A stretch of DNA of 64,000 nt from an uncultured Clostridia bacterium. GTDB taxonomy: Bacteria; Bacillota; Clostridia; Christensenellales; Borkfalkiaceae. Below, piece by piece: positions 1 to 64,000 of this stretch. The notes under the pieces were generated by a model, which saw only the letters and a program-made list of their open reading frames with translations, searched no databases and had not been told where the DNA came from. Made by a program: the position numbers and the translations under genes. The stretch spans positions 1 to 64,000 of the forward strand of contig CALWCE010000001.1 of NCBI GenBank assembly GCA_944376295.1, given 5' to 3'. How positions within the stretch are numbered: position 1 is the first letter of the stretch; each line of letters opens with the position of its first letter.

Positions 1-240
1 GGCTTGTCCTCGAGGTCGTTATACGAGCCCGAAATGGCGACCGCCGCAAGCCCGAGATCGTACTTCCCGATGGTGACCGCGCCCGTCTGCCCGTTGACGG
101 AAGTCACCGCGCCTGCCGCGGGCTTGTCCTCGAGGTCGTTATACGAGCCCGAAATGGCGACTGCCGCAAGCCCGAGATCGTACTTCCCGATGGTGACTGC
201 GCCCGTCTGCCCGTTGACGGAAGTCACCGCGCCCCCGCCT
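1..240. repeat. Two 120-bp tandem repeats inside the tail-fibre gene
   Basis: Positions 1-120 and 121-240 are near-identical direct repeats that differ by C/T changes near 42/162 and 78/198 and then diverge over the last ~10 bases. Each encodes one 40-residue fibre repeat. More copies may lie beyond the window edge. Confidence 0.9.
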
Positions 241-869
241 CCGCTCCCGCCCGCGAGCCCGGAGATGGGTTCGAGCTCGCCGCCCGAAAAGTAGCAGAGC
301 GTATATCCGCCCTCCTCTTGTTTGAAAAAGAGACCGCCGTCCGCGAGCGACGCGCTCGGCTGCGCCTGTCCTTCCGCACCCACTTCCACGATCTGCTTCC
401 CGCCCGTCACGAACCCGTAAGCGTTGACGTCCACGGCGGAATAGCAGCCGGGGTCGACCTTGCGCGTGAGCGCGGAAAAGTCGTACTCATTCAGAAGGTC
501 GAGGATCTGTTCGTGCAGCGTCTTTTGCGGCACGTCTTCCGGTTCGCAGTACGCCCCCGCAAGACAGCGAAGGCGCACGAAAGAACTTGCGATGCGCCCT
601 CCCTCTCCGTCCGCGCTGTAGACCCCGACAAATACCGTATCGCAGTCGGAGGACAAAACGGCGGGCATATCGCAGGAGCTGCCCGTAAAGAGCTGCTCGC
701 GGCAGCCGCCCGCCCACAAAACGACGGCGACACGCTGAGAGTAATCATCCCATTCTCCGTCAAATTCAAAATAAAGCCTGTAACTGTTTTCGTTGAAGGA
801 AACGATGTCATGAAAATCTGTTTCGGCATGTTTCCCGTTCACCCGGATGGTGATCGTCTGCTGCGCCAT
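1..869 (-). CDS. Phage-type tail fibre / baseplate protein, 3' end cut by window edge
   Basis: An open frame reads from an ATG at 869 leftwards off the window, giving about 289 residues. The N-terminal ~200 residues (start MAQQTITIRVNGKHAETDF) resemble the head domain of phage baseplate/receptor-binding proteins. A Gly-Ser linker (GLAGGSGGGG) follows, then a 40-residue unit containing AVTSVNGQTGAVTIGKYDLG and ISGSYNDLEDKP. A second unit begins at position 120 and continues off the edge. The pattern 'SVNGQTGAV...SGSYNDL..KP' is known from phage tail-fibre shafts. The two 120-bp DNA units (1-120 and 121-240) differ at only two positions before their last ten bases. The gene is probably part of a prophage or tailocin lying left of the window; no other phage gene is visible. 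No clear Shine-Dalgarno is seen at the start, although GGAGGG-like purines lie nearby. Confidence 0.72.
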   Translation of the reverse strand, partial: MAQQTITIRVNGKHAETDFHDIVSFNENSYRLYFEFDGEWDDYSQRVAVVLWAGGCREQLFTGSSCDMPAVLSSDCDTVFVGVYSADGEGGRIASSFVRLRCLAGAYCEPEDVPQKTLHEQILDLLNEYDFSALTRKVDPGCYSAVDVNAYGFVTGGKQIVEVGAEGQAQPSASLADGGLFFKQEEGGYTLCYFSGGELEPISGLAGGSGGGGAVTSVNGQTGAVTIGKYDLGLAAVAISGSYNDLEDKPAAGAVTSVNGQTGAVTIGKYDLGLAAVAISGSYNDLEDK

Positions 870-935
870 AGTGGCCCTCCCGATGTCTTTGCCCCCATGA
901 TAACAGAAAGAGACGGAAAAGGTCGGCTATATGAC

Positions 936-964
936 AAAAACCGCGGAAATTTCCGCGGTTTTTT
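936..964 (-). terminator. Rho-independent terminator after purB
   Basis: AAAAACCGCGGAAATTTCCGCGGTTTTTT is a near-perfect palindrome with flanking A and T runs. It sits 33 nt downstream of the purB stop and upstream of the tail-fibre gene, so it should end purB transcription. By symmetry it could act in both directions. Confidence 0.85.
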
Positions 965-996
965 AAAAGTCTTCAGTTTGGACGGAGGACGGACGC

Positions 997-2433
997 TCAG
1001 ACGCGCACTTCGCCCGTGGCGCCGAGGACGGCGCGGTGCTTTTCGAGGATGGGGTCGATCTCGTTTTTGATGAACTCCTCCGTCTGATGAGGGGCGCGGC
1101 CGACAAATTTCTTGGGCTCCAGGATCTCTTCGAGCTTATCGTGCGCGGCTTCGAACATGGGATCTTTGCGGATGCGATCGAGAAGGTCGTTCTCTCCGCC
1201 GTTGACTTTGACGTTGGCGCCCGCTTCCTGCGAAAGTACGCGGATGCGCTCGTGCAGCTCCTGCCTGTCTTTTCCCGCCTTGACGCACTCCATCATGATG
1301 TTCTCCGTCGCCATGAATGGAAGCTCCTGCGCGATGTGCTTTGCGATGACCTTCTCGTAGACGACGAGGTTTTCCGCGACGTTCATGTAGATGGTGAGGA
1401 TGGCGTCCGCCGTGAGGAATGCCTGCGCGTTGACGATGCGGCGGTTGGCAGAGTCGTCGAGCGTGCGCTCGAACCACTGCGTGGAAGCCGTGACCGCCGA
1501 GTTCATGGGAAGGGAGACGAGATAGCGGCAAAGAGAGCCCATGCGCTCGCAGCGCATCGGGTTGCGCTTGTATGCCATCGCCGAAGAACCGACCTGCGTC
1601 TTTTCGAAGGGCTCCTCCACTTCCTTCATGTGCTGCAGAAGGCGGATGTCGTTGGAGAATTTGTAGGCGCTCTGCGCGATCTGGGAGAGCACGCAGAGGA
1701 CGTTGTAGTCGAACTTGCGGGGGTACGTCTGCCCCGTGACGCCGTACACCTTTTCATAGCCCATCTTCGAAACGACGCGCTTTTCAAGTTCTTTGACCTT
1801 CTCTTCGTCGCCGTCGAAAAGCTCCAAAAAGCTTGCCTGGGTGCCCGTCGTGCCCTTGACGCCGCGGAGCTTGAAGTGCTCCTTGAGATTTTGCAGGCTC
1901 TCGTAGTCGAGCATGAGATCCTGCAGCCAGAGCGTCGCGCGCTTGCCCACCGTCGTGAGCTGCGCGGGCTGAAGGTGCGTGAAGCCGAGCGTCGGGAGAT
2001 CCTTATATCTGAGCGCGAAGGAACGGAGTTTATCCATGACGTTGACGAGCTTTTGTTCGATGATATCGAGCGCGTCGCGCATGATGATGAGCTCGGAGTT
2101 ACAGTCGACGAAGCAGCTCGTCGCGCCCAGATGGATGATGCCCCTTGCGGAGGGAGCGACGTCGCCGAATGCCGCGACGTGCGCCATGACGTCGTGCCGC
2201 TTTTGGCGTTCGTACTCTTCGGCGCGCTCGTAGTCGATGTCGTCGATGTGCGCTTTGAGCTCTTCCACCTGCTCTTTCGTGATGGGAAGCCCGAGCTCCA
2301 TTTCGCTCTCCGCGAGCGCGACCCAGAGCTGCCTCCACAGGCGGAAGCGCTTTTCATCGCCGAAGTTGATGAGCATCTCGCGGCTCGCATAGCGGGTCGT
2401 CAAGGGGTTTTCGTACAATAGTTTGTCTGACAT
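997..2433 (-). CDS. purB: Adenylosuccinate lyase
   Basis: This 478-residue cytoplasmic enzyme of the fumarase/aspartase superfamily cleaves SAICAR to AICAR and adenylosuccinate to AMP, each time releasing fumarate, in purine synthesis. The family signature GSSAMAYKRNPMRCE lies at about residues 282-296. The histidine-containing segments KRHDVMAH (79-85) and FTHLQPAQ (151-158) match catalytic and substrate-binding regions, and TTGTQASF (~195-202) is also conserved. Length fits the family. The start has an AGGAGAG Shine-Dalgarno a few bases upstream. It stands alone, 74 nt downstream of the cyclophilin gene and followed by a strong terminator. Confidence 0.96.
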   Translation of the reverse strand: MSDKLLYENPLTTRYASREMLINFGDEKRFRLWRQLWVALAESEMELGLPITKEQVEELKAHIDDIDYERAEEYERQKRHDVMAHVAAFGDVAPSARGIIHLGATSCFVDCNSELIIMRDALDIIEQKLVNVMDKLRSFALRYKDLPTLGFTHLQPAQLTTVGKRATLWLQDLMLDYESLQNLKEHFKLRGVKGTTGTQASFLELFDGDEEKVKELEKRVVSKMGYEKVYGVTGQTYPRKFDYNVLCVLSQIAQSAYKFSNDIRLLQHMKEVEEPFEKTQVGSSAMAYKRNPMRCERMGSLCRYLVSLPMNSAVTASTQWFERTLDDSANRRIVNAQAFLTADAILTIYMNVAENLVVYEKVIAKHIAQELPFMATENIMMECVKAGKDRQELHERIRVLSQEAGANVKVNGGENDLLDRIRKDPMFEAAHDKLEEILEPKKFVGRAPHQTEEFIKNEIDPILEKHRAVLGATGEVRV

Positions 2434-2507
2434 AATACTCTCCTAACAGTCCAAAAACAAAAGTTTTACCCCAATTATGTCACGCATAATCAAGATATTG
2501 TGCTATT

Positions 2508-3026
2508 TCAGACGATTTTTTCGGGCTCGGGATAGCTTTCGCCGAAGGTTTCCGCCGTGACCTTCTTCATCTTCTGCTCCTTCAAGGGCTTATCACGGAA
2601 GTCGGTCGGCGTTGTGGCAATGGCGTCCACCGTCTCCATCCCCTCGATGACTTTGCCGAAGGCGGCGTACTGCCCGTCGAGATAGGGTGCAGCCGCGTGC
2701 ATCACGAAGAACTGCGAGCCCGCGGAATCGGGGTGTTGTGCGCGCGCCATGGAAAGGACGCCGCGCTCGTGCTTCACGGGGTTTTCCACGCCGTTTGCCT
2801 TGAACTCCCCCTTGATGTGGTAGCCGGGGCCGCCCGTGCCGACGCCCTTGGGGTCCCCTCCCTGGATCATGAAGCCTTCGATGACGCGGTGGAAGATGAT
2901 GCCGTCGTAAAAGCCCTTCTTTACGAGGGACAAGAAATTGTTGACGGTGTTGGGCGCGAGCTCGGGATAAAGTTCGGCGCGGAAGACGGAGCCGTCCTCC
3001 ATTTCAAAGGTGACGATGGGATGCAT
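2508..3026 (-). CDS. Peptidyl-prolyl cis-trans isomerase, cyclophilin type
   Basis: This is a 172-residue single-domain cyclophilin. It shows FHRVI, the QGGDP motif with GTGGPGY after it, MARAQHPDSAGSQFFV, and LDGQYAAFGKV. These give the active-site Arg, the Gln of SQFF and the substrate-pocket Phe residues. No signal peptide is seen, so it is cytoplasmic and probably assists protein folding. The frame is open further upstream, but the start at 3026 is preferred: it has AAGGAG about 7 nt upstream and MHPIVTFEMEDGS begins the usual first beta strand. It starts one base after the dCMP deaminase stop, so the two are co-transcribed and translationally coupled. Confidence 0.93.
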   Translation of the reverse strand: MHPIVTFEMEDGSVFRAELYPELAPNTVNNFLSLVKKGFYDGIIFHRVIEGFMIQGGDPKGVGTGGPGYHIKGEFKANGVENPVKHERGVLSMARAQHPDSAGSQFFVMHAAAPYLDGQYAAFGKVIEGMETVDAIATTPTDFRDKPLKEQKMKKVTAETFGESYPEPEKIV

Positions 3027-3027
3027 G

Positions 3028-3492
3028 TTATTTCTCCTTGCGATCTTGAAGATCGGAATATTTTTCGATGACGGTCCCTGCTTCGCGGAAGAGCTGCATG
3101 GAGAACTCGTCGGGATAGCCTTCGTCGTAGACGACGCGCCTGATCCCTGCATTGATGATCATCTTCGCGCAGATGACGCAGGGCTGGTGGGTGCAGTAGA
3201 GGGTCGCCCCCGTGATGTTGATGCCGTATTTCGCCGCCTGGATGATGGCGTTCTGCTCGGCGTGGACGCCGTAGCACAGCTCCGCGCGCGTGCCGCTCGC
3301 GATGTTGAGCTTTTCGCGCAGGCACTCGCCCTTCTCCATACAGGAAGGGATGCCCGACGGCGCGCCGTTGTAGCCCGTCGTCATGACGCGCTTCTCGCGC
3401 ACGATGACCGCCCCCACCTTGCGGCGGAAACAGCTCGCCCAGCCGCCGACGTGACGCGTCAGTTCCATGAAACGTTCATCCCATTTATCCAC
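3028..3492 (-). CDS. Deoxycytidylate (dCMP) deaminase family protein
   Basis: This 154-residue zinc enzyme converts dCMP to dUMP, feeding thymidylate synthesis. The zinc and catalytic signature is visible: HAEQNAI at 77-83 (His ligand, Glu proton shuttle) and PCVICAK with Cys105 and Cys108. The extra Cys/His-rich N-terminal stretch (GAPSGIPSCMEKGECLR) is typical of the ComEB/dCMP-deaminase subgroup rather than cytidine deaminases. It is the first gene of a two-gene unit with the cyclophilin. Confidence 0.93.
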   Translation of the reverse strand: MDKWDERFMELTRHVGGWASCFRRKVGAVIVREKRVMTTGYNGAPSGIPSCMEKGECLREKLNIASGTRAELCYGVHAEQNAIIQAAKYGINITGATLYCTHQPCVICAKMIINAGIRRVVYDEGYPDEFSMQLFREAGTVIEKYSDLQDRKEK

Positions 3493-3638
3493 GAAATACC
3501 CCCTCGGAGCAAAGAAATGCCCCTCTTATAGTTTGATTATAACAATTTTTCAAGGAAAAGTCAACTCGGCTTACGCCCGCGCGGCAGACGCTCGCAAAAA
3601 ATTAGGAAAATTTCGCCAAAAAAATGACACTTCCCCGT

Positions 3639-3666
3639 TTGAGCGCACTTTTCGGGCGTTTATAAT
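3639..3666 (+). promoter_or_regulatory. Sigma-A-type promoter of groES-groEL
   Basis: TTGAGC at 3639-3644 and a perfect TATAAT at 3661-3666 are separated by 16 bp, about 70 nt upstream of the groES start. No CIRCE inverted repeat (TTAGCACTC-N9-GAGTGCTAA) is seen here, so HrcA control is not supported by this stretch. Confidence 0.7.
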
Positions 3667-3736
3667 AGAAGGGAAAAAGGCATCGAGCCAAAATACGGCG
3701 CCCTTCGGCGTCCGTTCAACGTTTAAGGAGGTCAGT

Positions 3737-4024
3737 ATGAACATCAAACCATTGTTCGACAAAGTCGTCGTCGAAGCGGCGAACGTCGAAGAGAAGACGA
3801 AGAGCGGGTTCATTCTCCCCGCTTCCGCACAGGAGAAGCCGCAGACGTGCGTCGTCGTTGCAGTCGGCCCCGGCGGGGTCATCGACGGCAAGGAAGTCAC
3901 CATGCAGGTGAAGGTGGGCGACAAGGTGCTCTGCTCCAAGTATGCAGGCACGGACTTTAAGGTGGACGGCAAGGAGTTCACCATCATCAAGCAGAGCGAT
4001 ATCCTCGCCGTGGTCGAGGACTGA
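3737..4024 (+). CDS. groES: Co-chaperonin GroES (Hsp10)
   Basis: This 95-residue lid protein caps the GroEL folding chamber. MNIKPLFDKVVVEA, then SGFILPASAQEKPQ (mobile loop), VVAVGPGG, VGDKVLCSKYAGTDFKVDGKEFTII and ILAVVED are family hallmarks. The frame is open further upstream, but the start at 3737 has a strong AAGGAGG about 7 nt before it. groEL follows 36 nt downstream in the same transcript. Confidence 0.97.
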   Translation: MNIKPLFDKVVVEAANVEEKTKSGFILPASAQEKPQTCVVVAVGPGGVIDGKEVTMQVKVGDKVLCSKYAGTDFKVDGKEFTIIKQSDILAVVED

Positions 4025-4033
4025 TCTTTCTAA

Positions 4034-5689
<1,656 letters not shown>

Positions 5690-5714
5690 GCCGAATAACA
5701 ATTGATTCTCTTAT

Positions 5715-5757
5715 AAAAAATCGGGGGCTTGCCGTTTCGGCAAGCCCCCGATTTTTT
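5715..5757 (+). terminator. Terminator after groEL
   Basis: A 19-bp GC-rich stem starting TCGGGGGCTTGCC, with loop GTTTC, is flanked by A6 on the left and T6 on the right. It begins about 25 nt after the groEL stop. The flanks make it potentially bidirectional. Confidence 0.9.
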
Positions 5758-5759
5758 AT

Positions 5760-6331
5760 CCCGCAAAACTCGCTGCGCGACTTTTGCGGGAGATATGAAG
5801 AGCCGTAAGGACAGACGGCAGCGGGATCAACAACCCCTCCGTCTTGCCTTCGGCAAGCCACCGTCTCGCGCGGTGGAAAACTTTCACTCCCTCCGTCACG
5901 CTGCCGACATGCGTCGGACAGCATGCCACCTCCCCGAAGAGGAGGCTAAAATAAGGTGCAGCTCATCGCCGCAGATATTTCGCGCTTGACGATCAGTTCA
6001 TCGTTTGGGTGATATCAATAAAGCTCATCGCCGCGGAGGAGATGCAAGCAAGACAAGGAGCGCGCGGAGTTCTCCCCTTTCTCGACGACAAAGCCCATCG
6101 TTTGGGTAATAGTCGCGGCTGAGACGAGGAGCCTGCGCAAGCGACGAAGGGAGCTTAACCCCTTCCCCTCCCAAAAAAGATTTGCAGCGCAAAGATTTTT
6201 TGGGAAGAGGAGGAATTGGCATTGTAAGCGCGGTGTTTGCCCGAAGGGCAGACACCCGCAAAATGCGCCACATTCCGACGAAGGAGTGCGCAAAGGCGAC
6301 AAAGTATTCAGCCGATGAATATTGCCCAAAC
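5760..6331. repeat. Non-coding, repeat-rich intergenic region
   Basis: No supported gene is found in these ~570 bases. The stretch holds several short palindromes: CCGCAAAA...TTTTGCGG at 5761-5788; CTTGCC TTC GGCAAG near 5843-5858; a CTCCCAAAAAA...TTTTTTGGGAAG hairpin enclosing TTTGCAGCGCAAA at about 6168-6212; and ATTCAGCCGATGAAT at 6308-6322. It also holds imperfect direct repeats, CATCGTTTGGGT[GA]AT near 5999 and 6098 and AGCTCATCGCCGC near 5953 and 6024. 'CCCTCCGTCACG...CATGCCACCTCCCCGAAGAGGAGG' has the look of an intergenic repeat family. A related but diverged stretch occurs at 26340-26600. Confidence 0.5.
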
Positions 6332-7489
6332 TCATTTGCCGAACATGATGCGCTCGCTGCCTAACATCTTTGCCACCAACAGGATGAAGAGCGCCGTGAA
6401 GACGAGGTTGATACCGATGGCGATGAGACCGATAAGGAGCGCGGCTCCGCCTTCCAACACCGTCTGGATGGCGACCACGGTGCCGAGCACGGGGATGACG
6501 GCGACCCAATCGCCGATGCCCGAGAGGAACGCCGAGACGAGCGAGAGCACCATGACGACGATCATGATGACGCCCGTGTAGGAGGACGCTTCCTTCACCG
6601 ACTTGGCGTACGTCGAGATGGCAGTCATTGCCGAGACGATGAGCGGCACGATGGAGACGATGAGCGCAAGCAGCAGGATGTAATCGCCAAAGGCGTACTC
6701 CACGAACATGCCGCCGAGCGAAAGCCCCATGAGTTTTGGCATACTGAGGGCGATGCCCAAAAAGCTCGAGAGCGCGCCGAGCGCCGCGATGCACGACAGC
6801 GGCAGCACCTTGCCGAGGGCGATGTCCGTGCGCTTGACGGACGTGACGAGGATGGTCGCGAGCGTCCCCCGCTCCTTCTCCCCCGCCACCGATTCGAGCG
6901 TGATGCTCATGCAGCTCGAGAAGATGAGGGTGACGACGAGGAAGGGAAGGAGCCCCCCTAAGATGGTCATCACGACTTCGGACGTCGACGAGAAATCGTA
7001 CTGCTCGCCGCCGAGGTTGACATCAAAGGCGTTGGAGATCTCCCCCTCGTACGCGGAAAGCAGCGACGTCGCCGCCGTGTAGAACGCAGAACTCGCATCG
7101 TCCGCCGAGCGGTAGAAGATCTCGATCGCGGGCGCCTTCTCCCCGCTCATGGGGTCGTATTCCGAGACGGCGTTGTCGAAATCTTCGGAAAAGGCGATAA
7201 GCGCCGTTACGCTGCCCGCCTTGACCTGCGCTTTGGCGTTCTCCTTGTCCTCGGTGCGGGTGAGGGTGAGACTTTCCCCGAAGGAAGCTTCGAAGAGCGC
7301 CTCGACTTTCGGCGAAGCGCCATAGACGAGGACGTCGTAGGAATAATTCTTCTCGCCGTCCCAGATGGCGCTGCCGAGGAGCGAATAGATAAAATAGATG
7401 AGGACGCCCGGGAGAACGAGCGTAGCGATAAGTTTGGGATCGCGGAAGAACCGCTGAAATTCCTTTTGGATGAGCGCTTTGAGTTTCAT
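6332..7489 (-). CDS. ABC-2 type exporter permease (NatB-like)
   Basis: This 385-residue membrane protein begins MKLKALIQKEFQRFFRDPKLI, the usual cytoplasmic start of ABC-2/NatB permeases, followed by a first membrane segment (LVLPGVLIYFIYSLLG). A long extracytoplasmic domain of roughly 150 residues follows, then five hydrophobic segments from about residue 175 onward. VAGEKERGTLATILVTSVKR is the conserved coupling region of ABC-2 permeases. It overlaps the ATPase gene by 4 nt (ATGA), so the two form one exporter. The substrate is unknown; Na+ or a peptide/toxin is possible by analogy to NatAB and SdpI neighbours. Confidence 0.9.
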   Translation of the reverse strand: MKLKALIQKEFQRFFRDPKLIATLVLPGVLIYFIYSLLGSAIWDGEKNYSYDVLVYGASPKVEALFEASFGESLTLTRTEDKENAKAQVKAGSVTALIAFSEDFDNAVSEYDPMSGEKAPAIEIFYRSADDASSAFYTAATSLLSAYEGEISNAFDVNLGGEQYDFSSTSEVVMTILGGLLPFLVVTLIFSSCMSITLESVAGEKERGTLATILVTSVKRTDIALGKVLPLSCIAALGALSSFLGIALSMPKLMGLSLGGMFVEYAFGDYILLLALIVSIVPLIVSAMTAISTYAKSVKEASSYTGVIMIVVMVLSLVSAFLSGIGDWVAVIPVLGTVVAIQTVLEGGAALLIGLIAIGINLVFTALFILLVAKMLGSERIMFGK

Positions 7490-8268
7490 ACGATCTCCCC
7501 CTTGATGTTGCGGTAAATTTCAAAGAACTTATCTTCGAGGCTGCATCCGCCGCATAGTTCTTCGAGCGTTCCTTCGGCAGCCATCCTGCCGTCGATGATG
7601 ACGCCCACCCTGTCGCACAGTTTTTCGACAAGGGAGAAGATGTGCGTGGAGAGGAGGATGCTCTTCCCCATGTTTTTGAGCTCGATCAAAAAGTCGGTGA
7701 CGACCTTTGCCGTGAGCACGTCGAGGCCGTTCGTCGGCTCGTCGAAGATGACGACTTCGGGATCGTGGACGATGGCGACGACGAGCGAGACCTTTTGCAG
7801 CATGCCCGTCGAAAGATCGCTCACCTTGACTTCGGCGAAGCGGTCGATGCCGAAGCGAGAAAAGAGCTCCTGTTTGCGGGCGGCGAGCGCATCTTTCCCG
7901 ACGCCGTGCATCGCGCCGAAAAAGTCAAAGAGATAGCTCGGGGTAAAGAAGCCCTCGAGCTTTAATTCGCTGGTCATGAAGCCGATCTTATCGCGCACCT
8001 TCTCCCCTTCGCGAAGGACGGAACAGCCGCCCACGAAGGCGTCGCCTTCATCGGGGCGGATGAGCGTGGAGAGGATGCGGAGCGTCGTCGTCTTGCCCGC
8101 GCCGTTGGGGCCAAGAAGCCCGTAGATCTCGCCGCGGTAGGCAGAAAAGGACAAGCCGTCCACCGCGACTTTGCGCTTTTCGGCGGTCTTTTCGAGCTTC
8201 TGCTGTTTTTGCGAGAGCGTGAAGGTCTTTCTGAGCCCTTCCGCCCGCACGATGGCATTTTCTTCCAT
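7486..8268 (-). CDS. ABC transporter ATP-binding protein (NatA-like)
   Basis: This 260-residue ATPase pairs with the downstream permease. Walker A is GPNGAGKT at about 53-60, the signature is LSTGMLQK, Walker B is VVIFDEPTNGLD, and the H-loop is LLSTHIF. The linker KQQKLEKTAEKRKVAVDG near residues 20-38 gives it the extended NatA-like N-terminus. It lies 9 nt after the SdpI-like gene and runs into the permease by an ATGA overlap. Confidence 0.93.
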   Translation of the reverse strand: MEENAIVRAEGLRKTFTLSQKQQKLEKTAEKRKVAVDGLSFSAYRGEIYGLLGPNGAGKTTTLRILSTLIRPDEGDAFVGGCSVLREGEKVRDKIGFMTSELKLEGFFTPSYLFDFFGAMHGVGKDALAARKQELFSRFGIDRFAEVKVSDLSTGMLQKVSLVVAIVHDPEVVIFDEPTNGLDVLTAKVVTDFLIELKNMGKSILLSTHIFSLVEKLCDRVGVIIDGRMAAEGTLEELCGGCSLEDKFFEIYRNIKGEIV

Positions 8269-8277
8269 ATTGACTCC

Positions 8278-8964
8278 TTACTTGGTTTCTTGTGTATTGT
8301 CCGCATCTTCGGGCACGCGCTTTGCGATACGATGCGCATAGACGAGAGAGATGACGGTGACGATGAGGATGAGCGCGACCGTCACGATGAGCGCGACAAA
8401 GTCGAGCCCGAGGACGGAAAAGAGGACGGAGGCGGCGGCACTCAGCGCCCCTGCCGCGAACATAAGTATGCCCGAAAAGCGGTTGGCTTTCTCCCAGACA
8501 TAGTCGCTTGCAAGCGTCTCCTTCGTGCGGAGGCCAAACCACTTGTTGCGCCCCGCAACGGGCATATAATTTCCCATCACCATGATGAGGATGGCAAGGG
8601 GCAGCAAAATGGCGGCGGCAAAGGGAAAGTTCAGCTTTTCGCCGAGCTGCGTTCCCTGCGCCCCGAGTGCAAAGAGCACCCAGCCGAGGACGGTCAAGAC
8701 CGCTCCCACCACAACGAGGCAGATGTTGAGGATGCGGGCGTTTTTATCCTCCTTCAAAGCGGCGGCAAACAGCCCGCCCGAAACGAGCGCCGCGGCGGCA
8801 GGCAGCGAGATATACACCCACGGGGAGCCCATGCGGTCGCACACGCCCTCGTAGTTGAAGTGGACGGCGACCTCCTCGGGAAGGAAGAGGATCCCGACCG
8901 TAAACGCCAAGAGGCTCAAAAGAGAAAGTACGGTATAGAGGATGGCGGTCTTGAAATGCTGCAT
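8278..8964 (-). CDS. SdpI-family membrane protein with DUF1648 domain
   Basis: This 228-residue protein has about six membrane segments. The N-terminal part (VAVHFNYEGVCDRMGSPWVYISLPAA) is the DUF1648 pattern. The C-terminal part (NKWFGLRTKETLASDYVWEKANRFSGILMFAAG) is the SdpI pattern. In B. subtilis, SdpI is an immunity and signalling protein for the SDP killing factor and is co-encoded with an ArsR-type repressor, SdpR. Here too an ArsR-type gene precedes it, and an ABC exporter follows in the same operon. No SDP-like toxin gene is visible nearby, so a role in detoxification or envelope-stress signalling is inferred. Confidence 0.88.
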   Translation of the reverse strand: MQHFKTAILYTVLSLLSLLAFTVGILFLPEEVAVHFNYEGVCDRMGSPWVYISLPAAAALVSGGLFAAALKEDKNARILNICLVVVGAVLTVLGWVLFALGAQGTQLGEKLNFPFAAAILLPLAILIMVMGNYMPVAGRNKWFGLRTKETLASDYVWEKANRFSGILMFAAGALSAAASVLFSVLGLDFVALIVTVALILIVTVISLVYAHRIAKRVPEDADNTQETK

Positions 8965-9109
8965 AAAGCTCCTCCTTGTTCTTTTTCGTTTTTGTTCCGC
9001 GCAAAGCGGAAATTCGAAAGCCCGCTAAGGGCGAAGTGTGCGGATCGGGCGGGGCAAATGCTCGCCGAGCACTCAATCCAAGAGCCCCGCCAAGTCGCAC
9101 GGAGCGCGC

Positions 9110-9367
9110 TCAGTCCAGGAGCCCTGCAAGCGCGCGCATCATCTCCTGCACGACCGTCGTGTTGAGGTGATAGACGATGGTCTGGGCGCGGCGCTCGCCC
9201 GTGATGAGCTCGCTCTCTTTGAGGACGGAGATGTGATGCGAGACGGTCGCGGGCGAAAGCGAGAACTGATCGCAGATCTCCCCCGCCGTGTGCGGGCGCG
9301 ATCTCAAAAGTTTTAATATCTCCCGCCGCGTGCTGTCAGATAACGCCTCCCATACGTTCTTCTTCAT
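9110..9367 (-). CDS. ArsR/SmtB-family repressor (SdpR-like)
   Basis: This 85-residue single-domain winged-helix repressor begins MKKNVWEALSDSTRREILKLLRS. It has the HTH TAGEICDQFSLSPATVSHHISVLKESELI and the wing GERRAQTIVYHLN. No metal-binding cysteine pair is present, which fits the SdpR rather than the metal-sensing branch. It is first in a four-gene operon (repressor, SdpI-like, ATPase, permease) and its promoter is packed with repeated CGAAA boxes, so autoregulation is likely. A 145-nt spacer with a small hairpin separates it from the SdpI-like gene. Confidence 0.92.
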   Translation of the reverse strand: MKKNVWEALSDSTRREILKLLRSRPHTAGEICDQFSLSPATVSHHISVLKESELITGERRAQTIVYHLNTTVVQEMMRALAGLLD

Positions 9368-9389
9368 CTACCCCCCCTTTTTGCACTTC

Positions 9390-9475
9390 TTTCGATATTT
9401 TTCGAAACAAGGATAGCACACATTTCGAATTTTGTCAACCCCTCGGCGGCATTTTATTTCGACAAATTTCGAAAC
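9390..9475 (-). promoter_or_regulatory. Promoter and operator-like boxes of the ArsR-SdpI-ABC operon
   Basis: Read leftwards, TTGACA (9438-9433) and TATCCT (9415-9410) are separated by 17 bp. TTTCGAAA-type boxes surround the promoter: TTTCGACAAATTTCGAAA upstream at about 9457-9474 (plus-strand reading), ATTTCGAAT between the hexamers at 9422-9430, and TTTCGATATTTTTCGAAA over the start region at 9390-9407. Boxes placed upstream, within and downstream of the core promoter suggest repressor binding, most simply by the ArsR-type protein itself. Confidence 0.7.
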
Positions 9476-9561
9476 AGGGCGTTTGGGGCGGGCTGTTTTG
9501 GGCAAAACGGCGTTTTGCGGCAGAGTTTTGGGCGGAAAACAGGCGCATCTCCCCTCCCCCA

Positions 9562-9590
9562 TTGACATTTTGCCGCAAATGCGTTAAACT
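9562..9590 (+). promoter_or_regulatory. Promoter of the sulfite reductase / iron-importer operon
   Basis: TTGACA at 9562-9567 and TAAACT at 9585-9590 are spaced by 17 bp, and the ATG follows at 9624 with AGGAGG about 8 nt before it. Confidence 0.7.
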
Positions 9591-9623
9591 ATATATAAGA
9601 CCGAAGAGAACAGGAGGAGTTTT

Positions 9624-10562
9624 ATGAACTACGACCCCGCGAAGTACCCCAAGTGCACCGTTCCCCAAGCCGAGGTGACCCGCCTCAAAGGGCTCGGTTT
9701 TTTGCGCGACAAGACGACAGCGGACTGTTTCAACGTCCGCGTCATCACGGCAAACGGAAAGATCACCTCGGAAGAGATGAACGCCATTTCGGAGGCGGCC
9801 AGGAAGTTCGGCGACGGAGAGATCGCCATGACCGTGCGCCTCACCTGCGAGATCCAGCGCGTCCCCTATGCGAACGCGGAAGCGCTCATCGCCTTTTTGA
9901 AGGAACGCGGGCTTGAGACGGGCGGCACGGGCGCAAAGGTGAGACCCGTCGTCTCGTGCAAGGGCACGACCTGCCAATACGGGCTCATCGACACCTTCGC
10001 CCTTTCGAAAAAGCTGCACACCCTCTTTTATGAGGGGTACCGCGGCGTCGCTCTCCCCCACAAGTTCAAGATCGCGGTGGGCGGCTGCCCCAACAACTGC
10101 GTGAAGCCCGACCTCAACGACATCGGCATCGTCGGACAAAGAATGCCCGTGCCCATGCCCGAGCTGTGCCGCGGGTGCAATGCGTGCGTCAAGGAATGCC
10201 CCATCCATTCGGCAAGCCTTACGGACAAGAAGTTCGTCCGCGACGACAAGACGTGCAACAACTGCGGCCGCTGCGTGAAAGTGTGCCCCTTCCATGCCAT
10301 CGACTGCGTGGACGGTTATAAAATTTACATCGGCGGCAGATGGGGCAAGCGCGTGGCGCAGGGGAGAGCTTTGAGCGTGCTCCTGCATTCGGAAGAGGAA
10401 GTTGTAAAGACGGTGGAAAAAGCCATCCTCTTCTTCAAGGAATACGGGAATAAGGGCGAACGCTTTGCGGACGTCATTGCCCGCATCGGATTCGAGGAGA
10501 CGGAGAGAATGCTGCTTTCGGACGAGCTGCTTGCCAAAAAGGAGGAGATCCTTGCTCTGTAA
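9624..10562 (+). CDS. Siroheme sulfite/nitrite reductase with 2x[4Fe-4S] ferredoxin insert (AsrC-like)
   Basis: This 312-residue single-half reductase is far shorter than assimilatory sulfite reductases. The siroheme-[4Fe-4S] ligands are visible: Cys112 and Cys117 (SCKGTTCQYG) and Cys155 and Cys159 (GGCPNNCVKP). A ferredoxin domain follows with CRGCNACVKECP (182-193) and CNNCGRCVKVCP (211-222). This order is seen in anaerobic sulfite reductase subunit C and related small dissimilatory-type reductases. The likely reaction is six-electron reduction of sulfite to sulfide in the cytoplasm. No asrA/asrB partners are adjacent, so the electron donor is unclear and nitrite or another substrate is possible. 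It shares a transcript with an iron-type ABC importer. Confidence 0.88.
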   Translation: MNYDPAKYPKCTVPQAEVTRLKGLGFLRDKTTADCFNVRVITANGKITSEEMNAISEAARKFGDGEIAMTVRLTCEIQRVPYANAEALIAFLKERGLETGGTGAKVRPVVSCKGTTCQYGLIDTFALSKKLHTLFYEGYRGVALPHKFKIAVGGCPNNCVKPDLNDIGIVGQRMPVPMPELCRGCNACVKECPIHSASLTDKKFVRDDKTCNNCGRCVKVCPFHAIDCVDGYKIYIGGRWGKRVAQGRALSVLLHSEEEVVKTVEKAILFFKEYGNKGERFADVIARIGFEETERMLLSDELLAKKEEILAL

Positions 10563-11532
10563 GCGGCGCATTGCCCTTGCATTGGGGACGGCGGCGATGA
10601 TGTTCCCCGCCCTTCTTTCGGGCTGCACAAAAAATTGGGATGAGCCCATTCTCGTACCACCCGATCCGCCCGCCGCTTATGCCTCTTTTCAAGACAGCGC
10701 GGGAGAGACCATCGTCCTCAACGAAAAGCCCGAGCGCGTCGCCGTGCTCTTTTCCTCGTTTGCCGAGCTTTGGCAGCTTGCGGGGGGCACGGTCGCCGTG
10801 ACCGTGGGCGAGAGCGTGGAGCGCGGGTTCGTCCCCGAAGATACCCCTCTTGTCGACGACGGCGCGGGGAAAAAGATCGACCTCGAACGGCTGCTCGTCG
10901 AAGAGCCCGACTTTGTCATCTGCTCGGGCGATATCGCGGCGCAGGCGGAGACGGCGGAGACGCTCATGGAGCTCGATATCCCCGCGGCGCAGTTTGTCGT
11001 CGAGAGTTTTTCGGACTTTTCAGACGTTCTGAAGATCTGCACCGATATCACGGGAGATGAGACGGCGTTTGAACAGTACGGCGCGGCGCAAAAGCAGGCG
11101 ATCGATACCATTCTTGCGGAAAACAGCTTCGAGGGCGTCGATATCCTCTTTGTCCGCGCGGGGTCTTCGGCGCGCTCGGTGAAGGCGAAGACCTCCGAAG
11201 ATCATTTCGCCGCCGAGATGTTGAAAGAACTCGGAACGCACAACATTGCCGACGATTCGCTGCTTGCGGGCGCCGTCCTTTCGGATACGCTGAGCATCGA
11301 ATATATTTTGCAGGAAGACCCCGACTATATCTTCTTCACGGCGATGGGCGACGAGGAAGCTTCGCAAAGTTTCGTCAAAGAAATGCTCCAAGAGAGCGCA
11401 TGGCAGCAGCTTAGTGCCGTCAGGCAAGGAAATTACGCCTTTCTTGAAAAGGAGCTCTTCCACTTCAAACCCAACGGGCGGTGGGCGGAGGCGTACGAAA
11501 CGCTCGCCCGGTTGTTACACACCATCGGATGA
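10552..11532 (+). CDS. Iron/siderophore/cobalamin-type ABC importer, substrate-binding lipoprotein
   Basis: A TTG at 10552 is chosen as the start. It lies 6 nt after a strong AAGGAGG and gives a 326-residue protein with a basic N-terminus, a hydrophobic stretch and lipobox LLSGC (Cys25). The mature part has the FepB/BtuF-type fold pattern: SFQDSAGETIVLNEKPERVAVLFSSFAELWQLAGGTVAVT, then LVDDGAGKKIDLERLLVEEPDFVICSG, then PNGRWAEAYETLARLLH. The gene begins inside the last codons of the reductase (11-nt overlap), so the two are translationally coupled. A longer reading from 10465 has no Shine-Dalgarno and would overlap by almost 100 nt. Confidence 0.88.
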   Translation: MLCKRRIALALGTAAMMFPALLSGCTKNWDEPILVPPDPPAAYASFQDSAGETIVLNEKPERVAVLFSSFAELWQLAGGTVAVTVGESVERGFVPEDTPLVDDGAGKKIDLERLLVEEPDFVICSGDIAAQAETAETLMELDIPAAQFVVESFSDFSDVLKICTDITGDETAFEQYGAAQKQAIDTILAENSFEGVDILFVRAGSSARSVKAKTSEDHFAAEMLKELGTHNIADDSLLAGAVLSDTLSIEYILQEDPDYIFFTAMGDEEASQSFVKEMLQESAWQQLSAVRQGNYAFLEKELFHFKPNGRWAEAYETLARLLHTIG

Positions 11533-12521
11533 ACGCAAAAACGCGCAACTTCATCGTCTTTTTCGCAGCGGGGGCGCTGCTGCTTGCCTCCGCTTTTTTG
11601 GCGCTGCGGCTGGGGAGCGTTCCCCTCTCTTCTGCCGAGTTCTGGGGCGGGATGCTGCAAAAAGAAGGCTATGAGACGTACACCGCCATCTTCTATTCCT
11701 CCCGTCTGCCGCGCGTTCTGGGAGCAGTCCTCGCAGGCGTTGCCTTTTCGCAGGCGGGAACGCTGTTGCAACGGGTGACGGACAACCCCCTCGCTTCGCC
11801 GAGTATCTTAGGCATCAACGCGGGGGCGGGGTTTGCGGTCCTGCTGCTGCTAGTATGTTTTCCCCTCGCCTATGCCTTTCTCCCTTTGGCGGCGTTCTTG
11901 GGAGCGCTCCTTGCGACCATTCTCATTTTGGGCGTGGCGCGCTCGGCAGGAATGAGCCGCGCCGTCATCGTGCTTGCGGGCGTCGCGCTTTCCGCCCTCT
12001 TTCAGGCGGGCATCTCCTTCCTTTCCGTCGTCGACCCCGACGCGCTCTCCTCTTATATCGATTTTTCGGTGGGCGGGCTGCACGGCGTGAAGACGGAAGA
12101 CCTTCTCTTCCCCGCCGTTCTCATCCTTGCCTGCCTTGTGATAAGTCAGCTGCTTTCGAGGAAACTCGCCCTCTTCTGCCTCGGGGATACGCTCGCGGGC
12201 TCTTTGGGCGTTCCCATCAAGCGGGTGCGGCTCATGAGCCTTATCGCGGCGGCGGCTTCGGCGGCGGCTGCCGTCTCCTTTACGGGGCTCATCGGGTTCG
12301 TCGGGCTCATCGTGCCGCACACGGCGCGCGCCCTCGTGAGGGGCAATATGCGGGGAGAGCTCTGCCTTTCCCCCATGCTGGGCGCGGCGCTTTTGCTGCT
12401 TGCTGACCTTCTCGCCCGCACCCTCTTCGCCCCGACCGAGATCCCCGTGGGCGTATTTACGGCGCTTCTCGGCGTCCCCTTCTTCTTAGCGCTCGTGTTG
12501 AGGAGGAAACGCCATGTTTGA
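11529..12521 (+). CDS. Iron/siderophore-type ABC importer, permease (FecCD family)
   Basis: This 330-residue permease has roughly nine or ten hydrophobic segments. Family sequences include LRLGSVPLSSAEFWGGM near the N-terminus, RLPRVLGAVLAGVAFSQAG, QRVTDNPLASPSILGINAGAG, and the C-terminal GLIGFVGLIVPHTARALVRGNMR coupling region followed by LLADLLARTLFAPTEIPVGVFTALLGVPFFL. The start forms an ATGA overlap with the binding-protein stop. Only one permease gene is present, so the channel is presumably a homodimer. Confidence 0.93.
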   Translation: MNAKTRNFIVFFAAGALLLASAFLALRLGSVPLSSAEFWGGMLQKEGYETYTAIFYSSRLPRVLGAVLAGVAFSQAGTLLQRVTDNPLASPSILGINAGAGFAVLLLLVCFPLAYAFLPLAAFLGALLATILILGVARSAGMSRAVIVLAGVALSALFQAGISFLSVVDPDALSSYIDFSVGGLHGVKTEDLLFPAVLILACLVISQLLSRKLALFCLGDTLAGSLGVPIKRVRLMSLIAAAASAAAAVSFTGLIGFVGLIVPHTARALVRGNMRGELCLSPMLGAALLLLADLLARTLFAPTEIPVGVFTALLGVPFFLALVLRRKRHV

Positions 12522-13239
12522 AGCGCACATCTCCTCCGCTTACGGCAAAAAACAGGTACTGCGGGACATCGGGTTTTGCCTTCCCGAGGGCGTCATTGCG
12601 CTTTTGGGGCGCAACGGTTCGGGAAAATCTACCCTCCTTCACTGCATCGCGGGGGCGCTCCCCTTCGAGGGCAGCGTGAAATTGGACGGAAAGGAGCTCA
12701 AGGGGCTCCCCGCGCGCGAGAAGGCGAAACTTTTAAGCATTTTGCCTCAGATGCTGCCTTCGCCCGACCTTCCCGCAGAGGAAGTCGTCGGGTTCGGAAG
12801 GAGCCCCTACTCGGCGCGGCTGAGCGCCAAAGAACGCGAAGAGGTTGCTGCCGCCATGCAAAAGCTCGGCATCGGGGAGCTTGTAAAGCGACGCGTTTCT
12901 ACCCTTTCTGGCGGGGAAAAGCAGAAGGTGTTCCTCGCGATGCTGCTCGTGCAGGATACGCCGCTCGTCCTTCTCGACGAGCCGACAACATACATGGACC
13001 TCCCCTTCAAGAGCGTGTTCTTTTCTGTGTTGCAGGAGCTGAAGGAGAAGAAAAAGACGGTGCTCTTTGTCTCGCACGACCTTTCGGACGGCATCATGGC
13101 TTGCGATCATGTGCTCGTCCTCGAAGAGGGCGGCATCCGCTTTGCGGGGAGCAGGGAAGAATGCCTGAATGCCTGCGTCCTCGAGCGGGCGTTCGGCGCC
13201 GCGCGGTATGAGGTGGAAGGCAATATTTTGTTCCGATAA
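12514..13239 (+). CDS. Iron/siderophore-type ABC importer, ATP-binding protein
   Basis: This 241-residue ATPase completes the importer. Walker A is GRNGSGKST at 32-40, the Q-loop is ILPQML, the signature is STLSGGEKQK, Walker B is LVLLDEPTTYMD, and the switch His is in VSHDLSDG. The gene overlaps the permease by 8 nt, with GAGGAGG before its ATG. A GC-rich palindrome and terminator-like stem-loop follow. Confidence 0.94.
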   Translation: MFEAHISSAYGKKQVLRDIGFCLPEGVIALLGRNGSGKSTLLHCIAGALPFEGSVKLDGKELKGLPAREKAKLLSILPQMLPSPDLPAEEVVGFGRSPYSARLSAKEREEVAAAMQKLGIGELVKRRVSTLSGGEKQKVFLAMLLVQDTPLVLLDEPTTYMDLPFKSVFFSVLQELKEKKKTVLFVSHDLSDGIMACDHVLVLEEGGIRFAGSREECLNACVLERAFGAARYEVEGNILFR

Positions 13240-13280
13240 TGAGGGGGCGGCGGCGCAAAGCGCCGCCGCCCGTAAAAGAA

Positions 13281-13316
13281 GCCGCCCGCCGCGCATTCGC
13301 GCGGCGGGCGGCCTTT
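13281..13316. terminator. Stem-loop between the convergent iron-importer and galactose operons
   Basis: A 14-bp stem starting GCCGCCCGCCGCGC, with a four-base loop, is followed by CTTTCGTT. A second palindrome, GGGCGGCGGCGC-AAA-GCGCCGCCGCCC, lies at about 13245-13271. The stems sit between genes ending at 13239 (+) and 13338 (-), and could stop transcription from both sides. Confidence 0.65.
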
Positions 13317-13337
13317 CGTTGATTTGGAAAACGCCCC

Positions 13338-14372
13338 TTATGCTTCGAACTTGTAGGCGGCGGTGAAGGAATACACCTCGCCGGGCGAGAGGAAGGAGCT
13401 GCCCTTTGCGGCATACTCGGGCACGTTGACGTTGTTGGGGATGCACTGCGTTTCCAGGCAGAAGCCCGCGCGCTTGCCGTAGTAGATGCTCTTGCCCTGC
13501 TGGTGCAGCCCGTTGCCCGCATAGAACTGCACGGCGGGCATATCGGTATAGCACGTCATCGTGATGCCCGTCTTGGGGCTCTTTGCGACGGCGTATCTGA
13601 CATATTCCCCGCACTTGTTTTTGAGGACGTGGCAGTGATCGTACCCGTTGCCCTGCTTTAAGTCGATATCGTCCGCCTCGATGTCTCTGCCGATGGGCTT
13701 CGCTTCGTTGAAGTCGAAGGGCGTGCCCTTGACGGCGCGGAAGCCGCCCACTGGGATCATCGTGGGGTTGGTGGGCGTAATTTCATCGCAGTCGAGCATA
13801 AGCTCGTTGTCGAGGATGGAGCCGTCGTTTTCGCCGCTTAAATTGAAATAGGCGTGGTTGGTGAGGTTGAGCGCCGTCTTCTTGTCCGTTTCGGCATGGT
13901 AAGCGATCTTGAGCTCGCCGTCTTTGAAAGTGTAGGTGACGGTCACGGAAAGATTGCCGGGGTAATTTTCCTCGCCGTCGGGGGAGAGGATAAAAAGCTT
14001 CAGCTGATCGCCGTCCACTTCATGCGCCCAGATCTTCTTGTTGAAGCCGACTTTGCCGCCGTGGAGGTGGTTGCCGCGGTCGTTGCAGTAAAGTTCGTAC
14101 GTCGTGCCGTCGACGGTGAGCTTGCCCTCGCCGATGCGGTTGCCGAAGCGGCCGATGAGCGCGCCTAAGTAACCGCCGTTGTTTTCATACCCCGCCACAT
14201 CGTTGTAGCCGAGGATGACGTCGGTGGGCTTGCCGTCCTTATCGGGCACGACGATGCTCTGCACGATGCCGCCGTAGTTGAGGATGGTGGCGCGGCGCGC
14301 GCCGTCCTCGAAGGTGAAGGCAAGGACTTCCCTGCCGTCCGCCGTTTTGCCGAACACTTTTGTCTGAATCAT
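13338..14372 (-). CDS. galM: Aldose 1-epimerase (galactose mutarotase)
   Basis: This 344-residue enzyme interconverts alpha and beta anomers of galactose so that galactokinase can use it. Conserved segments include ILNYGGIVQSIVVPDKDG, YLGALIGRFGNRIGEGKL, NDRGNHLHGGKVGFNKKIW, the catalytic-His segment LTNHAYFNLSGE, and VQFYAGNGLHQQGKSIYYGKRAGFCLETQ. No signal peptide is seen. It is the second gene of a galK-galM operon with 24 nt between them, and GGAGGG precedes the ATG. Confidence 0.96.
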   Translation of the reverse strand: MIQTKVFGKTADGREVLAFTFEDGARRATILNYGGIVQSIVVPDKDGKPTDVILGYNDVAGYENNGGYLGALIGRFGNRIGEGKLTVDGTTYELYCNDRGNHLHGGKVGFNKKIWAHEVDGDQLKLFILSPDGEENYPGNLSVTVTYTFKDGELKIAYHAETDKKTALNLTNHAYFNLSGENDGSILDNELMLDCDEITPTNPTMIPVGGFRAVKGTPFDFNEAKPIGRDIEADDIDLKQGNGYDHCHVLKNKCGEYVRYAVAKSPKTGITMTCYTDMPAVQFYAGNGLHQQGKSIYYGKRAGFCLETQCIPNNVNVPEYAAKGSSFLSPGEVYSFTAAYKFEA

Positions 14373-14396
14373 AATAAATCCCTCCGATCAATGATT

Positions 14397-15599
14397 TTAT
14401 CCTGAAATTTGCGTGGCGCCCTCGGCACGGAGATCGGTCAGGAAGACGTTCTCCTTCCCGAAAACACGCGCCATCTCGCGGCAGTAGCGCTCCTCTCCCC
14501 CCGCGGGGCAGAAGGCGAGCACGGTGCCCGTGAATCCCCCGCCCATCATGCGGTAAGCGCCGCTTTTCAACAGCTTTTCGCTGAGCTTCAAAGCGATGAC
14601 GACGGGCTGATAGCTGTCACCCGGGATATAGCAGTTTTGAAGATACTTCAAGCTGCTCTCGCCGCTTGAAAGCACCTGTTCGAAAAAGAGCGAGGTGTCC
14701 CCTTCCTGCAGCGCGCGGGCGGCGAGTTCCACCCGTTTATTCTCTTCGAAGAAGTGGAAGGCGCGCAATATCGCCCTGTCGCTCACCTTTTGGCGGAGCG
14801 CGGGGAGCGCTTCTAAAAGATCGCGCTCGGAAAGTTCGAAGAGGTATTTTTTATGGAAGAAGGCGGCGACTTCGCCCATCTCGCGGCGGATATCCGCATA
14901 ATGCGCGGTGAGCTTGGCGTGCGAGCCGCCCGTGTTGGTGAGGATGAGGCGGTAGCCTTCGGGCGCGGGAACGGGCGTGACAAAGGGTTCGCGCGGGGAA
15001 AAATCGATCGCGTTCAGCCCGCCGAAGGCGATGCCCGCCTGATCCAAAAGCCCGCAGGGTTTGCCGAAATAGTCGTTTTCCGCATACATGCCCGCGCGCG
15101 CCTTTTCGATGGCGGGGAGACTCCCCCCGAGGTAGAGCACGTTGACGATCTCCGCGATGAGCACTTCGAACGCCGCCGAGGAGGAGACGCCCGCCCCGCG
15201 GAAGATGGTGCTGTGCGTGACGCAGGAAAAGCCGCCGAAGGAAAGCCCGAGCCCCTTCAGATAGCCGAGCACTCCCCTCACGAGAGCGATAGACTTGCCC
15301 TTTTCGCGCTCGCGCACGGAGAGTTCGTGGACGGAGAGGCGGATGGGATAGTACGCGCCCGAAGCGATGACGACGTTGCCGTCGCTGCGCGGCGAGACCG
15401 CCGCCATGACGTCGCAGGAGATCGCGGAGACCAAGACCTTCCCGCCGTTGTGGTCGGTATGGTTGCCCACGATCTCCGCCCTTCCCGGGGAGGAAAAGAA
15501 GTACGCGGGCGTTTCACCGAACTGTTCTTTGAAATCGGCAACAAGGCGCCCCTTGCGGGAGAGCTCTTCCGTGCCGTAAACGTCTTGAAGACCTTGCAT
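14397..15599 (-). CDS. galK: Galactokinase
   Basis: This 400-residue GHMP kinase phosphorylates alpha-D-galactose to galactose-1-phosphate, the entry to the Leloir pathway. The galactokinase signature SPGRAEIVGNHTDHNGG lies at 37-53, the GHMP ATP-binding motif RGAGVSSSAAFEVL near 130-145, and the third motif MMGGGFTGTVLAF near the C-terminus. The frame stays open far upstream over the divergent gene, but the ATG at 15599 matches where family members begin. A TATAAT ends only 6 nt before this ATG, so the mRNA may be leaderless. galT and galE are not in the window. Confidence 0.94.
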   Translation of the reverse strand: MQGLQDVYGTEELSRKGRLVADFKEQFGETPAYFFSSPGRAEIVGNHTDHNGGKVLVSAISCDVMAAVSPRSDGNVVIASGAYYPIRLSVHELSVREREKGKSIALVRGVLGYLKGLGLSFGGFSCVTHSTIFRGAGVSSSAAFEVLIAEIVNVLYLGGSLPAIEKARAGMYAENDYFGKPCGLLDQAGIAFGGLNAIDFSPREPFVTPVPAPEGYRLILTNTGGSHAKLTAHYADIRREMGEVAAFFHKKYLFELSERDLLEALPALRQKVSDRAILRAFHFFEENKRVELAARALQEGDTSLFFEQVLSSGESSLKYLQNCYIPGDSYQPVVIALKLSEKLLKSGAYRMMGGGFTGTVLAFCPAGGEERYCREMARVFGKENVFLTDLRAEGATQISG

Positions 15600-15605
15600 G
15601 TCCGT

Positions 15606-15634
15606 ATTATAGCATATCTCGCGGCAAAAGTAAA
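15606..15634 (-). promoter_or_regulatory. Promoter of galK-galM placed directly at the start codon
   Basis: Read leftwards, TTTACT (15634-15629) and a perfect TATAAT (15611-15606) are 17 bp apart. The expected transcription start, about 7 nt further, falls at or next to the A of the galK ATG at 15599. No Shine-Dalgarno could then be present on the transcript. Confidence 0.55.
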
Positions 15635-15665
15635 TAAAATGGCGAAAACAAGGCACACTTTTGAT

Positions 15666-16349
15666 ATGCAGAAACGATTTCTCCCCGCGGCGCTCCTGCT
15701 TTCGGTGCTGCTTGCGATGTTCGTCGCCTGCGGGCTGCAATTGGAGCGCACGACGGCAGCGTTCTCCTTTGCGGCGGCAGAGAACGCGCGGCGGGTGTAC
15801 CTCACCTTCGATGACGGGCCTTCGACCGTCGTGACGGGCCGCGTTTTGGACATTCTGAAAGAGGAACATATCAAGGCGACCTTCTTCATCGTCAGCGATA
15901 TGGCGAAGACGAGACAAGAGACCCTCCTCCGCATTGCGGAAGAGGGCCACTCCCTGGGCGTGCATTCGGCTTCGCACGACTATCGGCGCATCTATTCTTC
16001 GGACGAGGCGCTGCTTGCCGACATCGACGAGTGCGCCGCATACATCTTTCATACGACGGGCGTGACGCCGCGGCTCTATCGCTTCCCGGGCGGCGGGCAC
16101 GAGCGGCAGAAAGAGCTCATCCGCGAGCGGGGCTATGAGATCGTCGGCTGGAACGCCGTGTGCGGGGATGAAGAGATCCCCCATGCGAGCGCAGAACGCC
16201 TCGTCAAGGAAGCCTTGCGCACGGGCAGGGGCAAAGACCCCGTCATCCTGCTTCTGCACGACTCCGCCCGCCACAGAGAGACGGCGAAGGCGCTGCCCGA
16301 GATCATCGCGCGCTTCCGGGAAGAAGGGTGCGTCTTCTGCGCTTTCTGA
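15666..16349 (+). CDS. Polysaccharide deacetylase (CE4 / NodB family), secreted
   Basis: This protein of about 227 residues has an N-terminal hydrophobic signal segment (FLPAALLLSVLLAMFVA). The NodB domain shows motif 1 TFDDGPS (Asp49, Asp50), motif 2 HSASH (His100 and His104, metal ligands), motif 3 RFPGGGH (139-145) and the late motif ILLLHD. The likely role is metal-dependent removal of acetyl groups from N-acetylated cell-wall or sporulation-related polysaccharide outside the membrane. An in-frame ATG at 15639 is the alternative start; neither has a convincing Shine-Dalgarno. The last 47 nt overlap the 3' end of the convergent ATPase gene. Confidence 0.9.
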   Translation: MQKRFLPAALLLSVLLAMFVACGLQLERTTAAFSFAAAENARRVYLTFDDGPSTVVTGRVLDILKEEHIKATFFIVSDMAKTRQETLLRIAEEGHSLGVHSASHDYRRIYSSDEALLADIDECAAYIFHTTGVTPRLYRFPGGGHERQKELIRERGYEIVGWNAVCGDEEIPHASAERLVKEALRTGRGKDPVILLLHDSARHRETAKALPEIIARFREEGCVFCAF

Positions 16350-18849
16350 GCGGACGGCGCGCCGTCCGACGCCTTTGCAGCCTGCGCCAAAGCCATCCCG
16401 CGGGCAGAATGAGAAGGGATGCGCACGCCACGAGCGCCCATGCGGGGAGCGGGAGCGCGGCGAGCCCGAACAAAGCGGCAAGAGGCGGGAGCGCGGCGAG
16501 AAGGACGGTGGATAAAACGCCCACAAGTTCCGTTGCGATGAGGACGCGGTTGAAGGCTCCTCCGCGCACGTTGAAGGCATGGAAAAGCTCTAAAAGGGAG
16601 AGCGTTAAAAAGGCGCAGGAAGAGGCGACGGCGTTCCCCCAAAGGACGATGCCGATCGTAAAGACCAAAAGAACGAGCGCCGTCTGCACCCCGCCGTAAA
16701 CGGCGATGGAACAAAGGGAGCGGCGGGACAAAATGTCGTCTGCACGGACGGGCGGGCGCTCCATGACGCCGACGGTGCGTTCGACGCCGAGGGCAAGGAC
16801 GGGCAGCGAGTCCGTGATGAGGTTGATCCACAAAAGCTGCGTCGAGGTGAGAAAATCGAACTGCCACAAAAAGAGCGTCGCAAGGAGCACGGCAAGCACT
16901 TCCGCAAGGTTGGTGGCGAGGAAGAAATCGATGGTGCGGCGCACGTTGAAAAAGACGCTCCGCCCCTCTTCCACCGCGCGGACGATGGCGGAAAAGTTGT
17001 CGTCGCCGAGCACCATGTCGGCGGCGTTCTTGGTGACGTCGGTGCCCGAGCCCATCGCAACGCCGATATCCGCCGCTTTCACCGAAGGCGCGTCGTTGAC
17101 GCCGTCCCCCGTCATGGCGACGACCTCACCCCTCTGTTGCAGCGCTTTGACGATGGCGAGCTTGTGCTTGGGGCTGACGCGCGCGAACACGCGGCAGCGC
17201 CCGATCGCTTGGGCATTTTCCCCCGCCGCGTCGAGTTCTTCCCCCGTCATGACCTCCTCTTTGGAAGCGGCGATGGAGAGCTCTTTTGCGACGGCGAGCG
17301 CCGTTGCGGGACTGTCGCCCGTGATCATCACCGTGCGCACGCCCGCCCGCTTGCACGCTTCGACCGCCTCTTTGGCGCCCTCGCGCGGCGGATCGAAGAG
17401 CGCGGCAAGCCCCAAAAAGTCAAGTTTCGTCTCCTCCGTTCCCTCGGCAAAGGCGAGAACGCGCATCGCCTTCTCCTCGTAAGCGGCGGCTTCCTTGCGG
17501 ATACGGGCGCAAAGTTCCTGCGTCAAAGCCCATCCGTCCGCCGTGCGGCAGTGGGAGAGGACGACGTCGAGCGCGCCCTTTTCGAGAAAGACCGCGCCCC
17601 CTTCCGCCTCGGCGCGCACGCGCATGAAGCGCGCTTCGGAGGTGAAGGGACATCCCCCCGCGAGCAGCCGCCCGCCCCGCTCGCCGCGGGCTTCCGCATA
17701 TTCGGCGAGCGCCACTTCGGTGGGATCGCCTACATAAGAGCCGCTGCTCCCCTTGACGCTCCCGCACAGGCGCATACAGCGCAGGAGCCGCTTTTCGCTC
17801 CCGTAGGGAAGGGCGGCGCCCACCGTCATGCGGTTTTGAGTGAGGGTGCCCGTCTTGTCCGAACAGATACAGGTGCAGCTGCCCAGCGTTTCGACGGCGG
17901 AGAGGCGGCGGCAGGTGACGCGGAAGGCGCTCATGCGCTGCACGCCCATCGCAAGGATGACGGTGACGACCGCGCCCATGCCTTCGGGGATGGCGGCGAC
18001 CGCGACGGCGATCGCGGACATCAGGTTTTGCAAAATGCCCGCCCGCTGCGACAGAACGCCCGCCACAAAGAGCGCCGCCGCGACGGAGAGCACGGTGTAG
18101 GAGATGATCTTCGCAAGGCGGGAGAGCACCTTGTCCAAAGGAGAAAGGGCGGGCTGCGCTTTTGTAAGAAGGTCGGCGATGGCGCCCATCTCCGTGTGCA
18201 TGCCCGTCTCCGTCACGACGCAGCGCGCCCTGCCCGAAAGGCAGAACGTACCCGAAAAGAGGGTGTTTTCCCGCTCGGCAAGGGCGGGCTTTTTCACGGT
18301 GCAGTCGCGCTTTCTGACGGGGCGCGACTCCCCCGTGAGCGGCGCTTCGTCGCACTTCACCCCTTCCGAGGAGAGGATGCGGCAGTCGGCGGGAATGCGG
18401 TCGCCCTCTTCCACTTCGACGATATCCCCGGGAACGAGAAGGGCGGCGGGCAGGACGCGCACCCTCCCCCCGCGCACAACTTTTGCCGTCGCCGTGGAGA
18501 GTTTTTTGAGTTTTTCGATGGCACTGTCGGCGCGGTACTGCTGCACCACCCCCACCGCCGCGTTGAGCGCGATGATGAAGAGCAGGATGGCGGTATCGGT
18601 GAGTTCGGACCTTTCTCCCGTGACATAGGCAAGCACGCCCGAAAGGACTGCCGCCGCCACGAGGATGAGCGTCATGAGATCTTTGAACTGGGCAAAGAAG
18701 AGGGCGGGGATGCTCCGCCGCTTGCCCTCTTTGAGCTCGTTTTTTCCGAATGCAGCAAGACGGCGCTCCGCCTCCTCCTGCGTGAGCCCCCCTTCCGTGC
18801 TGTTGAGCGTTTTCAAAGCGTCCTGTTTGGGACGGGCGTAGAGTTCCAT
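16303..18849 (-). CDS. Cation-transporting P-type ATPase (Ca2+ pump-like, P2A)
   Basis: This is an ion pump of about 848 residues. The actuator motif is LTGESRPVRK (TGES 172-175). The membrane-4 ion-site motif is AIPEGMGAVV (~287-295). The phosphorylation site is CSDKTGTLTQ (Asp331), and the hinge GDGVNDAPSVKAADIGVAMG comes later. The N-terminal cation-ATPase domain (LTQEEAERRLAAFGKNEL) and six C-terminal membrane segments fit the SERCA-like P2A group, so Ca2+ export (or Mn2+) is the best guess. The C-terminus ends in a very basic tail (QRRRTARRPLRKRRRR) encoded in the overlap with the deacetylase gene. ATG 18870 is the other possible start. Confidence 0.92.
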   Translation of the reverse strand: MELYARPKQDALKTLNSTEGGLTQEEAERRLAAFGKNELKEGKRRSIPALFFAQFKDLMTLILVAAAVLSGVLAYVTGERSELTDTAILLFIIALNAAVGVVQQYRADSAIEKLKKLSTATAKVVRGGRVRVLPAALLVPGDIVEVEEGDRIPADCRILSSEGVKCDEAPLTGESRPVRKRDCTVKKPALAERENTLFSGTFCLSGRARCVVTETGMHTEMGAIADLLTKAQPALSPLDKVLSRLAKIISYTVLSVAAALFVAGVLSQRAGILQNLMSAIAVAVAAIPEGMGAVVTVILAMGVQRMSAFRVTCRRLSAVETLGSCTCICSDKTGTLTQNRMTVGAALPYGSEKRLLRCMRLCGSVKGSSGSYVGDPTEVALAEYAEARGERGGRLLAGGCPFTSEARFMRVRAEAEGGAVFLEKGALDVVLSHCRTADGWALTQELCARIRKEAAAYEEKAMRVLAFAEGTEETKLDFLGLAALFDPPREGAKEAVEACKRAGVRTVMITGDSPATALAVAKELSIAASKEEVMTGEELDAAGENAQAIGRCRVFARVSPKHKLAIVKALQQRGEVVAMTGDGVNDAPSVKAADIGVAMGSGTDVTKNAADMVLGDDNFSAIVRAVEEGRSVFFNVRRTIDFFLATNLAEVLAVLLATLFLWQFDFLTSTQLLWINLITDSLPVLALGVERTVGVMERPPVRADDILSRRSLCSIAVYGGVQTALVLLVFTIGIVLWGNAVASSCAFLTLSLLELFHAFNVRGGAFNRVLIATELVGVLSTVLLAALPPLAALFGLAALPLPAWALVACASLLILPAGWLWRRLQRRRTARRPLRKRRRRTLLPGSAR

Positions 18850-18884
18850 ACGCTCAAAGTATGAGCGCATGAGAAAATTTAGAA

Positions 18885-18910
18885 CGAAAAACAGGCGGCA
18901 AAAGCCGCCT
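18885..18910 (-). terminator. Terminator after the anchored surface-protein gene
   Basis: Read leftwards, AGGCGGC-TTTT-GCCGCCT is followed by GTTTTTCGTT. It lies about 50 nt past the stop at 18962. Confidence 0.8.
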
Positions 18911-18961
18911 GCCAGAGAAGCGCGCCCATGCCGCAAAGAGAGCGGGCGCGCTTTGAAATGC

Positions 18962-21217
18962 TCACTGTTCGTTTTTCGGGAGGGTCATATCCAGCTTTTT
19001 CTTGTGCTTGAAGTACCAGAAGAGGAGCACCGCGCCGCCGACGCACAGGACGCCGAAGACGATGGTGAGCGCAAGATACACCCCGAAGCCCGCGTCGTAC
19101 GCGACGGCGTACTGCGTCTGCACGGAAGTGATCGAGAAGACGAGATAGTCTCCTTCGCGCGTCGATTGGACGGCGATATGCCCGCCGTCCTCCGCAAGGC
19201 GGAAAAGCGTCACGTTCTTGTTCGAGAAGAAGCCGTCGATGCGGATGCGCACGGTAAGGGGCGTATCGAGCTCGGTGACGATGCGGCCGCCGTCGCGAAG
19301 GGAGAAGGAGAAGATCTGACGCGACTCCATGCTGCCTCCCAGCTTGGGCGCCGTTGTCTCCTCCGTCACGTCCTCGATGACGAGCTCCCACGAAAGCGGG
19401 ATGCCCCCCTCGCGCTCCACGGTATAAAAGATCGTGCCGTCCTCGTTCGTCGCCGTGAGCGAAGCATAGTAGACGGTCAGCGTCGCCGTACGCGGCCCGC
19501 CGATAAGTTCGTAATTTTTCTCGTCCGTCACATAGAACGTGATCTGCACCGTGTAGATACCTGCGGAGAGATTTCCAACCGTCCCGCCGTCCGAAAGCGC
19601 CGCTTCGGAAAGAACGCCCGCAGGGAGGGAGGGCGTGAATGCCTCCGGAGAGACCCCCCATGCCCCCGCGCGCTCCACTGCCACCGCATCCGTTACGGGG
19701 ATATCCGCAGTATCGACGACATGTCGGGAGATATTGACAACGATGTTTGCCGAGCTGCCGCCCGCCTGTACGGAAACGGTGACAGCGCCGTCCACATGCG
19801 AGGCAAGATCGCCCGAGAGCGTATAAAAAGCCGTGATGTAATCTTCGCCCGAAAGCGTCTGCGTCTCGGCGGCAGTCCTGCCGAGAGGGCGGGAAACGCC
19901 GTCGTTGAACAGCCCCGTCACCGTCAGATCGGGAACGAGCACGTCGAGAGAAGAGTCAAAATAGACGGTCGCCGTCTGTTCGAACACCGCCTCCACGGAA
20001 GTCAGGGAAGGCGCGATCACGTCGACATAGAAGGAAGCGGACGCCGTTTCGCCCCCCTCCCCCTTCGCCAGCACGAGCACTTCCGCCCGTCCTACCGCAA
20101 GGCGTTCCTCCCCTTCGGGCAGCGAAAGTTCGAAGGATATCCGGGATGCGGGATATTCCGTGCCGTTTTGGTTGACGCCCGTCACGGCGAGCCCTTCCCG
20201 CAGCGCTTCGAGCTCCGTCGTCGGATAGATGTTCCCGACGGCAGAGTAGACCGCCTTCACCGAGGCGAGCGGGGTAAGGCTCAAAGAATACTCGCTCCCC
20301 GAGACCACGACTTCGAACGCGGAGGAATCGGAGAAAAAGCCGGAAGCCGACCCCGTTGCAAAAGGTCCGCTCTGCGACATGGAAACGCCGACGCGGCCCG
20401 TGAGCCCGTCCGCACGGATGCTCGCCCCGGGAGCGAGATAGAGGTTTTCCGTCCCGTCCGCCCCCTCGTTCCCCGAAACGGACGCACCCCCCGAAAGAGT
20501 GACTTCTCCTCCCGCATACACGCCGCCGCCGTTGCCCGAGCAGGCGTTGTCCGCGATCCTGCCGCCCGTCATGCGGAAGGACGAGCCGGGATAGAGGCAC
20601 ACGCCGCCGCCGTTGCCGCCGGAAAGATTATCGATGATGCCGCCGCCCGTCATGACCAGGCTGCCGCCGTCGCTGACCAGAACGCCTGCGCCGTCCTCGG
20701 ACGTATTGTGCGTGATATAGCCGTTTTCGAGCCTGAGCGAACCGCCCCGCTCCACGCGGACGCCGCCGCCCGTCAGTTCGCCGCCGCCCGATGCGCTCCC
20801 GTCCGTCACGACGAGCGGTCCGCCCGTCACGCGCAGCGTCCTTCCCGAACGCCCGTCCAGCGTAAAGCCGTTGAGATCGAGGGTGCAGGAGACGGAGACA
20901 GTCACCGTCGAAGCAGTGACGTCTTTAAGCAGCGTGAGCGTCGCGCCCTCCGTCCATGCGGCAAGCGCTGAGGAAAAGTCGGCATATCCCGTCGTGCTGC
21001 CGCCCGAAGTGACGGTCGCGACGTTCTGCGCGGGGGCAGGCTCTTCGCCGCCCGTTTCGCCCGAACTTCCGCCCGTTTCGCCGCCCGATCCAAGCGTTTC
21101 GTCCGGGTCCGTCGCCGCCTCGGCAGGCCGCACAGGCGCAAAAAACAAAACGAGCGCCGCAAAAAACGCCGCAAAAAGCAGGATGAAAATGGTGAGCCTA
21201 TGCCGCTCCGTCCTCAT
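18962..21217 (-). CDS. Secreted, C-terminally membrane-anchored protein with beta-helix-like repeats, function unknown
   Basis: This 751-residue protein has a signal peptide with cleavage after RPAEA (about residue 34). A Gly/Ser/Glu-rich linker (SGGETGGSSGETGGEEPAP) follows. Residues ~70-290 form a glycine-rich repeat region (LVMTGGGIIDN, FRMTGGRIADNACSGNGGGVYAGG) of the kind that makes parallel beta-helices in adhesins and polymorphic surface proteins. Residues ~300-650 look like several beta-sandwich or Ig-like modules. One membrane segment (VYLALTIVFGVLCVGGAVLLFWYF) and a KHKKK tail end the protein. A GGAGGG lies before the ATG. I do not recognise a catalytic domain; it is probably a surface or sporulation-associated structural protein. 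Confidence 0.75.
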   Translation of the reverse strand: MRTERHRLTIFILLFAAFFAALVLFFAPVRPAEAATDPDETLGSGGETGGSSGETGGEEPAPAQNVATVTSGGSTTGYADFSSALAAWTEGATLTLLKDVTASTVTVSVSCTLDLNGFTLDGRSGRTLRVTGGPLVVTDGSASGGGELTGGGVRVERGGSLRLENGYITHNTSEDGAGVLVSDGGSLVMTGGGIIDNLSGGNGGGVCLYPGSSFRMTGGRIADNACSGNGGGVYAGGEVTLSGGASVSGNEGADGTENLYLAPGASIRADGLTGRVGVSMSQSGPFATGSASGFFSDSSAFEVVVSGSEYSLSLTPLASVKAVYSAVGNIYPTTELEALREGLAVTGVNQNGTEYPASRISFELSLPEGEERLAVGRAEVLVLAKGEGGETASASFYVDVIAPSLTSVEAVFEQTATVYFDSSLDVLVPDLTVTGLFNDGVSRPLGRTAAETQTLSGEDYITAFYTLSGDLASHVDGAVTVSVQAGGSSANIVVNISRHVVDTADIPVTDAVAVERAGAWGVSPEAFTPSLPAGVLSEAALSDGGTVGNLSAGIYTVQITFYVTDEKNYELIGGPRTATLTVYYASLTATNEDGTIFYTVEREGGIPLSWELVIEDVTEETTAPKLGGSMESRQIFSFSLRDGGRIVTELDTPLTVRIRIDGFFSNKNVTLFRLAEDGGHIAVQSTREGDYLVFSITSVQTQYAVAYDAGFGVYLALTIVFGVLCVGGAVLLFWYFKHKKKLDMTLPKNEQ

Positions 21218-21348
21218 GCGTATCCCTCCGAAGATGGTTTCTTACGCGTAAAACGCTATATTTCGACAATATGTTACTTTGATTATACCATATCTTCCGT
21301 GAGAAGGCAAGCAAATGAAGAAAACTTGCGGGCGCGGGAGCTTCCCTT

Positions 21349-21377
21349 ACATATTTTCCCAAGCCTTCCGCATACTT
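21349..21377 (+). promoter_or_regulatory. Possible sigma-G-like promoter of the germination operon
   Basis: CATACTT at 21371-21377 matches the sigma-G -10 consensus CATNHTA at six of seven positions. ACATA at 21350-21354 is a four-of-five match to the GHATR -35 element, 16 nt upstream. gerA operons are known sigma-G targets. The predicted start point falls at the ATG at 21383, which is unusual. Confidence 0.35.
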
Positions 21378-21382
21378 GCTGC

Positions 21383-22813
21383 ATGAAACTTTCGGGCAAA
21401 ATGGAAGAAGACTTTGCGGCGCTCAAAGAGATCCTGCCCGCCGAGGACATCCTTTCCTTCGACTTCGCGGCGGAGGGCGGGATCGCGTTCCGCATCCTCT
21501 TTTGCGACCCCGTCACCGATAAGGAGCTTCTGGGCACGCTCGTAGTGCGGCCGCTCATGCACTACCGCGGCGGAAGAAGGGCGGAAGAGGTGGGAGAAAA
21601 GCTCGCTTCCCCCGAACTGCGCGCCTTTTCCGAGCTTGACGAGCTTGCGGGCGAGGTGCTTGCGGGGAACCCCGTTTTGTTGTGGGACGGGATGGACGAA
21701 GCGCTCGTCGTCGGCACCAAGAAGGTGTTCCTGCGCGCCGTCACGGAGCCGCCCACGAACGTCGCCGTCAAGGGCCCGCGCGAGGGATTCATCGAGGACG
21801 TCAAAGTGAATACCTCGCTCATCAGGCGGAGATTGAAAACGGGGGAGCTCAGGATCGTATTTTTGAAGATCGGCAGGCGGTCACAGACCTTCGTCGCCCT
21901 CTGCTATCTGGAAGGGACGGCGGAGGAAGCGGTCGTCAAAGGCGTTGAACAGCGGCTCAAAGCCGTCGATATCGACGGCGTGCCCGATTCTTCCTATCTT
22001 GCGGACTTCCTCTCGTCGCGGCCGCACGCGCTCATCAAACAGGCGGGGACGACGGAAAAACCCGATATCTTCTGTGCAAAGCTGCTCGAAGGGCGGGTGG
22101 GCATCCTTGTGGACGGCTCCCCCATCGCCCTCACGCTCCCCTATCTCCTGACGGAAGACCTGCAATCGGCGGAAGATTACTTCGTTCCCCCGCTGAGAGC
22201 GACGCTCACCCGCCTTGTGCGCCTTTTCGGGATGCTCGCGGCAATGTATCTGCCCGCCTTCTATGTGGCGGCGCAGCTGTTCAAACTGCAGCTCTTTCCC
22301 CTCAAGCTGCTCCTCACCATCGCGGGGAGCATCCGCGACATCCCCCTTTCGCCCTCCCTCGAAATGCTCCTCGTCCTCCTCATTTTAGAGATCCTGAACG
22401 AGGCGAGCATCCGCATGCCCAAATATGTGGGGATGGCGCTCTCGGTGGTGGGCGCGCTCGTTCTGGGCGAGACGGCGGTACGGGCGGGCATCTTTTCGAC
22501 GCCGACGATCATCATCGTCGCACTCAGCGGCATCGGGCTGTATGCCGTGCCCGACCTCATCGAAACGACGAGCGTGATGCGCCTCTTTCTGCTGCTCATG
22601 GCGGGGAGTTTGGGCACCTACGGCATCCTGCTCGCGACGGCTGCCGTTTTATACGAACTGACGGCGACGGAGAACTTCGGCGTGCCCCTCATGGCGCCCT
22701 TCGCCCCCGCCGATCCGCACGACATGAAGGACAGTATCGTCAAATTTTCGCTGCGCTCCCTCAAAGAGCGGCCGCATACGCTGTTGAGCCCCAACAAAAG
22801 GAGGATGAAATGA
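21383..22813 (+). CDS. Spore germination protein, GerA (A-subunit) family
   Basis: This 476-residue A-subunit of a germinant receptor sits in the spore inner membrane. The N-terminal soluble domain begins MEEDFAALKEILPAEDIL. The conserved late-N-domain segment is EDLQSAEDYFVPP. The membrane part starts at LVRLFGMLAAMYLPAFYVA and contains PLSPSLEMLLVLLILEILNEASIRMP (the GerA hallmark), ALVLGETAVRAGIFSTPTIIIVALSGIGLYAVPDL. The frame is open to 21200, but only the start at 21383 (or the ATG at 21401) fits family N-termini; no Shine-Dalgarno is visible. It is first in a three-gene operon with ATGA overlaps. Confidence 0.92.
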   Translation: MKLSGKMEEDFAALKEILPAEDILSFDFAAEGGIAFRILFCDPVTDKELLGTLVVRPLMHYRGGRRAEEVGEKLASPELRAFSELDELAGEVLAGNPVLLWDGMDEALVVGTKKVFLRAVTEPPTNVAVKGPREGFIEDVKVNTSLIRRRLKTGELRIVFLKIGRRSQTFVALCYLEGTAEEAVVKGVEQRLKAVDIDGVPDSSYLADFLSSRPHALIKQAGTTEKPDIFCAKLLEGRVGILVDGSPIALTLPYLLTEDLQSAEDYFVPPLRATLTRLVRLFGMLAAMYLPAFYVAAQLFKLQLFPLKLLLTIAGSIRDIPLSPSLEMLLVLLILEILNEASIRMPKYVGMALSVVGALVLGETAVRAGIFSTPTIIIVALSGIGLYAVPDLIETTSVMRLFLLLMAGSLGTYGILLATAAVLYELTATENFGVPLMAPFAPADPHDMKDSIVKFSLRSLKERPHTLLSPNKRRMK

Positions 22814-23907
22814 AAACGCTCCCTTCGGCGCGCACCATCGCGCCACGCCAGCTCCTCTTTTTCCTCGGGTGCGTCGCGCCCCTTGCAAAGCTCGTTTTGC
22901 TGCCCGCGCAGCTTGCGGCAGACGCAAAGAACGACCTTTTGCTCTCGGCGCTGCTTCCCGTCGTTTTGGAGAGCCTTTCCGTGTTCGCGGCGGTGCTGCT
23001 CTCCAAGCGCGCGCTATCCTTCTTCGCCCTGCTAAAGCGCACCTTCGGGCGGTCGGTGGCGGCTTTTGGAAGCGTCGTCCTCTCCCTCTTCTTCCTTCTC
23101 GCGGCGTATATCCCCCTTTTCGAACAAAAACTGATGGTGCAGAGCGTCTTTTACGACACCCTGCCTTCCGATCTTCTGTTCGCACCCTTCTTCCTGCTCT
23201 CCGTCTACTTCTGCTTAAAGCCCCTTGCAAGCTTCGGGCGCGTCTTCGACCTCTTGGGGCCGCTCTCCGTTCTCTCCTTCGCCGTCCTCGTGCTCTTTTC
23301 TGCGGGAGAGGCGGACTTTGCGGCGCTCCTTCCTGCCGGGATCTCGGGCGCGGAAGGCATTTTTGCGGGTGCGAAGCACGCCCTTGCCTGGTTCTTCGAC
23401 GGGGCGCTCGTCCTTCCTCTTCTGGATAAGATCGAATATAAAAAGGGGCTCGCGTGGAAGGCAGCCGCCGTGCATCTTGCGGGCGGCGGGGCGGTGCTCC
23501 TGTTCCTCGCCCTCTTTTACGGCATCTTTCAGGACATCTCCCCCGTGCAGTTCTTCGCCTTTGCAAAGACCGCCAAGTACTTCCCCGCCGTAGGCATCTT
23601 AGGAAGGGTGGACTATCTCTTCATCTATGCCCTCGCGCTTGCGATGATCTTTTCCTCGCTCATGCCCATGCTCTCAGCGGCGGAACTGCTCAAAGAGGCG
23701 TTCGGGGAAAGCAAACAGAAGTGCCTTTTGTATTCCCTGCTCTTGAACGGGTCGATGATCGCCTCTTCCGCCGCACTCGGCTTTGCCTTCCCCGCCGCGG
23801 AACGCTTTTTAACGCGCACGCTCGTGTGGCTCTTTCCCCTCTTTTCGGCGGCGCTGCCCCTTGCGCTGCTGCTCCTGCGGGAAAAGCGGAAAAGGAGGGA
23901 AACATGA
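22810..23907 (+). CDS. Spore germination permease, GerB (B-subunit) family
   Basis: This 365-residue integral membrane protein has about ten hydrophobic segments and is of the amino-acid-permease-like GerB family. It begins MKTLPSARTIAPRQLLFFLGCVAPLAKLVLLPAQLA, with the family's early P-x-x-L pattern. The central segment KPLASFGRVFDLLGPLSVLSF and the segment RVDYLFIYALALAMIFSSLMPMLSAAELLKE also fit. B subunits are thought to bind the germinant. It overlaps both neighbours by ATGA junctions, so all three receptor subunits are translationally coupled. Confidence 0.88.
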   Translation: MKTLPSARTIAPRQLLFFLGCVAPLAKLVLLPAQLAADAKNDLLLSALLPVVLESLSVFAAVLLSKRALSFFALLKRTFGRSVAAFGSVVLSLFFLLAAYIPLFEQKLMVQSVFYDTLPSDLLFAPFFLLSVYFCLKPLASFGRVFDLLGPLSVLSFAVLVLFSAGEADFAALLPAGISGAEGIFAGAKHALAWFFDGALVLPLLDKIEYKKGLAWKAAAVHLAGGGAVLLFLALFYGIFQDISPVQFFAFAKTAKYFPAVGILGRVDYLFIYALALAMIFSSLMPMLSAAELLKEAFGESKQKCLLYSLLLNGSMIASSAALGFAFPAAERFLTRTLVWLFPLFSAALPLALLLLREKRKRRET

Positions 23908-25163
23908 AACGCCTCTTGAAGCGCGCCGCGCCCAAATTTGCCCTCTTTTTGGGGGGAGCGCTCCTCTTTGCCTTCTTTTCCAACGACTTCGGGCTCGTCG
24001 ATATCCAGAAGACTGCCGTGATCCTGGCGGCGGGCATCGACAAAAGCGGGGAAGGATACGAGCTCACCGCGCAGATCTCCGTGCCCAAGGGCGGGGAAAC
24101 GGCGGGCGGGACGGCGAGCGTGGAGCTTTCGGGGAAGGGAGAGACGGTCGCCGACTGCCTCATGATGATGTACGCGGACTCTGGCTGGATCCCCAAGTTC
24201 GACTTCTGTTCGCTCGTCCTGCTCGGCGAAGAGGCGGCAAAAGAGGGCGCCATGCCCGCTCTCAACTACTTCCTACACAATGAGTATATGTCGGACAACT
24301 GCGCCGTTGCCGTTGCGGAGGGCAGCGCGGGCGAGATGCTGAAACAAACGAGCGCCATCGACGACACCCCTTCCCTCGCCATCCATAAACTCTTTTCGGG
24401 GGCGGCGGAAAAAACGGGCGCCGCCGTCAAGAACACGCTGCGCGAATTTGCCGTCGGCACGCTGGGCGTTTCCAAAAGTTCCTTCATGCCCTTCATCCGC
24501 ACCCTGCCCCACGAGAGCGGCACGGGCAGTTCGGGCGACACGGGAAGTTCGGGCGGCACGGGCAGTTCGGAAGGTTCGGGCGGCAAAAGCGAAGCGGAAG
24601 GTTCGGGCGGCAAAGGCGGGGCGAGCGGTTCGGAAGGGTCGGGCAGCGAAAAGGACGCGCCCGTGCTCTTCCGCGCGGAGGAGACCGCCCTCTTCCGGGA
24701 AGGGAAGATGACGGGGCTGCTCTCCGCCGAGGAGACGCTCGCCTTCAACCTCGTCCGCGGGAAGGTGAAAGCGGGCATCCTCACCGTGAAGGGAGAGGAC
24801 GGCGAGCCCGTCTCGCTCAGCATCAAGCGGGGAGGCGGCAGCGCAAAGCTCGGCGATGAGAGCGAGCCGCGGGCGAAACTTTCGGTGCAGCTCAAAGTGC
24901 TCGTGAGCGACCGCACGGAGGAAGACTTCATGGCGGGCACCGAGACCAACGTCGCGACGGACGAGGACGAACGCCGCGCGGAAGAACTCATCGCGTCGCA
25001 TATCGCCTCGCTCTGGGGGAAATGCAAGGCAAGCGGATGCGACCTCTTTTTGTTTGCGCGCGAGCTCTACCGCAAAGACCCGAAAGCGTTTGAGGCGAAC
25101 GTCGGGCTCATCCCCTCGGGCATGGGAGCGGATATCGAAGTTTCGGTGAGGGGCGCGGACTGA
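23904..25163 (+). CDS. Spore germination protein, GerC (C-subunit) family, lacking the lipobox cysteine
   Basis: This 419-residue protein has an N-terminal membrane segment (PKFALFLGGALLFAFFSND), then GLVDIQKTAVILAAGIDKSGEGYELTAQISVP, where typical GerC proteins read LSGCWD-x-REIE followed by the same kind of strand. The Ger(x)C C-terminal domain follows (VLVSDRTEEDFMAG through SLWGKCKASGCDLFLFARELYRKDPKAFE). Between them lies a low-complexity Gly/Ser insert of about 45 residues, around 200-245 (TGSSGDTGSSGGTGSSEGSG). No cysteine is present at the signal-peptide end, so it is probably anchored by its N-terminal helix rather than by lipid. AAGGAGG precedes the ATG, which overlaps the GerB stop. 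Confidence 0.87.
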   Translation: MKRLLKRAAPKFALFLGGALLFAFFSNDFGLVDIQKTAVILAAGIDKSGEGYELTAQISVPKGGETAGGTASVELSGKGETVADCLMMMYADSGWIPKFDFCSLVLLGEEAAKEGAMPALNYFLHNEYMSDNCAVAVAEGSAGEMLKQTSAIDDTPSLAIHKLFSGAAEKTGAAVKNTLREFAVGTLGVSKSSFMPFIRTLPHESGTGSSGDTGSSGGTGSSEGSGGKSEAEGSGGKGGASGSEGSGSEKDAPVLFRAEETALFREGKMTGLLSAEETLAFNLVRGKVKAGILTVKGEDGEPVSLSIKRGGGSAKLGDESEPRAKLSVQLKVLVSDRTEEDFMAGTETNVATDEDERRAEELIASHIASLWGKCKASGCDLFLFARELYRKDPKAFEANVGLIPSGMGADIEVSVRGAD

Positions 25164-25302
25164 GTTTTTCGGGGGGCTATCCCTCCCCGCCGACGCCGCG
25201 CCGAGACCGCCTCGATTTGCGATACGGGCGCCGCGGAAAACACCGCCTCGCTGCGCCGCGAAAAAAAGCGGGAAAAACGCAAAAAAATTTTTTCCCAAAC
25301 GC

Positions 25303-25330
25303 TTGACAAATTCAGGATATGTGTTATAAT
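25303..25330 (+). promoter_or_regulatory. Consensus promoter of the large non-coding RNA
   Basis: A perfect TTGACA at 25303-25308 and a perfect TATAAT at 25325-25330 are spaced by 16 bp. The predicted transcript start is about 25337. The promoter lies 140 nt after the GerC stop. The spacer before it (25164-25302) shows no gene, only an A/T-rich dyad GGGAAAAA...TTTTTTCCC at 25270-25296. Confidence 0.85.
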
Positions 25331-25336
25331 GTAGCC

Positions 25337-25876
25337 AAGAAAGAGAAAGAAACACACAAACAAAGTTACTTTCTCACAAATAACCACAAGGGGACTACTC
25401 CAATGTGCACGTAAACCGATGCAACTTTAGGACGATCTCACAAGGAAGGAAAGACCAATGCACAATTAACGCGATAACTTCATGAGGCGGAAATTGAATC
25501 AGCGAGGGCTACTCCAATGACCATGTGACCCAAGTGGCAAAGGCAAGCGGGGAAAGCAGGCTGGACCCGCAAAGCGGAGATTCTACTCCGAGAAAATCTC
25601 ATATCGGGAGGTACGCTTGATATGACAAACTTCATTCCCCGTGAGGCGAGGAAGATCTCGGATAAGGAGGACAGACCAACGTACAATTTCACCGAAGGGG
25701 CGCAAAGCTGATCGGATGAACAGAACTTAAAGCGATCGACCCACTTGATCGCACCGGAAGTTTGATTCCACATTGAGTTCAAGCCGAGAAGTGCCGAAAC
25801 GGCCCGCCCCGGTCACAACTGAATTTGGCAAATAAATCCCTCCTCCGTGCGGCCGCGCGGAGGAGCTGTTTTTTTG
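25337..25876 (+). ncRNA. Candidate large structured non-coding RNA (~540 nt), family not recognised
   Basis: A consensus promoter and a strong terminator frame ~540 nt without a convincing gene and visibly less GC-rich than its neighbours. Internal structure is suggested by two copies of [G]CTACTCCAATG (25394-25405, 25509-25519). There are also two copies of a ~26-nt purine-rich block AAGGA[AG]GxxAGACCAAxGxACAATT (25442-25467, 25664-25689). Possible helices are GCGATC/GATCGC (25732-25737 with 25747-25752), CGGAG/CTCCG (25575-25579 with 25586-25590), CATATC/GATATG (25600-25605 with 25619-25624), CGAG/CTCG (25647-25650 with 25657-25660) and GCCG-AAA-CGGC (25793-25803). A long-range end-closing helix CAATGTG/CACATTG (25401-25407 with 25769-25775) is possible. 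CAAGTGG (25531-25537) can pair with the hairpin loop CCACTTG (25741-25747) as a pseudoknot. OLE, GOLLD, ROOL and raiA are known large RNAs of this size class; I cannot match it to any by eye. Confidence 0.62.
25840..25876 (+). terminator. Terminator of the large RNA
   Basis: The stem CTCCTCCG/CGGAGGAG (25840-25847 with 25858-25865) has a GC-rich loop and is followed by CTGTTTTTTTGTTGTTTT. Confidence 0.85.
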
Positions 25877-26230
25877 TTGTTTTCGAGGGCGGGGGCTTTG
25901 CCGCCCCTTTTCGTTCGGCGGGACGGGATGTTTAGGGTTGTTTTCGAGGGGCGGGCTCTTTGACGCCCCCTTCCGCTTGTTTGAACAGCGGGAGAGTTTT
26001 TCGTGTTCCCCCTTTTTTCCTTATCAGGGCGACGAGCGAACTTGTTATCCCCACTTCCTTTCGTGCGCAGCGGGGAGATGTTTGGGGCTGTTTTCGGGGG
26101 CGGGGGCTTTGCCTCCCCTTCCGCTTGTATGAACAGCGGGAGAATTTTTCATATTCCCCCTTTTTTCCTTATCAGGGCGATGGACAACCCTATTTATATC
26201 TCCCCTTCCGTTCGGCGGCGGGGGGATGTT
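25873..26230. repeat. Tandem ~150-bp repeats (one partial, two full units), non-coding
   Basis: Units at about 25935-26083 and 26084-26230 share GGG[TC]TGTTTTCG-GGGGCGGG-CTTTG-C-CCCCTTCCGCTTGT-TGAACAGCGGGAGA, then TTCCCCCTTTTTTCCTTATCAGGGCGA. A 62-bp partial unit at 25873-25934 keeps only the two ends. Each full unit can form three hairpins (GGGCGGG/CCCGCCC-like, CCGCTTGTT/AACAGCGG, GGGAGAAT/ATTCCCC). No supported open frame is present. The rest of the spacer, to 26607, holds a pyrimidine-rich stretch and the palindromic sequence described next. Confidence 0.75.
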
Positions 26231-26339
26231 AGGCGTTTTGTCCTCCCTCCCCTTTTCGGAGAAGGGAGAAGCGTTTTCCGGAGACGAAGAAAAGGGGTTG
26301 GAGTTTTTTGGCGGAAGAAGAGAACTGCCTTGATCGGAA

Positions 26340-26607
26340 ACGAACTTGAAAAATCAAGGCGACTCCCTCAGTCACGGTGTCGACTTTCAGCCGAACGCCG
26401 TGACAGCGTCTCGCGCGGTAGAGACCGCGCTCGGTCAGGAAACGGCACGCTCCATGTGCCGTTTCCAAGTTCGCAGGCGGCAAAGAGCCCACCGGGCTCT
26501 TTGCAAGAAAGCGCCTGCTCACCCCCGAGGAGGCGCCTACAATATGGAATTGTACACAGTAAGAAAGCGCTTTCTCACCCTCAAGAAGGCGCCGAGAAAA
26601 ACATTCG
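26340..26607. repeat. Palindrome-rich intergenic repeat remnant
   Basis: The stretch contains GGAAACGGCAC...GTGCCGTTTCC at about 26438-26468, GCAAAGAGCCC-ACC-GGGCTCTTTGC at about 26483-26507, and the paired phrases AAGAAAGCGCCTGCTCACCCCCGAGGAGGCGC and AAGAAAGCGCTTTCTCACCCTCAAGAAGGCGC near 26508-26540 and 26562-26592. 'CCCTCAGTCACGGTGTCGAC...CCGTGAC' recalls the CCCTCCGTCACG phrase in 5760-6331. It looks like one of a family of dispersed intergenic elements and not a gene. Confidence 0.45.
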
Positions 26608-27141
26608 TCAGATACGCTCGGCGGAGAGTAAATCGTTTCCACGCTCCAGAATGTCTGCAAGCTTTTCCTCCGTCTCGTCGATGACGGGCAGCAGCGCTTT
26701 TGTTTTTTTGGAGGCGAGCCTCTTATAGATCGGATAGTTGACGCCGCAGAGCACGATCCCGATCATTCCCAACACGATGCCGCCGACAAATGCGGGGATG
26801 CTGCCTTCAACGAGCAGGGTAAGGCTCATCCCTCCGCCCAAAATGAGCACCGCAATGCAGCCGAAGAGATAGGAAAACACGCTTGCCCCCCATGTTTTGG
26901 CGCGCTCGAGCCCGCCGATGCAGACGAACGTATCCTCTGCCTGCCGCTCAAGCTTTACGAGCTCCTGTTTATGGGGGGTATGCCTGTCGCGCTTCAGGGA
27001 GAGCGTGACGCCGTCGAGCGCGGGCGACGTTCCCGTCACTTCCCAGCCAAACGCCTCGTATAGGTCCATCGCCCTCGTCTTGTCCTTTGCTTTGACCGAT
27101 ACCGTCCTGTATTCATAGGACACATGATCTTTTTCCTGCAT
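26608..27141 (-). CDS. Uncharacterised two-helix membrane protein
   Basis: This 177-residue protein of unknown function starts at 27141, where GAGAGGT lies about 7 nt before the ATG; an upstream extension has no such site. Residues 1-75 are soluble, with a VSYEYRTVSVKAKDKTRAMDLYEAFGWEVTG pattern that suggests a small alpha/beta domain, followed by KLERQAEDTFVCIGGLERAK. Two membrane segments follow (SYLFGCIAVLILGGGMSLTLLV and IPAFVGGIVLGMIGIVLCGVNYPI), then a cytoplasmic helical tail rich in charged residues. It is divergent from the TetR regulator gene and may be its target. Confidence 0.7.
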   Translation of the reverse strand: MQEKDHVSYEYRTVSVKAKDKTRAMDLYEAFGWEVTGTSPALDGVTLSLKRDRHTPHKQELVKLERQAEDTFVCIGGLERAKTWGASVFSYLFGCIAVLILGGGMSLTLLVEGSIPAFVGGIVLGMIGIVLCGVNYPIYKRLASKKTKALLPVIDETEEKLADILERGNDLLSAERI

Positions 27142-27198
27142 CAATATTACCTCTCTTTGCAAAATATTCCTGCGGGAAACTGCCGACACGCGTTTCGG

Positions 27199-27287
27199 TT
27201 GACTTTCCCGTAAGACAGGTGTATCATACTATCAACGGCGGAAAAGAGCAATCGTCCGAACGGGCGATAAGACACAAGCACCCGTTC
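27199..27287 (+). promoter_or_regulatory. Promoter and possible operator of the TetR-type regulator
   Basis: TTGACT at 27199-27204 and TATCAT at 27222-27227 are spaced by 17 bp. In the leader, GAACGGG (27258-27264) and CCCGTTC (27281-27287) form an inverted repeat with a 16-nt centre, a candidate binding site for the regulator. Both lie in the spacer between the divergent genes starting at 27141 and 27325. Confidence 0.5.
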
Positions 27288-27324
27288 TGTCGCCGAAAAT
27301 GAAACATACGGGGGAATTTGTCTC

Positions 27325-27858
27325 ATGCAATACGCACAGCCTGCACCCGAAGACTACACGCGGCACTACATCGTAACGGCGCTTTTCAAGCTGATGCACG
27401 AATATGAGTACGAAAAGATCGCCGTCACCGACATCGTCCGAAAAGCAGGGGTGGGACGGGCGACCTTCTACCGCTACTTCCGAAGCAAGGAAGACGTCAT
27501 CGTCTATTATTTCGAGCGCAATACGCGCGAATTCGTCTTTGCCCGCCGCATCTATCCCCGCTGCAGAGAGGACTACGTTCAGGTAGTGACCGATGTTCTC
27601 GCCATGTTCCAAAAGCAGAAAGAGCCGTTCAAGCTGATAAAACAGGCGCATCTGAGCGATCTCTATCTCGATTTCCTCAATCAGAATTTTGTACGCACCT
27701 TTGAAGAGGAACACCCCGGGGAAAACCCCTACCTTCCCTATCTCTATGCAGGGATGCTATATAACGTCTCGATGAAATGGTTGGAGGGTGACTGCCGCGA
27801 GGAGATCGGCTTGCTTGCGGAGCTCATCGTCGATGCCATCTACACGCGGGACGAGTAA
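27325..27858 (+). CDS. TetR/AcrR-family transcriptional regulator
   Basis: This 177-residue regulator has an N-terminal HTH (ALFKLMHEYEYEKIAVTDIVRKAGVGRATFYRYFRSKEDVIVYYF, about residues 19-63), the canonical TetR DNA-binding domain. The C-terminal helical domain (IYPRCREDYVQVVTDVLAMFQKQKEPFKLIKQ) would sense an unknown ligand. The divergent neighbour is a small membrane protein, so local regulation is plausible. A 34-bp perfect palindrome at 27868-27901, starting GGCGCGGCGGCGGGC, follows and may act as its terminator. Confidence 0.9.
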   Translation: MQYAQPAPEDYTRHYIVTALFKLMHEYEYEKIAVTDIVRKAGVGRATFYRYFRSKEDVIVYYFERNTREFVFARRIYPRCREDYVQVVTDVLAMFQKQKEPFKLIKQAHLSDLYLDFLNQNFVRTFEEEHPGENPYLPYLYAGMLYNVSMKWLEGDCREEIGLLAELIVDAIYTRDE

Positions 27859-27943
27859 ATTTAATGCGGCGCGGCGGCGGGCATATGCCCGCCGCCGCGC
27901 CCGCCGTTCTGTTTCGCTCACCCCTTGCGGGGATTTTTGCTTT

Positions 27944-27999
27944 TTCCGACAAACAAAGACGCAACTTGCGCACGTTTCCCACCTCATCGCCCTTATAAT
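27944..27999 (+). promoter_or_regulatory. Spo0A-type promoter of spoIIE
   Basis: TATAAT at 27994-27999 is preceded at 22 bp, not 17, by TTGCGC (27966-27971), the long spacing known for Spo0A-activated spoIIE and spoIIG promoters. TTCCGACAAA at 27945-27954 reads TTTGTCGGAA on the other strand, close to the 0A box (TTTGTCGAA). GAGGTGG precedes the start at 28026. Confidence 0.5.
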
Positions 28000-28025
28000 G
28001 AAGGAAATATCGCCCGAGGTGGTCT

Positions 28026-30305
28026 ATGAAAGGAACCGTCTTCACGACCCCGCTCACGCTCAGGACGGCGGGAAAATACTGCGCGCTGCTCGCCTCCATG
28101 GTGCTTCTCAACTTTGCGCTGCCGCGGAGAGAGCCGCTCTCCTCAGCGCTTCTTTATGCCGCGCTCGCCTGCGGATTCGACCCGCTCCTTGCCGCCGCTT
28201 CCCATCTTCTCGCCGCAACAGCCGCCCTCTCGTGGATGGCGGCGCTCTCCGCCCTCTTGCAGGCGGTCCTTCTTTCGGGCGGCTTCTGGCTCTTCAGGCG
28301 CTTGAAGCGCAAGATGACGTGGGAAAAGTATATCCTGCTCGTCCTTGCCCAGCTCCCCTTTGCCTTTTTCTTCCCGCATGCGGGGTATGCGCTGCCCCTC
28401 TCTCCCGTCTGGCAGAAGGCGCTGCTTTCCCTTTTGACGGCGGCGCTTGCCCTTTTATTCGAGGGCGGGCTGGACGCGCTTTTAACGCGCGCCTTCCGCT
28501 GCCGCCTCACCGCCGCTCAGCTTCTGGAAGTCTCCCTTTTGTGGCTCTTTGGAGGCGCGGGGATATGCTCGGCGCTCGGCGAGCCCGTCTTTTACGCCGT
28601 CTCGCTCACGGCGCTCCTGCTTGCCGTGCATCTTTTGAAAAACGCCGCCGCGGTGCCCCTCTCCGTCGTGCTCTCGCTCCCGCTCTGCCTTTCGCACGCC
28701 GATCTTCTGCCGATGGCGACCTATTCCGCCTGCGCGTGCATTGCCCTCCTTCTCACGCCGTACGGGCGCATCGCCTCGGCGCTCTCCCTGCTTCTGTGCT
28801 TCCCCGCCGCAATGGCGCTCGAGGGGCTGTATGCGGAGAGCACGGCGCGCATCGTCTTCACGCTCGCCGCCTGCCTTGTCGCCGTCATTTTGACCATCGC
28901 CCTGCCCGAAAAGCTCTACCGCCGCGCCAAACATACGCTGCTCTTTTACCGCGAACGTACCCTTCCTCGCATCGCCATCAACCGCAGCCGCCGCGCCGTC
29001 GGGGAACGGCTGTATGAAGTTTCCTCCCTCTTCCGCGAGATCGAGACGGCTTTTTCGGAAGAGGACGGAAAGCGGGATACCGCCGCCGCCCTTGCTCAGG
29101 AGCTGAGATATACCATCTGCACGGACTGCGAAGGAAGGCAGCGCTGCGAAAAGGAAGGGCTGTTCGCCTCGATGGACCGCCTCGTCTCGGTGGGCGCTGT
29201 CAAGGGGCAGGTGAGCCTCGTCGACCTTCCCGCCGACCTCGGCGCGAAATGCCGCAACGCCGCGGGGCTGCTGTTCGCCTGCAACCGCCTGCTCGCCCAA
29301 TACCAGGGCACGGTGCGCGAGGAAGAGAGCGCGCGCGAAAGCCGCAGGATCCTCGCAGAGCAGGCGCACGGCGTGAGCGAAATTTTGCGCGACATCGCCC
29401 TCGAACAGAGCGAGGAGTGCGTCTTTTCGGAGGGGGAAAACGCGCTGGCGGGCGCGCTGGCGCAGGCGGGCATTTTAAGCTCGGAAGTGTTCGTGTACGG
29501 CGAAGGAGGTTCGGTCACCGTGAGCCTCACCCTGCCGCAGACGGTGAGCGCCAAGCGGCTGTGCTCGGTCGCGAGCGCCGCCCTCGGGGTGCCCCTCTCG
29601 CTGGCGGAAAAGATCGTCCTCTCCCCCACGAGCGCCTGCTTTGTGTTAAGAAGAAAGCCCGAATTCGACGCGGCGTTCGGCGTTGCGACGAAGCCGAAGG
29701 AGGGCGAGACGCGGAGCGGCGATACTTACTCCGTCTTGAAGATCGACGAGCGGCGCTTCCTCGTCGCCCTTTCGGACGGGATGGGCAGCGGTGCCGAGGC
29801 GCGCGACGTTTCCGACCGCACGCTGACCCTGCTCGAAAGCTTTTATAAGGCAAAGATGCCCTCCGAGACGGTGCTCTCCACCGTCAACCGCCTCATCTCC
29901 TATTCGGGCGAAGAACGGTTTTCCTGTCTGGACCTTGCCGCCGTCGACCTCGACACGGGGGATGCGGATATCGTCAAGATCGGCTCGCCCGTCGGCTTTA
30001 TCCTGGCGCAGGAGGAACTGAGAGTGCTCGAAGGCGAATCTCTCCCCTTGGGGATGCTGGAAGCCGTGCACCCCGCGACGCTCCGCGCGACACTGCATGC
30101 GGGGGACTTCATGCTCTTCATGAGCGACGGCGTAACGCAGGCGTTCGGCTCTTCTGCGGAGCTTTACGCTTACTTAAGCGCGCTCCGTCCCATCAACCCG
30201 CAGTCTCTCGCCGAAGAAGTGCTCAAAAAGGCGCTCGGCTGCTATCGGGGGAAGGCGGAGGACGACATGACGGTGCTTGCCGTCAAACTCATGAAGACGG
30301 CGTAA
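28026..30305 (+). CDS. spoIIE: Stage II sporulation protein E (SpoIIE), PP2C phosphatase
   Basis: This 759-residue protein dephosphorylates SpoIIAA to release sigma-F in the forespore and takes part in polar septation. The N-terminal third is about ten membrane segments. A regulatory region follows (ERLYEVSSLFREIETAF; a cysteine cluster TICTDCEGRQRCEKEG). The C-terminal PP2C domain, from about residue 555, shows GDTYSVLKIDERRFLVALSDGMGSGAEA (metal-binding Asp-Gly), LFMSDGV and DDMTVLAVKL. Length is a little under the B. subtilis protein. It stands alone between GC-rich palindromes. Confidence 0.96.
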   Translation: MKGTVFTTPLTLRTAGKYCALLASMVLLNFALPRREPLSSALLYAALACGFDPLLAAASHLLAATAALSWMAALSALLQAVLLSGGFWLFRRLKRKMTWEKYILLVLAQLPFAFFFPHAGYALPLSPVWQKALLSLLTAALALLFEGGLDALLTRAFRCRLTAAQLLEVSLLWLFGGAGICSALGEPVFYAVSLTALLLAVHLLKNAAAVPLSVVLSLPLCLSHADLLPMATYSACACIALLLTPYGRIASALSLLLCFPAAMALEGLYAESTARIVFTLAACLVAVILTIALPEKLYRRAKHTLLFYRERTLPRIAINRSRRAVGERLYEVSSLFREIETAFSEEDGKRDTAAALAQELRYTICTDCEGRQRCEKEGLFASMDRLVSVGAVKGQVSLVDLPADLGAKCRNAAGLLFACNRLLAQYQGTVREEESARESRRILAEQAHGVSEILRDIALEQSEECVFSEGENALAGALAQAGILSSEVFVYGEGGSVTVSLTLPQTVSAKRLCSVASAALGVPLSLAEKIVLSPTSACFVLRRKPEFDAAFGVATKPKEGETRSGDTYSVLKIDERRFLVALSDGMGSGAEARDVSDRTLTLLESFYKAKMPSETVLSTVNRLISYSGEERFSCLDLAAVDLDTGDADIVKIGSPVGFILAQEELRVLEGESLPLGMLEAVHPATLRATLHAGDFMLFMSDGVTQAFGSSAELYAYLSALRPINPQSLAEEVLKKALGCYRGKAEDDMTVLAVKLMKTA

Positions 30306-30321
30306 AAGGAATATAGGGAAT

Positions 30322-30397
30322 GCCGCCGCGCGCCTTTCGGCGCGCGGCGGCAAGAAATAAGAAGCGCCCGCGGGCGGCTGACGCCGCCCGCGGGCGC
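30322..30397. terminator. Two stem-loops between convergent spoIIE and ybaK
   Basis: GCCGCCGCGCGCC-TTTC-GGCGCGCGGCGGC (30322-30351) follows spoIIE. A second stem, with 15-bp arms at 30364-30378 and 30383-30397 around TGAC, is followed on the minus strand by TTCTTATTTCTT, fitting termination of the leftward ybaK gene. Confidence 0.65.
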
Positions 30398-30411
30398 ATA
30401 CTGCTGAATAT

Positions 30412-30876
30412 TCAACTGCGGATGAGGTCGCAAAGTCCGGCGGGGATGGCGCTTTTCACCGCCTCGAACGTCGTTTCGAGCTGCACGCCCACCTTGCCCG
30501 CGCTCATCATGAGGGGGCCGTCCTTTGCCGTCTCGTGGAAGAAGGTCGGGAAGAGCTTCTTCATGCCGAGAGGCGAACAGCCGCCGTGAACATAACCCGT
30601 GAGCGGGAAGAGCTCCTTCTGCGGCAGCATCTCGACGGACTTCTCCCCCGCCGCCTTCGCCGCCTTTTTGAGGTCGAGCTCTGCCGCCACGGGGATGACG
30701 AACACATAGTATTTTCTCGGGCTGCCCACGGTGACGAGCGTCTTGAAGGCGCGTTCGGGATCCTGCCCCAGAGCCGCCGCCACTTCCTTGCCCGAAAGCG
30801 CGCCGCCCTCGTAGGTATGCACCTTGTACTGAGCGCCCGCCCGTTCTAAAATGCGCATGGCGTTGGTCTTTTCCAT
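30412..30876 (-). CDS. ybaK: Cys-tRNA(Pro)/aminoacyl-tRNA deacylase, YbaK/EbsC family
   Basis: This 154-residue editing enzyme hydrolyses mischarged tRNA (typically Cys-tRNA-Pro) in trans. Family landmarks are KVHTYEGGALSGKEVAAALGQDPERAFKTLVT, the PVAAELDLKKAAKAAGEKSVEMLP stretch with its conserved lysines, and LTGYVHGGCSPLGMKKLFPTFFHE. The start at 30876 has AGGAGC upstream; the frame is open further but without a ribosome site. It lies downstream of the terminator of the pyrophosphatase/SGNH operon, with no clear promoter of its own. Confidence 0.93.
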   Translation of the reverse strand: MEKTNAMRILERAGAQYKVHTYEGGALSGKEVAAALGQDPERAFKTLVTVGSPRKYYVFVIPVAAELDLKKAAKAAGEKSVEMLPQKELFPLTGYVHGGCSPLGMKKLFPTFFHETAKDGPLMMSAGKVGVQLETTFEAVKSAIPAGLCDLIRS

Positions 30877-30897
30877 CGATCTGCTCCTATTTGCTCC

Positions 30898-30925
30898 GAG
30901 AAAAGCGGGAGGTCTCCCCTCCCGC
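30898..30925 (-). terminator. Terminator of the ppa-SGNH operon
   Basis: Read leftwards, GCGGGAGG-GGAGA-CCTCCCGC is followed by TTTTCT. It lies about 57 nt past the SGNH stop and just upstream of ybaK. Three near-identical GTGTTGTTG repeats (30925-30971) fill the space before it. Confidence 0.75.
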
Positions 30926-30982
30926 CGTGTTGTTGCGGCGACGTGTTGTTGTGACACCGTGTTGTTGCGGTGCAGCCCGTCC

Positions 30983-31591
30983 TCAGCCGAGATACTTCCT
31001 CAGCTCCTTGATGACGAGGTCTGCAATATAACGGCAGCCGCGATGCGTGGGATGCACGCCGTCCGTCGAGAACTGCCTCGGGTCGATGTCCTGCGTCACG
31101 CCCGTGAAGATCTCGTCCACGGGGATGAGGGTGAGCTCCTGCTCTTCTGCGATGGCGCGGATGATCGCAAGGAACTTGTTGAGGAAGGGGCGGAAGCGCT
31201 GCTTGTCGCCGATGGGCAGCACATAGGGCTGCACGAGGAAGAGCGTGGCGCCCGTGCCTTTGAGCTCCTTGACAAGTTCGCGGTAATTCGCTTCGAACTG
31301 TTCGGGGGTGACGACCTCGCCTAAGGAGAAGCGGCACCACACGTCGTTGACGCCCGCCTGCAGCACGATGAAATCGGGGTGTTCGTCGATGACGTCCTCT
31401 TTGACGCGCGCCAAAAGGTCTGCGGTGCGGTTGCCCCCCACGCCGCGATTGACGATCTCGATCTTTTCGTCGGGGTAAAGCAGGCGGAGCTTGCCCGCCG
31501 CGATCTTGACGTAGCCCACGCCGAGATCGTTGGGATCGAGCAGGTTGCGGCCGGACTCGGTGATGGAGTCGCCGAAAAATACGATCTTCAT
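30983..31591 (-). CDS. SGNH/GDSL-type hydrolase (esterase)
   Basis: This 202-residue SGNH hydrolase has block I FFGDSITESG (Ser nucleophile near residue 8), block II RGVGGNRTADLLAR, block III LQAGVNDVW and block V DGVHPTHRGCRYIAD (catalytic Asp and His). No signal peptide is seen, so it is cytoplasmic. It is likely to remove acetyl or similar ester groups from sugars; the natural substrate cannot be read from sequence. It starts 8 nt after the pyrophosphatase stop, with GAGGGGAG as ribosome site, and is the first of three such enzymes in the next 5 kb. Confidence 0.9.
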   Translation of the reverse strand: MKIVFFGDSITESGRNLLDPNDLGVGYVKIAAGKLRLLYPDEKIEIVNRGVGGNRTADLLARVKEDVIDEHPDFIVLQAGVNDVWCRFSLGEVVTPEQFEANYRELVKELKGTGATLFLVQPYVLPIGDKQRFRPFLNKFLAIIRAIAEEQELTLIPVDEIFTGVTQDIDPRQFSTDGVHPTHRGCRYIADLVIKELRKYLG

Positions 31592-31599
31592 GGCTCCCC

Positions 31600-32130
31600 T
31601 CACTTTGCGTACTTCGCGTTGTACGCCTTGATGCACTTTTTGATGATCTCCACGGCGTCGTCGCGGTGCGCGATCTCGCGCACGGTCGTCTTCTTGTGTT
31701 CGAGCGACTTATACACTTCGAAGAAGTGCATCATTTCCTCGAAGATGTGCTGAGGCAGCTCGTGGATGTCGTAATAGGTGTTGTAGGTGGGATCCTTGAA
31801 CGGGATGGCGATGATCTTCTCGTCTAAAGCGCCGCTGTCGATCATCTTGATGACCCCGATGGGATAGCAGTTCATGAGGGTCATGGGATAGATGGACTCG
31901 TTGCAGAGGATGAGGACATCCAAAGGGTCGCCGTCGTCCGCCAGAGTGCGCGGGATGAACCCGTAGTTGGCGGGATAGACGGTGGACGTGTAGAGCACGC
32001 GGTCGAGCTTCAAAATGCCCGTCTCTTTATCGAGCTCGTACTTCGCCTTGCAACCCTTGGGGATCTCGACGAGCGCTTCGAAATTGCTCGGCGTGATGCG
32101 TGAGGGATCGATATCGTGCCAGATGTTCAT
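31600..32130 (-). CDS. ppa: Inorganic pyrophosphatase, family I
   Basis: This 176-residue soluble enzyme hydrolyses pyrophosphate to phosphate and drives biosynthesis. The family I signature is complete: EIPKGCKAKYELDKETG (substrate Lys), LYTSTVYPANYGFIPRTLADDGDPLDVLI (the DxDPxD metal site) and KDPTYNTYYDIHELP. AAGGAG precedes the start. It is the lead gene of a unit with the SGNH hydrolase. Confidence 0.97.
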   Translation of the reverse strand: MNIWHDIDPSRITPSNFEALVEIPKGCKAKYELDKETGILKLDRVLYTSTVYPANYGFIPRTLADDGDPLDVLILCNESIYPMTLMNCYPIGVIKMIDSGALDEKIIAIPFKDPTYNTYYDIHELPQHIFEEMMHFFEVYKSLEHKKTTVREIAHRDDAVEIIKKCIKAYNAKYAK

Positions 32131-32174
32131 AGCAGTTTCTCCTTATTTTGACCTTGCTTTCACTTATCCCGTCT

Positions 32175-32203
32175 ATTTTAGCATACTTTCCCGCCCGCCG
32201 CAA
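32175..32203 (-). promoter_or_regulatory. Promoter of ppa
   Basis: Read leftwards, TTGCGG (32203-32198) and TAAAAT (32180-32175) are spaced by 17 bp, about 45 nt before the ppa start. Confidence 0.6.
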
Positions 32204-32252
32204 GAGGAGAAAGAAATTTTTTCGGATTTTTTTACTTTCTTCGGAAAAAACT

Positions 32253-32281
32253 TTGACTTTCGGGGCGAAGTATGCTATATT
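32253..32281 (+). promoter_or_regulatory. Promoter of tRNA-Ser
   Basis: TTGACT (32253-32258) and TATATT (32276-32281) are spaced by 17 bp, about 70 nt upstream of the tRNA. Confidence 0.6.
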
Positions 32282-32355
32282 GTTACAGTGCCTGCGGGGT
32301 GAACAGGAGAAAGCCTCCGCGGTGCGGAAATGAATATTTTTTACAAACTTGACAT

Positions 32356-32446
32356 GCGGTGATACCCAAGAGGCTCAAGGGGCGCCCCTGCTAAGGGCGT
32401 AGACGTGTTACAGCGTGCGAGGGTTCAAATCCCTCTCACCGCGCCA
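32356..32446 (+). tRNA. tRNA-Ser, anticodon GCU (reads AGC/AGU)
   Basis: The acceptor stem GCGGTGA pairs with TCACCGC, followed by discriminator G and an encoded CCA. The anticodon stem is CGCCC-CTGCTAA-GGGCG, giving GCT. The long variable arm (TAGACGTGTTACAGCGTGC) marks a class II tRNA, and the T arm is GAGGGTTCAAATCCCTC. The last 19 bases (32428-32446) recur exactly at 32689-32707. Confidence 0.95.
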
Positions 32447-32707
32447 AGACCCCGAGATGGCATTTATGCCGTCTCGGGGTCTTTGTTATTGTGAGGGTTT
32501 GAACCACAGCCGCCGAAACGTTTGGGAATGCGGCAAAGCTTTCTCGGCTGTCGGTTCACGCGCCCGCCACGAGCAAGGGACGCCCGCTTGCGGAAGCATC
32601 CCGCAGCCGTGACGCACGAGGGTGCAGCCCGAAGTAGGCGCGAAGCGACGACGCTCAGCCGAGGGGTCCCCTTTAGGGGTGTCGGCTGAATCCCTCTCAC
32701 CGCGCCA
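32428..32707. mobile_element. Putative attachment-site pair: tRNA-Ser 3' end duplicated around a ~240-bp segment
   Basis: AATCCCTCTCACCGCGCCA occurs at 32428-32446 (the tRNA end) and again at 32689-32707, in the same direction. Duplication of a tRNA 3' end is the usual trace of tyrosine-integrase insertion. The segment between holds no recognisable gene. It contains a strong hairpin (CAGCCGA...TCGGCTG enclosing CCCC-TTTA-GGGG) at about 32654-32688 and GTGAGGGTTTGAACC, which resembles an inverted T-arm. It may be an empty scar, a deletion remnant or a tiny element. A second terminator-like hairpin (GGAAAAGGGAG...CTCCCTTTTCC) follows at 32709-32744. From there to 32865 nothing further is recognised. 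Confidence 0.6.
32446..32485 (+). terminator. Terminator directly after tRNA-Ser
   Basis: A stem starting AAGACCCCGAGA and closing with TCTCGGGGTCTT, with inner GGCA-TTTA-TGCC, is followed by TGTTATT. It begins at the last base of the tRNA. Confidence 0.8.
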
Positions 32708-32865
32708 TGGAAAAGGGAGTTGACTTTCGTCAGCTCCCTTTTCCGTTGTACCGTTTTTGAGAGGGATCTGAGGGTGGAGGCGCGAGCGCCCGCCGCGTCA
32801 TGCCCTTCTCCTTGCGGAACCCGGGCAGTCGCTCGGGGGAATACTCCGAGAAAGCCCGATCCGCC

Positions 32866-33504
32866 CTATCGCAGCCCGCCCTCCCGCGTGCACGCGTTCA
32901 GGATCATCCGCGCGAGCAGCATGGAGCCGATCGCCCCGGGATGCACCCTGTCCCACGAAATGCTCATGCCCGAGCGGTGCTCCATGTAGGCGTCGAACTC
33001 CTTCTGCGCATCGAGCACGGGTAAACCGAATTTCTGTGCCACCTTGTGCATGATCGCGGCATAGCGCTCCGTCAGAAGGCGCATTTCATCCGAACGGTTC
33101 CGTTCCATGAAATAGGGCGAGATGAAAACAAAGCGCTCGTACCGCTCCGCCTTTTTGCAGATCTGAGTCAGATTGCGCTCGTATTCCTCTTCGGTCACGA
33201 GCGGCTTTTCGGGATCCAGGCGGTCGAAATGCCGCCAGACGTCGTTGGCGCCGACGAGGCAAAAGACGACGGAGGGCTGCTTTTCGTCCACGTCCTTTTC
33301 CCACCGCGCCAGAAGATCGCGAGAATTGTCTCCGCTCACGCCCGCATTCAGAACGCGGCAGCCGATCTCGGGGTAAAACGCCGCAAGCGCATCCCGCACC
33401 AGCCGCACATACCCATTCCCGATGCCGTCCCATGTGGTGTTCTTGTCCGCATCCGTGATGGAATCGCCCGCAAAGACGATGACATCGCCATCCTGAAAAA
33501 ACAT
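32866..33504 (-). CDS. SGNH/GDSL-type hydrolase (esterase)
   Basis: This 212-residue enzyme has block I FAGDSITDADKNTTWDG (Ser near 15), block II NAGVSGDNSRDLLARW, block III LVGANDVWRHF and block V SWDRVHPGAIGSMLLA (Asp, His). It begins at 33504, where GGAGG lies about 8 nt upstream; the open frame continues over the spacer without a ribosome site. It is cytoplasmic. It is last in a unit with the GH13 enzyme and another SGNH hydrolase, which suggests de-esterification of imported oligosaccharides. Confidence 0.9.
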   Translation of the reverse strand: MFFQDGDVIVFAGDSITDADKNTTWDGIGNGYVRLVRDALAAFYPEIGCRVLNAGVSGDNSRDLLARWEKDVDEKQPSVVFCLVGANDVWRHFDRLDPEKPLVTEEEYERNLTQICKKAERYERFVFISPYFMERNRSDEMRLLTERYAAIMHKVAQKFGLPVLDAQKEFDAYMEHRSGMSISWDRVHPGAIGSMLLARMILNACTREGGLR

Positions 33505-33568
33505 AATATGCCTCCGAACGATAAATGTATGGCCGCCCTGCCCGTTTGCGCAAGGCGGCCGATCTTGT

Positions 33569-35113
33569 TTATTTTGCAAGGAGCACGACCGCGCTCAACG
33601 GCGCCATCATGCCGCCCTCGGGCGCTTTACCGACGCTGTAGAGCACTTCGCCTTCCAACGGGAAGGGCAGCGGCTCCGCCCTGTCGGCAGGGTTGAGCGC
33701 GACAACGATGCGCTCGCCGTCCGCCTTCCGTTCATAGATAAAGGGATATTTTTCCTTTTCGGCATACAGCGGCGTGAACTCGCCGAACGATCGAAGCGCC
33801 TTGTGCGCGTGGCGCAGGGCAAGCAGATCCTTCACCGTGTTGAGGAGCGAATGACTGTCCTTTGTCTGCTCTTCGACGGTCGGCGCGTCCGCGCTCATGT
33901 CGAAGGGGATATAGGACGTCGCGGAAGAGGTGAACCCGAAGCCCGTCTTCTTTTCCCACTGCATGGGAGAGCGCGAACCCGTGCGGTCGTAGCCGCCCTC
34001 CACCGAGGTAAGACCTTCGAGATAGCGCATCCCGATCTCGTCGCCGTAATAGAGGAAGGGTGCGCCCGGCATGGTCAGAAGGAAGACAAAGCAGAGCTTG
34101 AGATCGAGCGCATCCCTTTTGAAAGCGAGGCGGAACATATCGTGATTGCTCGACGGGATGCAGATGAGCCCCTTCCCTTCGGTGGACGCAAGATAAGCGG
34201 TGTAAGGCTCGACAAAGGCGGTGATGTCCCCCTTCCCCTCTCTGGAAAAGAAGGGACGTTCGCTGCGGAACAGCGACATATACGCGGGAGGACCGAAGTG
34301 CAGCAGGAAGTCCATATGGAAGCCGCCCGCGATAGATTCCTTCGGCACGCCCCATTCGGAGACCATGGCGCAGTGCGGGTATTCCCTTTCGAGGAAGGCG
34401 CGGATATCCTGCCATAAGAGGATGTTCGCGGGATGCCCGATGTCGTCCTCTTTGATGAGGCTCGCCGCCATATCGACGCGGAAACCGTCCGCGCCCAGAT
34501 CGAGCCAGAAGCGCATGACGTCCTTGATCGCCTCGCGCGTTGCAAGCGCGGCGGGCGAATCGACGGGCTGCTTCCACGGGCGGTCGGGGTGCGCATAGCC
34601 GTAGTTGAGCGCGGGCTGATGCGAGAAGAAGTTGACGACCGCGCTGCCGTTGCGGTCGGAGATCCCGCGCAGGGTCGCCGCCTCGCCGCCGCCCTCCCAG
34701 ATGCTGTCCGTCCAGACATAGCGGTCGGAATACTCGTTCTTTTCCGCCTTCATGGACTCTTGGAACCACGGATGGTCGATGGCGGTATGCCCCGGCACAA
34801 GGTCGATGAGGACGTGCATGCCGCGCTGATGCGCCTCTTCGAAGAAGCGCTTTGCGTCCTCGTTCGTGCCGTAGCGGGGAGCGATCTTCTTGTAATCGCG
34901 CACGTCGTAGCCCGCATCGCCGAATGGCGAATCGTACCACGGATTCACCCAGATCGCGTTGCAGCCGAGCTCCTTGACGTAATCAAGGCGGGAGATCATC
35001 CCCGGGATGTCGCCGATGCCGTCGCCGTTCGAATCCTGAAAGGACTGCGGGTAAATTTCATAAAATACCGCGTCCGAAAGCCATGCGGGAAGCGTATTCC
35101 CTGTTTTTTCCAT
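33569..35113 (-). CDS. GH13 alpha-glucosidase/alpha-amylase-family enzyme
   Basis: This 514-residue enzyme has no signal peptide. The GH13 conserved regions are in order: AVFYEIYPQSFQDSNGDGIGDIPGM, DLVPGHTAIDHPWF, GADGFRVDMA (Asp nucleophile), MVSEWG (acid/base Glu) and IPSSNHDMFR (region IV NHD). QDSNGDGIGD is the Ca2+-binding-loop-like sequence typical of oligo-1,6-glucosidase and trehalose-type enzymes. It probably hydrolyses short alpha-glucosides inside the cell. The ATG at 35113 is chosen, 6 nt after GAGGTG; a GTG 9 nt upstream is part of that ribosome site. An SGNH hydrolase gene flanks it on each side in the same direction. Confidence 0.9.
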   Translation of the reverse strand: MEKTGNTLPAWLSDAVFYEIYPQSFQDSNGDGIGDIPGMISRLDYVKELGCNAIWVNPWYDSPFGDAGYDVRDYKKIAPRYGTNEDAKRFFEEAHQRGMHVLIDLVPGHTAIDHPWFQESMKAEKNEYSDRYVWTDSIWEGGGEAATLRGISDRNGSAVVNFFSHQPALNYGYAHPDRPWKQPVDSPAALATREAIKDVMRFWLDLGADGFRVDMAASLIKEDDIGHPANILLWQDIRAFLEREYPHCAMVSEWGVPKESIAGGFHMDFLLHFGPPAYMSLFRSERPFFSREGKGDITAFVEPYTAYLASTEGKGLICIPSSNHDMFRLAFKRDALDLKLCFVFLLTMPGAPFLYYGDEIGMRYLEGLTSVEGGYDRTGSRSPMQWEKKTGFGFTSSATSYIPFDMSADAPTVEEQTKDSHSLLNTVKDLLALRHAHKALRSFGEFTPLYAEKEKYPFIYERKADGERIVVALNPADRAEPLPFPLEGEVLYSVGKAPEGGMMAPLSAVVLLAK

Positions 35114-35158
35114 ATTGTTCACCTCAAAGTTTGTTTATTTTTCAAAAGAGCCGCGCCG

Positions 35159-35791
35159 TCAGAGGCGCTTGAGATAGTCTGCGACCGCTTGAGCGAGAAG
35201 CGCATGCCCCCTGTCGTTCGGATGGAGCCCGTCGCCGAGATTTTCTGCAACGCCCATGACGGTCGGGTCCCGGCGGCACATTGCATAAAGATCGAGCACC
35301 TTCCACCCCTGCCGCAGGGCGCAGTCTTTTACGGCAGCCGCATAGTCCGCAAGCGGATGCTTCCCTTCGGGCGGCGTATCTTCCCCGTCCCTGCAAAGGG
35401 GCGTGAGCGCGACTTTCACCGCCGTGGGGAATCTTTCGTTCAGCCTTTGAAACAGGACGTTGCAGGCGCCGCAGAAGGTTTCCGCCCTCTCGTCTTCCCT
35501 CCCGCCGAAGGGAGCGTCCCCGTGCCCGTAATCGTTGGTCCCGCCGAAGACCACGACGATGTCCGCGTCCCGATCGAGCGAATCGACGCGCGAGAGGAAA
35601 TCATGATCGTCGTTTTCCCCGACCCGCTTTCGCTGCGGTGCGATACGCGTCGCGCCGATGCCGAAATTGCGCGCGTCCGCGCCCTCGTTCGCCCCGAAAA
35701 CGCTGACAAAGCAGGTTTCGGGCGAGGAAGCGCCCGCGCCTTCCGTAATACTGTCGCCCAAAAAGACGACCTTCTTCCCTTGCAATTGCAT
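35159..35791 (-). CDS. SGNH/GDSL-type hydrolase (esterase)
   Basis: This 210-residue enzyme has block I FLGDSITEGAGAS (Ser near 13), block II NFGIGATRIAPQ, block III VVFGGTNDYGHGD and block V DGLHPNDRGHALLAQ. The start at 35791 has AGAGG upstream. It leads a unit with GH13 (45-nt gap) and a second SGNH gene (64-nt gap beyond GH13). The three SGNH proteins in this region share the blocks but differ widely between them, so they are not recent duplicates. Confidence 0.9.
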   Translation of the reverse strand: MQLQGKKVVFLGDSITEGAGASSPETCFVSVFGANEGADARNFGIGATRIAPQRKRVGENDDHDFLSRVDSLDRDADIVVVFGGTNDYGHGDAPFGGREDERAETFCGACNVLFQRLNERFPTAVKVALTPLCRDGEDTPPEGKHPLADYAAAVKDCALRQGWKVLDLYAMCRRDPTVMGVAENLGDGLHPNDRGHALLAQAVADYLKRL

Positions 35792-35826
35792 AGATCTGCC
35801 TCTTAAGATACTTTTACCCCAAGTCA

Positions 35827-35850
35827 CGCCGCATGAAACCTCATGCGGCG
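35827..35850. terminator. Stem-loop between the phosphoesterase and SGNH genes
   Basis: CGCCGCATGA-AACC-TCATGCGGCG is followed on the plus side by CGATTTTT and preceded on the minus side by an A-rich stretch. It lies 23 nt after the phosphoesterase stop. The T run is on the wrong side for the leftward genes, so it may only attenuate. Confidence 0.45.
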
Positions 35851-35872
35851 CGATTTTTCGGTATTTGCTGCG

Positions 35873-38092
35873 TTATTTCAGGTCGTAGACATAGCATGCG
35901 CCCGAGAGCCACATACCCGTCGTGAATTCCCTGCCGAGGAACACGACCTTATCTGCATATACGCGGACATACCAGCCCTCATGGCGCAGAGTGACGCCGG
36001 GAGTGATCTCCTTGTCGATATACGCCGTGCCGCCCGTCTGGATGAAGTTGTTCTTCTGCGCGGTGGACGCGGGGAAGACGGCGCGGTAGGAATCGAGCTC
36101 CCTGTGGTTGTGCCCGCTCACGAAGAATGCGTTCGGATACTTGCCGAGGATCCTCTTGAGCCTGTCGGCGCTGCGCACGAGCCAACCGTTTTCTTCCATG
36201 ATCTTGACATGATCCCAGCCCTCGCCCGGAAGGGTACCCGACGTGGTATCGGTGAGCGGCTGATGCAGATAGACGAACACGGGTTCCCCGTTGACCGCTT
36301 CCAAGCGCTCCTCGAGCCATGCGAGCTGCGCCGCAGAGAGATGCGCGCACACCCAGTCGCCGTCGGCGCCCTCGGTGTTGAGGGAGATATGATGCACGCC
36401 GTTCACTTTGACGTCGTACCAAAGCCCGTCTCCGCCGACCGTCATTGCACCGCCCGAAGCCGCCGCCTTATCCGTCACCCATCCGGTGAAGGGCGATACC
36501 GCCGTTGCGAAATCGGTACCCTTCTGCCAATCGCCGCGGTCATACACGGCGTAGTAGTCGTGGTTGCCGAGCATATAGTAGACGCTGTCCGCAAATCCTT
36601 GTTCTGCCGTGATCTTATCGACCAGCGTCCATTCCTCTTCTCTGCCGCTCTCCGTCACGTCGCCGACGATGAACACGTCGCTGTTTGCGCCCAAGACCGT
36701 CTTGATGTCGTTGAGCGCCGCGGCGTAGTTATTGCTGTTGCGGACGACTTCCGTGCCGACCGTCTCGCCGTTTTCGAGCCGATAATCGGTGTAGCCGACG
36801 TGGATGTCGCTCAGATAAGCGAACTCGGAAAGAACGGCCTCATCCGACCCGAACGCCTTTGCGTTTTCGGGAAGGTCGACGCGGAAATAGCTGTCGCCGA
36901 GCCCGTCCGCATTCTTGCCGTAGAAGCGCAGGTTGGTCGCGCCCTCGGGGATCATGACGTTCTCGAAGGCGTAATAACGCTGCGGGTTGCCCGTGACGCG
37001 CTGTGCGCCGAAGGGAAGATAGCCCTCGAGCACGCCGTCCTCATCCGCCCAATAGGCGACGACTTCCGAGGCGTTGAAGCGATCGGGGGCGAAGGAGCAG
37101 AGCACTTCCCCGCTCAACACGCCCTTTTCCGCGCCGTACGCGTTCATATAGACCGATTCGGGCGCATACGCCTTGCCCGTTCTGCCTGCGGTGACGGTGA
37201 ACTCCGTCTTGGCAAGCACGTTCGAGTACCCGCCGTCGCCAAAGAGCACGAGCTCATAGGAGCCCGGCTCCCAGACGGCTTCCGCATTGGCGGCGCGGGC
37301 GGGATAGACGGAGCTCCAGCCCACCGAACCGACTTTGTTCTCCTGCAAAATGTAGCCCTGACCGGAGATGAGCTGGTTGCCGCACAGCGTGACCCATTTG
37401 AGATAGTCGCCGCCGTAAGAGCCGCCGTCCTGCTTTTTGTAGAGTCCCAGCCAGCGGTAGCTCCCGCCGTTTTGCGACGTGTTCGTCGTATCGGCATAGA
37501 AGGAGAACACGATCTGCTCGTTCTGGAAATACTGCTTCTTGTTGGTGAGGACGGCGCCTCCCGTCACGGTGAAGGCAGCCGTTGCACGCGGAGTCGCGGC
37601 GTCCTCGGTCTGAAAGAGTGCGGCGACATAGTCGCCTGCGGAGAGGCTGTTGGCGGGGAGCGCGTAACGGAAGCCATTTGTGTCCGCAAGCTTATACGTC
37701 TTTTCCGCCTTTTGAAAGCTCGTATCTTCCGCCTTGTAGACGCCTACCCATGCGTCGCTGCCGCCCGACGCCGTGATATAAACGGTCTGCTGACTGTCCT
37801 CACGGCCGGTCGTGAGCCAGCTCTCGTCGGCGTTATACGACCCGCCGTAGTACATCTGCGCGTCGGTGCGGATATACCATTCGGGAGGGGTAGGGGTCGA
37901 GACCGTATCATCCCCTTCCGTCTGTGGACTGCCCGAGACCGACACGTTCGGGTTTTCGCTCCCCGATCCGGGCTGAAGCTCGTTCTTCATGCCGTTATTT
38001 CCTCCGACTTCGGCGCATCCCGCAAGCAGGAACGAACAAGAGAGCCCTGCCGCAAGCATCATCGCGCCTATTTTCAACATCTTATTTCTCAT
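35873..38092 (-). CDS. Lipoprotein metallophosphoesterase (calcineurin-like) with N-terminal beta-rich domains
   Basis: This 739-residue protein has a lipoprotein signal ending LLAGC (Cys26). Residues ~50-410 are beta-rich modules of unknown function (repeated phrases W-GLYK and WVGVYK-ED). The calcineurin-like domain starts near residue 425: SDIHVGY (Asp, His), IVGDVTES, MLGNHDYY (~506), VYLHQPL and VSGHNHRE (~658), a complete two-metal set. It should hydrolyse a phosphate ester at the outer face of the membrane. GGAGGG precedes the start. It begins 12 nt after the stop of the 1545-residue surface protein, so they form one operon. Confidence 0.9.
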   Translation of the reverse strand: MRNKMLKIGAMMLAAGLSCSFLLAGCAEVGGNNGMKNELQPGSGSENPNVSVSGSPQTEGDDTVSTPTPPEWYIRTDAQMYYGGSYNADESWLTTGREDSQQTVYITASGGSDAWVGVYKAEDTSFQKAEKTYKLADTNGFRYALPANSLSAGDYVAALFQTEDAATPRATAAFTVTGGAVLTNKKQYFQNEQIVFSFYADTTNTSQNGGSYRWLGLYKKQDGGSYGGDYLKWVTLCGNQLISGQGYILQENKVGSVGWSSVYPARAANAEAVWEPGSYELVLFGDGGYSNVLAKTEFTVTAGRTGKAYAPESVYMNAYGAEKGVLSGEVLCSFAPDRFNASEVVAYWADEDGVLEGYLPFGAQRVTGNPQRYYAFENVMIPEGATNLRFYGKNADGLGDSYFRVDLPENAKAFGSDEAVLSEFAYLSDIHVGYTDYRLENGETVGTEVVRNSNNYAAALNDIKTVLGANSDVFIVGDVTESGREEEWTLVDKITAEQGFADSVYYMLGNHDYYAVYDRGDWQKGTDFATAVSPFTGWVTDKAAASGGAMTVGGDGLWYDVKVNGVHHISLNTEGADGDWVCAHLSAAQLAWLEERLEAVNGEPVFVYLHQPLTDTTSGTLPGEGWDHVKIMEENGWLVRSADRLKRILGKYPNAFFVSGHNHRELDSYRAVFPASTAQKNNFIQTGGTAYIDKEITPGVTLRHEGWYVRVYADKVVFLGREFTTGMWLSGACYVYDLK

Positions 38093-38104
38093 AGTTTTCC
38101 CTCC

Positions 38105-41100
38105 TTATTTCTGTCCGCCGAGTTTCTTTTTGCGGACGACGAGCACCACGGCAACGACAACGCCCGCCGCAACGACGACGGCTGCGACGACGATCGCCGC
38201 GATCTGTCCGCCCGTCAACCCGTCGGATGCGCCATCGCCGGGATCCTCCGCGCCGCAGACGGTGCAGACGCCGCCCTCGAACTTGTGACCCGCTGCGGGC
38301 AGCTTCATGCTCGATTCGTCGATCTCCATTTCGCCCTTGTCGTCGGAAGTGCATCTGCCGCATTCCGAGCACTTGTAGTAAGCGCTGTTGCCGTCCTCCG
38401 TGCAGGTAGGCGCCTTCGCGGGGACCTGCACCATGTTGTGCTGCCCCGACGTGGGAAGAGCGACTTCCTCTTTGCTCGTCTCGGTCTTGCCCTCCGCGTC
38501 AAGGAAGAGCTTGCCGCAGATCGAGCATTCCCAATAAGCCTTATTGCCCGCTTCCGCGCAGGTGGACTCCTTCGCGGGGACCTCTTTGAGCTGATGTCCT
38601 CCCGTGGGGATGACGATCTCCTCTTTGCTCGTCTCCGTCTTGCCCTCTGCGTCAAGGAAGAGCTTGCCGCAGACCGAGCAGATATAATAAGCTTTGGTAC
38701 CCTCTTGCATGCAGGTCGACGGCTTTTCCGCGACCGCAGTCAGCGCATGAGGAGCAACGGGGATGACCGCCTCATGCAGATCGATGTAGCGGTATCCGCC
38801 GAAGACGACGGAAGCCTCGAGCACCTTCTTGCCCTCTGTCTGACAGGTGGCGTCCACGCTCTCTTCTTCCGACTCGACGACCTTGATCTCTTCCGTACAC
38901 TCCGCTTCGGCGTCGCAGTCCTTGCAGTAGAACTCGACCGAAGGCGTCTCGCCGTCCCAGGTCCATTTTGCCCAATAGGTATGTGCGTCGGGATCGATCG
39001 GCAAAGAGAGATCGGTCAGCTCTTCCGCACAGTCCGCATCTGCAAAGTACTTGTGGCAATACAGGCACTCCCAGCATGCCCTGACGCCTTCCGTCGTACA
39101 CGTCGGGTTGATCTGCTCGTTATAGGAGACGCTGTGTGCGTTTTCATCGGCAGGAACGACCCTTTCAAGAGCGTTTCCGTGCACGCAGGTGAACAGCCCT
39201 TCGCCTTCCGAGATACAGGTCGCGGGCTTGCCCGAGACGAACGTCGCATAATCGCAGACGTGAACGGTCAGTTCTTTGACATAAGGAACGCCGTCCGCCG
39301 TGACGGTATAGCGCAGGATATGATCGCCCTTATCCGTCATCGAAAGTGTGCCGCCCGGTTGGGTCGCCGACTCCGAATTATCGGGCTTGACCCATGCGAC
39401 GGTAAGCTTGGCGTCCTTGCTCGCCGTGTAAGTAAGTTCGGGAACGGTGAACTGCGTATCGCTGCCCACCTGCACGCCGGGAAGAACGGGGATGTCGTCG
39501 AAGACGGGCATCGCCGTGCCGCGCGTATACCAGAGCGGCTCATAGGCGACGGTCTCCGTATCGAAGGAGATCTCGCCCTCTTCCGTCGTCACGTCATAGA
39601 GCAGGAAGTCGATGGCGCCCGTCACCTTGACGGAGACGGTGTAGCCGTTTGCAAACGAGATCTTGGGAAGGTTGGATTTACTGCCCGTACCCTCCGTGGC
39701 AGGTGTAAAGCCATCGAGGTCGTTTACGAAGGAGGCGAGGATCTGCTTATTGCCGCTCTCGTTGGTCGCCATGACGTTCAGGACGTCGCCGTTCCACTCG
39801 AGGCCAAGAACGCCCGAAGAACTTGCGTCGCCGATCCAGGGCTGATACTGAATATCCCAGTTGTCGGCGATATCGTCCTTATTGTGATCCTCGCCCGTAC
39901 CGAGGACATAGTAATAAGTACCGCTGTTGTTTCTGCCCTGTGCGCAGTAGAGCGTCGTGCCGTTATAGACATATTCGACATATGCTCTGGTCTGATCAGG
40001 CGAAAGCCATACGACTTTGAAGTAGTTCTCGGGGTTGCCCGCCTCGGCAACGGTGAATTCCACCCTGCCGTTGACAGACCAGCCTTCCTCTGCCGCCGTG
40101 CCCCAGCGGAACTCGGTATTGCCCGTAAAGCGGCCGACGAAGTCGAAGGAGTAACTTTGTTCGATGGTCGGCTCCAGCAGCAGACCGTTTTCGGACTGCT
40201 TTTCACCCGAAGCGCCCTGCCCGTTTGCCGTCACCTTGACGGTGGGCTCCTTCACGTTCACGACTTCTTGTGCCGCAAACGCCTCCAGGTTGCGGACGGA
40301 GAAGGTGATGCTCTCGGAGATCGTTAAGCCGTTCCAGGAAACGCTGTAGCGCACTTCCACTTCATTGCCCGATTTGAGACCCGGGATCAAACCAGCTGCG
40401 GCGCTCGTCCAGCCGCTGCCGCCGTCTATGCGGTACTCGATCTTCTCGACGGAGTTTTTCGCCGAAGGGTCTCCGTTGGTGGTATAGGTCGCCTTAGGCG
40501 CGGTGAGATCCCCCGCCGCGACGATCTTATCGTACTGCCCGATCGTGATGGAAGGGAACGTGAGCCATTGCTTGTAGAATTCCGGCTCTTGTTCCACCCC
40601 TGCGCCGTTCAGCGCATAGACCGTGCCGCCCGCATACGGGTCGCCCGTTTCGCTCGTCGCGATGGACTCGATGAGAAGGTCGAAGCTCTTGGCATCGTCG
40701 TTGTCGCTGTTCTCGATCGAGATCGTATAACCTTTGCTCAAATCGAGCTTGGGAAGGTTGGGCGCGGTGCCGCTCGCTTCCGTCGTCGGCTCGAACGTCG
40801 TCCTCTGTTCGCAGAACGAGGCGATCGTCTTGCGTACTCCTGCATTATGGGAACTGATGAGCACGACGTTGAACGTGCCGTCCGTCTGCATCTCAAACCC
40901 GATATAAGGCTCCCTGCGCCCCAGATCGGTATCGCTCAAATGCCCTTGCACAGGCAGATACTGCGCAGCACCGATATCCTTCACGTTGCTTTCCTGATAA
41001 TAATAGGTATCATTCCCCTCATAGGAGTTGACCGTGCGGTAAAGCGTCTCACCGTTCCAGTCGTACGTCACATAGCCATAGCTCTGATATCGACCGCCGA

Positions 41101-42742
41101 TATGAACCTGGAACTTTTCTTCGGGGTCCACAGCAGAGGCGACCGTTATGACCGTCTCTCGCGTAGCTTCCCAGAAGCCTTCGCCTGGGAAGTATGCCTT
41201 GATGCCCGTGGAGCCCGTGAAAATGCCGTTGAGTTCCACGCCGTAGGAAAGCGACTTGTCCGAAGGCGCGGAGATGTATAACCCCGCAGGCGTCGTATAG
41301 TCGCCCGCCGAGGTCGTATAGCTCTTTGCCGCAGTTACCGTTGCGCCGTTTGTTACCGTAACAAGATCGGAAGCCTTGCTGCGGACGCGCAGCGTGATGG
41401 TCTCGGTAATGGTCTTGCCATTCACATTGGCGGTATAGAGCACTTCCACGTCATCGCCCGTCGCGCAGGCGGGGATGCCGTCCGCGGGAACAGCCGACCA
41501 CGCGCCGCCGTTCACGCGGTATTGAATATCCGTGACGGGGTTTGTCGCCGTAGGGTTTCCATTGGTGGCGTAGGTTGCCTCAGGAGGCGTGATGACCTGA
41601 CCCGCCGCGACATATTCGTCATGGTCTTCGACCTCAATGAAGGGCACCGCCTGCCATTTCTGATAGAAACTAACGGTACTCCAATAAGTTGCCGCATTCG
41701 CCTCATCCGCACATTGCGCCTGTTCCCCCGTTGTATCAACCTGCATGGCAGGCCAGGTGTTGAACGGCTCGTTAGTCCAATAGTTGTTGTAGTCATTATC
41801 CATGATCTCCCCAATGGAAAACACCATAAACTCCAGGCCTTTGGAGACATGGATCTTGACGGTATAGCCGTTGTCGAAGTTGATACGGGGAAGGTTGTAA
41901 CCGATATTGTAGTTTGCATCGCCGCTGGGATCCCACCATTGCTGCACGGCATAAACTTCCATTTCCGCATCGGTCGGGCTAAACGACTCGGGATCGTCGC
42001 GGAACGAGGCGATCGGAACAGTACCGCCGCCGTTCGACCATCCAACCACATTGACGACCGCGCCATCGGTTGCCGTCGAACCGGCGGTAGCATCCGTTAA
42101 CGAGTTCTGCACCCGGACTTCGGTACGCGAAAATCTCCTATCGGTTACACTCTCATTCGCAGTCAGCATAGGGGAAAATAAGATGTCGGAACCATCCGGG
42201 CTGTTGACCGAGCCATCGATGATGTCTTTGGAATACACCATTCGTGATGTACCCTGATAACCTAAACCATAGGTGCGATAGAGCGTCTGCGTATCGCCGT
42301 TGCTGTCCGTATAGTCATATTCGACCCATGCGCTGCTCTGCCATAAACCTTTATAATGGATCTCGAACTTGTTGTCGGGGTTGCCGAACTCGGCGATCTC
42401 GAACACAACTTCCGCGCCGCCATCGATCCACCCGTCGGCAGGAGCAGACCAGTCCAGACCGAACGAGCGGTGGAACACGCCGTTAAGTTGGATGGTGAAC
42501 GCCTCGTCGTTCGTCGACTGAAAGCGAAGCCCCGTACTGCCGACCGAGGTTCCGTCCGCTTTTTGATACTGCGAGGCGGGCCGCACGTTGACGCCCTCAG
42601 ACGCCGTGAACAGCGCAGCCGACTGCACCTGCAATTCCGCCGCGTCCGCCTTGAGCAGAAGTCCGCCCGCAAAGGCGCTTAAACCCATGCAAGCCGCAAG
42701 CAGACAGGAAAGCAAGGTCTTCTTCTTGCTCACTGTGTTCAT
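38105..42742 (-). CDS. Giant surface protein with three carbohydrate-binding-like repeats and Cys-rich tail
   Basis: This 1545-residue protein has a signal peptide (LLSCLLAACMGLSAFAGGLLLKADA). Three diverged repeats of ~350 residues start near 45, 465 and 825. Each contains a beta-sandwich with GVF/GIF/GRF-G-T.-, 'EEKFQVHIGGRYQSYGYVTYDWNGETLYRT'-type strands and a linker [SA]-GYT[IV]. The tail (about 1160-1495) has repeated TC..EG...Y.C..CGK units with paired cysteines. One membrane helix (IAAIVVAAVVVAAGVVVAVVLVV) and RKKK end it. It probably binds a polysaccharide at the cell surface. AGGAGG lies before the ATG. It is divergent from an AraC regulator and paralogous to the protein at the right window edge. 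Confidence 0.82.
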   Translation of the reverse strand: MNTVSKKKTLLSCLLAACMGLSAFAGGLLLKADAAELQVQSAALFTASEGVNVRPASQYQKADGTSVGSTGLRFQSTNDEAFTIQLNGVFHRSFGLDWSAPADGWIDGGAEVVFEIAEFGNPDNKFEIHYKGLWQSSAWVEYDYTDSNGDTQTLYRTYGLGYQGTSRMVYSKDIIDGSVNSPDGSDILFSPMLTANESVTDRRFSRTEVRVQNSLTDATAGSTATDGAVVNVVGWSNGGGTVPIASFRDDPESFSPTDAEMEVYAVQQWWDPSGDANYNIGYNLPRINFDNGYTVKIHVSKGLEFMVFSIGEIMDNDYNNYWTNEPFNTWPAMQVDTTGEQAQCADEANAATYWSTVSFYQKWQAVPFIEVEDHDEYVAAGQVITPPEATYATNGNPTATNPVTDIQYRVNGGAWSAVPADGIPACATGDDVEVLYTANVNGKTITETITLRVRSKASDLVTVTNGATVTAAKSYTTSAGDYTTPAGLYISAPSDKSLSYGVELNGIFTGSTGIKAYFPGEGFWEATRETVITVASAVDPEEKFQVHIGGRYQSYGYVTYDWNGETLYRTVNSYEGNDTYYYQESNVKDIGAAQYLPVQGHLSDTDLGRREPYIGFEMQTDGTFNVVLISSHNAGVRKTIASFCEQRTTFEPTTEASGTAPNLPKLDLSKGYTISIENSDNDDAKSFDLLIESIATSETGDPYAGGTVYALNGAGVEQEPEFYKQWLTFPSITIGQYDKIVAAGDLTAPKATYTTNGDPSAKNSVEKIEYRIDGGSGWTSAAAGLIPGLKSGNEVEVRYSVSWNGLTISESITFSVRNLEAFAAQEVVNVKEPTVKVTANGQGASGEKQSENGLLLEPTIEQSYSFDFVGRFTGNTEFRWGTAAEEGWSVNGRVEFTVAEAGNPENYFKVVWLSPDQTRAYVEYVYNGTTLYCAQGRNNSGTYYYVLGTGEDHNKDDIADNWDIQYQPWIGDASSSGVLGLEWNGDVLNVMATNESGNKQILASFVNDLDGFTPATEGTGSKSNLPKISFANGYTVSVKVTGAIDFLLYDVTTEEGEISFDTETVAYEPLWYTRGTAMPVFDDIPVLPGVQVGSDTQFTVPELTYTASKDAKLTVAWVKPDNSESATQPGGTLSMTDKGDHILRYTVTADGVPYVKELTVHVCDYATFVSGKPATCISEGEGLFTCVHGNALERVVPADENAHSVSYNEQINPTCTTEGVRACWECLYCHKYFADADCAEELTDLSLPIDPDAHTYWAKWTWDGETPSVEFYCKDCDAEAECTEEIKVVESEEESVDATCQTEGKKVLEASVVFGGYRYIDLHEAVIPVAPHALTAVAEKPSTCMQEGTKAYYICSVCGKLFLDAEGKTETSKEEIVIPTGGHQLKEVPAKESTCAEAGNKAYWECSICGKLFLDAEGKTETSKEEVALPTSGQHNMVQVPAKAPTCTEDGNSAYYKCSECGRCTSDDKGEMEIDESSMKLPAAGHKFEGGVCTVCGAEDPGDGASDGLTGGQIAAIVVAAVVVAAGVVVAVVLVVRKKKLGGQK
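38467..38680. repeat. Two ~61-bp direct repeats in the Cys-rich tail
   Basis: About 38467-38527 and 38620-38680 are almost identical (CCTCTTTGCTCGTCTC[GC]GTCTTGCCC...AGGAAGAGCTTGCCGCAGA), 153 bp apart. They encode the repeated CGKLFLDAEGKTETSKEE unit. Confidence 0.85.
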
Positions 42743-42862
42743 AAAGTTTCCTCCTATCAATAATTTCTTATATTTGTCTTGGCAAGCGCCCCGCTGCCGT
42801 TGTCGGGGAGCCGCCTTTCGACCGTTTTTCCTTCTGTCCGACGGCGGAACGCGCCGCCGCCC

Positions 42863-42891
42863 TTGACAAATGTTTTGTTTTTCCCTATAAT
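42863..42891 (+). promoter_or_regulatory. Consensus promoter of the AraC regulator gene
   Basis: Perfect TTGACA (42863-42868) and perfect TATAAT (42886-42891) are spaced by 17 bp. A GGCGG...CCGCC dyad (about 42844-42860) abuts the -35. The ATG is 34 nt beyond. Confidence 0.85.
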
Positions 42892-42924
42892 AGTCACACG
42901 ACCGATCTTGCGGATGGTACTTAT

Positions 42925-43818
42925 ATGGAGTTATCTCAGTTCGAACGGGAGACGCACACGCTGACGATCACGGGCGCCGCCTCGGAAAACACCGATATCA
43001 ACGTCGAACACTACGGGTTCGAGAACACCCTCCCCGATAAGCCGCGCGTTTCGGCGGGGAGCTACCCCGCCTTCCGCCTGCACTTCGTCATCGGCGGGAG
43101 CCTCACCTTCTTCTCGGGGGAGAAATCCGTCCGCCTCAAACGGGGAGACTGCTTTTTGCTCCGCCCGGACGCCGACAGCGCCTATCAGACCAACCCCAAC
43201 CGCCCCGCCAGCTTTTACTGGGTCTCGGTGAACGGGAAGAAGTGCAAGACGTACTTCGCGGAGATGGGCTTCGGCACGGAAAGCGGCGTCGTTACGGTGC
43301 CGAAGGAGCTGCGGCGGGAACTGCAAAAGACGTTCTTTGCCAACTTCGCCGTGCACGGGCCGCTCAGAGAGATCATCGACAGCGTCTTCCTTTCCAACTT
43401 CTTAAAGATCTATCAGCTGCTGTATCTTGCCGCCCACCGCGACAAAGAACCTCAGAAGACGGGCGTCAGGCGGAAGGAATATGTGGAGCAGGCGCTCGAA
43501 TATATCAACCGCCGCTATTCCGACCCCGAGCTCTCCATCAAGGAGATCGCCGACGCCATCCACATCCACGAAAACTATCTTTCGCACACCTTCCGCGAGG
43601 AGATGGGGCTGCCCTTCCGCGAATATCTTTCGCAAAAGCGCATCTCCATGAGCTATGTCCTGATGGAGAAGGGCATGACTTCCGTGAGCGAGATCGCCTA
43701 TGCGGTCGGGTTTTCCGATCCGCTGTACTTTTCCAAAGTGTTCAAGCGATATAACCACATCTCGCCGTCCGAACATCTCAAGAAAATGCATACCCCCCCC
43801 CCTTACTTAAATTCCTGA
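42925..43818 (+). CDS. AraC-family transcriptional regulator
   Basis: This 297-residue regulator has an N-terminal cupin-like sensor domain (PAFRLHFVIGGSLTFFSGEKSVRLKRGDCFLLRPDADSAY, about 48-90) and a C-terminal double HTH (about 190-290: YVEQALEYINRRYSDPELSIKEIADAIHIHENYLSHTFREEMG and SVSEIAYAVGFSDPLYFSKVFKRYNHISPSEH). It is the only regulator among the sugar genes. It lies divergent from the giant surface-protein operon and convergent with the 20-kb glycan operon, so control of either or both by a sugar signal is likely. Its last 12 nt overlap the GH127 gene end. Confidence 0.93.
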   Translation: MELSQFERETHTLTITGAASENTDINVEHYGFENTLPDKPRVSAGSYPAFRLHFVIGGSLTFFSGEKSVRLKRGDCFLLRPDADSAYQTNPNRPASFYWVSVNGKKCKTYFAEMGFGTESGVVTVPKELRRELQKTFFANFAVHGPLREIIDSVFLSNFLKIYQLLYLAAHRDKEPQKTGVRRKEYVEQALEYINRRYSDPELSIKEIADAIHIHENYLSHTFREEMGLPFREYLSQKRISMSYVLMEKGMTSVSEIAYAVGFSDPLYFSKVFKRYNHISPSEHLKKMHTPPPYLNS

Positions 43819-45684
43819 ACGCTTTCCCGCGCCGCCCAAAGCGGCGCTTTTTTCTTGTTCCAAGCGGACGAGGGGGAGCTCCGTCATGCGCAAGTTGGTG
43901 CAGCCGTACGGGATGAGGGTGACTTTCTTCCTGCTACCTAAGGGGGTGCGGCTTCGGGGCGTTTCGCGGCAGACCGCCTTCTGCCCCTTCCGATACCCCC
44001 ACGCGATGGGAACGGCGTCCGTTTCGAGGCAAACAGGCGGCGCTTCGGGCGTGAAGGGAGCTTCGAACGCCCGCTCCTGCACGGAGAATTCCTCCCCGCA
44101 CAGCGCGAACTGCCATTCGCCGACAGGCAGGACGTCGTAATCGCAGTAAGGATAGCGCCGTTCGACGCCGTCTTTTTCGTATTCGCGCCGCTCCCAGCGT
44201 TCGGGGATGGGCAGCGCATACACCAAGGGGCCGCGCGCAACGGCATACAGCCCGCGCGGACGGGGCATGAGCCGCACTTCAAAGCGCAGTTCGACTGTCA
44301 GCGTCTCCTGCCCGCTCCAACGCTTGCGGACGGTGTAAAAGCCGTCCTCTGCCTTCTCCTCCCTTCCGTTCACCGTAAAGGAGACGCAGGAAGAGGGGAT
44401 GCGCAGTCTGAGCGCGAATTCGCCCTCCCCTTCCACCGTGTAAATAAGCTTCCCGCGGAAGGGATATTGGGTATCGAGCACGACATGCACGGGCGTTTTG
44501 CCCAAAACAGTTCTCACCTCGGAAGGCACGAGCGCCGCCGAGACGAGGGTGTCTTCCCCCTGTTTGAAAAACGCCGAGAGCGCAAATTTGGGGAAGCCCT
44601 GCCCGAAGTTTGCCGTACAGCACCCGAAGTTGGGCTCCAACCCGAACACGTTCGCATCGGGAGAGTTGGTGTTGAAGACGCTCGGTTCGTTCTGCACCGT
44701 ACAGGCGATCTGATTGCTCTGCTGATCGTATTGGTGCGACCACATATCGGGCGAGACCGCTGCGGGCAGCGCGTTGAAGGCGAGCATTTCCAGCCTGTCT
44801 GCCCAGACGCTCTTTTCCGTCAAAGCGAACAGCCATTCATAGGAATACATCGCCTCGACGACGCCGCACAGCTCGGTGCCGTGGATGGGGCTCGTGCCCG
44901 AGAGGCACTCGTCCCCTGTGAAATGCCCGACCGCCGTGCCGTGATACTTTTCAAGCAATTGGAACATCCGCTCCGCATCTTTGTCCGGAACGCGGCCTTC
45001 CTTTTGCAGGAAGCGGCGATAAAGCGGCCCCGCTTTGAGGCTCATGGCGGCGTTCACGACGTGCGTATACATCGTCCACTTCTTGTCCGTCTTCTTCCAG
45101 AGCGGACCCGCCGCCGAAAAGTCGGTCCCTTCGATCTTCAAAATGTGCGCAAGCTCCTTCATCCACGGCTCGGGGCGGCGTTCATACAGCCACAGGAGCG
45201 GGATGAGGCATTCGTACCACCTTGCTGCCGCCCAGCCGTGCGGCGCGTCGGTGCGGATATGATCGCGGTACTCAAAGAGCGCGCGGTAGACCGCCTCTTC
45301 GATGCGCCCGTCGTCCGAGCATTCCTGCCATACGACGAGCACTTTCAGGATGAGGAAGAGCGCCCAGACGTCGTAATTCTTGCGCTCCTCTTCGGAGCAG
45401 GGGCAGATCCAGCCGTCTTCGCACTGCCCTGCCAAGATCTTGTCGATATATCGTTTGGCGCGGACGATCATGTCCTCATCCCTCAGCAGAAAGGCGAGCG
45501 GGATGAAGCCGTCCAGCCAATAGGGAACGCGTTCCCAGCCTTCACGGCTGCCGCCCACCCATTTGCTGTCGCGCACGTCCGGCCAAACCTTGTCGAGATT
45601 GCCCGCAAGCCCGCGCGCCTGGATCTCGAGCTGTTCTTTCAGCCAGCCGCGCGGGGAGATCTCCTTTGCCGTCAGCCGCTGCAT
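43807..45684 (-). CDS. GH127-type glycoside hydrolase (beta-L-arabinofuranosidase family)
   Basis: This 625-residue enzyme has no signal peptide. The (alpha/alpha)6-barrel begins with LTAKEISPRGWLKEQLEIQARGL, typical of the DUF1680/GH127 family. PIHGTELCGVVEAMYS and LEPNFGCCTANFGQGFPKF carry the glutamate and cysteine residues that form the zinc site and cysteine nucleophile in GH127. GH127 members remove L-arabinofuranose; other specificities exist in related families. It is the last gene of the 20-kb operon, overlaps GH112 by 13 nt and ends 12 nt inside the convergent AraC gene. No terminator is visible between them. Confidence 0.88.
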   Translation of the reverse strand: MQRLTAKEISPRGWLKEQLEIQARGLAGNLDKVWPDVRDSKWVGGSREGWERVPYWLDGFIPLAFLLRDEDMIVRAKRYIDKILAGQCEDGWICPCSEEERKNYDVWALFLILKVLVVWQECSDDGRIEEAVYRALFEYRDHIRTDAPHGWAAARWYECLIPLLWLYERRPEPWMKELAHILKIEGTDFSAAGPLWKKTDKKWTMYTHVVNAAMSLKAGPLYRRFLQKEGRVPDKDAERMFQLLEKYHGTAVGHFTGDECLSGTSPIHGTELCGVVEAMYSYEWLFALTEKSVWADRLEMLAFNALPAAVSPDMWSHQYDQQSNQIACTVQNEPSVFNTNSPDANVFGLEPNFGCCTANFGQGFPKFALSAFFKQGEDTLVSAALVPSEVRTVLGKTPVHVVLDTQYPFRGKLIYTVEGEGEFALRLRIPSSCVSFTVNGREEKAEDGFYTVRKRWSGQETLTVELRFEVRLMPRPRGLYAVARGPLVYALPIPERWERREYEKDGVERRYPYCDYDVLPVGEWQFALCGEEFSVQERAFEAPFTPEAPPVCLETDAVPIAWGYRKGQKAVCRETPRSRTPLGSRKKVTLIPYGCTNLRMTELPLVRLEQEKSAALGGAGKRSGI

Positions 45685-47867
45685 ACCGCCTCATCCTCCG
45701 CTTTCAGCCACACGATCTGCATGGGCGCCAGGGTCATTTCGCACGATCTGCCCGAAGCGTCGAAGAAGGTCGTCTTTTGCTCCTCAAACGTGTTGTTGAC
45801 GAGCGCATACTCCCCGCTTGCCGCGTAGTAGTGGCAGTCCACGGCGACGTTCGTGCTGAATATCCTGCGGGCGTATTCTTCCTTCTGCGCCGTCCAAAGG
45901 AGGGCGCGGTATAAAAGGCGCGCGTTTTCAAAGGAGTACGGGAGCCCCGTGATATAAAAGCTCCTGCCCTTGCCGTATTCGTTGACGGCAGCTTTCACTT
46001 CGCCCACGTTCACATTGCGTGTAAAGCGCTCGGAAAAGGCGATCTTCAGAACCTTCGCCCCGCTGAGCGCGTAGATATTCTTTTTATCCTCGCCGAAATC
46101 GGGCGCGGGCGTATCCGCAAAGATGAAATGCCCCTCTTCCGCCGTGATGTTGTATTTATCGGTGTTGAGGGAAAGCCCCTTCTCTTCGTCCACGCCCAAA
46201 ACGTCGGCAAGCGCGAAGAACCTGCCCTGCTTTGCATACGCCGTCGACTCGCCCACGCCCACGAACCCGCCGCCGCGGGCAACGAAGGCGCGCACTTTCT
46301 CCTGCACTTCGGCGTCCTGCCAATTCTCCCCGCCCGACCACGCCGTGTATGCGTCGCCCGCGTTGAGAAGGACGTCGGTCTTATCGAGCGCGCCCGCCTT
46401 TACGTCGTCGAAGTCGATAAAGGAGACCTCGACGGGCAGGCCCGAGAGCGCTTCCATGATGCCCTGATAGGAATATGCCTGCTGATACCAAAGCTCGTGC
46501 GCCGTCATGAAGCACTGCCAGCTCCTAAGTTTCCCCCAGCAGTTGAGCACGGCGACCTTTACGGCGCTGAACGGCTGTTTGCCTTTGACGCCCGCGTAGA
46601 TGCGGCGGAACTCTTCGCACACCTCGCCCGCCCGTGCTACGAACTTGGGGAACTTTGCCGCAAGCGACAAATACCCGCCGAAGCCGATGCGCTCCAAGGG
46701 TGCGCGCATCATCGCGCGGCGCGCCGTCATCCAATTCTTGTTGAGTTCGGCGACCGCGCCTTCCTCGTTCCCCTCAAAGAAGGTATCGGGGAAGAAGTAC
46801 GGCAGCATCCGCCCTTCCACATATTTGACGCCCGGCATATCCGAGAGCATCCTGACGGTCACGCCGCCGCCCACGCTGCCCACGACCGCGTCCAGCCCGA
46901 TATCCGCAAAATACTTGCCGTACGGCTCGGTGCCGATCCACGAATCGCCCAGAAACATCATCGCCTCTTTGCGGTAAGCGTGTACGAGCGCAACGAGCTC
47001 CTTCACCGTCTTTGCCACATAGCGCATGGTGAAGTCCATATAGTCGCGGAAATGTTGGTTCGGCACGCGGTGCGGGGAGTTATAGTATCCCTCGTCCACG
47101 AAGTCCTCCGCCGTGAGACGATAGCCGTATTCTCTTTCAAACTCGTCGAGCGCGCGCGGCGAAACGGAGGCGTTGTAGCCGAACCAATCGACGATCTTCT
47201 CCTTCCCCGCCTCGTTGAACACGAGGAAGAAGTGATACAAAAACGTCGTAAAACGCACGACGGTGACGTCGGGATGCGTCTTTAACCAGCCTTCCAAGAC
47301 CTCTTTGATGTGCGCCGCCGTGAGCGGATAGCGCGGGTCGTACGGGCTGTGTTTGTCGGTATCCCAGCCGTTGGTGATGTAGTTATACATCTGCGTGGAA
47401 TCCCACACGTTGTGCGCGAGGAAGGAAACGGTGTACTCGTGGTAAGGCTGCGCGTGTTCGATGACGATACAGCCCTCTTTCTCATCCGCTTTCCATTCCG
47501 AATGCTCTTTGCCCGTCGTGCGGTCGACAACTTGCCAGAAACGCAATGCGTCCTTGCTGTAATCGGGCTTGACCTGCTCGGAAAAGTACCCTTCGGCGGG
47601 GAAGAGCTTCAGCGTTTCGCCCTGCGCCGTCTTTCTCTCGCTCAGTAAAAAGAAGTGCTGCAATTCTTCGGGATGCGCCTTTGCCCATGCGACGTCGCCG
47701 CGCGTGACGAAGTACGTTTCATATACCTTGCCTGCGATCTCGCCCGCGTTGGCGGGAAGTTTTGTGCCGTCGCAGTCTCTTACGGCGTCCGCGCCCCAAA
47801 GCTTTGCGATCTCTTTCGTCCCCTCCACGAAACTCTCGTCCGTGGGGATGGTCACCCGTCCTTTCAT
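45672..47867 (-). CDS. GH112 phosphorylase (galacto-N-biose/lacto-N-biose or galactosyl-rhamnose phosphorylase)
   Basis: This 731-residue enzyme aligns by eye over its whole length with bifidobacterial lacto-N-biose phosphorylase: RVTIPTDESFVEGTKEIAKLWGADAVRD, VVRFTTFLYHFFLVF, KIVDWFGYNASVSPRALDEFEREYGYRL, EAMMFLGDSWIGTEPYGKYF and GKGRSFYITGLPYS. GH112 enzymes split a beta-galactoside with phosphate to give alpha-galactose-1-phosphate. The acceptor may be GalNAc/GlcNAc (mucin core 1, milk sugars) or L-rhamnose (pectin RG-I); residues deciding this cannot be called here. It is cytoplasmic. It starts at 47867 with GAGGAAG and an ATGA overlap with GH2. galK and galM lie elsewhere in the window. 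Confidence 0.93.
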   Translation of the reverse strand: MKGRVTIPTDESFVEGTKEIAKLWGADAVRDCDGTKLPANAGEIAGKVYETYFVTRGDVAWAKAHPEELQHFFLLSERKTAQGETLKLFPAEGYFSEQVKPDYSKDALRFWQVVDRTTGKEHSEWKADEKEGCIVIEHAQPYHEYTVSFLAHNVWDSTQMYNYITNGWDTDKHSPYDPRYPLTAAHIKEVLEGWLKTHPDVTVVRFTTFLYHFFLVFNEAGKEKIVDWFGYNASVSPRALDEFEREYGYRLTAEDFVDEGYYNSPHRVPNQHFRDYMDFTMRYVAKTVKELVALVHAYRKEAMMFLGDSWIGTEPYGKYFADIGLDAVVGSVGGGVTVRMLSDMPGVKYVEGRMLPYFFPDTFFEGNEEGAVAELNKNWMTARRAMMRAPLERIGFGGYLSLAAKFPKFVARAGEVCEEFRRIYAGVKGKQPFSAVKVAVLNCWGKLRSWQCFMTAHELWYQQAYSYQGIMEALSGLPVEVSFIDFDDVKAGALDKTDVLLNAGDAYTAWSGGENWQDAEVQEKVRAFVARGGGFVGVGESTAYAKQGRFFALADVLGVDEEKGLSLNTDKYNITAEEGHFIFADTPAPDFGEDKKNIYALSGAKVLKIAFSERFTRNVNVGEVKAAVNEYGKGRSFYITGLPYSFENARLLYRALLWTAQKEEYARRIFSTNVAVDCHYYAASGEYALVNNTFEEQKTTFFDASGRSCEMTLAPMQIVWLKAEDEAVCSG

Positions 47868-49609
47868 ACTTCTTCCTCGTTGATCTTTTTGATCTCTTCT
47901 AAGGGCACTTTGGGCGTGCGGTCCTCTTTCAACAGCCCGTTGACTTCCTGCTGCACGTCGCAAAGCTGCGTATAGCAATAGCCGAGAAGCAGCATCTTCT
48001 TTGCCGCCGTAAACAGAGAGCGCAGGCGTTCAAGGTATTCCGCCTCGTCCTTGACGGCGCTGCCGTACCCCCACGCTTCGCCCTTCTCGTCCGCACGGAA
48101 CGCCGTGCCGCCGAACTCGGAGAGGACAACGGGCTGCCCCGCATACTCCCATCCCTTCGCCAACGCGAACTGCGTGCCCGTGCGCGCGTCGCCTTCCGCG
48201 ATCTTTTCGAGATCCGAATACATGGAATACAGCTTATCGCCGTCCTGCGTGTACTGATGGACGGTGAGAAGATCCGTGAACGTATGCGCCCAGCCATCGT
48301 TGCCGATGACGGGACGGCGCGCATCGTACGCCTTTGTCTGCCAATACAATGCGGAGACAAAGTTCTGCGTGCGTTCGTCCTCCGCCAGCGCGCGGACGCC
48401 CCAGCTCTCGTTGCAGCACACCCACGCGATGATGCTCGGGTGGTTATAATTCTGCCGCACGATCTCCGTCCACTGCGCCGTGAGTTTTTCCATGTTCTCT
48501 TCGGTGAGGAAATAGGCGGAGGGCATCTCGCACCACACGCCCAACCCCATCACGTCCGCATAATAGAGGTATCTCTCGTCCTCGATCTTCTCGTGCTTGC
48601 GCACCGCGTTGAAGCCCATCGCCTTGGTGAGTTCGATGTCTTTTACGATCGCCTCTTCGTCGGGCGGCGTGAACCCCGACTCGGGCCACCAGCCCTGATC
48701 GAGCACCATCTTCAAATACTTGGGGATCATGCAGTGCGAGAACTGCCCGCCGCGCACCGAAAAGTCCGTCATGGCGAAGTAGGAGCCCACCCTGTCTACA
48801 AGCTTCCCCTTCTTTTTTACCGTGAAGGTAATATCGTAAATGCTCGGCCAGTCGATGTAGGAGATATTCACCTGCTCCACGGCGCGTTCGGAAGATACGC
48901 GCACGCGCACCTTCTGTTCGCTCGCGTCCGCCGTGACGCTCCCCGCGCACACCGTTTCGCCCCGGAACTCCACTTCGTACTCCACCGTCACGTCTTTTTG
49001 GGGCTTCGTGACGGAGAAAATAAGTTCCAACTCCCCTTCGTTGGGGTACGGCGTCATGCGGAGGGAAGATAAACGCACCTCGTCCGCATACTCCATCCAC
49101 ACGCTCTTCCAGAGCCCCGTCATCTGCAAATAATTGCAGCCGTGGTTGTGAGAGACCCAGCGCTGTTTGCCGCGCACCTGCAGGGGCGTGAGCAGATCGT
49201 CGCAGCGGATGACGAGCAGGTTTTCCCCTGCGTGCAGAAGATCGGTGATGTCCAGCGAGAAGCGCGCATACGCTCCTTCGTGGCTGCCCGCCTCTTTGCC
49301 GTTCACATACACCGTGGCAAGATAGTCCGCGCCGTCTACGTTGAGGATGTTGCGCTTGCCCGCGCGCTTTGTGACTTTACGCGCGTACCAGACGGTATCG
49401 TGCGGCGTTTCGTCCCCGATGCCGCTCTTTTTCGTCTCATAGGGGAACGGCACTTCGATCGTGCGCGGAAGTTTGCCCGCGAGCGCTTCGCGCTCTTTCA
49501 CTTCCTCCCCGAACGCGAACGCCCATTCGCCGTTCAGGTCCTCCCACTCCTCCCGCACGAACTGCGGGCGCGGGTAATTCTTTTTGTAACACTTTGCGTG
49601 ACGGATCAT
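47864..49609 (-). CDS. GH2 glycoside hydrolase (beta-galactosidase/beta-glucuronidase type)
   Basis: This 581-residue enzyme is shorter than classic LacZ. Domain order: a jelly-roll (VREEWEDLNGEWAFAFGE, VWYARKVTK, VNGKEAGSHEGAYARFSLDITDLL), an Ig-like domain, then a TIM barrel (FNAVRKHEKIEDERYLYYADVMGLGVWCEMP). The acid/base is in WVCCNESWG and the nucleophile in VVLSEFGG. No signal peptide is seen. Exact sugar specificity is open; a beta-galactoside or glucuronide is likely in this operon. The start TGATG overlaps the upstream stop by one base, and AAGGAG lies 13 nt earlier. Confidence 0.9.
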   Translation of the reverse strand: MIRHAKCYKKNYPRPQFVREEWEDLNGEWAFAFGEEVKEREALAGKLPRTIEVPFPYETKKSGIGDETPHDTVWYARKVTKRAGKRNILNVDGADYLATVYVNGKEAGSHEGAYARFSLDITDLLHAGENLLVIRCDDLLTPLQVRGKQRWVSHNHGCNYLQMTGLWKSVWMEYADEVRLSSLRMTPYPNEGELELIFSVTKPQKDVTVEYEVEFRGETVCAGSVTADASEQKVRVRVSSERAVEQVNISYIDWPSIYDITFTVKKKGKLVDRVGSYFAMTDFSVRGGQFSHCMIPKYLKMVLDQGWWPESGFTPPDEEAIVKDIELTKAMGFNAVRKHEKIEDERYLYYADVMGLGVWCEMPSAYFLTEENMEKLTAQWTEIVRQNYNHPSIIAWVCCNESWGVRALAEDERTQNFVSALYWQTKAYDARRPVIGNDGWAHTFTDLLTVHQYTQDGDKLYSMYSDLEKIAEGDARTGTQFALAKGWEYAGQPVVLSEFGGTAFRADEKGEAWGYGSAVKDEAEYLERLRSLFTAAKKMLLLGYCYTQLCDVQQEVNGLLKEDRTPKVPLEEIKKINEEEV

Positions 49610-50775
49610 CAGATCATTCGCTCCTTGTCGATATACACCATCTGTCCGGGGACGATCCACACGTCACAGCTGCGCGGCGCAAGTTTTCCGCCGAACACAA
49701 GGCGCAGCTTGGTGGGGAGTTCCCTGTCCATATTGACGAAGGTAAAGACGGGATCGCCCTCCTTGTCCTTCCAGCGGGTGACGGCGACCTGCGTCTCGTG
49801 TACCACGACGGAGACGGAGAGCAGGGTATCGTCCTTCGTGAAAAGCGGGAACCCGCCTGCGGGGCGGCTGAAATAGCGCACCCACTCCCACGAACACGCC
49901 GCAAGTTTCTTTGCGAAAAACTGCAAGAAGACGCGGTCTTCATAGGAGATCGCATCGAACGTGCGCGTCCGCTTCCCGAACAGATCGACGGGATTTTCGC
50001 GGTAGTTGCCGTCCAACGTCGCCTGATAGAAGGAAAACCAATGGAAACCCGTCGCCCCGTGCGCGGCAGCCGTATAGATCTGCCAGCGGATGTCGTCCTG
50101 CGTGGGTACGCGGTACCCCCAATGCCCGACCGAGAGGAGAGAGACGAAGAGCCTCACGCCCGTGCGGCGCGCCGCCTCTCCGAAGATGCGGAAATTGAGG
50201 ATATGGCAGTCCTGATAGTACTCCCTGTCGAAATAGGCGCACTGACCGTAGCTGTCGAAGGAGAGCAGCGTCGCTCCGCTGCGGCGGATGAAATCTACGA
50301 GCAGCTCGGTATATTCTTCGGGCGTGCTCACCCCCATCGTCTCCTCGAACCCGTGCCAATAGGGAAACATATTGAGGAATGGGGTCAGACGGGGCGCCGC
50401 TTCGCGGACGATCCTGTATGCCGAAACGGCATATTCCCAACCATGCCTGTCGGGCTCATCGCCGACATGGAAGCCGAACACGGCGGGGTGACCGCCGAAA
50501 TCGGCAGCCGCCGCCGCGACGTCTTCGCGGAACTGCGCTTCCCCCACCTCGCGGAGATGGTGATAGCGCGTGCGCGCATCGCAGACGATGGCGCGCATGC
50601 CCGCCTTTTCGCATTCGTCCAGAAGGCGGAGCATCCTCTCTTTCTCGTGCCGCGCGGGGTCGTATTCGAACGTCATGGGGAGGGTGATCCCCGCGTCCTT
50701 CCACTCCGCGACGGCATCTTGTTCGTCTTTGAAGCCGACGGGCTGATAATTCCAGAAACTAAAATCGTAACGCAT
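49609..50775 (-). CDS. Putative TIM-barrel glycoside hydrolase, family not assigned
   Basis: This 388-residue cytoplasmic protein begins MRYDFSFWNYQPVG. It shows alternating strand/helix segments of a (beta/alpha)8 barrel: AVFGFHVGDEPDRHGWEY carries an acidic pair after a strand, then LLSFDSYGQCAY, VSLLSVGHWGYRVPTQDDIRWQIYTAAAHGATGFHWFSFY, and a small C-terminal beta domain (VAVTRWKDKEGDPVFTFVNMDRELP). The barrel-plus-beta-domain layout recalls GH42-like or GH35-like enzymes, but no family signature is complete. The start at 50775 lacks a clear Shine-Dalgarno; it lies 16 nt after GH31 in the same operon. Confidence 0.65.
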   Translation of the reverse strand: MRYDFSFWNYQPVGFKDEQDAVAEWKDAGITLPMTFEYDPARHEKERMLRLLDECEKAGMRAIVCDARTRYHHLREVGEAQFREDVAAAAADFGGHPAVFGFHVGDEPDRHGWEYAVSAYRIVREAAPRLTPFLNMFPYWHGFEETMGVSTPEEYTELLVDFIRRSGATLLSFDSYGQCAYFDREYYQDCHILNFRIFGEAARRTGVRLFVSLLSVGHWGYRVPTQDDIRWQIYTAAAHGATGFHWFSFYQATLDGNYRENPVDLFGKRTRTFDAISYEDRVFLQFFAKKLAACSWEWVRYFSRPAGGFPLFTKDDTLLSVSVVVHETQVAVTRWKDKEGDPVFTFVNMDRELPTKLRLVFGGKLAPRSCDVWIVPGQMVYIDKERMI

Positions 50776-50791
50776 AGTAATCTTGTTTATG

Positions 50792-52318
50792 TCACAGCCG
50801 TTCAAAATACGGCAGGACTTCGAGCGGCGCGCCGACGCGGACCGTCTGCCCGCCTTCATATTCCGCCCCGTCGGGAACATACTTCCAACGGCATCCCGAA
50901 GGAAGGATGACGCTGCGTTCCCGCATCCCCTTATAGAGAACGGGCGCGACGAGGAGTTTATCGCCGAGCATGAACTGATCGGAGACGTCGGAGAGCCCCT
51001 GCGCGGGGAATTCATATTCCATATGCCGCATGATGGGGTCGTTGAGCTTGGCAGCCTGTGCGAGCAGAGAACGCAGGTATCCGCCGTACTTTGCGCGCAG
51101 GCGCACGCAATTGCGCACGATGGAACGCACGTCCTTCGAGCTCCTGTTCCAAACGGCATAGGAAAATTGGATGCTGGGCATGAGCGCGGCGCACTGACAG
51201 GAGCGCACCATGAGTTCATCGTCGTGCTGTCTTCCGTCGCCGAAGTCGGCCTCCTGCCCGCCGCCCACCATATCGGGGCAGCAATATGGATACCCCGAAA
51301 GCCCCGCCTGGAGCATATTGGGGATCAGAGAGAGGATGCCGCTCTTGCCCTCCCAGCAGCTGTTCTTGTCTGCAAGGCGCTGCATCACGGGATAGCCGCC
51401 CAGCCCGACGCAGGCGCGCAGCTCGGAATACTCGTATTCCGCCGCGAACTGCGCCCAGAGCTTGCTCTGATCGTTGGGCGTGACGTTCCCGTAAGTCAGA
51501 TCGTCCGAATCGTAATAGCCCGCGTCGCCCGCGTCGAACTTGAACCCGTCCGTTCCCATCGCCTTGAGGGCGTCGAGCTGAGAACGCAGCCACGTTTGGG
51601 CGGCGGGCGAGCTCATGTCGAGGACGGCGCTCGTCCCGTTCCACCAGCGGCGCATGGCGATCTTTCCCGTGCGGTCGCGCACGAGCGCGCCGCTCTTTGC
51701 AAGCTCGCCGAACCCGGGGACGGCTTCGTTGACGAACGGGCACACCCACAGCACCAGCTTGAACCCGAGCTCGTGGAGATGCTTCATGAGCCCTTCGGGG
51801 TCGGCGATCTTGCTTTCGTCGAAGCGCCAATCGCCGTAATCGCGCATCCAGCCGTCGTCCACGATCATGATGCCGGGGTCCATGCCACTTTCGATGATGC
51901 TGCCCGCATACCGTTCGAGTTTTTCCGAACTGACGTTGCGCAGCATCTCCACCCAGGTACTGTACTGCGGCCGCAGGATCATCTCTTCGGGAACGGACTT
52001 CCCGTGGGCAAAGTGCTTTGCGGAAGCGGCGCGGAGCGCCCCTTTGAGCGTTCCGTGCCCTTCGGAGATGTCCGCCGTACCCTTCACCTCGGAGAGCGTG
52101 ATCTGCCCGCCCGCTTCAAAGCGGAGGATGCAGCCGTTCTCCACATAGATGTATCTGCCTAAGCTGCTCACGAAGAGCGCGTTATACTGATTGTCCGTGC
52201 GGTTGATCGTGCCGTTCAGCTCATAATCGCTGGACTTTGTGAGGGGCATCTGCATGCCGTGTGCGACCACGCCGCCCCACCACGCCTCATCCGGAAGACA
52301 TGTAAGATAATAGATCAA
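50792..52318 (-). CDS. GH31-family alpha-glycosidase
   Basis: This 508-residue protein starts with TTG, chosen because AAGGAGG lies 5 nt upstream and it follows the DUF4838 gene direction with a 10-nt gap. GH31 features include WVEMLRNVSSEKLERYAGSIIESGMDPGIMIVDDGW, GFKLVLWVCPFVN, and MGTDGFKFDAGDAGYY with the catalytic Asp nucleophile. VGGGQEADF, MPSIQFSYAVWN and a C-terminal beta domain (MLGDKLLVAPVLYKGMRERSVILPSGCRWKYV) follow. It may be an alpha-glucosidase, alpha-xylosidase or alpha-galactosidase; it is shorter than most GH31 enzymes and lacks a large N-terminal domain. It is cytoplasmic. Confidence 0.88.
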   Translation of the reverse strand: MIYYLTCLPDEAWWGGVVAHGMQMPLTKSSDYELNGTINRTDNQYNALFVSSLGRYIYVENGCILRFEAGGQITLSEVKGTADISEGHGTLKGALRAASAKHFAHGKSVPEEMILRPQYSTWVEMLRNVSSEKLERYAGSIIESGMDPGIMIVDDGWMRDYGDWRFDESKIADPEGLMKHLHELGFKLVLWVCPFVNEAVPGFGELAKSGALVRDRTGKIAMRRWWNGTSAVLDMSSPAAQTWLRSQLDALKAMGTDGFKFDAGDAGYYDSDDLTYGNVTPNDQSKLWAQFAAEYEYSELRACVGLGGYPVMQRLADKNSCWEGKSGILSLIPNMLQAGLSGYPYCCPDMVGGGQEADFGDGRQHDDELMVRSCQCAALMPSIQFSYAVWNRSSKDVRSIVRNCVRLRAKYGGYLRSLLAQAAKLNDPIMRHMEYEFPAQGLSDVSDQFMLGDKLLVAPVLYKGMRERSVILPSGCRWKYVPDGAEYEGGQTVRVGAPLEVLPYFERL

Positions 52319-52328
52319 GGCAACCTCC

Positions 52329-54299
52329 TTATCCTCTCAGGGATTCGATAAAGTCGCTCGTACTGCTTCCTTCTCTGTAACAGGTCCCCTGCACGATCTC
52401 GGCATCCGCCTCGAAGGCGTCCAGCATCGTCATTTTGAGCTCGCTGTTCCCGGGGTAGTAGGTATCGAAGTTGGAGAGGATCATGTAGCGGACGCAGACG
52501 CTCTCTTTGAGGACGCGGTTGTAAAGCGTCTCATAGAGGACGGGGTCGCTCTCCCGAAGGGGAAGATATGCCGCCTGCGCCTGTTCGAGCAGGTCGAGCG
52601 CCTGCTCGAGGATGCGCTTGGGCCAATACTGCACGATGTCGCCGGGGTTCTGATAGCACAGAAGGTGATAGCCTTCCGTCCTCGTCTGAGCCATCATGTT
52701 GACGTTGGAGCGCATGAGGTCGATATACCGCTGCATATAGGGCGCGCCCTCTTTATAGAAGTGCTCCATAAAGTCGTCCATGAGTTCGCCGACGTTTTCA
52801 TCGGGATCCCACATGAGCTTGGCGTTGAGATAGGTATCGAGGTCGACGAGCGAACGCAATTCCGAACCCGTCGTGTTCTCCCTGTTCAGATAGACGACGC
52901 CGATCTCATCCTTGTAGAACTTCAAGTTGGTCTTCAGAGAGTCGAAGTTGTCGTAGAAGAAGTAGTAAGCGCTGTAATTGGTGTTATAGTCCCAGACGGC
53001 GATGTTGTCCGTGATCCCCTTCCAGCCCTTGAAGTACTGATAGATGTTCTGATTGTAGGTGCAGTCGGGGTCGGAGAACGCGTGCTTGTAGCACACGGGG
53101 TTGAGGGGCGTCACGCGGACATACAGCTTGTCGCAGGGGCGGCAGCTCTCGTCGACGATCTCTCCCGTATCGAGGTTGACGGGCGGGATGATGCTGCCGC
53201 TCGCCGTGTAGCCGAACATGCAGTAGACGAGCCCGCGCGAAGCGATCTCGGGATCTTTTTCCACCTCGTTGACGACGTCGTTCATGAAGCGGACGATATA
53301 GCCGCTCAGACCGTACGCGGAACGCTCTTCGGCGCAGCTGCACGCTTTGACGGTGTTTCCGTTCTCGTCCGTCTCCGTCCTGCCCGAGCAATAGCCCGTG
53401 CCGTCGTTTTCGCCCAAAGAGACGATCTTGCCGTAGGGCGTCTGCTTGATGATGGACTTCAAATTTTCGACGAAGGTCGTCTTGAGGTCGGGATCGGTGA
53501 GACAGAGCTGACCCGAGGCGAACCATTCGGGATGATAGTGCTCTGCGTCATTGGGATCGTTGTAGTTGGGGAGCCCGTACGTCGGATCGTTCGTTCTCGG
53601 GATGATCTGATAGTAGGAGTGCGCCGCCAGGATCCAGTCGCGCGAATTGCCGTAGTCGAATTCTGCCGCCGAAGTGCTCGCGTTGAGGCGCAGCGACGTC
53701 GCATACTCCGCATTGTAGGCGGCAAGCCCGTCGAACGCGCGCTCGCGGAAGGCGGGGACTTCGGTCATATCGAAATCTTTGAGCATGGCTTTGTCCACGC
53801 TGTCGATGGCGACTTCGCCCACCGCATATACTTCGTAGCCGAACTGCTGTTTGAGGAATTCCTGCACCGAATAGATGGTGCCGCGCCCGTTGTAACCGCC
53901 CATGACGACGGTGTTGCCGAAGCGCTCGATCTTGAAACCATCCTCGTTGAGCTCCTCCTTCCCGAGCGTCACGCCGCTGCTTTCCAGCACGGACGTATGC
54001 CCGACGGAGAGCACCTTCGCGCTTTCGCTGAGCGCCGCCCCGCCGTCCGGACGCACTTCGATGGCGGCGCCCGTCGCCGCTTCGAACTGCTCTGCAAGCA
54101 GCTCGGCGGCATACGTTTCGCTCGCCTCCGCCTGCGCGGGGACGACGACGGAATACTCCGTCCTTCCGCCCTCTGCAAGCACGATGTCGGTATCGGAAAT
54201 GACGGTCTTGCCCCCTTCCTTCTCCGCGCATGCCGCAGCGGGAAGGCAGAAGCAGGCGGCAAGCGCCAATGTCAATATGGTCTTTATGGTCTTATTCAT
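52329..54299 (-). CDS. DUF4838 / GH67-N-terminal-like lipoprotein
   Basis: This 656-residue protein has a lipoprotein-type signal (TLALAACFCLPAAACAEKEGG). The first ~150 residues (YSVVVPAQAEASETYAAELLAEQFEAATGAAIEVRP, GRGTIYSVQEFLKQQFGYEVYAVGE) resemble the N-terminal domain of GH67 alpha-glucuronidases and related hexosaminidase-like domains. The rest matches the DUF4838 pattern (RERAFDGLAAYN, YHPEWFA, SLGENDGTGYC, DNIAVWDYNTNY, GYHLLCYQN). Proteins of this kind are common in carbohydrate loci and are thought to be surface glycosidases, but the reaction is not established. The ATG at 54299 has GAGGTGG 3 nt upstream. Confidence 0.82.
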   Translation of the reverse strand: MNKTIKTILTLALAACFCLPAAACAEKEGGKTVISDTDIVLAEGGRTEYSVVVPAQAEASETYAAELLAEQFEAATGAAIEVRPDGGAALSESAKVLSVGHTSVLESSGVTLGKEELNEDGFKIERFGNTVVMGGYNGRGTIYSVQEFLKQQFGYEVYAVGEVAIDSVDKAMLKDFDMTEVPAFRERAFDGLAAYNAEYATSLRLNASTSAAEFDYGNSRDWILAAHSYYQIIPRTNDPTYGLPNYNDPNDAEHYHPEWFASGQLCLTDPDLKTTFVENLKSIIKQTPYGKIVSLGENDGTGYCSGRTETDENGNTVKACSCAEERSAYGLSGYIVRFMNDVVNEVEKDPEIASRGLVYCMFGYTASGSIIPPVNLDTGEIVDESCRPCDKLYVRVTPLNPVCYKHAFSDPDCTYNQNIYQYFKGWKGITDNIAVWDYNTNYSAYYFFYDNFDSLKTNLKFYKDEIGVVYLNRENTTGSELRSLVDLDTYLNAKLMWDPDENVGELMDDFMEHFYKEGAPYMQRYIDLMRSNVNMMAQTRTEGYHLLCYQNPGDIVQYWPKRILEQALDLLEQAQAAYLPLRESDPVLYETLYNRVLKESVCVRYMILSNFDTYYPGNSELKMTMLDAFEADAEIVQGTCYREGSSTSDFIESLRG

Positions 54300-54307
54300 G
54301 GTCCACC

Positions 54308-57300
54308 TCACTCTACCGTAACGGAGATCGTCACGACAGAAGCGTTATAGTCTGCGTCGATCGCGTAATACACGAGCGTATAGCGGCCTGCAGAAGCGGG
54401 CGTAAATCCCGTGACCGCATTTTCCGCCGTCACTTCGCCGAGCACCTGCATTGCGGCATCGGGGCCGACGACATAGAGGAACAGGCGGGGCGCTTCGTCG
54501 CGGTCGTCCTGCACGACTGCGTTGGGGATGGAGACGGTCTTCCCCGCCCTCCCGTGCAGTTCTTCATAGCCGGAGAGCGCGATCGTGGGCGCCGTCGTAT
54601 CGGATGCTCCGATCGTGTATGTCGCCTGCGACGTGTTCCCCGTGGCGTCCGTCGCCATATAGCGGATATAATACAGCCCGTAGCTCTCCACGGTGAAGTT
54701 CAGCCCCTCCCGATAGAGTTCATCGGAAAAGACGACGCTGCCGTCGGGCGACTGCACCGTGACGCGGACTTCCGTGTAGGGAGACAGCGCGTCATAGGCA
54801 TGCACTGCGGGAACGGAGACCGTCTGCCCGATCACAAGCCCGGTCGGGAGCGAGCCTTCCAGCACGATCAGGGGATTTGCAAGATCGTAAAAATCCATGA
54901 GCTTGTACTGCGTCTCGCCCGCCTCGTTCTCCGTCTCTCTGTAGGTGACGTAGAACGCCTGCCCGCAAAGAGATGTAAGGGCGATCGCCGCGGTCGAGCC
55001 GTATTCTTCCGCCTGATAGTCGGCGACGGAGAGCGAACCCACGCCCTCGAACGTCACATCCAGACAGACCATGCCCGAAGCAAAGCCCTTCCACGCCCTG
55101 CCGTCGACGTTCTCTTCGATCTTACACACCTCGTTGCCGTTGACGTCGTAGATGCTGCCGTCGCGGTAGGTGATGGTCAGAGAGCCCGCGACTTCGCTTG
55201 CAAAGGCGTTGCTTTCCTCCTCATACAGCCAATAGTTATACGAGCCGTAAAGCGTGTATTTCTTCCCGCCGTTGGTCGTCAGGAAGGTATAGGTATCCTT
55301 GATACCGGGGTCGGTGGAAGAAGTGATGTCTTCGAGCACGAGATCGAACCCGACGGAAGCATCGAAGCTGTCGCGCAGCGAGAAGCGCAGCGCGGAGAAG
55401 TTCTTCATCGTCGCGGGGACGAAGAAGGTGAGCGTAAAGCCCTCTGCCTGCAGAGGGTTGGCAAACCCGAAGCTGCGGCTGCCCGAGGCGCCCTCCTCCG
55501 TGCGGATGCGGTAGTACTCGTATTCTTCGCCCGCCACATTGTATTCGACGTTGACGCCTTCCCCGAAGAGGAAATAATCGTCGAGCTGGTAGGAGCCGTC
55601 GTTCACATAGTCGTCCGCCGCGGGATCGGGCTTTTCGCGGATCTCCACCGTGTAGCTTTCCACGGCTTCGCCGCCCGCCGTATAGGTAACGGTCAGTTCC
55701 GTGCCGAACTTTTCGATATCGGGCGTGAACACGCTTCCTTCCGGCAGCGTCTCGCTCTGCCCGTTTCCCGAGAGGGTGACTTCGACCGCCTGCGCGATGC
55801 CCGCGCCCCGGGTAGTTTCATAGTCGTAGGCGCTCAGCTTGGGCAGGATGACCCTGACGCCGTCGAACAGGCGGCGCAGATGCTGCAGCGAGCCGTGGAC
55901 GGTCATCCCGTCCGCCGCGGAGACGTTGTAAATAAGTTCTGCGCTGTGCGTGAACCCGAGCCAGTCGGTGGCGGAGTAGATCGCGCGGTATTCGCCCGCA
56001 AACAGCGGGATGAACACGCCCTGCTCCGTTTCGATCGTCTCCTGAGGGGCTCCCGCGCGGACGATGCGCACATCTTGTTCCACGATGTAAGCGCCCTCCC
56101 CCGCCTCATAGCGCGCCTCGGGCAAGAACACCTCTTCCCCGACGCGAACGTCGGGCGTTTCCGCCTCGACGGACACAGAGACTTCGGGCGCGGCCTGCTG
56201 CGACGCGAAGCGAAGCGACTTTTGGACGAGATTGCCCGCCTTGTCGCGCGCCGAATAAGAGATCGTATAGAAGCCCTCCTTTTCGGGGACGAGCGCGTTG
56301 TCCGTGACCGTCACTTCCTTGCCGTCCGGATCGGTGAGCACGATCTTACACGCCGTCTCGCCGTCCACCGTGTCGAGGCAGGTGAACGAGGGAAGAGAAT
56401 ACGTCCTTCCCACAAGGGCGGAGGGCGCGATGCTGCCCGAGACTTCCTCCCCGAAGGTGAGGACGGGCGCCTGCGCATCGGAAATTTCCGCTCCGTTCAG
56501 GGGCGTATTGAAGGCGTTGAGGACCATATACGAGGGCGAACCCGAACGGTGCTGCTTGGAGCAGAAGGAAAGTTTGACCTTCCCGCTCGAGAAGCCCTCC
56601 CATTCCTTGCCGTAACCGACCGATTCGCTCCAGTCGAGGTCCATGATGCAGAACTTGATGCCCTGCTGACCGGTGACCCAGACCGCCTTGTCCTCAAAGT
56701 CGTAGTGCAGGATGATGGAACGGTGGCGCGCCTCCATTTTGTCAAAATTCTGACCCGCGGGAGCGTACACCGCTTCGTTCGTCGTGCCGTCGAAGCCGAC
56801 GTGATACTTATCGTTAAAGCCCCACGTCCCCTCCGAATAGACGGGGCGGTAGTCGCCGTACTGATAGCCGCAGGGCTCCAGCTCGGCGGTCTCCGCCGTG
56901 AACGTCGCGGGGAACCACTGCGAGGGCTTGATCTTGATGAGAAGATAGTTGTCTTCATCCTCCGCATCCGTGATCTTCACGTTAAATTCGTTGAAGTCGG
57001 CATTGCCGCGCGCCGTCGCAAGGGGCGTGAACGCAAAGAGGATATCGTTGGAGCTATAAGAGGAAATATCCACCACGTTGGAAAATTCCACCCAGCGGTT
57101 GGCGGAAGAGGGCGTGAACTTCACGCCGTTCATCTGCCATGCTTCGAGCCCGAGGTCGTCAGAGTCCTGCGTGTATTCGGTGACGGCACTTGTCGCATCG
57201 AGCTCCTTGCCGTAGAGCATATAGTCGGGTACGGAGACGTCCGACTGAACGGTAACGCCCTGGGGCAGCGTAAACAATGCGGCGGGCGAGCCCTCGGCGG

Positions 57301-57409
57301 GGGCAGAGACGTCCTCTGCCGAAACGCCCGCGAGCGCCGCTCCCGTTCCGCTTGCCGCCAGCACCCCCGCGACCAGCAAGAGGGATAACACTTTTTTTGT
57401 CTTGGTCAT
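54308..57409 (-). CDS. Large secreted protein with carbohydrate-binding-like and Ig-like domains
   Basis: This 1033-residue protein has signal peptide VLSLLLVAGVLAASGTGAALA. The N-terminal ~330 residues and a middle stretch (~620-830) look like paired beta-sandwich binding modules (NRWVEFSNVVDISSYSSNDILFAFTP; YYRIRTEEGASGSRSFGFANPLQAEGFTLTFFVP). They alternate with Ig-like domains that contain 'GFYTISYSARDKAGN', 'YYIRYMATDATGNTS' and 'GRYTLVYYAIDADYNAS'. No membrane anchor or LPXTG is visible at the C-terminus, so it may be released or held by binding. It sits between the transporter genes and the enzymes, so it likely captures the operon's glycan. Confidence 0.78.
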   Translation of the reverse strand: MTKTKKVLSLLLVAGVLAASGTGAALAGVSAEDVSAPAEGSPAALFTLPQGVTVQSDVSVPDYMLYGKELDATSAVTEYTQDSDDLGLEAWQMNGVKFTPSSANRWVEFSNVVDISSYSSNDILFAFTPLATARGNADFNEFNVKITDAEDEDNYLLIKIKPSQWFPATFTAETAELEPCGYQYGDYRPVYSEGTWGFNDKYHVGFDGTTNEAVYAPAGQNFDKMEARHRSIILHYDFEDKAVWVTGQQGIKFCIMDLDWSESVGYGKEWEGFSSGKVKLSFCSKQHRSGSPSYMVLNAFNTPLNGAEISDAQAPVLTFGEEVSGSIAPSALVGRTYSLPSFTCLDTVDGETACKIVLTDPDGKEVTVTDNALVPEKEGFYTISYSARDKAGNLVQKSLRFASQQAAPEVSVSVEAETPDVRVGEEVFLPEARYEAGEGAYIVEQDVRIVRAGAPQETIETEQGVFIPLFAGEYRAIYSATDWLGFTHSAELIYNVSAADGMTVHGSLQHLRRLFDGVRVILPKLSAYDYETTRGAGIAQAVEVTLSGNGQSETLPEGSVFTPDIEKFGTELTVTYTAGGEAVESYTVEIREKPDPAADDYVNDGSYQLDDYFLFGEGVNVEYNVAGEEYEYYRIRTEEGASGSRSFGFANPLQAEGFTLTFFVPATMKNFSALRFSLRDSFDASVGFDLVLEDITSSTDPGIKDTYTFLTTNGGKKYTLYGSYNYWLYEEESNAFASEVAGSLTITYRDGSIYDVNGNEVCKIEENVDGRAWKGFASGMVCLDVTFEGVGSLSVADYQAEEYGSTAAIALTSLCGQAFYVTYRETENEAGETQYKLMDFYDLANPLIVLEGSLPTGLVIGQTVSVPAVHAYDALSPYTEVRVTVQSPDGSVVFSDELYREGLNFTVESYGLYYIRYMATDATGNTSQATYTIGASDTTAPTIALSGYEELHGRAGKTVSIPNAVVQDDRDEAPRLFLYVVGPDAAMQVLGEVTAENAVTGFTPASAGRYTLVYYAIDADYNASVVTISVTVE

Positions 57410-57422
57410 ACTTGTTCTCCTG

Positions 57423-58376
57423 TCAGCCTTTCAGTCCGCCCAAAGTCAGCGAACCCATGAGTTTGTTGCGGAAAATAAGAAATAAGATAAAGATGGGGAT
57501 CACGAGCATCAGAAGCCCCGCGATCTGGATGGGCGGCGTCGCGATGTTGACGTCTGCCACCGAGAATTGGAACTGATATGCGCCGTACGAGAGATTGGGG
57601 TAACTCGGCAGGTAGATGATGGGCGTCATGTAGTCGTTCCAGAGCGTGATGAACTGCTGGATGAAGAGCACGGCGAAGATGGTGCGCGTCATCGGCCACA
57701 TGATGAGCAGCATGGTGCGGAAATGCCCCGCGCCGTCGATGAACGCCGCCTCCGCATAGCTCCAGGAGACCCCCTTCCACGTCGCATAATAGATGAGGAA
57801 GATGTATCCGAACGCGCCGCACTGCCAAAAGATGACGCCGAGCAGCGAGTCGTAAAGCCCGAGGTCGGTCAACAGTTTGATGTTCGCCGCAAGCGAGCTG
57901 CCGATGGGCAGGTAGTTGGTGATGAGCACGATGACCCAAAGCCCGCGCACCCACTTCAAGTAGCTGTATTTGGCGAGGATATAACTTGCAAGGCACGCCG
58001 TGATGACGGATACGACACCCGAGCCGCCCGCATAGAGCAAGCTGTTGAGCAGCATCTCGGGCGCCATGATCTCCCTGCCTTCGCGCACGATCTTCAGGGC
58101 GGAGAACGCTTTGACGTAGTTGGAAAAATTCCAGCCGTACCCCTCTCCCCCTTTCGGGAAGAAGAGCGGGTCTTCATAGAAGTTGATATACGTCTTTAAG
58201 CTGTTGATGAACGCCCAAAGTAGCAGCCCCAAAAAGATGAGGCACCAAAGGGCAACGGCAGTCCATGCGACAACAGGGAAGATATTGCCTTTGATGTGCA
58301 GCTTTCTGCGCTTTTTGTTTCCCGTATTGCTGACGGCCGCCTGTTCCTGCGGCGCGCCGCCGATCGTTTCATTCAT
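57423..58376 (-). CDS. Carbohydrate ABC importer permease (MalG-like)
   Basis: This 317-residue permease has six membrane segments. The EAA coupling loop is YAEAAFIDGAGHFRTMLLIMWPMTRTI (about 220-245). A basic cytoplasmic start (KKRRKLHIKG) precedes the first helix, and FRNKLMGSLTLGGLKG ends it, which is typical of sugar permeases of the LplC/MalG group. It works with the MalF-like permease and binding protein directly upstream. No ATP-binding gene of this system is in the window; a shared MsmX/UgpC-type ATPase elsewhere is likely. Confidence 0.93.
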   Translation of the reverse strand: MNETIGGAPQEQAAVSNTGNKKRRKLHIKGNIFPVVAWTAVALWCLIFLGLLLWAFINSLKTYINFYEDPLFFPKGGEGYGWNFSNYVKAFSALKIVREGREIMAPEMLLNSLLYAGGSGVVSVITACLASYILAKYSYLKWVRGLWVIVLITNYLPIGSSLAANIKLLTDLGLYDSLLGVIFWQCGAFGYIFLIYYATWKGVSWSYAEAAFIDGAGHFRTMLLIMWPMTRTIFAVLFIQQFITLWNDYMTPIIYLPSYPNLSYGAYQFQFSVADVNIATPPIQIAGLLMLVIPIFILFLIFRNKLMGSLTLGGLKG

Positions 58377-58387
58377 CAGACACCTCC

Positions 58388-59434
58388 TTAGAATTCCGCT
58401 TCGGGATCGAACCTGTCGAACAGCTTCTTTGTCCCGTACACGATGGGGATGGAAATGAGACCGATGAGCAGATTCGCCGCAGAAGTATAGCCGTACATGA
58501 AGTCGGCGGCGACACCGCTCATGGAATTATCCGAAATGACGGATACCATCATGTAATACCCGAAAGAGATCGCGCTGTCGGGCAGATACGTTCCGCTGGC
58601 GCCGTCTCCGTAGATGGCATACAGCGGCCCTTGTGCCGTAAAGAACCCCGTGAACATGCCGAGGCAGTAGATCTGCAGCACGGAGAACATGAGGGGCAGC
58701 GTGATGTAACGGAACTCCTGGAAATAGGACATCCCTTCGAGCTCGCCGAATTCGATGAGTTCCTTGGGCGTGCGGCTCATCGTGCCGATGTTGATGAGCA
58801 GAGAGCCGGGGAGCCCCAAAAAGAACTGATACAGGATGAGCGTCAGAAACACCTTGCCGTCATCCGCGAGCGGAGAAAGGAACTGATCGTACGGTTCCTT
58901 GAGCAGATTGGTCCACACGCCCAGAAGTCCCTGCGTCATGAACGTCTTGAACAAGAGCGCGACGACCATCGCCGAGATGATGGAGGGAATGAACAGGACG
59001 ACCTTCATGAAGCCCGATGCCAGCATATCTTTATAGATGACGAAGGCGAAGATGAGGCTCAAAGGAAGGCAGATGAGACCTGTCAGATGATAGACCATCC
59101 CGTTGAGGAAGTACCTGCCGAGCGGACGCGTCGTCGAAAAAAGATCGGTGACAAATTCCGTAAAGTTGGTAAACAGCTGCCCGAAGGGATAGTAGACCTG
59201 CGTCTCCGTTTCGGGATCGAAGTGCTTAAACGCAAGCAGGATGGAGTTGAGGTTCCCGCAGACGAAGAAGATGACCCACTGCACCAGCATGAATGCAAGC
59301 ACGCACGCACAGAAGATATGCGCGTTCTTCGTGGTGGCGAGCATCTTGCGCTTCTTTTTCTTTTCGGGGAGCGGCGCCTCAGGCAAAACGGCTTCAGCCT
59401 CCGCCGTCTGCCGTTCCTGTATACGATCGGTCAT
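58388..59434 (-). CDS. Carbohydrate ABC importer permease (MalF/LplB-like)
   Basis: This 348-residue permease has a long charged N-terminal tail (PEAPLPEKKKKRKMLATTKNAH) and six membrane segments. The EAA-type loop is less typical: PKELIEFGELEGMSYFQEFRYITLPLM (about 235-260) replaces the usual EAA..DGA with ELIEFGELEGM. Binding protein, this gene and the MalG-like gene follow each other with gaps of 11-12 nt. Confidence 0.9.
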   Translation of the reverse strand: MTDRIQERQTAEAEAVLPEAPLPEKKKKRKMLATTKNAHIFCACVLAFMLVQWVIFFVCGNLNSILLAFKHFDPETETQVYYPFGQLFTNFTEFVTDLFSTTRPLGRYFLNGMVYHLTGLICLPLSLIFAFVIYKDMLASGFMKVVLFIPSIISAMVVALLFKTFMTQGLLGVWTNLLKEPYDQFLSPLADDGKVFLTLILYQFFLGLPGSLLINIGTMSRTPKELIEFGELEGMSYFQEFRYITLPLMFSVLQIYCLGMFTGFFTAQGPLYAIYGDGASGTYLPDSAISFGYYMMVSVISDNSMSGVAADFMYGYTSAANLLIGLISIPIVYGTKKLFDRFDPEAEF

Positions 59435-59446
59435 GTTTCACCCCCG

Positions 59447-61279
59447 TCAGTTTACGAGCGTGCCGTTGATGCTCAGGGAGGCTACGGAAACTCCGCGGTA
59501 GGACAGAAGACCGTTCATATACGCCTCCACGACGTCTGCGATCTGCGATTCGCCCGTCCACGATTTGTTTGCCTTGCGCATCCCGACCATGTTGGCGATG
59601 ACGGCGGCATTGGAGAATGTTCCGCTGTAAGTCCCCGAATCGATCTTGGTCGCCATGTTGACGGGAGAAGCGGAGTTGCGCACGTCGCTCGTCTGGTTGA
59701 TCTTGTTTTTGCGGACGATCTCGACCGCGCCGTCCTCCGCCCTGTCCTCCATCTGCAGTTCGAGGATGCTCTGCGCGAAGGGCGTCATCTGCTGCTTGGT
59801 GTCCTCGGTGACGTCGTAAAGATAAGGACGCACGGAGCCCGACCACTTGGTGAACACGTTCATCTGGCTCTCGGAATGGGTGAACTGGTTCCAAAGCTTT
59901 GCGACTTTTTCCTTGCCCGCGTTGCCCGTGAGCGTCTTTGCGTTGAGGATGATGGGATAGCCGCCCGAAAATCCCCCCACTTTATAGGTCTTGCCTTCCT
60001 TGACTTCCTCTTCCGTCGCGTGAGGGATGGGCATCATGCGGAACTTGCGTTTGCCGTACGCGTTCTCCGCATTGGCAGCGCCCATCGAATTGAAGGTCGC
60101 GCGGGCTTCGTTTTCGAACCAGTCGCCCTCCATGATGGCGAGGATGCGGGGTGCGGTCGTACTGATCTTGCTCATGACGAAGTTTGCCTGCGCCGTACTG
60201 TAAGACAGGTTGTTCATGATGCCGTTGTCGTAGTGCTCGCCGCCCTTGCTGCCGTGTTCGAAGAGGCGCGCCGCCACTTCGACCATCTGCCGATAGCCTT
60301 TCGTCTGGGTGAGCAGATACGCGTTGTCTTTGGTGATGGTCTGAACGCCGAGCTCCCCGCCGAAGTCATACGTTCCCTGATAGGTATCGTACATCCGGAT
60401 GCCCGAATACTGCGAGGGATCGGTGACTCCTTCGTCCGTGCCGTCGACGTCGGCGATGACGGCGTTCTCGATGGAGGGCGTATAGTAATCGACGCTATAC
60501 ATGAAGCCCGAATACCCGCCCGCGCTGTGCGATTCGTTATCGCGGATGAGGGTCATGAGATCGAAGAATTCATCCCAGGTGCCGGGCATGGCGACGCTGT
60601 CGCCCTCGTACTTATAGCCCGTCATCTCCCCGATGAGCCCCGCTCTCTGGTACTTCGTATAGAGTTCTTCGTAAAGGTCGTAGTCAAGGATGATGCCCGC
60701 GAGCGTATCTTCGTAAGGGAGCATGGTGAAGCTCACTTCGCTGCTGTTCGTCGCCCACTCGGTGCCGGCAAGGTTGTAAGTATCCCTGAAGTAGGGGTGC
60801 ATCCTGTCGTACATGGACTGCCCGCCTTCGACCACTTCGAAGCCGTCGCCCGCCGCATTGAGGGTGACTTCCCCGTCGGCATTGTAGACCTTCTCGGTCG
60901 CCATCTCCGTCGTATCGTAGAGGATGCCGTCGGTATTGAGCAGGTCGACGATTGCATTGCCCTCGGCGGTATAGAGGATATCCGCCTTGTCCGCGCCCGT
61001 CGAAAGGGAGGTCGCGATCTCATCGAAAGACTTGTCGGCAGTGAGAAGGAGCTTGACGCCCGTCTTCCCGCTCTCGAAGGAGACATCCTTGAACATCTCT
61101 TCGAATTCGGCGATGCTTTCGTTGATCCAGTCGCTGCCCAGACCGCCGTTGAAATAGTGGATGGAGAGCTGAGTCATGTTGGCATACGGATCGGCGCAGC
61201 CGGCAAACGCGGCGAGCCCCGTGGAGCCGATCACGCCCGCAAGCGCGATCATCGCAATTTTGTTAAGCTGTTTTCTCAT
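59447..61279 (-). CDS. Sugar ABC importer, extracellular solute-binding lipoprotein
   Basis: This 610-residue lipoprotein has signal and lipobox IAMIALAGVIGSTGLAAFAGC (Cys27). It is longer than usual family 1 sugar-binding proteins (~420), as in LplA-like proteins for oligosaccharides. Typical parts are ESIAEFEEMF, LSTGADKADILYTAEGN, PGTWDEFFDLMTLIRDN and FSGGYPIILNAKTLTGNAGKEKVAKLWNQFTHSESQM. It would deliver oligosaccharides to the two permeases downstream. It starts 18 nt after the surface-protein stop. Confidence 0.92.
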   Translation of the reverse strand: MRKQLNKIAMIALAGVIGSTGLAAFAGCADPYANMTQLSIHYFNGGLGSDWINESIAEFEEMFKDVSFESGKTGVKLLLTADKSFDEIATSLSTGADKADILYTAEGNAIVDLLNTDGILYDTTEMATEKVYNADGEVTLNAAGDGFEVVEGGQSMYDRMHPYFRDTYNLAGTEWATNSSEVSFTMLPYEDTLAGIILDYDLYEELYTKYQRAGLIGEMTGYKYEGDSVAMPGTWDEFFDLMTLIRDNESHSAGGYSGFMYSVDYYTPSIENAVIADVDGTDEGVTDPSQYSGIRMYDTYQGTYDFGGELGVQTITKDNAYLLTQTKGYRQMVEVAARLFEHGSKGGEHYDNGIMNNLSYSTAQANFVMSKISTTAPRILAIMEGDWFENEARATFNSMGAANAENAYGKRKFRMMPIPHATEEEVKEGKTYKVGGFSGGYPIILNAKTLTGNAGKEKVAKLWNQFTHSESQMNVFTKWSGSVRPYLYDVTEDTKQQMTPFAQSILELQMEDRAEDGAVEIVRKNKINQTSDVRNSASPVNMATKIDSGTYSGTFSNAAVIANMVGMRKANKSWTGESQIADVVEAYMNGLLSYRGVSVASLSINGTLVN

Positions 61280-61297
61280 AATGATCCTCCTGAACTT

Positions 61298-64000
61298 TTA
61301 TTCATCGTCCGACGCTTCCGAGGTGCCGGTCTTGTTCGCTTTTTTCTTTTTCGATACGACCACGATAACGATCGCCGCTGCCAGAACGACGGCTCCCGCC
61401 GCGCATCCGACCGCGATCCAAACGGTGTTCCCGCCTGCGCTTGCCGCCGCGGGCTGCACGGTCACGTACGCCGTCACGGCAGAGGTGTTGCCCGCGCTGT
61501 CGCGCGCCGTCCAGGTGACGGTATAAGTCCCCTCCCTGTCCGCCGTGAAGGTATTCCCGGAAAGCGCCACGTTCTCCGTGCCGAAGGTGACGCTCACGGT
61601 CACGGTGACTTCGGGATCGGCGTTATCCTGAGCCGTTCCCGCAGGAAGGCTCACTTCGCTGCCCTTCTCCGCCGTCATGTCTTCAAAATCGACGGACAGC
61701 GCGGGAGCCTCGGTGTCGGCAACCGCTGTCACGCGGCAGGAGGCGTATCCGACGAGCCCGCCGTCCTCCGCCGTGAAGGAAACGGTGTAAACGCCCGCCT
61801 TGTCGGGGATGAACTTCCCGTCCGTGACAGGATAGCTCGTTCCGTTTTCGTCGACGACGGTCACGGTAACGCCGAGCGTCTTTCCGTCGGCGGTCTGCGC
61901 CGAAGCGGAGACATCGACGGCAAAGCCCGCATAAACTTCGGAAGGGATCTCGCCGATCGTCACGACGGGCGCCTTTTTCTCGAGGACTGCCACGGTGCGT
62001 GTGAGCACGGCGGTCCCGTTCAGTCCGTCGCTGACCGTATATTCGATCTCCCACTTGCCGGGAACGAGAGCGCTCACGGTAACGCGGTCGCCTTCGAGCA
62101 CGGTATATTCCTCCGTCCCCTGCTGCCTGTAGCGGACAGTCAGCACCGCTTTCTCGGGCTGCGCCGCATCGGAGGCGATGACATCCTCTTTGGAGATCGT
62201 GAAGGAGCCGTCCTCCGCGAACACTTCCATATATGCCTTGATCCCGTCCGCAAAGACGATGGTGGCAGACGTCATGTCCTTCCACTTTGCATAGAGCGTC
62301 ACATCGCCTGCCCAGCTGTCGAACGAGCCGTCCCACGTATCGCTGAGATCGGGCTTCGTCGACCAGCCTTCAAACGTCCAGGACGGGCGTTCGACCACGG
62401 GAACGGCAAGAAGGAACTTGGTGTGCTCGGAATAGACGATGTCGTCCGCCGAGCCCTCCGCCGGCTGCCCCCTGTCGAGGTCAAAGGACAGTTTCCATGC
62501 CGTCTCGATATGCAGGGTGAACCCGGCGTCCATGCCCGCCCACTCTTCGCCGCCTTCTGCGGGGATGACGACGGCATGATCGCCGATCTGCGTAAAGCTG
62601 TGGAAGCTGTCGAGATCCGATTCGACGATCTCGTGCGAAAGCCCCCACGAACCCGCAAGCTCGCTCGCCGCACCCGTAAACGCGTAGGAATACACTCTGC
62701 GCACGGTGCCCGCGTGCTGCCCCTGCGCGACGTAAACGTCGCGGCCGCTGACATATGCCCGATCGGGGCTGACGTTTGCAGAGAACACATAGTCCGTCGG
62801 CAAATTCTGCATGTTCGCCAACGAAATGCCGTTGACGGAGAGGAAGGTGACGGGAAGTTCCGCACTGCTCGAAGAGAACCCGACGGAATAGCCGTGCGTG
62901 AGGTCTGCGCCCTCGCCGTCCGAACCGTCCATCAGAGGAAGCCCGAAGCGGCGCTCTGCCGTCATATCCAGAACGACGGCGTTCTGCGTATCCAGTTCCT
63001 GCGCGCTGTACGGTTCGGAGCCGTCAAATTCGGCGAACGTGAACAAATTGCCGTTTCTGTCCGTTGCGCGCACGTTGAGGACATTGCCTTCCCACACGAG
63101 CTGCAGCGTGCCGAATTTCCCCGGCTCGTTATACATGATCCCCGCGCCGGGATAGATGAGGCAGCGGTCGCCCGTCGGAACGGTGTAGAACATCGTACCC
63201 TTGTCGCCCGACCAGCCGTCATAGGAGCCGTCCTCGATGAAGGAGCGGATGTTGTCCCCCATCTTCACATACACGGCGGTGTACCAGCCGCCCGAATTTT
63301 CATAGACGATATCGAAGGCGGCGTTCCCGTCCGGATCGTAGACGGTGAACGTGAATCTGGCGCCGTTGCCCGTGTTTGCATCGTTGAACTGCTGCGGGAA
63401 AGCAAAATCGATGGACATGTTTCCCGAGAAGCTGCCCGCGATCTTGCCCGAAAATCCGCCGTTCGTTCCCTTCAGCGTGATGCCCTGCAGATTTTTGACG
63501 TCGGGCTCATAGGAGATCTGCGCGCCCTTCACGTCCTGCGTGACGTCGCCGACGGAAAACGCTTCGTCAAATGCGTTGAACGAGATCGTGATCCGCGCCG
63601 TTCCCTGCTTGTAGTTGACGGTGTGCTTTCCGTAGTTGCGGACGGTGTATTTCCCGTTCGAAGCGTCCTGCGTCCCTTCGGAGTCGGTCACGGTGATCGT
63701 TCCCGTGAAGGCAGAAGGCTGTCCCGCCTGTACGACGGAAACTTCGGGAAGTTCGATCTCTTCGCCGACAGCGACAGAGTTGAGATATGCATAGTCGCCG
63801 ATGGAGAGGAAGGGCGTCGTCTGCCACTTCGTGTAGAAGGAAGGCGCCGTTTGGAGCGCTGCCGTATCCAGCGTATAGACCGTGCCGCCCGCATACGGAT
63901 CGCCCGTTTCGCTCGTCGCAATGGATCCGATGAGGAGATCGAAGCTCTTTGAACTATCGCTGTCGCTGTTCTCGATCGAGATCGTATAGCCCGCGCTCAG
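61298..64000 (-). CDS. Large anchored surface protein, 5' end beyond the window
   Basis: 900 residues are visible; the frame is open to the right edge. The first ~45 visible residues (LSAGYTISIENSDSDSSKSF, then SIATSETGDPYAGGTVY) are nearly the same as the second repeat of the 1545-residue surface protein, and another copy of the binding module follows. A bacterial repeat unit (WTFEGWSTKPDLSDTWDGSF to VTLYAKW; Listeria-Bacteroides type) is next, then three Ig-like domains (GKWEIEYTVSDGLNGT, GVYTVSFTAEDGG, GTYTVTWTARDSAGNTS). One membrane helix (VWIAVGCAAGAVVLAAAIVIVVV) and SKKKK end it. It is the first visible gene of the glycan operon. Confidence 0.82.
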   Translation of the reverse strand: MSAGYTISIENSDSDSSKSFDLLIGSIATSETGDPYAGGTVYTLDTAALQTAPSFYTKWQTTPFLSIGDYAYLNSVAVGEEIELPEVSVVQAGQPSAFTGTITVTDSEGTQDASNGKYTVRNYGKHTVNYKQGTARITISFNAFDEAFSVGDVTQDVKGAQISYEPDVKNLQGITLKGTNGGFSGKIAGSFSGNMSIDFAFPQQFNDANTGNGARFTFTVYDPDGNAAFDIVYENSGGWYTAVYVKMGDNIRSFIEDGSYDGWSGDKGTMFYTVPTGDRCLIYPGAGIMYNEPGKFGTLQLVWEGNVLNVRATDRNGNLFTFAEFDGSEPYSAQELDTQNAVVLDMTAERRFGLPLMDGSDGEGADLTHGYSVGFSSSSAELPVTFLSVNGISLANMQNLPTDYVFSANVSPDRAYVSGRDVYVAQGQHAGTVRRVYSYAFTGAASELAGSWGLSHEIVESDLDSFHSFTQIGDHAVVIPAEGGEEWAGMDAGFTLHIETAWKLSFDLDRGQPAEGSADDIVYSEHTKFLLAVPVVERPSWTFEGWSTKPDLSDTWDGSFDSWAGDVTLYAKWKDMTSATIVFADGIKAYMEVFAEDGSFTISKEDVIASDAAQPEKAVLTVRYRQQGTEEYTVLEGDRVTVSALVPGKWEIEYTVSDGLNGTAVLTRTVAVLEKKAPVVTIGEIPSEVYAGFAVDVSASAQTADGKTLGVTVTVVDENGTSYPVTDGKFIPDKAGVYTVSFTAEDGGLVGYASCRVTAVADTEAPALSVDFEDMTAEKGSEVSLPAGTAQDNADPEVTVTVSVTFGTENVALSGNTFTADREGTYTVTWTARDSAGNTSAVTAYVTVQPAAASAGGNTVWIAVGCAAGAVVLAAAIVIVVVSKKKKANKTGTSEASDDE

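Follow-up and report, generated by a model that had tools for sequence, protein, structure and literature searches.

The window analysed here is the whole 64-kb stretch of DNA (64,000 nucleotides) from an uncultured Clostridia bacterium. Within it, an operon encoding GerA, a spore permease and GerAC lies upstream of the region 25303-25876, and SpoIIE starts at 28026. The region itself looks like an apparently autonomous transcription unit without an ordinary gene (Table 1). Its promoter is as perfect as a first-pass annotation, made from the letters alone, had claimed: the exact form TTGACA-N16-TATAAT with an extended -10 TG occurs at a single site in the whole window and gave 0 matches in 100 shuffles. 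The strong terminator claimed at the other end was found as a hairpin followed by a T run. That the region held no convincing gene was correct for ordinary genes, but it overlooked a series of micro-ORFs led by Shine-Dalgarno (SD) sequences. Both reported repeats are present, namely two copies of CTACTCCAATG (at 25395 and 25509) and two purine-rich blocks. By comparison with homologues the blocks correspond to SD-plus-start modules (AAGGAAGGAAAGACCAATG and AAGGAGGACAGACCAACG), and the two repeats are predicted micro-ORF start sites. Two other observations were made in the window. Directly 3' of the terminator (25880-26240), a GC-rich block resembling TTTTCGAGGGCGGGGGCTTTGCCGCCCC recurs about three times in degenerate form, as judged by eye. 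Upstream of the ger operon, a protein of 750 aa is encoded on the minus strand at 18962-21214; its match to a beta-helix is weak (E = 0.0013, short of the Pfam cut-off), and by eye it may be a surface protein.

Table 1. Features of the predicted transcription unit, in window coordinates.
Feature	Position	Strand	Details
UP-like A-tract/T-tract	25281..25293	+	seen in the sequence, 5' of the promoter
Sigma-A promoter TTGACA-16-TATAAT, extended -10 (TGn)	25303..25330	+	12/12 consensus bases
5' hairpin	25343..25375	+	GAGAAAG 25343-25349 with CTTTCTC 25369-25375
Micro-ORF 1a	25388..25414	+	SD AAGGGG; ATG at 25403; ATG TGC ACG TAA (Met-Cys-Thr)
Micro-ORF 1b	25442..25469	+	SD AAGGAAGGA; ATG at 25458; ATG CAC AAT TAA (Met-His-Asn)
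Micro-ORF 1c	25504..25528	+	SD GAGGG; ATG at 25517; ATG ACC ATG TGA (Met-Thr-Met)
ORF2 start hairpin	25600..25624	+	SD GGAGG in loop, 25607-25611; ATG in 3' arm, 25622-25624
ORF2 fused in frame to ORF3	25622..25711	+	MTNFIPREARKISDKEDRPTYNFTEGAQS-stop
ORF3 module	25664..25711	+	SD AAGGAGG; start ACG 25679-25681, then TAC; stop TGA at 25709
Closing helix P1 of the 3' domain	25697..25810	+	GGGGCG 25697-25702 with CGCCCC 25805-25810
Conserved 3' motif	25815..25824	+	ACAACTGAAT (ACAACUGAAU-like)
Intrinsic terminator	25840..25875	+	hairpin 25840-25865, then T run

The covariance models of Rfam 15, the check that the first-pass annotation had proposed, matched nothing in the window at the gathering score, and three matches obtained between 25250 and 25900 at E ≤ 10 were all at chance level. 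The undescribed status of the RNA therefore stands, and membership in a known Rfam family (OLE, GOLLD, ROOL, raiA or others) was rejected. On 16 homologous loci the same models gave two matches, a tRNA and a Gut-1 RNA, neither of them on the RNA; the latter (L255:1816-1890, 51.0 bits at a gathering score of 50) lies beside the micro-ORF RNA. A divergent tmRNA and a divergent 6S RNA were rejected as well, since the genome encodes tmRNA (G000:C1:193768-194149) and 6S RNA (G000:C2:5600-5777) elsewhere, and the RNA does not replace either. No description of such an RNA was found in the open-access literature, which is weak evidence of absence.

A DNA search found the RNA in 11 of 41 genomes (its own plus relatives), all of the same genus. 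With a covariance model of the ORF2-ORF3 core, it was detected in 95 of 103 genomes of this genus of uncultured gut bacteria and in 57 of the 60 better assemblies. There is nearly always one copy per genome. Second matches occurred in three of the 95; two of these are false (L194, L195), while G005 has two true-looking copies (L066 and L094). These lie on different contigs of an assembly that is listed at 4% contamination. With a second model, matches at E ≤ 0.1 were obtained in 237 of the 398 family genomes, spread over 12 of 18 genera. Among 38 further loci inspected, 34 were true-looking and four were not (L172, L173, L194, L195), so that the count of 237 includes some false matches. These four were dropped before the counts with n = 132 given below, which cover 98 loci of the main set plus the 34, with L066 and L094 coming from one genome. 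One spurious extra match in A4 and two in A6 were kept in building models R2 and R3.

Outside the family, model R3 matched 4 of 396 genomes in a search of the order, and a class-level search gave 18 of 291 at E ≤ 0.01, 15 of them outside the order. By inspection, most distant matches lie at ordinary gene starts. The matches in G142 and its relative G036 (70% identity across 241 of 461 bases) look real, and among the class-level matches G985 alone shows the architecture by inspection, with an 89% identical relative in G880. In both pairs there is a near-consensus promoter, whose -10 is weaker in G985/G880, together with a terminator and several micro-ORFs led by SDs. An ACAAYURAAU-like motif can be made out clearly in G142/G036 but only doubtfully in G985/G880. 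In G142 (L231) and G036 (L255), which belong to another family of the order, there are seemingly three ORF2-like plus ORF3-like repeats, with ORF3 reduced in places to Met-Tyr-stop. The order-level match in G032 is possibly real, and 61 genomes searched around it gave only short matches besides G032 itself. Those in G355 and G410 do not look real and were rejected, as was an earlier match in G244, which lies where an ordinary gene begins. Scanning GTDB contigs by pattern yielded 25 stretches; by title all of these are Clostridia MAGs, and 23 are 'Lapin' bins. The hairpin pattern had no exact match in viral contigs, and no BLAST match was obtained in plasmid or phage records; on these grounds a mobile or phage element was rejected.

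The comparison among genomes shows that 25303-25876 belongs to a family of predicted, separately encoded RNAs with conserved micro-ORFs and helices. The predicted architecture that it shows throughout the family consists of a near-consensus promoter, a 5' hairpin, micro-ORFs, a 3' domain closed by the helix P1, a ACAACUGAAU-like motif and a terminator, over a length of mostly about 350-900 nt. By a rule that demands exact TTGACA, the promoter was recognised in 129 of 132 members, the remaining ones being L104, with only 181 bp before the core match, L176 and L188. All 129 recognised promoters have a 16-bp spacer, 113 of them a TATAAT -10 and 128 the extended -10 TG, and in 124 the 35 bp upstream of the -35 contain an A-tract/T-tract. 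In 10 of the 31 genomes searched, the terminator sequence CCCCGTGCGGTTGCGCGGGG is present exactly once; the window's own genome is not one of the 10. Each copy adjoins the RNA according to the coordinates of the covariance-model matches in these 10 genomes. Found once per genome and always beside the RNA, it suggests more than a generic terminator.

The RNAs of the family carry two to five micro-ORFs in series, each led by an SD. In the window, CTACTCCAATG and the purine-rich blocks together form a repeated module of Shine-Dalgarno, spacer, CCAATG, a few codons and a stop. ORF1 was found by rule in 90 of 129 members (missed in 39), in 86 of the 90 located 58-72 nt past the -10. It has 2-6 codons in 81 of the 90, versus 35 and 8 of 90 in the other frames, while 10.6% of 2213 SD-ATG sites in flanking DNA have at most six codons; in 55 of the 90 it is only two or three codons long. 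ORF2 starts with ATG in 131 of 132 members, stops within 15 codons in 121 and encodes a peptide of 8-16 aa in 122, net positive in 116. In most members the ORF2 stop abuts the ORF3 SD, just 5' of it. ORF3 starts with ATG (116 members), GTG (9) or ACG (7), is 10 aa long in 96 of 132 and has Tyr as second codon in 127, so that a Met-Tyr start is usual. Weak matches of core model R2 to the ORF1 region of the same RNA were seen in L054 and L145, as if the ORF1 and ORF2 modules were of shared origin. In another genus of the family, L175 and L177 have a longer RNA with about five micro-ORFs. Their ORF3-like module lies within a longer frame (DTPTY) and has ACG where ATG would be expected, which is also seen in the window clade.

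Within this clade of six genomes, stops are kept through TGA/TAG and TGA/TAA changes. Micro-ORF 1a keeps its stop and encodes MCT or MCM, micro-ORF 1b is invariant in sequence, and micro-ORF 1c keeps its stop as TGA in four genomes and as TAA in L068 and L069. The ORF2 stop is lost, so that ORF2 continues in frame through ORF3, whose start is changed to ACG; this is a sign of coding independent of the codon test described below. However, L129 (G066) has an ACG start of ORF3 without a fused ORF2, which counts against a strict rule of fusion and ACG. The fused 29-aa ORF had no match in an NCBIfam scan.

Codon-level selection was assessed on the 40 closest pairs, each member being used at most once. 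Among codons with a single change, 38 of 90 were synonymous in ORF2 versus 21.7 expected (z = 4.07), whereas its other frames gave z = -0.49 and -1.5; without transition weighting the figures were 42 of 99 versus 20.9. Presumed non-coding controls ranged from z = -1.67 to 2.32, so the noise of the test is not small. The same pairwise test detected no codon-level selection in ORF3 (z = 0.65).

Helices are conserved alongside the micro-ORFs. The best stem in the first 60 nt averages 15.6 in 129 members versus 11.1 in shuffles, with 93% versus 33% scoring at least 12, which describes the 5' hairpin. Across the family, a hairpin often carries the ORF2 SD in its loop and the ATG in its 3' arm. Both sides are changed in six of the seven pairs of this hairpin, and its covariation score, from an alignment that was fitted to the model, is 0.102 versus 0.038 in shuffles, every slide scoring lower. 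The slide of +2 gave about as many double-change cells (27, in 6 pairs) as the helix (26, in 6 pairs), but only 24.7% of its cells pair versus 91%. By inspection, a clade with MFRFISQGLKIS-like peptides has lost the hairpin and retained ORF2.

The 5' strand of P1 lies within the last ORF3 codons. Between genera the helix varies while complementarity is kept (GGGCG/CGCCC, GAGGT/ACCTC, GGGTGTA/TACACCC, GGAGCGT/ACGCTCC). P1 was tested by script because the MAFFT sequence alignment of the 3' domain had misaligned its 3' strand, and members without a motif by rule were left out, 16 of 132 in the cross-genus test and 25 of 132 in the shuffle test. With its own partner P1 scores 16.5 versus 11.3 with the partners of other genera (116 members), and 92% versus 38% reach at least 12. 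Against its own 3' strand shuffled, the score is 15.6 versus 11.8 (107 members), but only 40 of these members exceed 95% of their shuffles, so that P1 is not significant member by member. When partners were swapped within a genus, own versus swapped scores were 16.2 versus 15.1 in the main genus, 14.1 versus 13.6 in g21 and 14.3 versus 10.9 in g18, and a test with cross-partners from the same set was uninformative (15.5 versus 14.5). P1 is thus supported as a predicted helix between genera and in g18, and is not proven pair by pair. Its 3' strand ends 0-8 nt before the 3' motif in 97 of 98 members, in a search that allowed at most about 15, and ORF3 stops at a median of 6 nt past its 5' strand (0-12 nt at the 5th-95th percentiles, n = 98). 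The search itself partly dictates this geometry: candidate 5' strands were taken only from 13-37 nt past the ORF3 start, and candidate 3' strands only from within 15 nt of the motif. The motif itself reads ACAACTGAAT in 69 of 116 members and has variants in the others.

Two further pairings had been proposed by eye in the first-pass annotation. The loop pseudoknot (25531-25537 with 25741-25747) was rejected, as it is broken in three of the five nearest relatives, by changes on the 3' side in L063 and on the 5' side in L068 and L069. The remaining two, L062 and L070, retain it, the latter with one G-U pair. Both strands of the candidate end-closing helix (25401-25407 with 25769-25775) are invariant in the six-genome clade, and its 5' strand overlaps the start of micro-ORF 1a; P1 is a better supported closing helix. 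As for the overall proposal of an undescribed large structured RNA, the RNA is apparently autonomous, partly structured, without Rfam match and conserved genus-wide, and its helices persist through sequence change, but it is not purely non-coding. Conservation of a reading frame instead of helices had been named as a ground against the proposal, and here the outcome is mixed since both are conserved.

How might such an RNA work? Near-universality in the genus, a copy number of nearly always one and a near-consensus promoter make an important role likely. We tentatively favor, at somewhat less than even confidence, a trans-acting RNA whose helix P1 and 3' domain are gated by the ribosomes on its micro-ORFs. 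The RNA would be abundant, with its fold set by ribosomes. ORF1, with its 2-6 codons, and the 5' hairpin would load ribosomes near the 5' end and stabilize the RNA; ORF2 would be translated and its ribosomes would terminate on the ORF3 SD. A ribosome finishing ORF3 would occupy the 5' strand of P1 and exclude the helix, so that translated and idle RNA would differ in the closure of P1 and in the presentation of the 3' motif, the presumed output. Such an RNA could report or buffer translation capacity. Transcription and translation of the RNA, the exclusion of P1 by a ribosome at the end of ORF3 and the role of the motif as output are all inferred from the arrangement of sequence features.

The main rival explanation is a messenger for a micropeptide, the product being the ORF2 peptide (8-16 aa in most, mostly basic) with ORF3 as a coupled second peptide, while the helices only tune translation and stability. 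It draws on the codon-level selection in ORF2, on the clade that loses the ORF2 hairpin and keeps ORF2, and on peptides that look similar by eye over large distances (MRVKFLEIT and MRPQFLEIG in the genus, MIKRYYLEI in G036, MLKFISSK... in G985/G880). However, an ORF1 of two or three codons could hardly yield a functional peptide, ORF3 is without codon-level selection, and both P1 and the 3' motif are retained despite their location outside ORF2; we regard this explanation as possible, if doubtful. Alternatively, the several strong SDs with early stops might act as an over-expressed minigene does and tie up 30S subunits, initiator tRNA or initiation factors. The near-consensus promoter, the SD placed in a hairpin loop and an ORF1 of 2-6 codons would all suit such a sponge, as would the minigene effects on mRNA reported in PMC8708949. 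Yet it leaves the codon selection in ORF2, P1 and the 3' motif unexplained, and a single gene copy per genome would have to yield enough RNA to titrate ribosomes, which makes a sponge improbable.

The genomic neighborhood bears on a further explanation, a leader or attenuator through which the downstream gene (spoIIE) is controlled by terminator read-through. Leader-peptide-like ORFs 5' of a terminator would fit, as would the commonest gene order, with gerC upstream and spoIIE downstream, both codirectional (39 of 98 loci of the main set). However, 15 of the 98 have the RNA in inverted orientation with respect to gerC and spoIIE, only 10 of the 38 further family loci lie near gerC, and in another genus (g18) the RNA is flanked by other genes. 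Since neighbors and orientation vary between relatives, cis control is unlikely: control of spoIIE or ger in cis was rejected, and we consider the leader explanation the least probable of those weighed. Accordingly, the position downstream of the germination operon, under which the region had been annotated, holds locally but not in those relatives. Finally, the RNA might be an ornate, purely non-coding one with incidental SD-start-stop patterns. Helices that are kept while the sequence changes and the ACG start of ORF3 in 7 of 132 members speak for this, whereas the frame-specific synonymous bias in ORF2, the stops that the window clade keeps through stop-codon changes and ORF1 lengths far from background speak against it. 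It is thus very improbable.

If ribosome gating applies, the RNA would represent a new kind of regulatory RNA, trans-acting and structured, with serial start-stop micro-ORF modules and ribosomes as ligand. In this wider claim, loading on ORFs of two to fifteen codons and termination on a closing helix would switch the 3' domain, from which the cell would read its translation state; we put it forward with more reserve, as a speculative possibility. An autonomous structured RNA with serial ORFs of two to fifteen codons fits poorly into the category of either ncRNA or mRNA. Its ORFs are too short for gene finders, which would miss it, and their presence may lead RNA pipelines to set it aside. One RNA pipeline is described as using RNAcode; it classes an ORF motif as uORF or sORF when there is no extra structure, and retains structured ORF motifs for further study (PMC6429828). 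The RNA makes it testable whether a trans-acting RNA can take the ribosome occupancy of start-stop ORFs as its signal.

Among known RNAs, OLE, GOLLD, ROOL and raiA are large, autonomously transcribed, helical and widely conserved in Firmicutes. The present RNA resembles them in size, autonomous transcription, helices and wide conservation, but it has no Rfam match and it has conserved micro-ORFs, which those four are not known to have. The likeness to them as purely non-coding ornate RNAs, suggested by the first-pass annotation, is not borne out, as SD-led micro-ORFs are the most conserved inner features. Type I toxin mRNAs encode a hydrophobic membrane peptide and are paired with an antisense RNA; such toxins differ from short, mostly net-positive peptides like those of ORF2. 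CsrB-like sponges present CsrA-bound GGA motifs in hairpin loops, and here GGAGG stands in the loop of the ORF2 hairpin. Minigenes, such as lambda bar and axe-txe mg2, are SD-led ORFs of two to three codons, as ORF1 is in the 55 of 90 members noted above. Whereas minigenes act inside or ahead of an ordinary gene, as with the effect of axe-txe mg2 on translation in cis, possibly via mRNA stability (PMC8708949), the present transcript has no ordinary gene. Short ORFs, coupled SDs and a terminator are shared with uORF and attenuator leaders, but the RNA lacks a constant downstream gene, and so the constant position ahead of a regulated gene, and its orientation flips. RNAIII and SgrS are structured regulatory transcripts that also encode a small peptide. 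SR1/SR1P likewise combines a regulatory RNA and a small peptide in a dual function, as PMC8501984 describes. Two hallmarks of such RNAs are seen here, conserved structure in the ORF2 hairpin, P1 (weak in two genera) and the 5' hairpin, and a conserved coding sequence in ORF2, in its own frame only. While RNAIII, SgrS and SR1 carry one longer ORF, the present RNA has two to five SD micro-ORF modules in series, the last of which overlaps the closing helix.
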